Below, one piece after another: positions 1-21,143 of a DNA stretch of 21,143 bases (the first letter of the stretch is position 1; the number at the start of each line of letters is the position of its first letter). The position numbers were made by a program, and so were the translations under genes. The notes under the pieces are model-generated. The model did not search any database, had not been told where the DNA came from, and was given only the letters and a program-made list of their open reading frames with translations. The DNA comes from a virus. Location of the stretch: IMG/VR virus record IMGVR_UViG_3300036780_000054, positions 1 to 21,143 of that record; one strand, given 5' to 3'.

Positions 1-1190
1 ATCACACGGCCGCGGGCATCCCCGCCGAGCCAAGCCACGGTGCCAGCTACCCGCGTTGGGGTGTACTGCGCGGCCAAGCCCATTTGCACGAAGGCGCCCG
101 CGATGCGCTGGAACGGGAACGTTGCCGTGCCCGTGTTGGCCCAGACTTCGATGGTTTTTGTGCCAAAGAGCCAAAGCTGTTCGTGGTCGGCGAGCAACGC
201 GAGGATGTTATCCGGGTAGGCTTCTTTTTCGGCGAAGTCGAGCGGGTTCCAGCTGTTTCCGTTGAGTACGGCCGAAATCTGAAACTTATTGGTGAAGGCC
301 TTCGAGACGATGTAATAACCGTCGAGATAAGCCCCCGTCCCTGCATCCACTTGAAACTGCGAGCGATATCCCACATTGCTCTGCGTGCCAGCGGACGTCG
401 TTAGCACCAGCGCAGTGGGGCTCGTCACGCTCGCAACCGTGTAATAAACGCCGTTGATGATGATGGTGTTGCCGAGGTTTGAGGCGTCGAACTGATCGCC
501 GGAAACCCAGGTGACCGCCGTGCCGGACGTGTCCACCGCGCCGATGCCGTTCGAGAACCAGGCCGGCTGTGCGCCGCCGGGCCCGTTGTAAGTCGCGTTG
601 CTCAGCGTGCCGGCGGACGCGGTCAGCACCAGGGCCGTGGAGCTGGTTACGGTGGCAATCGTGTAGCTAGTCCCGTTGAGGACGATCACCTGGCCGGCCG
701 CGTCCGCGGGGAAAGGATCGCCGGAAACCCAAGTGACGTTAACACCGGTGACATTCACGATACCGGTGTTTGTGGCCCAGTCGACAGGGACGCTTCCACT
801 TCCGCCAGGGCCGCCGCCGTCGATGTAGGCGTTTCCCGCCGACACGATCATGAGCTGGGTGCCGTTCTCGAACATCAGAACGGGCGAATTAGACGCGTCA
901 TTGCCGACGTTGCCGCGGACGTTGAAGGTGCCATCGTCGAACACCTGGTAATAGGTGTCGCCGGCGACGACAAACAGCGCGTCCTCGCCGACGAAGATGC
1001 CGCGGACGGGCGACGTGGGCAAGGTGGTAAATGCGGCGCTCCCGGGCGCGTTCATGAGCGCGGCGCGGTTCTTTGCCGTGCCGCTCTCGGCCGACTCAAA
1101 GTACAGATTGACGCAGGTATCCGCCGCCAGATTTGGCGTGAGTGCGGCGTAACTTCCGCCGACGAAATTGTCAAAGGTCTGGGCGCCCAT
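1..1190 (-). CDS. P22 gp10-like packaged-DNA stabilisation / tail accessory protein, partial (C-terminus beyond window)
   Basis: I translated this frame by hand; it is open from an ATG at 1190 to the left edge (396 complete codons), so the gene is cut by the window. In P22-type phages gp10 binds below the gp4 ring and helps plug the portal after packaging. Family-like segments are CVNLYFES near the N-terminus, RGIFVGEDALFVVAGDTYY, then LDGYYIVSKAF, WNPLDFAEKEAYPDNI, LWLFGTKTIEVW and FPFQRIAGAF in that order, the usual gp10-like progression. Between the N-terminal part and this core sit two copies of a roughly 57-60-residue beta-type unit (about residues 145-201 and 216-275), which P22 gp10 lacks as far as I know. 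The gene lies 46 bases after the third gp4-like gene, matching the 4-10 order. No good Shine-Dalgarno is seen, but an in-frame TAG about ten codons upstream fixes the start region. Confidence 0.8.
   Translation of the reverse strand, partial: MGAQTFDNFVGGSYAALTPNLAADTCVNLYFESAESGTAKNRAALMNAPGSAAFTTLPTSPVRGIFVGEDALFVVAGDTYYQVFDDGTFNVRGNVGNDASNSPVLMFENGTQLMIVSAGNAYIDGGGPGGSGSVPVDWATNTGIVNVTGVNVTWVSGDPFPADAAGQVIVLNGTSYTIATVTSSTALVLTASAGTLSNATYNGPGGAQPAWFSNGIGAVDTSGTAVTWVSGDQFDASNLGNTIIINGVYYTVASVTSPTALVLTTSAGTQSNVGYRSQFQVDAGTGAYLDGYYIVSKAFTNKFQISAVLNGNSWNPLDFAEKEAYPDNILALLADHEQLWLFGTKTIEVWANTGTATFPFQRIAGAFVQMGLAAQYTPTRVAGTVAWLGGDARGRV
366..545 (-). repeat. Internal protein repeat, copy 2, in gp10-like gene
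   Basis: This is the second copy of the unit, residues about 216-275 of the gp10-like protein, with its VTWVSGD core at residue 226. The DNA of the two copies has diverged well beyond the protein core, apart from short matches such as the shared ggaaaccc at 501-508 and 723-730, so the duplication is not recent. Confidence 0.75.
588..758 (-). repeat. Internal protein repeat, copy 1, in gp10-like gene
   Basis: This segment encodes residues about 145-201 of the gp10-like protein and begins its core with VTWVSGD at residue 152. It aligns without gaps to a second copy that starts 74 residues later; 32 of 50 core positions are identical by hand count. Shared landmarks are VTWVSGD, a conserved NG followed by Y-T, VTS-x-TALVLT and SAGT-x-SN. 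The pattern resembles short beta-sandwich linker or decoration repeats common in phage structural proteins. Confidence 0.75.
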
Positions 1191-1236
1191 TAAAAGCTGG
1201 TAATTGCCTGTCGAAGAGTACTAGCGGAATCGTCTT

Positions 1237-1974
1237 TCAGCGGATGTATGAGCCAGTCAAGTAGCTCCAGCCGCCGCCGTACTTGTTGCCGGTGATTGCG
1301 CCGTCGCAGAGGAGCACGGGCGCCGGCGCGTTGAGGGACTGGATATACATCTTCGATTCCTTGGCCATGGCGAGCACGTCCTCACGGACTTCCTTCTGCC
1401 ACTCCGGAGCGAGTCGCACGGCGAGGTTGTAGCGGATCGCGTCCTCATAGCCCGGCGGGAACGATAGCGAGTCGTCGAGCTGTCCGGAGGTGAAATTGCC
1501 CGTCAGCGCCTGCCAGGTATAGAGAATCAGCGGAATAGTGATGGTCGGAATCGGCCACAAACTGAGGTTCGCGTTGGGGTACGCGTTGTCGTTGTAGATG
1601 CCGGTGGGAATCGGGCTGGTGATGTTCTTAATCCGCAAGTCTTCCCACTCGCGTGTGGTCATCATCCCGAGGGGGAGCTCCGGGTCATACTGGCCGTTTG
1701 GTGTGTACAGCACCGCGGCGCGGTCAATGCGGATCGGCCGCGGCGCGTCGAAGTCCGGCGCGCCAGGCCCGATCTGATAGGTCTGTTGGTTCGCGACCAG
1801 GTTATAGGTGTTGCGCTGAATGTCGAAGATATTTAGCCGGTCGATCGACCAGCTTGAAATCATGGCATTCAGCACCACGAGCGAATCGGTGATGTCGTCG
1901 ACGTTCGGCCCTTGCCCTTCGCGCAGCACGCCGACAAGACGAAAGCTCGAGCGCACCAGATCGCGCAGGGTCAC
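1237..1974 (-). CDS. gp4-like head-tail connector / tail accessory factor, paralogue 3
   Basis: A 245-aa protein, third of three tandem paralogues. The N-terminal helical part (DLVRSSFRLVGVL, then NAMISSWSIDRLNIF) resembles the start of P22 gp4, the protein that forms the ring under the portal. A beta-rich middle follows (QQTYQIGPGAP, RPIRIDRAAVL, IYNDNAYPNANLSLWPIP), then the helical PPGYEDAIRYNLAVRLAPEW segment. The first codon is GTG, overlapping the previous stop as GTGA, so translation is probably coupled to paralogue 2. The C-terminal tail (about residues 217-245, CDGAITGNKYGGG and onward) is unlike the other two copies and may bind the gp10-like protein encoded next. The family call rests on pattern and gene order, not on a search. 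Confidence 0.72.
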   Translation of the reverse strand: MTLRDLVRSSFRLVGVLREGQGPNVDDITDSLVVLNAMISSWSIDRLNIFDIQRNTYNLVANQQTYQIGPGAPDFDAPRPIRIDRAAVLYTPNGQYDPELPLGMMTTREWEDLRIKNITSPIPTGIYNDNAYPNANLSLWPIPTITIPLILYTWQALTGNFTSGQLDDSLSFPPGYEDAIRYNLAVRLAPEWQKEVREDVLAMAKESKMYIQSLNAPAPVLLCDGAITGNKYGGGWSYLTGSYIR

Positions 1975-2678
1975 TGCTTGTTGCCTTTCGTGCCCTGGTT
2001 CTCAGCGGCGGTCTGGTTGGCAATGTCGTCTTGGGGAATCATCCGCGCGTTGAGCGCTTCAATTGCGGCCTTGGAGCCTTCCGCGATCGTCAGGACGGCC
2101 GCGGGAATTTGAAGTCCGAACGCGGCGCCGATTTCGACGGCCAGGTTATAGCTGAGGGCGCGGAGATAGCCCGGGGGCATCGCGAGAGTGTCGCCCAAGG
2201 TCGCGAATTGAGTGAATGGCGTCCAGGTGTAAATCTCGAGGTGTGTGTTTGTCGCCGGCGTCGGGAACAGGTAGATGGTCGCGAGCGGGAACGCCTGATC
2301 GTAATAGAGCTTTTTGGGGATGATCGACTGATCCCCGTAGGTCTCTTGAGAGGCCCACTCGTTCTGTCCGATGATTTTCATCGGGAACCGAGCCGAGGCG
2401 CCTTCGACGGTCGCGACAATGTTCGCGGATTCGATCGCGGTGGGCCGCGCCGCGTTGAACACGCCGCCCGTGCCGATGGTGTAGCTCTCGGTTCCCGCGG
2501 TGAGCGCGTACGTCGCGGCCTGCACGGTGAAAACGGTGAGCCGCTTCGTGCTCCACGAATCGAGCATGTTATTCGCGAGGCCCATTACGACGCCGGATTC
2601 AGCGGCGCCGGCGGACCGGCCCGCGCCAAGGCGGCCGACAAGAGTGAGGCTTTGGTTAACGAGGTCTTGAACTGTCAT
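1971..2678 (-). CDS. gp4-like head-tail connector / tail accessory factor, paralogue 2
   Basis: A 235-aa protein with the same layout as its neighbours: N-terminal helices (DLVNQSLTLVGRLGAG, NNMLDSWSTKRLTVF), a beta-rich middle (ESYTIGTGGVFNAARP, KKLYYDQAFPLATIYLFP) and MPPGYLRALSYNLAVEIGAA. The ATG at 2678 is preceded by AAGGA at good spacing, and the gene starts 9 bases after paralogue 1 stops. By comparison with P22-type virions it should act in the connector ring beneath the portal, although three copies would allow different rings or a mixed ring. The C-terminus is polar and Q/N-rich. Confidence 0.72.
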   Translation of the reverse strand: MTVQDLVNQSLTLVGRLGAGRSAGAAESGVVMGLANNMLDSWSTKRLTVFTVQAATYALTAGTESYTIGTGGVFNAARPTAIESANIVATVEGASARFPMKIIGQNEWASQETYGDQSIIPKKLYYDQAFPLATIYLFPTPATNTHLEIYTWTPFTQFATLGDTLAMPPGYLRALSYNLAVEIGAAFGLQIPAAVLTIAEGSKAAIEALNARMIPQDDIANQTAAENQGTKGNKQ

Positions 2679-2687
2679 GGAGGTTCC

Positions 2688-3404
2688 TTACTGTTGGGGC
2701 TGAACGGGCGCCGGCGCCGGCGGCAAATCGGAGGGCTCTTTGCCCATGGCGTTGGAGGTGTTGAGCGCGATCACTTCCGCCTTAGCCTTTGCGGCGGCAT
2801 CGGCGAGGCCCGCCGCGGCGGCCTGCGCCTGGCTGCCGTATTCGGGCGCCAGGTCGATCGCGAGCGCGTATACGAGCGCCCGGAAGTAGGGCGGCGGCAT
2901 TGAGAACGTGTCGGTGATCGCCGAGAACTGCTGGAGCTGCTGCCAGAGATAAAGATCGAGCGTTGGGGCGCCGCCGGTGCCGCTGGGGATCGGCCAGATA
3001 TTGAGGTTGGCGAGCGGAAAGGCGTTGTCGTTGTACAGCACTTTCGGCAGGCGGCCGGTGAGGGATTTTTCCTCGATCTCGGCCCAGTCCTTCGCGCCCA
3101 CGATTTTGATCTCGTGGCGCAACGTGTCGGGCGTGATGATGCCGGCTTTCTCGATCTTCAGCGGGCGCGAGGTATTGAAGTTGCCGCCGGTGCCGATGGT
3201 GTAGGTCTGCTGGGTCGCGACTAACGAGCCCTGGAAATTGACGATCTGGTAGATGGTGGCTTGTTCAGCGCTCCACGCTTCCATCAGCGCGTTGACGGAC
3301 TGCAGCGCGTCGGTGTTCTCGTCGCTATTGGGAGTTTCCCCGGCCGCGAGCACGCCGATTTTACGAAGGGCTGAATTGATGAGGTCAGAGCAAAGGTAAG
3401 ACAT
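2688..3404 (-). CDS. gp4-like head-tail connector / tail accessory factor, paralogue 1
   Basis: A 238-aa protein, first of the tandem trio. The N-terminal DLINSALRKIGVL is the segment most like P22 gp4 (which has a similar L-V-x-A-A-L-R-K-L-G-V run). It continues with NALMEAWSAEQATIY, a beta-rich middle (QQTYTIGTGGNFNTSRP, KVLYNDNAFPLANLNIWP) and MPPPYFRALVYALAIDLAPEYG. The C-terminus is Ala-rich and helical, then ends in a Pro/Gln-rich tail. GGAG lies upstream of the ATG at 3404. P22 gp4 also has peptidoglycan hydrolase activity; I see no specific reason to assign that here. Confidence 0.74.
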   Translation of the reverse strand: MSYLCSDLINSALRKIGVLAAGETPNSDENTDALQSVNALMEAWSAEQATIYQIVNFQGSLVATQQTYTIGTGGNFNTSRPLKIEKAGIITPDTLRHEIKIVGAKDWAEIEEKSLTGRLPKVLYNDNAFPLANLNIWPIPSGTGGAPTLDLYLWQQLQQFSAITDTFSMPPPYFRALVYALAIDLAPEYGSQAQAAAAGLADAAAKAKAEVIALNTSNAMGKEPSDLPPAPAPVQPQQ

Positions 3405-3454
3405 GAGTTCTCCGCGTCTCGCGACGCTGATGTGAATTAATCGATCGGGTTAAC

Positions 3455-3709
3455 TTACGCGCCCGCGGGCCAGACGCCGACGTGCGCGGCCCAGAGTTCA
3501 GGGTCAAGAGTGGACTGATACTCTCTCACCAGGCCGACGACGGCGCATACATCCTCAACAGGCTTTGGCCAGGGCATCCGCCCGCCACGCCAGAGCCATG
3601 AAATAACTCCAGTCGCCGCGATCGGCCTGCCGGGGTGATTCGCCGCCGCTTCCTCGCGCGCCTTCGCTTTCAGGTAACGCGCCAGGCGCTTTTCAGAAGC
3701 TGCAGACAT
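3455..3709 (-). CDS. Small protein of unknown function (84 aa) between secreted-protein gene and connector genes
   Basis: I do not recognise this protein. The N-terminal 25 residues are basic and helical (RLARYLKAKAREEAAA), followed by a Trp-rich segment (VISWLWRGGRMPWPKP) and an acidic helical end. No signal peptide is present, unlike the gene just before it. Its ATG shares one base with the previous stop (TAATG at 3707-3711), so it is probably translated by coupling. A 50-base gap with a Shine-Dalgarno for the connector gene follows. It could be a small cytoplasmic assembly factor. Confidence 0.65.
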   Translation of the reverse strand: MSAASEKRLARYLKAKAREEAAANHPGRPIAATGVISWLWRGGRMPWPKPVEDVCAVVGLVREYQSTLDPELWAAHVGVWPAGA

Positions 3710-4200
3710 TAGTGGCGATACAAGACTAAGAGCACGTCGCCAGGTTGCGGAATCGACGCAGTGTTAAAGGTGATGCTCGAGCCGGAAAGCACGTAGTCAG
3801 CAGAGGCGCCGGCCGTCTGCAGCAGCCCGTTTTTGAAAATCTGGAGACTCGCCGCGGGATTCGGGGCAGCTACCAGGGTGAACGTCGCGTTAACGCCGTC
3901 GATCGCGCCGCCGGGTACTTCCCCATCTACGAAGACAGGCGCCGGCGCCGGCGTGGCCAGCAGGCGCAAGGTCGGGGGTGTGGTGGTTGTGTCGAGCTTG
4001 AACGCCGAAGCGTCAATCTGCGCGCAAATCGTTTGTGTCGAGACGGAGCCGGCGCCCGGGAGCTTAACCGGCGAGCCCATCACCACCACAATCGCGTTTA
4101 CGCCGGCGGGGCATATCTTGACCTGCGCGGCGTCCAGGGTCGTTGCGTTCTGCGCGAACAACGAAACAGCAAAAAGCGAGAGCGAGAGGATTTTGAGCAT
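3709..4200 (-). CDS. Secreted phage structural-like protein (163 aa)
   Basis: The N-terminus (MLKILSLSLFAVSLFAQ) is a predicted Sec signal peptide with cleavage likely after the Ala before Gln. The middle carries an APAPA linker (about residues 83-88). The C-terminal part (about residues 92-163, with DGVNATFTLVAAPNPA, LQIFKNGLLQTAG, YVLSGSSITF and PGDVLLVLYRH) looks like a beta-domain I have seen at the ends of phage and prophage virion proteins. The mature part contains two cysteines, which would allow one disulfide after export. It follows the beta-helix gene by six bases and couples to the next gene. Its exact role is unknown. Confidence 0.65.
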   Translation of the reverse strand: MLKILSLSLFAVSLFAQNATTLDAAQVKICPAGVNAIVVVMGSPVKLPGAGSVSTQTICAQIDASAFKLDTTTTPPTLRLLATPAPAPVFVDGEVPGGAIDGVNATFTLVAAPNPAASLQIFKNGLLQTAGASADYVLSGSSITFNTASIPQPGDVLLVLYRH

Positions 4201-4206
4201 AGAATT

Positions 4207-5973
4207 TTACCGGAGAATGTTTCCGCCGCGGAAGGTCAACGCGGGAGTCGAGGAAGTGGTCAGGTAGGAAGCAGCGCCAAGGTCGACGGCTGCGCCGTGG
4301 CGTGCAAGATTGCCTTGGTAATCAATTAGACCGAGGTCGATGGCTTCAATCCAGGGGTCAACGCCAGTCCCGATCGCGACTGATCCTGGCGAGAGGTCAA
4401 GATAGTGCATCGAGATGCCGCTGGGTAAAAACCCTCCTGTCGGAGGTGAAAACCCCAAAAAATTCAGGAACCCGGCATCAGAAACGAGCCCGTAATTAAT
4501 TCCGCTCAGTGTCTCGAAGCCGAGAGCCTGCCATCCTGCTAAAGAAGTCGTGTTTACGTAAGAGCTGCCTGTATCGTTCGATATTAGGAGCGAGCCGGAA
4601 GAAGCATCGTAGAGATTCTGGAGAATAACGGGAGAGCCAAGATGAGTGGGGTTCGATGCGGTATTAGCATGATAGATCGCGATGCCTCCCGTGACTTTGA
4701 AAATGTTATCGAGTATCTGGACATTCAGGCTGGAAGTGCCGCCGGCCCAAGTTTCCCAATTGATCGCTGAAGGTACGCCGACGGCAGCGCTGTCTATATA
4801 AATTGAATTGTTGAATATCGGAACTCCATTCAACGCCCCGCCGAGCCTGATGGCCCCCTGCTCAGACGTGCCCCCAGTATTGTTCCCGCGCACATCGTTG
4901 TAACTGACGTTGTGGTGAATGCGTGCATTTGAAGTGAATCCGCCGTACGACCCAACCTGGATGGCTGAGCCGACGTTGTTATAGCTAAGGTTGTATGCGA
5001 CATCTCCGTTTTGCGTGTCCTGGTCGATATCAATTGCCGACCCGTCAAAATGCGTCGAGCATCGTGTGTTGGCGATCTCATTATTGGAGATCCTGAAGTT
5101 TCTGCTGCTGGCGAGACCTATGGCGGTCGATCCTCCGAACGTGAGTCCGGACTGTGCCCCGCCAAAGCCGGCGATGCCAGAGAGATAGTTTCGCTCGATC
5201 GTAATGCCGGTGACGTTGCCGACGTCGATCCCTCCTGCTTCGGTCTTTCCCGAACCATGGACACCTCCCGTTCCGGACTGTGGATCTCCCGGAATGTTGG
5301 TCACGGTGTTGTACCCGATATAGACGTTCGTCGTCTGATTCACCGGACCTCCAGCATTCGCGTTGTACCCGAGAACATTGATTCCGAACGACAGGTCGTT
5401 CGTCACTGAATTATTGGAGATCCGGACGCCGCTGTATCCGAGCGTGCTTGCGGAAGCGGCATAGCCCACCACAATCCCGTACCAAAAGCCGGATACCGAA
5501 TTGCCGGAGATATCGATGCTGCGCAGTTGGTTTCCACTTGTACGAGTAGAAAGGATGAATATGCCCGTTCCTCCGTTCAGCACGGTGATGTTCGGTTCAG
5601 TCCCGGTCCAGCCGGATCCGACCAAGGCGAGGTTGGAAACCTTAAGGAACTCGCAGTTGGTACAGTCAAGCCCGTCTCCGGTTCCCCCGTTAATGGTTGC
5701 CTTTCCCGTTCCGTAGCTGCCCACGGTGATCGGCGCGGCGGCTGATCCAGTTACCGAAAGGGAAATCGTGCCACTAAAAGTGTCTCCACCGTGGAACAAG
5801 ATGGAATCCCCGGCGCTATAAGCGCCCGCATTGACCTTCGCGATTGTCTGCCAGGGGACTGAGGAAGAAGTGCCGTTATTGGCGTCCGCTCCGGAATTCG
5901 AAACATAATACGTCGCAGCCAAAACTGGCTGGCAAGCCAACAGCAGAACTAAAAACTTCAGGATGTTTCCCAT
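4207..5973 (-). CDS. Secreted right-handed parallel beta-helix protein, candidate tailspike/receptor-binding or glycan-acting protein
   Basis: A 588-aa protein with an N-terminal export signal (hydrophobic ILKFLVLLLACQPVLAA). LLAC could also be read as a weak lipobox. The mature N-terminus (TYYVSNSGADANNGTSSS, then WQTIAKVNAG) is typical of secreted right-handed beta-helix proteins. Many short repeated coils with stacked Asn and Ile/Val follow (for example GVRISNNSVTN, GITIERNYLSG, NFRISNNEIAN, ARIHHNVSYNDV, VQILDNIF) up to about residue 420, then a non-repetitive C-terminal part. No catalytic residues can be assigned by eye. The gene is poorer in GC than its neighbours (a 60-base line at 4981 is 47% GC against 77% at 15841), suggesting separate acquisition. 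In a phage a beta-helix usually means a tailspike, but the signal peptide is unexpected for that role. Confidence 0.7.
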   Translation of the reverse strand: MGNILKFLVLLLACQPVLAATYYVSNSGADANNGTSSSVPWQTIAKVNAGAYSAGDSILFHGGDTFSGTISLSVTGSAAAPITVGSYGTGKATINGGTGDGLDCTNCEFLKVSNLALVGSGWTGTEPNITVLNGGTGIFILSTRTSGNQLRSIDISGNSVSGFWYGIVVGYAASASTLGYSGVRISNNSVTNDLSFGINVLGYNANAGGPVNQTTNVYIGYNTVTNIPGDPQSGTGGVHGSGKTEAGGIDVGNVTGITIERNYLSGIAGFGGAQSGLTFGGSTAIGLASSRNFRISNNEIANTRCSTHFDGSAIDIDQDTQNGDVAYNLSYNNVGSAIQVGSYGGFTSNARIHHNVSYNDVRGNNTGGTSEQGAIRLGGALNGVPIFNNSIYIDSAAVGVPSAINWETWAGGTSSLNVQILDNIFKVTGGIAIYHANTASNPTHLGSPVILQNLYDASSGSLLISNDTGSSYVNTTSLAGWQALGFETLSGINYGLVSDAGFLNFLGFSPPTGGFLPSGISMHYLDLSPGSVAIGTGVDPWIEAIDLGLIDYQGNLARHGAAVDLGAASYLTTSSTPALTFRGGNILR

Positions 5974-5981
5974 TTGATGTT

Positions 5982-6953
5982 TTACTGCGCGTACAGATCG
6001 AATACTGAACCAGCGACAAAGTTGCTGCCCCCAGAAAGCTGGACAAGGATGCTGTTAATTGCGGCTGTGCTATTCCAAAATCCGCTAAATGTGAACACTC
6101 GAATTCCTCCAGCGCCTCCTGTGGCCGATACTCCGCCAGACGTACCAACTGCCGTTTTCAAAAACGTCGTGCCAGAATAATTTGGAATATCCATGATGCT
6201 GCTGCCTGCTGCGTTTGCCAGAGCAGTGCCGCAGGACACATCACCAATCGCCAGCCCTGACGAGGAGCTCACGCTCTGTCCGGCGCTAAGGGAGGCCACA
6301 GACGCCACAAGGTATTGGCGAGAATAATTCGCTCCGGTGTCGGAATTGAACTGCAGGTATACGCCGTCATCGGTTTGCGATGCGCTGCACCTCCCGGAGA
6401 TCACCAGCCGAAGATTGCGATAAGTCGATGGGATAGACGAGAAGGTGACGCTCGATGCTGGTGAGGCTAACACCTGCTCCGAGAGGAGGACATACCCGCC
6501 AGGTGTCGGTTGCATGTCGGTTACAGTTCCAGCGCTATTCACCACACTGAAGTGATTCGAGTTGGCGCTGTTACAGAACGGCGTCACGTAGCCCGAGGAA
6601 GGAAGCGGGCTTGGCGTAGTGCCACATAAATAGTCGATCGCCCCAGCGCCGCCGCCCGCGGGCGCAATCGTCAGGGGCCCGGTGATCGTCGGAGAGTTCG
6701 CGGTAACCGGTTGCCCGCTGCTGTTCGATCCAAGCAAAGGAGCCGACGCGGGAACCGCTGCACCGTTGACCTTGACGACGCCACCAGTAGCGCTGAGATC
6801 GCCAACCGCGCCAACCGCGCCAGTCTGCCCGAATACGCTCGTTACGGCGCCGCCGCTCGAGCTCGAGCCGCCGCCATTCGAGGAAGGCACGCCGGTAACG
6901 CTTTGCGCCTGCAGCGCGACGGCCGCTATCAAAAACAAAAGCGCGTTTCTCAT
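5982..6953 (-). CDS. Secreted tail-fibre-like protein (323 aa)
   Basis: I place the start at the ATG at 6953, which overlaps the previous stop as ATGA and begins a signal peptide (MRNALLFLIAAVALQAQ). A Ser/Gly linker follows, then VTSVFGQTGAVGAVGDLSA (about residues 43-61), the type of segment found in phage tail-fibre shafts. The C-terminal half (about residues 150-323; VLLSEQVLASPASSVTFSSI, YRNLRLVISGRC, GVYLQFNSDTGANYSRQYL) resembles a beta-sandwich tip domain seen in fibre proteins. The mature part has four cysteines. It sits directly before the beta-helix gene, so the two may form one receptor-binding module. Confidence 0.68.
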   Translation of the reverse strand: MRNALLFLIAAVALQAQSVTGVPSSNGGGSSSSGGAVTSVFGQTGAVGAVGDLSATGGVVKVNGAAVPASAPLLGSNSSGQPVTANSPTITGPLTIAPAGGGAGAIDYLCGTTPSPLPSSGYVTPFCNSANSNHFSVVNSAGTVTDMQPTPGGYVLLSEQVLASPASSVTFSSIPSTYRNLRLVISGRCSASQTDDGVYLQFNSDTGANYSRQYLVASVASLSAGQSVSSSSGLAIGDVSCGTALANAAGSSIMDIPNYSGTTFLKTAVGTSGGVSATGGAGGIRVFTFSGFWNSTAAINSILVQLSGGSNFVAGSVFDLYAQ

Positions 6954-7282
6954 TGAGCTGTACCGAACCACGCGATGCTCGAACCGGTGCTTGCCGCGAC
7001 GACATACACGGCGCCGGCCTTACCCTGAACAGGAACGCAGACCGACTCACTCGCCGCGAGCGGGTAGCCCGTCGACGTCGTCACGGCCGAATTGCCGACA
7101 TACACCGTTGCGCTATTCGCAGAGGGAGCCTTGAAGCACGCAACGGCGAGGCCGGCGGGATAGGCGACAGCCGCGGCGCTTGCCGTGACCGCTTGCTGAC
7201 CGGTCACGCTGAACGTGCCGACCTGCGCCAGGCCGACGACAGCCAGGGCGACAAACAAAAAGAGAGCGAGTCTGGTTGTCAC
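6950..7282 (-). CDS. Small secreted protein (110 aa), possible decoration or fibre-associated protein
   Basis: The GTG start overlaps the preceding stop (GTGA at 7279-7282). The N-terminus is a signal peptide (MTTRLALFLFVALAVVGLAQ). The mature part is a beta-rich domain of about 90 residues with VTASAAAVAYPAGLAVACF, VYVGNSAVTTSTGYPLAA, SVCVPVQ and VYVVAASTGSSIAWFGTA. This pattern, with 'YVGN..VTTSTGYPL' followed by 'VYVV', matches small beta-domains I recall in phage structural modules, where it is usually of unknown function. Two cysteines remain after cleavage. It is coupled to genes on both sides. Confidence 0.65.
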   Translation of the reverse strand: MTTRLALFLFVALAVVGLAQVGTFSVTGQQAVTASAAAVAYPAGLAVACFKAPSANSATVYVGNSAVTTSTGYPLAASESVCVPVQGKAGAVYVVAASTGSSIAWFGTAQ

Positions 7283-7452
7283 GCTTCCCCCTTTTTGCGC
7301 TTCGCCGGCGCCGCGGGAGCTTTCGGGGCATCGGTCCAGAACGGCCCGAGTGCGCGCTCTTCAGTCGCGTTGTGCACCATGACGGCGCCCCCGTTCGGGG
7401 CGTACTTCATCTTGGGAAATTCGGGCTTGTGATCGAGGTTATAGAGGGACAT
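7279..7452 (-). CDS. Small cytoplasmic protein of unknown function (57 aa)
   Basis: I translated this frame by hand. The ATG at 7452 has AAGGA seven bases upstream, and the stop overlaps the next start as GTGA, so this is very likely a real gene. The product begins MSLYNLDHKPEFPKMKY, continues with GGAVMVHNATEERALGPFW and ends in an Ala/Pro/Lys tail (PAAPAKRKKGEA). It has no signal peptide or membrane segment. It is the first gene after the terminator-like hairpin. Short proteins with this kind of N-terminus and a basic tail occur among phage head genes, but I cannot assign a function. Confidence 0.7.
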   Translation of the reverse strand: MSLYNLDHKPEFPKMKYAPNGGAVMVHNATEERALGPFWTDAPKAPAAPAKRKKGEA

Positions 7453-7473
7453 CGGAGAATCCTTGAAGAAAAT

Positions 7474-7503
7474 GGGCGAACCACTCAGATGAGTGGCTCG
7501 CCC
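7474..7503 (-). terminator. Strong rho-independent terminator-like hairpin inside the late region
   Basis: On the minus-strand transcript a 13-pair stem (GGGCGAGCCACTC pairing with GAGTGGTTCGCCC, including one G-U pair) closes a four-base loop and is followed by ATTTTCTT. It lies 6 bases after the stop of the 236-aa secreted protein and 21 bases before the next start. On the plus strand the same stem has one A-C mismatch, which fits selection acting on the minus-strand RNA. It would reduce expression of the fibre and connector genes downstream unless antitermination occurs. Confidence 0.75.
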
Positions 7504-7509
7504 GATTGG

Positions 7510-8220
7510 TTAATACGAGGGGACAAACTTGCTGTTGGTGTCGTCCCAGGTCCAGCAAAGTAGCTTATTCACGACGGCCGTGGACGCGATCGCGATATTG
7601 GTTGCGTTCGTGGTCGTGAACGCGCCGTCAGGAATGGCGCAGAATCCACCGGACTGGAAGCCAACCGGGACGTTAAAACCGGTGATGGCCGCGGTACCGG
7701 TGATATGGAACAACGGGCCGCTGGGAGTGATGAGACCAGCCGCGGAAGCGACGGCCGCACTTACCCGCGCGGGCGAATCGGTGTTGCCCCATCCGGGAAC
7801 CCAGGTGCCAGTGACGCTCGAGCACAGGAATTCGCGCCCGGTGATCACGTTGACGTGAGGCAGCGCTTTAGTCTGCGATGCAGTGCAGGTGCCCGTAGGG
7901 TCGTTGTCGCTGAACCAGTCGGGGGAGCCGGCGAGCACCATAGCGCCCGAGGCGTGCCCCACAGCTTTCGTGGTGTACGTGCCGCGGGTGACGGTCAAAG
8001 CGGTACCGGAGACGCCGAGAACGAGCATAGCTTCGCGATCGACAAACAGCATGGTACCGGCGGAAATGTTGGTTGCCGAGGCAACGATGAGAGCCTGCGA
8101 GCCGGCGGGGATCGCGGACGATAGGGAGGTTTGCGTCAGGGTATAGACCTGCGCGTTTGCGGGCACAAGGGCCAATGCGAGGAGAACGAAGCAGAGGACG
8201 GAAGTCTTTTTGAAATTCAT
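7510..8220 (-). CDS. Secreted structural-like protein (236 aa) directly after the coat gene
   Basis: The N-terminus has a lysine-containing start, a hydrophobic core and a classic ANA-Q cleavage site (VPANAQ, residues 19-24). The mature part begins with VYTLTQTSLSSAIPAG. A beta-rich segment follows (INSAG-like ISAGTMLFVDREAMLV and VTRGTYTTKAVGHASGA) of the kind found in virion proteins. The C-terminal domain (FHITGTAAITGFNVPVGF, CAIPDGAFTTTNATNIAIA and a terminal VPSY) resembles a repeated beta-domain common in phage structural proteins. Four cysteines lie in the mature part. The gene follows coat after a 64-base gap with a hairpin and is itself followed by a strong terminator, so it is probably expressed with coat at high level. 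It could be a head decoration protein, but export would then need explaining. Confidence 0.68.
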   Translation of the reverse strand: MNFKKTSVLCFVLLALALVPANAQVYTLTQTSLSSAIPAGSQALIVASATNISAGTMLFVDREAMLVLGVSGTALTVTRGTYTTKAVGHASGAMVLAGSPDWFSDNDPTGTCTASQTKALPHVNVITGREFLCSSVTGTWVPGWGNTDSPARVSAAVASAAGLITPSGPLFHITGTAAITGFNVPVGFQSGGFCAIPDGAFTTTNATNIAIASTAVVNKLLCWTWDDTNSKFVPSY

Positions 8221-8245
8221 AGTGATGTTTCTCTTTTCTTTGGAA

Positions 8246-8265
8246 GGGTCGAGTTACCCCGACCC
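8246..8265 (-). promoter_or_regulatory. Stem-loop in coat downstream gap
   Basis: Minus-strand RNA can form GGGTCG/CGACCC (6 pairs, 8-base loop) about 19 bases after the coat stop codon. No convincing U-tract follows (TTCC, then purines), so it is a weak terminator at best. A transcript-end or RNA-processing role that sets coat above downstream genes is possible. Confidence 0.45.
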
Positions 8266-8284
8266 GTCTGGTTTGCTGTGCCGT

Positions 8285-9535
8285 CTAGTTGCTCTGCATG
8301 CGCACGGCGAGCTGTCCGTAGGGCACTCCGAACGCATACAGCACGTCGAAGCGGTTCACGTACAGGTTTTGCGTGCCGATATATTGGCGCACAAAGCGGA
8401 GCTGAATACCGGTATCCGGATCCGTCGCTTCATAAGCCATTTCGGTGCTACCCTTCGGGACTTCCTGGCTGACACCAGCGAAAGTGAATGCATCGGGGTG
8501 ATAACCGAGGCACTGCGCCGAGGTGGTGCCGGCGATCGCGCCCTGTCCGGCCGCGGCGGTACCGAAAACGGAAATCAGCGCCGTATCGGCGGGGATGCTG
8601 TCAACGGTGGCGAAAGCGAGAGGAGCGGGGACGATGGACGGGAAAATCGGGATGGTGGCGTTGCCGCTGCCATCGCTATAGACGTCCGCGGTCACGACGA
8701 AATGACGCAATCCGCCATAGACGGCGCGGGTCATCGGGTTGACGGCATTCACGCCGGCGATTTCGATGATGTCGCCCTTGTTGAGGCGCTTTCCGACTGC
8801 AGCGGTCCAACCGTTGGTGATCAGGCTCGAGCCGGTCTGGTTGGCCCCGTGCACTGCGGGTGCGCCGCCCAGCGGGCCGATGGTGTGAATCCAGGTGTTC
8901 TGGGATTCGTACCAGTCCCAACCGAGGGTCTTTTTGGCCAGAACGCCCTTTTCAAACTGATCCGAGATTTTCACTTGCGGATTGAACAATCCGGAGAGTG
9001 CAGGAACCAGCGTCGCGTTCGTATTCGGCGAGATGATGAGGCGCTTGGCCCCGCCGTCATCCGGGGCGCCCTCATTCTTGAGGTAGGCCGCGGCCTGCAG
9101 TGGGATATTTGCCGTAGTCGGGGCGGTGTTCAGCGTTCCGACGAAGTTCGCAACGCCCTGGTAGGCGAGCTGCATACAATCGCGCTCAACGTTGTTGACG
9201 AGCTGCGCCATTGCGGGCTTCAGGACGCGCTTTTCCGTGTCGTCGATGTTCAACGTCCAGTCAGTGCTGGGCAGATTGATGTCGACGCCCTGCAGCGGCC
9301 GAATAACCACCGGATAGGAGCTTTCGACGTAGGCTTCGGGGCTGTAGCCTTCGCCAGTGCGGCCGACATACCGCGCGGGGTATCGGACGTTGATGGTGTT
9401 TCCGGACTTCTGACCCGGTTTTGCGAACAGGTTTTCGTTGTCGCGATTGACGCCCTTCAAGAAGACGAGCTGGTTTTTGAGAATGCGCAAGGCACGGTTG
9501 GTGAATACCTGCCAAGGCTGATAAACGTTTGCCAT
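8285..9535 (-). CDS. Major capsid (coat) protein, P22 gp5-like
   Basis: A 416-aa protein, close to the 430 aa of P22 coat. It has the N-terminus typical of this family (MANVYQPWQVFTNRALRIL, then LKNQLVFLKGVNRD), NTINVRYPARYVGRTGE, DINLPSTDWTLNIDD, a central segment with RLIISPNTNATLVPALSGLF and, near the C-terminus, LRFVRQYIGTQNLYVNRFDVLYAFGV in pieces. It follows scaffold, as in P22. The ATG at 9535 has AAGGA ten bases upstream. It should assemble around the scaffold into the procapsid shell through the HK97 fold. No long N-terminal delta domain or protease gene is seen, matching a scaffold-dependent, non-cleaved coat. Confidence 0.88.
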   Translation of the reverse strand: MANVYQPWQVFTNRALRILKNQLVFLKGVNRDNENLFAKPGQKSGNTINVRYPARYVGRTGEGYSPEAYVESSYPVVIRPLQGVDINLPSTDWTLNIDDTEKRVLKPAMAQLVNNVERDCMQLAYQGVANFVGTLNTAPTTANIPLQAAAYLKNEGAPDDGGAKRLIISPNTNATLVPALSGLFNPQVKISDQFEKGVLAKKTLGWDWYESQNTWIHTIGPLGGAPAVHGANQTGSSLITNGWTAAVGKRLNKGDIIEIAGVNAVNPMTRAVYGGLRHFVVTADVYSDGSGNATIPIFPSIVPAPLAFATVDSIPADTALISVFGTAAAGQGAIAGTTSAQCLGYHPDAFTFAGVSQEVPKGSTEMAYEATDPDTGIQLRFVRQYIGTQNLYVNRFDVLYAFGVPYGQLAVRMQSN

Positions 9536-9549
9536 TTAGATGGTTCCTT

Positions 9550-9563
9550 CCGCCTCTCGGCGG
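9550..9563 (-). promoter_or_regulatory. GNRA-type hairpin just upstream of coat Shine-Dalgarno
   Basis: Minus-strand RNA reads CCGCC-GAGA-GGCGG: five G-C pairs closed by a GAGA (GNRA) tetraloop. It lies immediately 5' of the GGAAGGA ribosome site of the coat gene. It could stabilise the coat message or mark a processed 5' end. It is short, so confidence is modest. Confidence 0.45.
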
Positions 9564-9613
9564 TAGTGCCGCGGCCTATCTCACGACCGTCCGCGGGTTG
9601 AGCAGTTTTGACC

Positions 9614-10483
9614 TTAGTCGTCGGGTGTGCGGCGCTTGAGTTCGCGGTTGTACCACTTCTCCCAAGCCTTGTAATTCTTCGGATCGGGTTCGGGGTCCGA
9701 ACTGCCGCTCGTGCCGGTGATGGTTTTCGGGGGCGCCGGCGCTTTCGTCTGAGCTGCTTTGGGTTGCTGTTTAGCAGGGGTCGCGCTCGAGGCGAGGGAA
9801 GCCTCAATACGGGCGAGCGCTGCGCCGGCCTGCGCCGGCGTCATTTTCGAGATTTTGGCAGATTCTGCCGGGTTGGAGCCGAGCCAGTAAGCGACGTCCG
9901 CGCCGTGTTCGGAAGCGAGCATCACTTCGGCCATGGCCGGAGAAATCGGCACCTGGTCGTTGACCACTTCGTCATAGTCGGCGTATTTGGCGCGGGCTGC
10001 TTCGACTTGCGTCTTAACGGTCTGCGCTTGCGATTCGCGGGTTTCAACCTGCTTACGCAAGGTGTCGCGCTGCTCGATTTTCCAATCGGTCAGGGCTTCC
10101 ATGAACTCCTCATAGGTGTCGAAGTTCGCGGCGACGGGTTTACCCGACGCATCGGCGGCCTTGGCAGTCTCTTTCGGCGGGGTCGCGTTCCCCGGTTTCT
10201 CCTCGCTGGCGGCGGCCGACTTGTCGGCGAGCTGGGCGCGGAGTTCGCGTATTTCCGAAGTGAGCTTGCTAAAGCGCTTTTTGAGGCCCTTGGGAAGCTG
10301 TTCTTTCTCTTCTGTTGCTGCTGCTGTCTTTTCTTCCGGTTCCGAGGCCGGGGCGGTTTCCGAGGCCGTATCGATTGCGGTCTCGCTGGAGATTTGCTGG
10401 TCAGCGTCCGGAGTGGCCGCCCATTCCTGGAAAGGGGTGAGCTTTACTGCTGGCGCTGTCGTTTCGGTCGTCTGTTCTGCCAA
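9614..10483 (-). CDS. Scaffolding protein
   Basis: A 289-aa, highly charged protein (P22 gp8 has 303 aa) placed between portal and coat as in P22. The N-terminal third is acidic and Ala/Glu/Thr-rich, followed by helical coiled-coil stretches (GLKKRFSKLTSEIRELRAQL, about residues 65-85; RDTLRKQVETRESQAQTVK in the middle). YADYDEVVNDQVPISPAMAE and WLGSNPAESAKISKM are recurrent motifs in phage scaffold proteins. The basic C-terminus (KAWEKWYNRELKRR) fits the coat-binding helix of scaffolds. The start codon is TTG with GGAG eight bases upstream; no in-frame ATG lies near it. It would direct procapsid assembly and leave before or during packaging. Confidence 0.82.
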   Translation of the reverse strand: MAEQTTETTAPAVKLTPFQEWAATPDADQQISSETAIDTASETAPASEPEEKTAAATEEKEQLPKGLKKRFSKLTSEIRELRAQLADKSAAASEEKPGNATPPKETAKAADASGKPVAANFDTYEEFMEALTDWKIEQRDTLRKQVETRESQAQTVKTQVEAARAKYADYDEVVNDQVPISPAMAEVMLASEHGADVAYWLGSNPAESAKISKMTPAQAGAALARIEASLASSATPAKQQPKAAQTKAPAPPKTITGTSGSSDPEPDPKNYKAWEKWYNRELKRRTPDD

Positions 10484-10553
10484 TGGTTAACTCCAAAGGA
10501 TTTTCCGCGTGTACTTATGCCCGCGCGTAGGCAAGTTTGAAAAGGATCCTGGT

Positions 10554-10691
10554 TTAATGCGCGCCGAAATCATTCCAATCGGTGAGCATGTACCACCAGA
10601 TGTCTTCATCTTCCGGTTCCCACTCCGGACTTACCGGAGCGATGGGGGCGACTTCGTTACTCGAGTCATCGCGTGTTTCTTGTTCGTTCAT
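10554..10691 (-). CDS. Tiny acidic Trp-rich protein (45 aa) between portal and scaffold
   Basis: I found this frame by hand. Its ATG overlaps the portal stop as ATGA (10688-10691) and it runs to TAA at 10554. The product is acidic, with four Trp (SPEWEPEDEDIWWYMLTDW) and no membrane segment or signal. A 70-base gap then leads to scaffold. The coupling to portal and the clean reading frame argue that it is real. Its job is unknown; a short acidic peptide here could be a portal or scaffold assembly helper. Confidence 0.6.
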   Translation of the reverse strand: MNEQETRDDSSNEVAPIAPVSPEWEPEDEDIWWYMLTDWNDFGAH

Positions 10692-12913
10692 GCCGCCTCC
10701 GGAAGCGCCGCCTGTTGCGCCGCGGCATCCTGCGCGCTTTGCTGCATCCCCATCTGATGGGACTGGTCGGAGGCCTGCGCCGAGGCGTCGGCCGCCTGGC
10801 TCTGTAGAGCCATGCCGGCCTGGTGCGCCTGCGTCATGGCCTGCATGCCCACCTGGTGGGCGCGATCGGCCTGCGCCTGCTGGTTGCCGTTCGTCATGGC
10901 CCTTTCGGCCTTGATCGTGGCGAGCTCTTGGGTAAGCTGCGCGATCGCCGCCTGCAGGCCGAGCTGAGCCTGTTGCATCGAAATTTGTGCCGCCAACTGC
11001 TCCCGTTTAAAATCGAGGTCGGCGCGCTGCATTGCTACCTTGGTGTCGAGTTCGGGCTGTTTGGTTTCCAGCTTCTGGAACAGCGACTGCGCAAACGCGT
11101 GGGCTTGCTGAGCATCCTGTTGGAGCTTCGTTAGCTGCGCCTGAATCGCCGGCGGTACCGGTGACCCTGAATCGCCCTGATCCTCATTCACAATCTGAGG
11201 AGGCGCCGCGGCCTTCAGCCGGCGCGCACCTTCACGAGCCCACGGGAAATCAAGCGATCCGACCCACAAATCGCCCAGTATTGGCACGGTCTGCGGGGCG
11301 GCCTTGAAGAACTCGCCGAGGGTTTCGGCGCCCTCTTGCCGCGCCGTCGTGTAGGACGGGCCCACGGTCACAACCACGTCATACTCGCCGACGTCCAGCG
11401 GGTAATGCTTCTGTTTGCCGGTTTCAGGGTCAGAATACGTCTGATTGACAACCACAACGGAGTGCTGCTGATCCTCGCCAACGATGCGAACCTGACGCCC
11501 GTGGCGGTCGTAGATCTTCGGAATGATTTTGAGGATTTTCTTGCACAGATCCCACTCGGAGCGGCAGAGATTATCGACAAAATGGAAATTCGTGATGTTG
11601 CTTTGGCGCTGGCGCGAGCCGATCGCGACGCCGGACGTCTCGTTACCCTGCGCGCCGAGCGAGGCGTCAAAGATGCCCATGCCGGCCTTGAGATCGTCGA
11701 TTTCCTGCGCCGCGGCGATGGAGAGAGCTTGTATCTGCTCTTCCATTTCCTGACGCTGTGGCGGGGGCGCCAGCGTGCCGGCGATTGAAATAGGCTCGTA
11801 CTCGAGGTAGGCGTAGTTGACGAGGTTAGCGTTCTCCCAGCGTGGATCCTTGAACTGACCCTTCACGCCGATGTACGGGACGCGATTACCGAGCCCGATC
11901 TTTTCCGCGATCGCCGACTTGTAAATGTTGATGAGCTGCTGGGGCTCGCGGACGTGGCGCACGAGAGAGAACAGATGCACCTTGCCGTCGACGATCATCT
12001 GGCGCCCGAGGACGGGCACGATCGGGATGGAGTCACCCACCCACATCGTTTCCGTGCCGGGCAAAATGCGCATGCCGTCGATGAGGCAGGAACGCACCAC
12101 GCAAACCTCAACCTCGCGCTCTTTCGGCTTGCCGTCATCGCCCATCACGAACGGCAGCCCGTCGGTGTAGCCCGGATCGTCGGTGTAAATCGGCTCGCCT
12201 GCAGGATCAGCGCCTTGAATCAAGCGGAGCGTTTTATGCTCGTTTTCGCACCACCAATACTCGGCGATGCGGATGGTTTTCTCGTCGATCCAGTCTTCGC
12301 AGTCGCGCCACTCGGCCGATTCGAAGTTTTCCGCATCATCCGGATTGCCGTATTTGTCCTTGTACTCTTCGTGCGAGATGCGGTCGACAATGAACGCGCA
12401 GCGCGGTTCCTTGCCGCGGCAGATCGGCAGGAGGATCCCGTAAACGCTGAACGGATCCTGAACCGCGGCGATCCTGATTTCCTGGTCAAAACTCTTGGGG
12501 TCCGCGTATTCCGTGGTCATGCGCAGATAGCCGAACGAGCCGCCGCACGCATATTCGAGCGCGGTATCGCTCGAGACATCCGCCTGGCTGCGGTATTGGA
12601 TGTGCCGCAGAATGCCGTTGATGACGTTGGCGACGTCGGTTGTTGCGCCGCCGCCGATGGGGTTCGTTTTCGGTTGCGGCTTGTTCTGCCGCGCCTCGTT
12701 TTGGACGCTTTGGACGAACGTGTGCAGCTTGGAGAAGGTGAGCGCCGGCCGGCCGGAATTTTCACGCTCCTGCTTGATGCCGGGGTTCCACTGTCCCTCA
12801 CCGGCGACGTATTGCAGGTCGATTTCCGCTTCACGGCGGATATCGCGCTCAGCCTCCACGGCGTCGCGGAAGCGTTTGCGGGCGAGTTCTAAGAATTTAC
12901 GATCGTCTCTCAC
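10688..12913 (-). CDS. Portal protein, P22 gp1-like
   Basis: A 741-aa protein (P22 portal has 725 aa). The N-terminus (LARKRFRDAVEAERDIRREA, then DLQYVAGEGQW) and SGRPALTFSKLHTFVQSV, NEARQNKPQPKTNPIGGG and AIAEKIGLGNRVPYIGVKGQ are typical of P22-family portals. The C-terminal 200 residues are long, helical and Gln/Ala-rich with repeated HQ-x-GM segments, corresponding to the barrel and tail of this family. It forms the dodecameric DNA entry channel at one capsid vertex. The start is GTG at 12913 with GGAG five bases upstream, 11 bases after the terminase stop. Confidence 0.9.
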   Translation of the reverse strand: MRDDRKFLELARKRFRDAVEAERDIRREAEIDLQYVAGEGQWNPGIKQERENSGRPALTFSKLHTFVQSVQNEARQNKPQPKTNPIGGGATTDVANVINGILRHIQYRSQADVSSDTALEYACGGSFGYLRMTTEYADPKSFDQEIRIAAVQDPFSVYGILLPICRGKEPRCAFIVDRISHEEYKDKYGNPDDAENFESAEWRDCEDWIDEKTIRIAEYWWCENEHKTLRLIQGADPAGEPIYTDDPGYTDGLPFVMGDDGKPKEREVEVCVVRSCLIDGMRILPGTETMWVGDSIPIVPVLGRQMIVDGKVHLFSLVRHVREPQQLINIYKSAIAEKIGLGNRVPYIGVKGQFKDPRWENANLVNYAYLEYEPISIAGTLAPPPQRQEMEEQIQALSIAAAQEIDDLKAGMGIFDASLGAQGNETSGVAIGSRQRQSNITNFHFVDNLCRSEWDLCKKILKIIPKIYDRHGRQVRIVGEDQQHSVVVVNQTYSDPETGKQKHYPLDVGEYDVVVTVGPSYTTARQEGAETLGEFFKAAPQTVPILGDLWVGSLDFPWAREGARRLKAAAPPQIVNEDQGDSGSPVPPAIQAQLTKLQQDAQQAHAFAQSLFQKLETKQPELDTKVAMQRADLDFKREQLAAQISMQQAQLGLQAAIAQLTQELATIKAERAMTNGNQQAQADRAHQVGMQAMTQAHQAGMALQSQAADASAQASDQSHQMGMQQSAQDAAAQQAALPEAA

Positions 12914-12924
12914 TTAACTCCGTT

Positions 12925-14421
12925 TCAACCCATCCACCCGCCGGGGCCACGCCGCGCCGGGTACCGCATATCGCGCCGTTCCTGTACGGGCGCTACCTGC
13001 TGCGCAAACGTGAGCGCGAGGGCGTCCCCGTCATCCGGCGACGATACTCCGCGCTTTTGCATGTCCTGTTTGCTCTCGAGCACAATCTGGTCACTCTTGT
13101 TCAAGTGCCAGCCCGGGCCCGTCAGATCCACCTCGAGCCGCTCATCATTCCTGTCGATCGCGCCCCGCGGAAGCCAGTCCTTCATTTCGTTCCACATGAA
13201 GGCGCGCATATTGAGGAAATGATGGTCGGGGGGCTTACCGCCAAAATTCACCTCGACGACGTTGTCAAAGCCCAACGTATGCAGCCGCTCGACGATCGGC
13301 GAGCCGAACGCCGAATCGATAAACATCATGGTGACTTTCTTGGCAGGATCGTTCTCGCGCAGTATTTCGGCGAGCTTGGCAATCATGTTGGCGCGGCCGA
13401 AATCGCCAGGCCAGCGGTGAGGCGCGACCGATCGCGCATCAAAACCGCGCCGGAATCGGATCACATTCCACGCGGAGCCGCCGCCCGAAACGTCTACGCC
13501 GCAAACCAGTGGATCGTCGGAAAGGGCGAGCGCTGGGTTTCTTTTAGCCGCCTCCACACGATCAGTTCCAATAAACTGTAGGTCCGAAGCCCGCGGAGGA
13601 ACGCCTCTAACGCGGACACGGAAGAAGTCAGAATCTTCGCCATAGTCTTCAAGCCACTCCTGAATCTGCTGTTTGTTCGTTCGCGAGGAGCTGCGCGAGT
13701 CGATCGACCGATGAATCCACCGCGGCCGATCCGAGCCAAAACACGCCCGGTGAAACTTGCCGCTGTTGCGCGTGGGGTTGCCGAACGCGAACACCATGGG
13801 CTCACCGTCCGTTAAACCGCCCTCTGCAACTTCAAAAATCTTGTCTGCGATCGCCGAGGCTTCGTCGAAAATATAAAACGAGGTCGAGTTCGCGGCGTGC
13901 TGGCCGGCGAAGGCCTCGCTGTTCTCTTCCTTCGACGTCTGAGCGCTGCAGAACCACGACGCGGGATACTCGACGTGGTACATCTTCTCGCCCGTCAGTC
14001 GGAACCAATGGGCGGTAATGCAGAGCGCCGTCCATTTCTGGATCCGTGCCCACGTCTTTGTCGTGAGCTGCGTGAACGTGTTTGCCGTTACCGTGCCCTG
14101 CGCGTAGGGCCTGGTCGACATGATCCAGTCGACAATCCACGCGACGAGCGTGCTTTTGCCGATGCCATGGCCGGATGCGATCGCGATGCGCAGGGCCGTG
14201 ACGGTATCGAAACCGTTGAATCCACGCTCGCGAACCGCGGCGCCGATCTCGTTTAGGATCTCGGTTTGCCACTTGTCCGGACCCGCGTAATCCCTCAGCG
14301 GTCCCGCCTCGCCCCAGGGATACGCGAACAGCACGAACCCAAGCGGGTCCGCGTAAAACTGCGCTATCTCTTCCGCGAGCTCAATCGCTGGATTCGTCTT
14401 CTGTTTTCGGTTTGCTGGCAT
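12925..14421 (-). CDS. terL: Terminase large subunit (packaging ATPase and nuclease)
   Basis: A 498-aa protein from the ATG at 14421, almost the length of P22 gp2. ATPase motifs: Walker A SGHGIGKST (about residues 83-91), Walker B FYIFDEAS (182-189) and a coupling-type FAFGNPT (about 211-217). The RNase H-like nuclease shows the usual acidic residues in CGVDVSGGGS (D310), MMFIDSAFGSP (D369) and SSPDDGDAL (D463-D466). It cuts concatemeric DNA and pumps it through the portal. A longer version from a TTG at 14460 is possible but would overlap the small subunit by 80 bases and has a poor ribosome site; the ATG version overlaps by 41. Confidence 0.93.
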   Translation of the reverse strand: MPANRKQKTNPAIELAEEIAQFYADPLGFVLFAYPWGEAGPLRDYAGPDKWQTEILNEIGAAVRERGFNGFDTVTALRIAIASGHGIGKSTLVAWIVDWIMSTRPYAQGTVTANTFTQLTTKTWARIQKWTALCITAHWFRLTGEKMYHVEYPASWFCSAQTSKEENSEAFAGQHAANSTSFYIFDEASAIADKIFEVAEGGLTDGEPMVFAFGNPTRNSGKFHRACFGSDRPRWIHRSIDSRSSSRTNKQQIQEWLEDYGEDSDFFRVRVRGVPPRASDLQFIGTDRVEAAKRNPALALSDDPLVCGVDVSGGGSAWNVIRFRRGFDARSVAPHRWPGDFGRANMIAKLAEILRENDPAKKVTMMFIDSAFGSPIVERLHTLGFDNVVEVNFGGKPPDHHFLNMRAFMWNEMKDWLPRGAIDRNDERLEVDLTGPGWHLNKSDQIVLESKQDMQKRGVSSPDDGDALALTFAQQVAPVQERRDMRYPARRGPGGWMG

Positions 14422-14917
14422 CAGCGACGCGTTTGCGGCCGGCGTTGAGACGCTCGACAATTTCGATAGGTCCGCCGCCGGCGCCAGTCAACTCGACGGT
14501 GCCGCGGTCGCGGAACTTCTCGGGCTTGCCGGCGCGCAAGAGAAACTCGAGCAACCGGTCAGATTTCTTCATCATGCCCAGCGGCTTTTTGCCGAAGATG
14601 GGCTTGCCCCTGTCGGGCAGCCCTGTCTCAGGGTCCAGCTCATAGCCCTTAATCGGGTAAACGAATTGGCCTTGGTACAGGTTGGGCTCAAACACGCCCT
14701 CGGTTGCGCGCCGTACGGCTTCATCCTCGAGCGCTTGAACGGCCTCAATGCGCGCCTTCTCAAACAGAGCGGGATAGTCCGGATCGGTCTCGAGCCACAG
14801 GTAATGTACGTGCCGCTCGATCTTCGCCGCTTTCGCCGCCGCGGTGATCTGCCCGGTAACGGCGAACGCCGCAAGAAACGCGGCCCGGCGACTCGATACT
14901 TTGCGTTTTTTCGTCAC
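14381..14917 (-). CDS. terS: Terminase small subunit
   Basis: A 178-aa protein directly before the large subunit. The N-terminal domain (about residues 8-65; AAFLAAFAVTGQITAAAKAA, then LWLETDPDYPALFEKA) is the helix-turn-helix DNA-recognition type seen in many small terminases. The middle includes ATEGVFEPNLYQGQFVYP and KKPLGMMKKSDRLLEFLLRA, a recurrent segment in this family. The C-terminus is charged and probably contacts the large subunit. It recognises the packaging site and activates the motor. Its ATG overlaps the preceding stop as ATGA. Confidence 0.88.
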   Translation of the reverse strand: MTKKRKVSSRRAAFLAAFAVTGQITAAAKAAKIERHVHYLWLETDPDYPALFEKARIEAVQALEDEAVRRATEGVFEPNLYQGQFVYPIKGYELDPETGLPDRGKPIFGKKPLGMMKKSDRLLEFLLRAGKPEKFRDRGTVELTGAGGGPIEIVERLNAGRKRVADASKPKTEDESSD

Positions 14918-15156
14918 TGAACGGCCGGCGAGTACTTGCGCTCAAACACGGCGCGGGGGTTCAGATACTTGTAGCCGTCGCTCTGCACCACCAGATAGTC
15001 GCCAGCGTCCGGCATGAATCGCGCGAGCATGCCCTTATCTGCGCGCTCGCGTTTGCCATTGTCGAGGGTGACCACCGCGGCGCCGTGCTCGTCTCGAGGT
15101 CCGACGTTGATGATACGGAAAGCGTCGACGACTACAGGGTTAGCTTGATACTTCAT
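14914..15156 (-). CDS. Small conserved phage protein (80 aa), function unknown
   Basis: The pattern MKYQANPVVVDAFRI ... DAGDYLVVQSDGYKYLNPR ... VFERKY matches a widespread family of short phage proteins, usually annotated as hypothetical, in which a fixed N-terminus 'K-Y-x-x-x-P-V' and a C-terminal 'GDY...P..VFE..Y' are conserved. It is a compact beta-type domain with no signal or membrane segment. It is coupled by ATGA overlaps to endolysin before and the small terminase after. I know of no proven role. Confidence 0.75.
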   Translation of the reverse strand: MKYQANPVVVDAFRIINVGPRDEHGAAVVTLDNGKRERADKGMLARFMPDAGDYLVVQSDGYKYLNPRAVFERKYSPAVQ

Positions 15157-15539
15157 GCTGCGATTTTGAGAGCCTCACGAACCGGCGTCGCGGGCGGAAG
15201 ATTCAGGCCTGAGGCGATCGTGTGCAGGTAGGTCGCGACGTTATTGCCGTCCGGAGCAATTGCGCCGATCGGCGGATCCTTGGGCAAGCCACAGTACAGA
15301 TTCACCATTTGGCGAAGCGTGAGTCCTTCTTCGGCGTAAATCTGCAGTTGGCGCTCGAGGTCGCTCCAGCCGTGTTCATCGGTGTCGATCGTGCCGACGT
15401 CGTCTTTATGCGCCGGTCCGCCTGGGTGCTGGGAGTGGGGCGAGTGGCGGAGATCGCCGGGGTTGTGGCGAACGGTCGGAATGGCGCCGGCGATGCCGAA
15501 GCCTTCCTGCTTTGCTACGAGTTGCGCGAGTTTGGTCAT
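15153..15539 (-). CDS. Endolysin-like peptidoglycan hydrolase (128 aa)
   Basis: From the ATG at 15539 the protein reads TKLAQLVAKQEGFGIAGAIP, then a HNPGDLRHSPHSQHPGG segment (about residues 25-41), GWSDLERQLQIYAEEGLTLR (58-77) and a C-terminal helical part with VATYLHTIASGLNL. The EGFG..G..P...NNPGDLR pattern followed by W..L..QL..YA..G.T is that of small phage lytic transglycosylase or muramidase-like domains (PRD1 P5/P7-like annotations). Glu12 is the natural catalytic candidate. The Ala/Gly environment and the absence of a signal peptide mean it needs a holin. A longer frame to 15605 exists but would overlap the previous gene by 64 bases. Confidence 0.72.
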   Translation of the reverse strand: MTKLAQLVAKQEGFGIAGAIPTVRHNPGDLRHSPHSQHPGGPAHKDDVGTIDTDEHGWSDLERQLQIYAEEGLTLRQMVNLYCGLPKDPPIGAIAPDGNNVATYLHTIASGLNLPPATPVREALKIAA

Positions 15540-15541
15540 TG

Positions 15542-16234
15542 TCAGAAAACTTTGAGTGCGGTAAAGCCGGCGAGTTCGGCCCAGCCGAGAGCGCGCTGAT
15601 ACCACTTCTTGGGCTTGGTCAGCGCGTCAGCCTCTTTTTCGATCGCGGCCGTGATGTGATCCACATGGCCCTCGATCCTCGAGGCGTCGTGCGCCAGGTC
15701 CGGCGCTGCCAGCGCCCAGGCCTGCGCGGTGCGCTCGATTGCTTTGCTTGTCCCCTGGAACCGGTTGAAGGCGCAATCAGGGTTATAGCTGCAGTCCAAA
15801 AACAGCGGCGCCTGGTCGTTGACCTGGTTCGCGATCGCTGCCGCCGGCGCGGTGACGCCGTGGACGTCTTGCGCGATCGCGGCCGCGGCCTGCGATACTG
15901 AATTACCAAGGACGGGCAGTGTGCTCGCGGCGGCGTTTGTAAATGCGGCTATCGATCGATTGGCGTTGCCCAATTGCCCGTCCGCCTTAACCACGGCGCC
16001 GTGTACTTCTCCTTCGATCTTGCGAAGGTGATTGTCGACGAGCTCCAAAACGCGATCGCCTACCGCGACGATGTCCCGTTCAAAGTGCAACGCATCGTCA
16101 TTTGCTTCGGTGCGCAGCGCTTCGACATTCGCCACAATGGCGCGCTCAGTTCGCATCGTTTCAACGCAAAGCAGCGTGAGCGAACAGAGGAACATCACGC
16201 CGGCGGTGTAGAGAGCTGCGCGGTAGAAATTCAT
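15542..16234 (-). CDS. Membrane-anchored coiled-coil protein in the lysis cassette (230 aa)
   Basis: One N-terminal transmembrane segment (about residues 6-24; AALYTAGVMFLCSLTLLCV) is followed by a long helical region rich in Ala/Asn/Val, with heptad-like spacing (about residues 30-140 and 160-205), and a short CSYNPDCAF segment near residue 148 that could be a disulfide. The C-terminus returns to an aromatic, hydrophobic end (WYQRALGWAELAGFTALKVF). Topology suggests most of it lies in the periplasm. It resembles small phage proteins often found beside holins and may act as a spanin-like or ejection-related factor, but I cannot assign that. It overlaps the holin-like gene by ATGA. Confidence 0.65.
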   Translation of the reverse strand: MNFYRAALYTAGVMFLCSLTLLCVETMRTERAIVANVEALRTEANDDALHFERDIVAVGDRVLELVDNHLRKIEGEVHGAVVKADGQLGNANRSIAAFTNAAASTLPVLGNSVSQAAAAIAQDVHGVTAPAAAIANQVNDQAPLFLDCSYNPDCAFNRFQGTSKAIERTAQAWALAAPDLAHDASRIEGHVDHITAAIEKEADALTKPKKWYQRALGWAELAGFTALKVF

Positions 16235-16419
16235 TTTGCGTCGGAAGCGAGAATCAGACCAACCCCCGCGGCGATACTGCTTATTTGTGCAGTACGTTCG
16301 GGCCAGAAGGCCGCGGCGATCGCGGCCAGGCCTGCGAGCGTCGACTTGGGGTTACGGCGTAAAAACGCGATAGCGCGCTCGAGCAGTGACGCCGGCGACG
16401 GGAAAGAATCACACCTCAT
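16231..16419 (-). CDS. Holin-like small membrane protein (62 aa)
   Basis: After a short N-terminal part (residues 1-21) comes RRNPKSTLAGLAAIAAAFWP (about 21-40) and a C-terminal hydrophobic stretch (ISSIAAGVGLILASDAK). The NPK-T/S-T-x-AG-x-AAI ... I-A-A/S-G-x-GLI-L-A-x-DA pattern matches small phage proteins usually called holin or holin-like, with two hydrophobic segments. Its position directly before the anchored protein and endolysin supports a lysis role. Both ends overlap neighbours by ATGA. Confidence 0.65.
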   Translation of the reverse strand: MRCDSFPSPASLLERAIAFLRRNPKSTLAGLAAIAAAFWPERTAQISSIAAGVGLILASDAK

Positions 16420-17000
16420 TTGCTGGCGCCCGGTTTCCAGACGATCCCCATTTCAACGATGGGATTCCAGCCGCCGAGGCTCGAGACGTACAGCATCCGG
16501 ACCGGCACCATAAACGCAAGTGAGGCCGTCAGCTGCCGGACGTAAGTAGCCGTGACGGCGCCGGAAATGCCAGACGTTGCCGAGCCGGCCGCGGAGGCCT
16601 GCGAGAACGAAAAGCCCGCATCGGCGCCCAGCAACAGCATGTTTTTCGAGTCCTGGTGGATGACGCGGTGCACTCCCTCGCGAACCGAGGTCGTGAACAC
16701 ATAGCCGCTCTTTCCGTTGATGACCGTCTTAACCGGGAAGACATCGGCCGTCGTTGACTCATACAGCCCGAGGGATTGAGAAAACGGAATCACCGCGCTA
16801 CCCCAGAGGTTTGCGCCGGCGAATTGGTTGTAAGCAGCGCCGCCGGCGACGTAGGCCGGAAGCGTGATCGAATTGAGAGCGGCGGCCGTGGCCGCGGCGG
16901 CCGTCGACGGCGCCGAGCTGGTCGACGCGGGAGCCGGCGCCGGCGTCGTCTGCGCGAATGCGATCGCCGAGGCGATCAGGAAAGCGAGAGTCAGTCTCAT
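16416..17000 (-). CDS. Outer-membrane beta-barrel-like protein with signal peptide (194 aa)
   Basis: The ATG at 17000 gives a signal peptide (MRLTLAFLIASAIAFAQ) followed by a Pro/Ala/Thr linker (APAPA encoded by a 12-bp palindrome at 16933-16944). From about residue 45, alternating hydrophobic strands appear (LPAYVAGGAAYNQFAG, WGSAVIPFSQSLGLYEST, GYVFTTSVREGVHRVI, LLLGADAGFSFS, ATYVRQLTASLAFMVPVR, NPIVEMGIVW), ending near an aromatic residue as barrels do. It looks like an eight-stranded outer-membrane barrel. It is the first of the lysis-cassette genes and may alter the cell surface or help late envelope steps. The start shares one base with the previous stop (TAATG). A longer upstream frame (to 17207) is an overlap artefact with the 49-aa gene and NusG. 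Confidence 0.65.
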   Translation of the reverse strand: MRLTLAFLIASAIAFAQTTPAPAPASTSSAPSTAAAATAAALNSITLPAYVAGGAAYNQFAGANLWGSAVIPFSQSLGLYESTTADVFPVKTVINGKSGYVFTTSVREGVHRVIHQDSKNMLLLGADAGFSFSQASAAGSATSGISGAVTATYVRQLTASLAFMVPVRMLYVSSLGGWNPIVEMGIVWKPGASK

Positions 17001-17149
17001 TAGACCTTGGGGGCCTTCGTCTTCTTGCTCTTGGGAGCCTGCATGACGCTGGCGAGCGTCAGCTTTGGCGCGGTGAGACGCATGCCGCCCGGCGGCGTGA
17101 GCTTGGGCGTAAGAGGGGTTCGAACCGTTGGAGCGTTTGCTTTGGCCAT
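17000..17149 (-). CDS. Small basic protein (49 aa) between NusG-like gene and barrel protein
   Basis: I chose the ATG at 17149, two bases after the NusG-like stop, instead of a longer frame to 17323 that would overlap NusG. The product begins MAKANAPTVRTPLTPK, contains a partly repeated LTPKLTP ... LTAPKLTLA pattern and ends in a Lys-rich tail (APKSKKTKAPKV). It has no membrane segment. The sequence is too short and low in complexity to classify; a nucleic-acid-binding partner of NusG is one possibility. It couples to the barrel gene by TAATG. Confidence 0.6.
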   Translation of the reverse strand: MAKANAPTVRTPLTPKLTPPGGMRLTAPKLTLASVMQAPKSKKTKAPKV

Positions 17150-17151
17150 TG

Positions 17152-17709
17152 TCAGTTTTTCTTGGGCAAATCGTCTGCGCCGACTTCGACATTGACCGCG
17201 CCGCCAATCATCGGAACACGCACCACCAGGCGCGTCGCGCCTTTGGTGCGCACCACGACTCCGGACACGCCGGCGAGCGGTCCGGATTCGATGGTGACGG
17301 TTTCCCCTGCGACATATGCGCACGGAGAGGCCATGAGGCCAGATGCCAGCACATCGCGAACGTTGGCAATATCGGCATCCGAAACTTCAATTGGGTCGAT
17401 CGAGGTTGGCAAAATTTGAACTACTCCGGGGACGCGCAGCGCATCAATGATCTGGGCGCGATCGCAACGGACAAAAATGTAACCGGGGAACAGCGGCCGG
17501 ACAGTGGTTTTCTCACGATCGGTCCATCGCACGCGTTCGCGCCAGGTCGGTAAAAACGATTCAATTCCGTGGCCGGTAAGGAATGCTTCAACGCGAAACT
17601 CTTGATTGGAGCGGAGCCGCAAAGCCCACCACGTGACGGAGACGGCGCCGAAAACGTAAGGAGGGGACGCTTCCGCCATGTCGGTCACATTGGGTGAACT
17701 ATGCGGCAT
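17152..17709 (-). CDS. NusG/RfaH-family transcription elongation factor (candidate late antiterminator)
   Basis: A 185-aa protein with an N-terminal NGN domain (about residues 26-122): WWALRLRSNQEF, FLPTWRERVRW and the hallmark RPLFPGYIFVRCD near residue 71-83. A linker and a C-terminal KOW-type segment follow (GETVTIESGPLAGVSGVVV, about residues 135-153, and VRVPMIGGAVNVEV). This is the architecture of NusG and its specialised paralogues RfaH and UpxY/LoaP, which bind RNA polymerase and suppress pausing or termination. Placement as the last gene before lysis and morphogenesis suggests it serves that operon. The ATG at 17709 lies in a hairpin arm; an alternative ATG at 17679 would give 175 aa and keeps the whole NGN domain. 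Confidence 0.85.
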   Translation of the reverse strand: MPHSSPNVTDMAEASPPYVFGAVSVTWWALRLRSNQEFRVEAFLTGHGIESFLPTWRERVRWTDREKTTVRPLFPGYIFVRCDRAQIIDALRVPGVVQILPTSIDPIEVSDADIANVRDVLASGLMASPCAYVAGETVTIESGPLAGVSGVVVRTKGATRLVVRVPMIGGAVNVEVGADDLPKKN

Positions 17710-17735
17710 CCGGTTAGTTAGTCGCCAGATGCCGC
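17703..17735 (-). promoter_or_regulatory. Inverted repeat enclosing the NusG-like start codon
   Basis: The arms GCGGCATC (17703-17710) and GATGCCGC (17728-17735) are a perfect 8-bp inverted repeat with a 17-base spacer. In the minus-strand RNA the NusG-like ATG (17707-17709) lies in the 3' arm, so folding would hide it. No clear Shine-Dalgarno is visible. It could be a translational control hairpin or a site recognised by the factor itself. Confidence 0.5.
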
Positions 17736-17776
17736 CAGAGGTTGCCTACAGAAAGAAGAAGTTGAGTCCTATGCGC

Positions 17777-18064
17777 CTAAGTAGTCGCCGGGTCGCGCTT
17801 TCGCTTGCCGGCCGCAGCCCATTTAATTTCGGCGAGGGCCTGTTCCACTTCCTCTCGAGCCTGCAGGCTGAGATTGATCTCGCGCTGAAGCGCCGCGGTT
17901 TCCGCCCCGAGATTCATCGCAACAGTGGCGTAATCGCGGCAATCCGAGGCCAGTTCGGAGTTCGTACGCCGTTGGTAGGCCACGCCGGCGGCGTTGGTGG
18001 TCCAGATGGGATACTCGCCGTCGAGGTGCTCCGCAAGGCGAACGAGGAAGCCGGCAACGTCCAT
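17777..18064 (-). CDS. Small protein of unknown function (95 aa)
   Basis: I do not recognise a family. The first 45 residues are mixed (MDVAGFLVRLAEHLDGEYPI, YQRRTNSELASDCRDYATV), then a helical region with heptad-like hydrophobics (about residues 48-85; AALQREINLSLQAREEVEQA) and a basic end (AAGKRKRDP). No signal or membrane segment is seen. It follows the XhlA-like gene by nine bases and precedes a 67-base gap leading to the NusG-like gene. The helical C-terminal half suggests an oligomeric or partner-binding protein. Confidence 0.6.
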   Translation of the reverse strand: MDVAGFLVRLAEHLDGEYPIWTTNAAGVAYQRRTNSELASDCRDYATVAMNLGAETAALQREINLSLQAREEVEQALAEIKWAAAGKRKRDPATT

Positions 18065-18073
18065 GGTGTCTAC

Positions 18074-18268
18074 CTACCCGTGCAGCAGCTTCAGCAGGCC
18101 GCCGACAGCGGCCAGCAGCGTGAGGATTGTCGTGTACAGGATCCAGTCGATGCGCCCGCGGACCGAGACGACCTCTTTTTCGACGTTGGTGAGGCGCGCG
18201 CCGTGGTCGGCGAGCGTTTCGCCGTGACGAGCAATGATATCGGGGCTGCAGGCTGCTACGGCGGACAT
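18074..18268 (-). CDS. XhlA-like small membrane protein (64 aa)
   Basis: An amphipathic N-terminal helix with heptads (ETLADHGARLTNVEKEVVSV, about residues 17-36) leads to one C-terminal transmembrane segment (WILYTTILTLLAAVGGLLKLL, split at residues 42-62). This 'coiled coil then RIDWILYT..membrane' plan is that of haemolysin XhlA/BhlA-type proteins, which assist holins. Its ATG abuts the previous stop with AAGGAAG upstream. It sits five genes ahead of the main lysis cassette, so the role may be regulatory or an early membrane function. Confidence 0.6.
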   Translation of the reverse strand: MSAVAACSPDIIARHGETLADHGARLTNVEKEVVSVRGRIDWILYTTILTLLAAVGGLLKLLHG

Positions 18269-18655
18269 TTAGACTTCCTTACGGTAGAACTCGAGCGATC
18301 GCGTGCCGGTGTTGGCGCGGGTGACCACCAGCGGAATCGCGGCCGGGAACGCATCGAGCGCCTTCAGGGTGCAGGAGAGGACGCCGAGCGCGGCCTTCAT
18401 CCCAACAAGCTTTACGAAGTGGGAAATGTCGATCGTGGCCTGAGAGGCCTTGGGGCCCAGCACGGCGCAGAATTTCACGCCAGGCGCGACATGGGGGGTA
18501 TTGGCGTCGGCGGCTTCATACTCCAGCCGGATCGCCTTTTTCAGGTCCTCGAGGCGCGTAATTTTGGGTCTGAACGGGGCGATTTCGCGGTCAAGCGCCG
18601 CCGCCTCGTCGACCATGGCGGCGAGAGGGGACGCGGATTTCTTAGGAGAGGCCAT
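18269..18655 (-). CDS. Phage protein of unknown function (128 aa)
   Basis: The N-terminal half is helical and charged (MVDEAAALDREIAPFRPK, then LEDLKKAIRLEYEAADA). The middle has beta-type pieces (VAPGVKFCAVLGPKASQATI) followed by HFVKLVGMKAALGVLSCTLK and ALDAFPAAIPLVVTRANTGT. The combination of an N-terminal 'EI.P..P....LE..K..I' helix, a central beta piece and 'K..G...F......L..LD' resembles small phage proteins of unknown role that I recall only vaguely. There is no clear ribosome site. It follows the structured gap at 18656-18774. Confidence 0.6.
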   Translation of the reverse strand: MASPKKSASPLAAMVDEAAALDREIAPFRPKITRLEDLKKAIRLEYEAADANTPHVAPGVKFCAVLGPKASQATIDISHFVKLVGMKAALGVLSCTLKALDAFPAAIPLVVTRANTGTRSLEFYRKEV

Positions 18656-18691
18656 CCGACACGGTAGTCGCCGCCGGCGGCCGCGAGTGGC

Positions 18692-18758
18692 TTAAGGGCC
18701 TCCGGTGGACTTACTAACGGCCACCGCTACCATGGCACCCTCGCTGGGCGAGGCCCTT
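18692..18758 (-). promoter_or_regulatory. Structured leader with alternative hairpins and a possible 13-codon leader ORF
   Basis: This gap between the LuxR-type gene and the 128-aa gene holds several nested inverted repeats on the minus-strand RNA. CCTCGC-CCA-GCGAGG (18739-18753) makes a tight 6-pair hairpin. AAGGGCCTC and GAGGCCCTT (arms 18750-18758 and 18694-18702) form a perfect 9-pair long-range stem that uses part of the same bases, so the two exclude each other. CGGTGG/CCACCG (18703-18708 with 18721-18726) nests inside. An ATG at 18733 opens MVAVAVSKSTGGP and stops at 18692, just past the long stem; its GAGGG ribosome-like site (18738-18742) lies in the small hairpin. This is attenuator-like, but expression is unproven. 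A 12-bp palindrome GCCGCCGGCGGC (18670-18681) lies just downstream. Confidence 0.45.
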
Positions 18759-18774
18759 CTCTTGGAATAGCTTT

Positions 18775-19122
18775 TTACGCTGCCTTGGGCTGATCGTTGG
18801 ACAGGGGCGGGGACGTGAAAGGCGGCGGATTCATCAACAGCAGCATAGCCTGGCGCAGCTCATCGGCGGTAAACGCGTGAGTGGCGAGGATCGTACAGAG
18901 CTGGTCGAAAGGGGAAACTTGGGGCGGGTTGGCAAGGCCAGACCGAAAAGCAAACGCGGCGAGACCGGCCCGGCCGTCGACGCGCAGCTTAGCGTACAGC
19001 CGCGAGCTGTAGACCTTCACGGTATTCGGGCTGATGTTCAGCTCCGAAGCAATCTGTTTTGGACCTTTGCCCTCGCCGGCTGCCAGCGCGATTTGCCTCT
19101 CGCGGGGGGTGAGCCGTGTCAT
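18775..19122 (-). CDS. Stand-alone LuxR/GerE-type helix-turn-helix regulator (115 aa)
   Basis: From the ATG at 19122 the protein opens directly with the GerE domain: LTPRERQIALAAGEGKGPKQ (residues 4-23), then IASELNISPNTVKVYSSRLY (24-43) and AKLRVDGRAGLAAFAFRSGL (44-63). The recognition helix is SPNTVKVY. The remaining 50 residues are helical then Pro-rich, with no receiver or autoinducer domain, so activity is probably set by amount or partner binding. The start overlaps the sigma factor stop as ATGA (19119-19122), so the two are made together. A longer frame to 19284 would only overlap sigma. It probably binds DNA near promoters used by the coupled sigma factor. Confidence 0.85.
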   Translation of the reverse strand: MTRLTPRERQIALAAGEGKGPKQIASELNISPNTVKVYSSRLYAKLRVDGRAGLAAFAFRSGLANPPQVSPFDQLCTILATHAFTADELRQAMLLLMNPPPFTSPPLSNDQPKAA

Positions 19123-19706
19123 GCAGCCTCCCGCAGGCGGTCGCGCAACGTCCGAATTGCCGTCGAATGGGCCTTGAAGGCCATGTTTCGCGTGATGCCG
19201 AGCATTTCGGCGACGGTCGGCAGGTCTGGCAGGGCAGGGGAGTAGTAAAGGTCGATTACCGAGGCCTGGAGCGGCGTCAGGCACGCGGTGATGTGGGCGC
19301 GGAGCTGGGCGAACCGGCGGCCGAGGTCGATGCGTTCTTCGGTCTCGGAAAGAGCTTTCTGGGCCGGGAACTCAATCACGTTATCGAGCGGCGGCATGGT
19401 CTGTTCGGCGAACTTGCTGCGCCGAAACGTGTCTTTAATGGCGCCGGCGATCGCGGCGCGGGCATAGGCGGAAAACGGGGTTCCCTCGTTTTCGCTCGGC
19501 CTGTAGCGCGTGGCAGCGCGGGTCAGAGCGAAATTGCCGACAGCAATCAAATCATCAAGGTCAAAAGAGGGGGGGAGTTTACGGTGAATTCGCCGTGCGA
19601 TGGGGGGCACGAGCGATAAGTGATCTACAACTAAGGCATCCCGCCTGGCGAGTACTTTTGCGCGATGGGCCCCTGTTGAGATGCACACCGGCGCAGTGTT
19701 CATCAT
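19119..19706 (-). CDS. Phage-encoded sigma-70 family RNA polymerase sigma factor
   Basis: A 195-aa protein with sigma region 2 at about residues 26-105: LVVDHLSLVPPIARRIHRKL, then FDLDDLIAVGNFALTRAATR and GTPFSAYARAAIAGAIKDTF, which include the core-binding and -10 recognition parts. Region 4 follows near residues 140-194 (LTPLQASVIDLYYSPALPD, TVAEMLGITRNMAFKAHSTA, RTLRDRLREA). There is no room for a full region 3, as in small alternative sigma factors of the FliA/SigB relatives. It would bring host RNA polymerase to phage promoters. The first two codons are both ATG (19706 or 19703); GAAGTGG lies just upstream. The gene is preceded by an AT-rich operator-like region. Confidence 0.88.
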   Translation of the reverse strand: MMNTAPVCISTGAHRAKVLARRDALVVDHLSLVPPIARRIHRKLPPSFDLDDLIAVGNFALTRAATRYRPSENEGTPFSAYARAAIAGAIKDTFRRSKFAEQTMPPLDNVIEFPAQKALSETEERIDLGRRFAQLRAHITACLTPLQASVIDLYYSPALPDLPTVAEMLGITRNMAFKAHSTAIRTLRDRLREAA

Positions 19707-19751
19707 CCACTTCAGTTTACAGGAGTGAATTGTGAGAAACCAAACAATTTA

Positions 19752-19766
19752 TCGGTAAATTACCGA
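19752..19766. promoter_or_regulatory. 15-bp palindrome upstream of sigma factor gene (operator candidate)
   Basis: TCGGTAA-A-TTACCGA has perfect 7-bp arms around one central base and lies 46-60 bases upstream of the sigma start, inside the most AT-rich stretch of this part of the window. Another CGGTAAA half-site occurs at 19822-19828. A dimeric repressor or activator could bind here. I could not fit a convincing -35/-10 promoter, although one is expected near it. Confidence 0.55.
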
Positions 19767-19784
19767 ATCATTTTGGGCTACGTA

Positions 19785-19812
19785 GAAACCGCTGCCCGGT
19801 TCGGGAAACCGC
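19785..19812. repeat. Direct repeats spaced 20 bp upstream of the sigma gene
   Basis: GAAACCGC occurs at 19785-19792 and again at 19805-19812, a 20-bp period, or about two helical turns, so two protein subunits could bind the same DNA face. The copies lie just upstream of the palindrome at 19752-19766, in the 137-base intergenic region before the sigma gene. Confidence 0.5.
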
Positions 19813-19843
19813 AGGAATGGCCGGTAAAAGCCGCAATTTACGC

Positions 19844-20173
19844 TTAAGTAGATGAAGTCGAGCCCTGAGCACCTTTGGCTACTTCAGTCCCGCCGGCGGC
19901 GCCGGTTTTGGCGGGAATCATGGCGTCGCGCAGCCCGTTCTCGATTTGAGCTTCGCGCACCCAAAACGGGTGATGCAAAATGTCAGCGCTGAGCGTCTGC
20001 GGCTTCTCGTCGTACGTGTACGTGATCGTCGTGCCGTGGCCGGTTATTTGGCCAGTGACGCGCCCTCCGCTCTGCTCTTTTTTCGAAATTTGCTGCTGAT
20101 GGCGATTGGTCAGCGTCGCAACCATCGTGTCGAAATTACTGCGGGAGACGTTGGTGAGTAGCATGTTCTCCAT
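19844..20173 (-). CDS. Small protein of unknown function (109 aa)
   Basis: The protein begins MENMLLTNVSRSNFDTMVAT and continues QISKKEQSGGRVTGQITGHG, then TTITYTYDEKPQTLSADILH and HPFWVREAQIENGLRDAMI. The middle 'G.I.GHG....Y.Y.....L...I...PF.V....IE..L..AI' layout resembles a family of small beta-then-helix proteins seen in bacterial and phage genomes without known function. The tail is low-complexity Thr/Ser/Gly. ATG at 20173 or 20164 could be the start. It is the last gene before the 137-base region ahead of sigma, and no terminator is evident after it. Confidence 0.6.
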   Translation of the reverse strand: MENMLLTNVSRSNFDTMVATLTNRHQQQISKKEQSGGRVTGQITGHGTTITYTYDEKPQTLSADILHHPFWVREAQIENGLRDAMIPAKTGAAGGTEVAKGAQGSTSST

Positions 20174-20194
20174 GCTACTCGCTTTTCGTGGCGA

Positions 20195-20422
20195 TTAGAC
20201 GCCGCCGGCGCCTGCAGCCTGCGTACGCGGCCGGCCGCGCTGCCGTGAACCCTTGGTGAGTTGCGCGGTCCCTTGCGTGGCTGCATGCCACGTCTGGTAC
20301 CACGTGTTGATTTGCTTCCCAAACGATCCAAACATCGTGAGCGGCAAAATGAGGTTGCCGTTTTCCACGGAAGCATTTCCGCCGCCTGATGCGGTCGTTC
20401 GTCGTCGTGATGGTGTCGCCAT
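20195..20422 (-). CDS. Small basic protein of unknown function (75 aa)
   Basis: I take the ATG at 20422, which has AAAGGAG at good spacing, and not the longer frame to 20476 that would begin inside a hairpin. The product has a Ser/Arg/Gly-rich N-terminus (ATPSRRRTTASGGGNASV), a hydrophobic middle (LILPLTMFGSFGKQINTWYQ) and an Arg/Gln/Gly-rich end (SRQRGRPRTQAAGAGGV). The middle is too short and mixed for a confident membrane segment. The basic ends suggest nucleic acid contact. I do not recognise a family. Confidence 0.6.
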   Translation of the reverse strand: MATPSRRRTTASGGGNASVENGNLILPLTMFGSFGKQINTWYQTWHAATQGTAQLTKGSRQRGRPRTQAAGAGGV

Positions 20423-20456
20423 CGGGTGATTCTCCTTTCGTTTGAGCGTACACGAG

Positions 20457-20476
20457 GTGTGGCTAAAAAGCCACAC
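20457..20476 (-). terminator. Perfect hairpin just after a stop codon
   Basis: Minus-strand RNA reads GTGTGGCT-TTTT-AGCCACAC: eight pairs with a four-base loop, starting two bases after the stop of the 128-aa gene. No U-tract follows (CCTCGTG), so it may be a poor terminator, a processing site or a 3'-end protecting hairpin. It is the only such perfect stem in the small-gene region. Confidence 0.45.
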
Positions 20477-20478
20477 AG

Positions 20479-20865
20479 TTAACTTGTCGTCGACTGCGCG
20501 GTGGGAGCGGTGGCAGACGGAGGAGCGACGGAAATTGCTTCGGCTTTAGTGACAAGCGTGGAAGACGCGTTTGCGATCGCATCTAGCGCCGCCTGGTCGG
20601 TGGGGCTGAGCGTGCCTGGCGAATTCTGGAAATTCTGGATCATCGTATCGAGGTTGGCTACTCCTGTGACAATGCCGTCCAGCGTTTTGCTGATTGTGTC
20701 GAGGTTGGCCTGCTCTTTGGCAGCCCAGTCGGTGATTTGGCTCATGATCGTTGTCTCCCCTTTCTGGAGCTCTGTGAGCTGCTGCGCGATCGCTACAACG
20801 CCGGCCTTGATTGCCGCGATGTCGGCGCTGTCTACGATTAAAATGCTCCAGCTCACAGGTTTCAT
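20479..20865 (-). CDS. Small helical protein of unknown function (128 aa; internal start gives 88 aa)
   Basis: From the ATG at 20865 the protein is 128 aa; an internal ATG at 20745 has a strong AAAGGGGAG ribosome site about nine bases upstream and would give 88 aa. The upstream part is still codon-biased like a gene (third positions mostly G or C), so I keep the longer frame as the outer limit. The core SQITDWAAKEQANLDTISKT, LDGIVTGVANLDTMIQNF and NSPGTLSPTDQAALDAIANA is helical with an Ala/Leu heptad tendency and ends in a Ser/Thr/Ala/Pro tail. It resembles small prophage proteins I have seen beside structural genes, role unknown. A hairpin follows the stop. Confidence 0.6.
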   Translation of the reverse strand: MKPVSWSILIVDSADIAAIKAGVVAIAQQLTELQKGETTIMSQITDWAAKEQANLDTISKTLDGIVTGVANLDTMIQNFQNSPGTLSPTDQAALDAIANASSTLVTKAEAISVAPPSATAPTAQSTTS

Positions 20866-20897
20866 TTTACGCAGGTGCGCATGATCGATGGGTATTG

Positions 20898-20942
20898 GGA
20901 AGGCTGGTACTTTTGCGCGGCGGATTGCGCGCCGAGCCTTCC
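20898..20942. repeat. Nested inverted repeat in the gap after the Acb2/Tad1-like gene
   Basis: GGAAGGCT (20898-20905) and AGCCTTCC (20935-20942) form perfect 8-bp arms; a 5-bp GCGCG/CGCGC pair (20915-20919 and 20928-20932) nests inside. The gap is 101 bases (20866-20966). After the stem there is a T-rich run only on the plus strand (ATTTTAAT at 20943-20950); on the minus strand no U-tract follows. It may be a transcript-end or control structure between the two genes. Confidence 0.45.
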
Positions 20943-20966
20943 ATTTTAATCAGGACTGTGACGGAA

Positions 20967-21143
20967 TTAGTATTTGCCGCGGTGCGTGATGGCCGAGTTG
21001 CAATCCATGCGCGCCTCGCGCAGCTTGCGGATCGCCGCGCTGCGATCAGGGCATGGCGGCACGTCCCTCACGATGATCTTGACGGCCGCTGCCAGATGCT
21101 CGCGTACTGCCACGCCTTTCTGGGTCTGGTCCTGGTCCCACGG
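20967..21143 (-). CDS. Acb2/Tad1-hairpin-like protein, partial (N-terminus beyond window)
   Basis: The 58 visible residues, read from the right edge to TAA at 20967, contain AVREHLAAAVKIIVRDVPP (about 12-30) and PCPDRSAAIRKLREARMDCN (30-49), ending SAITHRGKY. This two-helix 'V...L...I....PPC.DRS.AI.KLREA.M..N.AI' layout is that of the hairpin domain found in Acb2 and Tad1 proteins, phage-encoded sponges that bind the signalling nucleotides of CBASS and Thoeris immunity. I recognise the pattern but have not searched. The nucleotide-binding surfaces cannot be checked because the N-terminus is missing. It is the most upstream gene seen here and may be made early. The call is moderate in confidence. 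Confidence 0.55.
   Translation of the reverse strand, partial: PWDQDQTQKGVAVREHLAAAVKIIVRDVPPCPDRSAAIRKLREARMDCNSAITHRGKY

Follow-up and report, generated by a model that had tools for sequence, protein, structure and literature searches.

The virions of tailed phages are usually viewed as being assembled in the cytoplasm. The inoviruses, which are filamentous, send their coat proteins through Sec ahead of virion assembly, and genuine export signals are also carried by the spanins, SAR endolysins and exclusion lipoproteins of phages. The T4 antiholin RI is a further phage accessory protein with a genuine export signal (PMC8385771). Inoviruses, however, assemble in the membrane and are extruded without lysis, whereas the phage considered here is tailed, would fill its heads in the cytoplasm and bears signals only on exterior-type parts; spanins, SAR endolysins, RI and exclusion lipoproteins serve lysis or exclusion, whereas here several large fibre-, spike- or decoration-like proteins appear to be exported together. 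P22-like podoviruses (Xanthomonas phage PBR31, Pseudomonas phage PAE2, Rhodoferax phage P26218) share with our phage the gene order portal, scaffold, coat, gp4-like adaptor and gp10-like gene, and their coat gene, too, is ordinarily followed by one or several small genes, but their structural regions contain hardly any signal-bearing genes (two doubtful cases in 287 control calls). A second parallel is offered by the Tunturiibacter phages Tunturi_1 and Tunturi_2 (PP887698, PP885685; genome 63 kb), cultured, plaque-forming podoviruses of Acidobacteriota in each of which five cysteine-rich proteins with signals are encoded together in a block that follows the head genes. Signal peptides are not mentioned in the text of the paper on these phages (PMC11924767), and BLASTP detected no relation of their portal and coat to ours. 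Searches of an open-access library gave no published precedent for exported tailed-phage fibre or spike proteins, in agreement with an earlier note on this DNA, and no description of the route proposed below for any tailed phage.

The metagenomic contig analysed here, from a soil phage related to P22 (21,143 nt, hereafter the window), encodes a P22-type portal (Pfam P22_portal, 3.3e-137, over cut-off) and a P22-type coat protein (8285..9535, minus strand, as for all coordinates below; Pfam P22_CoatProtein, 3.2e-27, over cut-off). Seven ORFs, their ends mostly overlapping or nearly touching, do separate coat from the connector genes, which are three tandem gp4-like head-tail adaptor paralogues (the first at 2688..3404) that match phrog_12985, with phrog_637 'head-tail adaptor Ad3', and Pfam SU10_adaptor (PF24175, 2.4e-8), P22_Tail-4 (PF11650) scoring only 0.014, below cut-off. 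The products follow one another in transcription as 236-57-110-323-588-163-84 (aa), which contradicts the earlier view that the 57 and 84 aa genes frame the set. To speak of a seven-gene cassette is also an overstatement: the seven ORFs are present, but the conserved core is the 236 aa gene (c236) right after coat, the remaining genes differ from phage to phage, and signal-bearing genes are found elsewhere too. Pfam and PHROGs searches gave little information on most of the cassette proteins.

Export signals were scored with a purpose-written, rule-based scorer rather than SignalP. In a calibration with 50 kb from E. coli K-12, all nine signal-bearing proteins reached at least 6.0, and the only other proteins to reach 6 were two polytopic membrane proteins, with no soluble cytoplasmic protein among them. 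The earlier note had five products beginning with Sec-type signals, and the scores, far from lying near zero, are 8.07 (236 aa), 7.58 (329/323 aa), 7.08 (588 aa), 6.09 (110 aa) and 5.41 (163 aa, the weakest of the five); the window also yielded one false positive, the terminase small subunit (6.94). Because only the two doubtful control genes reached 6.0, four or five signals among seven consecutive genes are far beyond chance. By the same scorer, a basic n-region, a hydrophobic h-region and an AxA-type site are present in the five window proteins and in 36 homologues of c236. A lipobox with Cys at +1 was not seen by eye in c236, c110, c323 or c163.

The product of c236 (7510..8220), the first gene after coat, begins with the Sec signal MNFKKTSVLCFVLLALALVPANA, followed by QVYTL, and its mature part is a beta-rich, decoration- or head-fibre-like domain with four cysteines, of which C89-C110 are invariant in the family. 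The family comes from uncultured soil phages, where its members immediately follow coat in most loci in which coat is visible. The signal is present in 36 of the 37 examined members with complete starts; these 36 are non-redundant, share about 40-64% identity with the window protein and all have a predicted mature N-terminal Gln, a count that is partly by construction as the cleavage site was taken to be the first [AGS]Q. The signals are thus no one-off: chance and gene-calling error are ruled out by a near-identical contig (the near twin) and the 36 homologues, and a trait that is both conserved and, as described below, recurrent in unrelated phages reflects neither assembly error nor chance. 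In an alignment of 33 related rows, for which P values on pairing are nominal, the mature cysteine count is even in every row; columns 158-190 are both occupied in 33 of 33, columns 42-93, 260-294 and 38-94 are paired in 11, 8 and 4 rows, respectively, and never occupied singly, and column 248 is never present without column 257. Even counts and columns gained or lost strictly in pairs are the signature of disulphides, suggesting that export is probably real. Consistent with this, the one member without a signal (L067), nested on a long branch within the signal-bearing clade, has no cysteines. Distant signal-less homologues lie 4-10 bases after coat (L071, L076-78, L081), and the predicted c236 model (pLDDT 94.8) resembles phage fibre and capsid modules, mostly as partial matches of the N-terminal domain; matches to ATP synthase were discarded as short partial overlaps of beta-domains. 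Homologues that occupy the post-coat slot without a signal and a fold like that of fibre modules both suggest that c236 is a virion protein.

The other cassette genes are more varied. The 57 aa protein (7279..7452) lacks a signal and contains the motif FPKMKYAPNGGAVMVHNATEERALGPFWTDAP, common to genes near c236 in two other loci (L021 and L023). The c110 protein (6950..7282) has a Sec signal ending VVGLA, followed by QVGTF, two mature cysteines and a C-terminal part matching phrog_30212 (function unknown, 5.7e-5). The c323 protein (5982..6953, from its ATG start) has the signal MRNALLFLIAAVALQA, then QSVTG, four mature cysteines and a low-complexity, fibre-like N-terminal part; its relatives were confined to the near twin, and relative searches with c110 and c323 gave no informative match. 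In c163 (3709..4200) the signal MLKILSLSLFAVSLFA, then QNATT, precedes two mature cysteines and a C-terminal domain common in phage fibres (VDGEVPGGAIDGVNATFTL...), and a relative at 44% identity keeps both of these cysteines and starts with a clear signal. For the signal-less 84 aa protein (3455..3709) no relatives were found in searches that included Pfam and PHROGs. The largest product, c588 (4207..5973), has the signal MGNILKFLVLLLACQPVLA, then ATYYV, and an odd number of mature cysteines (three); residues 11-14 (LLAC) form a poor but possible lipobox, so that lipoprotein processing at C14 is possible. Its body is a predicted right-handed beta-helix, like that of GH136/PL6 enzymes and tailspikes, with an AlphaFold core whose best Foldseek matches are secreted bacterial beta-helix enzymes and whose weaker ones are the Dettilon, CBA120 and Sf6 tailspikes; the C-terminal 125 residues of the model are unreliable. 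No N-terminal head-binding domain of the P22-tailspike type was found: the helix starts right after the signal, with strands from residue 2 of the mature model onward, and residues 19-101 match the start of GH136 enzymes.

Signal-bearing sets recur in other phages, among which no common portal is detectable. In Tunturi_2 the signal-bearing products contain 2.07% Cys versus 0.49% in other structural genes, and in both Tunturi phages they are annotated as tail fibre, tail spike/pectin lyase and virion structural protein and include the large fibre and spike candidates. In our group A, signal-bearing proteins contain 1.94% Cys versus 0.78% in others, with even/odd cysteine counts of 54/7 versus 94/118. 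A signal-bearing fibre of locus L029 (PHROG tail fibre, 3.9e-21) ends in an S74 intramolecular chaperone domain (Peptidase_S74, 7.6e-13), and two IMG/VR contigs whose host is only guessed (L146 and L154) encode rows of signal-bearing fibres. Judging from these sequences, such fibre- and spike-like proteins probably acquire their fold and disulphide bonds outside the cytoplasm. The habit is not general to phages of this host: Tunturi_3 and Tunturi_4, also phages of Acidobacteriota, lack signal-bearing fibres, and Flavobacterium immuto tail spikes lack signals, leaving a rule for Bacteroidota phages unsupported. One relative (L082) is a prophage in a Bryobacterales MAG, with cellular genes on its flanks that include those for an ADOP permease (8.6e-275) and a histidine kinase; it encodes one signal-bearing protein and fibre-like proteins without signals; the near twin has a collagen-like fibre (212 aa) without one, and export is therefore not needed for every fibre. 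S74 matches in 247 Acidobacteriota genomes were dropped as candidate prophage fibres because copy number reaches 10-15 in several genomes and the products of at least two checked loci resemble proteins secreted by the host.

Signals, their conservation, cysteine pairing and recurrence in unrelated phages leave the export of fibre- or decoration-like cassette proteins, envisaged in the earlier note, well supported by sequence; cleavage, oxidation and, above all, joining of the virion at lysis we infer. The account that we favour, with moderate confidence, is that exterior virion-type proteins (c236 as decoration or head-fibre protein, the fibre-like proteins and the beta-helix spike) would be made with cleavable Sec signals and cross to the periplasm, where signal peptidase I would remove the signal, in most cases exposing an N-terminal glutamine, and where the proteins would fold with disulphide bonds. 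Heads equipped with portal and adaptors would be filled in the cytoplasm in the ordinary way. Lysis proteins would then open the envelope and mix the two pools, and the exported proteins may join the particle only at this point, binding finished particles from outside. Against this account speak c588, with its odd cysteine count, its enzyme-like best matches and its helix beginning straight after the signal, the signal-less fibre-like proteins of the near twin and L082, and the absence of signal-bearing fibres from Tunturi_3 and Tunturi_4. The main rival, which we hold possible but rather unlikely, is that the exported proteins are no parts of the virion but cover or alter the infected or lysogenic cell: they might shield receptors from superinfecting phages, bind or degrade exopolysaccharide (c588), or serve as adhesins or decoys. 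A place in the late operon would ensure high expression ahead of lysis, and members of the c236 family could be periplasmic or active at the surface and simply happen to be encoded there; the enzyme-like matches of c588, outer-membrane barrel-like signal-bearing proteins in the window and L127, the strongly varying sets and the integrated state of L082 also fit such a role. Against it speak the signal-less c236 homologues in the post-coat slot and the c236 fold, the S74 domain typical of virion fibres, and the signals on large fibre and spike genes themselves, in the Tunturi pair and other phages. Between the two fates offered earlier without a choice, surface modification and post-lysis attachment, the Tunturi candidates and the S74-bearing fibre make attachment the better fit.

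It is improbable that the proteins are cytoplasmic and that their hydrophobic segments, left uncleaved, serve assembly as docking peptides or membrane-facing tips and stay in the virion; virion proteins may have N-terminal peptides of this hydrophobic kind, but the complete n/h/c structure with AxA-type sites, the absence of a docking sequence common to these unrelated proteins, the strict pairing and enrichment of cysteines in signal-bearing proteins and the joint loss of signal and cysteines in L067 argue otherwise. About as improbable, recent capture of host secreted-protein genes with signals as functionless leftovers would suit the enzyme-like c588, the signals at at least two S74 loci of Acidobacteriota genomes and the finding that Gln is the commonest predicted mature N-terminus in a small Acidobacteriota sample (6 of 24 calls), but not a post-coat phage family that keeps its signal in 36 members at about 40-64% identity, or recurrence across phages without a detectable common portal.

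In many soil phages, selection appears to maintain both the export signals of exterior-type proteins and the pairing of their cysteines. Attachment at lysis would constitute a second assembly route with a different folding chemistry, of interest for phage display, for receptor-binding proteins at large and for the annotation of soil phages, in which fibres might be mistaken for secreted proteins of the host. More broadly, we consider it an evenly balanced proposition that several unrelated tailed-phage lineages, notably on Acidobacteriota, build virions in two compartments, with DNA-filled heads from the cytoplasm and Sec-exported, periplasm-matured, disulphide-bonded spikes, fibres and capsid decorations united only at lysis; receptor binding and the capsid exterior would thereby gain oxidative folding unavailable in the cytoplasm. 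Were the proteins not virion parts, these phages would be secreting an entire suite of surface-active proteins ahead of lysis. Tunturi_2 with Tunturiibacter psychrotolerans is a cultured phage-host pair in which the two possibilities could be told apart.

A sixth signal-bearing product of the window (about 196 aa; 16416..17006), beginning MRLTLAFLIASAIAFA, then QTTPA, lies outside the cassette; it had no match in a Pfam search and looks, by eye, like a small outer-membrane beta-barrel. The near twin carries two further signal-bearing genes after its gp10-like gene.

The window is an entire IMG/VR record and a linear virus fragment, whose minus strand runs from regulators through a probable lysis region to terminase, a P22-type portal (3.3e-137), a scaffold gene (phrog_8865) and a P22-type coat (3.2e-27). 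Downstream of coat we found, at the place given by the earlier note, the set of seven genes (3455–8220, minus strand) followed by three tandem paralogous head-tail adaptor genes (1237–3404, minus strand), all matching phrog_12985 and standing in place of the lone gp4 of P22, and then the start of a gene for a gp10-like protein. Two contigs from another record set, 3300036818_000022 and 3300036818_000159, overlap the window and are near-identical to it; the seven-gene set is conserved on them, with 99.7–100% protein identity for the members compared. We note that a near twin encodes a signal-less collagen-like fibre (GXX repeat) directly 3′ of the gp10-like gene (L128:6962–7600), and that the tyrosine recombinase-like gene of a near-twin contig (L129:10237–11160) means this phage may be temperate.

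Five products of the set had been said to carry Sec signals, which our analysis bears out. Using a rule-based scorer (basic n-region, hydrophobic core of 8–14 residues, AxA-type site) we obtained scores of 8.07 for the 236 aa product (c236), 7.58 for the 329/323 aa product, 7.08 for the 588 aa product (c588), 6.09 for the 110 aa product and 5.41 for the 163 aa product. Among 41 annotated E. coli K-12 proteins used as a check, all signal-bearing proteins scored at least 6.0 and soluble cytoplasmic proteins received no score, the false positives being two polytopic membrane proteins. The weakest signal, that of the 163 aa product, is backed by a relative in another phage (44% identity) that begins with the signal MKLILLAAFAALGVA|QT and shares both of its cysteines. 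Genes at the scorer threshold numbered 2/287 in control P22-like loci versus 79/587 in loci that had been selected because they encode a relative of c236, which makes part of the excess a matter of construction.

Scans with c236 and its alignment picked up 57 loci in viruses and two in MAGs, and in most of those with a visible coat gene the homologue starts less than about 100 bases from the coat end. Signals are present in 36 non-redundant members with complete starts. In a 33-row alignment, mature homologues are 40–64% identical to the window protein and the mature cysteine count is even in 33/33 (2, 4, 6 or 8). One cysteine pair is invariant, and others come and go jointly: columns 42 and 93 (11 members), 260 and 294 (8 members), and 38 and 94 (4 members) are never occupied singly. 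Such paired gain and loss, with even counts, is expected for disulphides and not for proteins in a reducing cytoplasm; kinship among rows inflates nominal P values, of which the absence of unpaired cases is independent. The sole signal-less member within the signal-bearing clade (L067:8605–9360), on a long branch, has zero cysteines, and is a natural control that either lost or never had the signal and all cysteines. Distant homologues in a separate clade lack signals and have 0–2 cysteines; several (L071, L076–L078, L081) lie directly 3′ of coat, indicating that the post-coat slot accepts the same kind of protein with or without a signal. Judged from sequence, export of the signal-bearing set proteins is well supported and very probable.

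Signal-bearing products also occur in other phages. Cultured phages of Acidobacteriota include Tunturi_2, a podovirus of Tunturiibacter psychrotolerans (PMC11924767), in which a single block comprises the signal-bearing products gp12 (1190 aa), gp13 (tail fiber), gp14 (pectin lyase), gp16 (149 aa) and gp17 (virion structural protein), with 20, 10, 20, 1 and 34 mature cysteines, respectively (2.07% cysteine versus 0.49% in other structural genes). Tunturi_1 has the same arrangement, and the trait is absent from Tunturi_3 and Tunturi_4; the text on these phages does not mention signal peptides (PMC11924767). By BLASTP the Tunturi_2 portal and coat have no detectable relation to those of the window, indicating that the trait arose or spread independently. 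Rows of fibre-like genes with signals are found on IMG/VR contigs L146, L153, L154 and L157, and L029 has one signal-bearing fibre-like gene with a Peptidase_S74 chaperone. Locus L020 has additional signal-bearing genes between terminase and portal, where its phage carries about six in a run (L127:3985–7159), and also after the gp10-like gene. In many relatives the interval from portal to scaffold holds a second recurrent cysteine-rich signal-bearing protein of about 280–315 aa (L021:3513–4346, L043:3188, L051:6630, L053:6896).

The mature c236 model is confident (pLDDT 94.8) and almost all beta. Its N-terminal module is like that of numerous fibre proteins of phages (120 matches in BFVD, E ≤ 0.001), with weaker matches to a VP1 phage capsid chain and to an AP22 tailspike; a profile search led to a phage minor tail protein (4.7e-5). 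The c588 model is a right-handed beta-helix, reliable in its core and unreliable over the last 125 residues; its nearest matches are GH136 and PL6 enzymes, and tailspikes match less well. We favor the possibility that the exported proteins would attach to virions at lysis, since the large fibre and spike candidates of the plaque-forming Tunturi_1 and Tunturi_2 are precisely those with signals, an S74-type fibre has a signal, and the P22 tailspike is known to be the final component to join, a step that also works in extracts. Counting against attachment, c588 has no evident head-binding domain, and the near twin and L082, a related prophage, also encode fibre-like proteins without signals; the main rival is that the exported proteins act at the cell surface before lysis. 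If virions prove to be assembled in two compartments, this assembly route would be of a new kind. The earlier note knew of no precedent, and we likewise found no tailed phage with Sec-exported fibres in searches of an open-access library, which did yield exported lysis proteins and filamentous phages. The kinds of protein are familiar, and export of a whole set of them is the new part.

The host of the window phage is likely one of the Acidobacteriota, by relationship: L082 lies in a Bryobacterales MAG contig with cellular genes on either side, including those for an ADOP-family permease (8.6e-275) and a CckA-like histidine kinase. Acidobacteriota genomes G193 and G183 encode 11–15 Peptidase_S74 proteins, and at least two of the S74 loci checked from the search of this phylum, one of them in G193, carry export signals, a hint that genes may pass between phage fibres and the surface proteins of hosts.

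Elsewhere in the window, the phage encodes a NusG paralogue (17152–17709, minus strand; NF033644, above cut-off) that belongs to the UpxY antiterminator family and may control the long late operon; its gene lies close to a sigma-70-like gene (19119–19706) and a LuxR-type HTH gene (18775–19284). A sixth signal-bearing product (16416–17006, minus strand) resembles an outer-membrane barrel by eye, and another signal-bearing barrel-like protein is encoded in the terminase–portal interval at L127:6512–7159.
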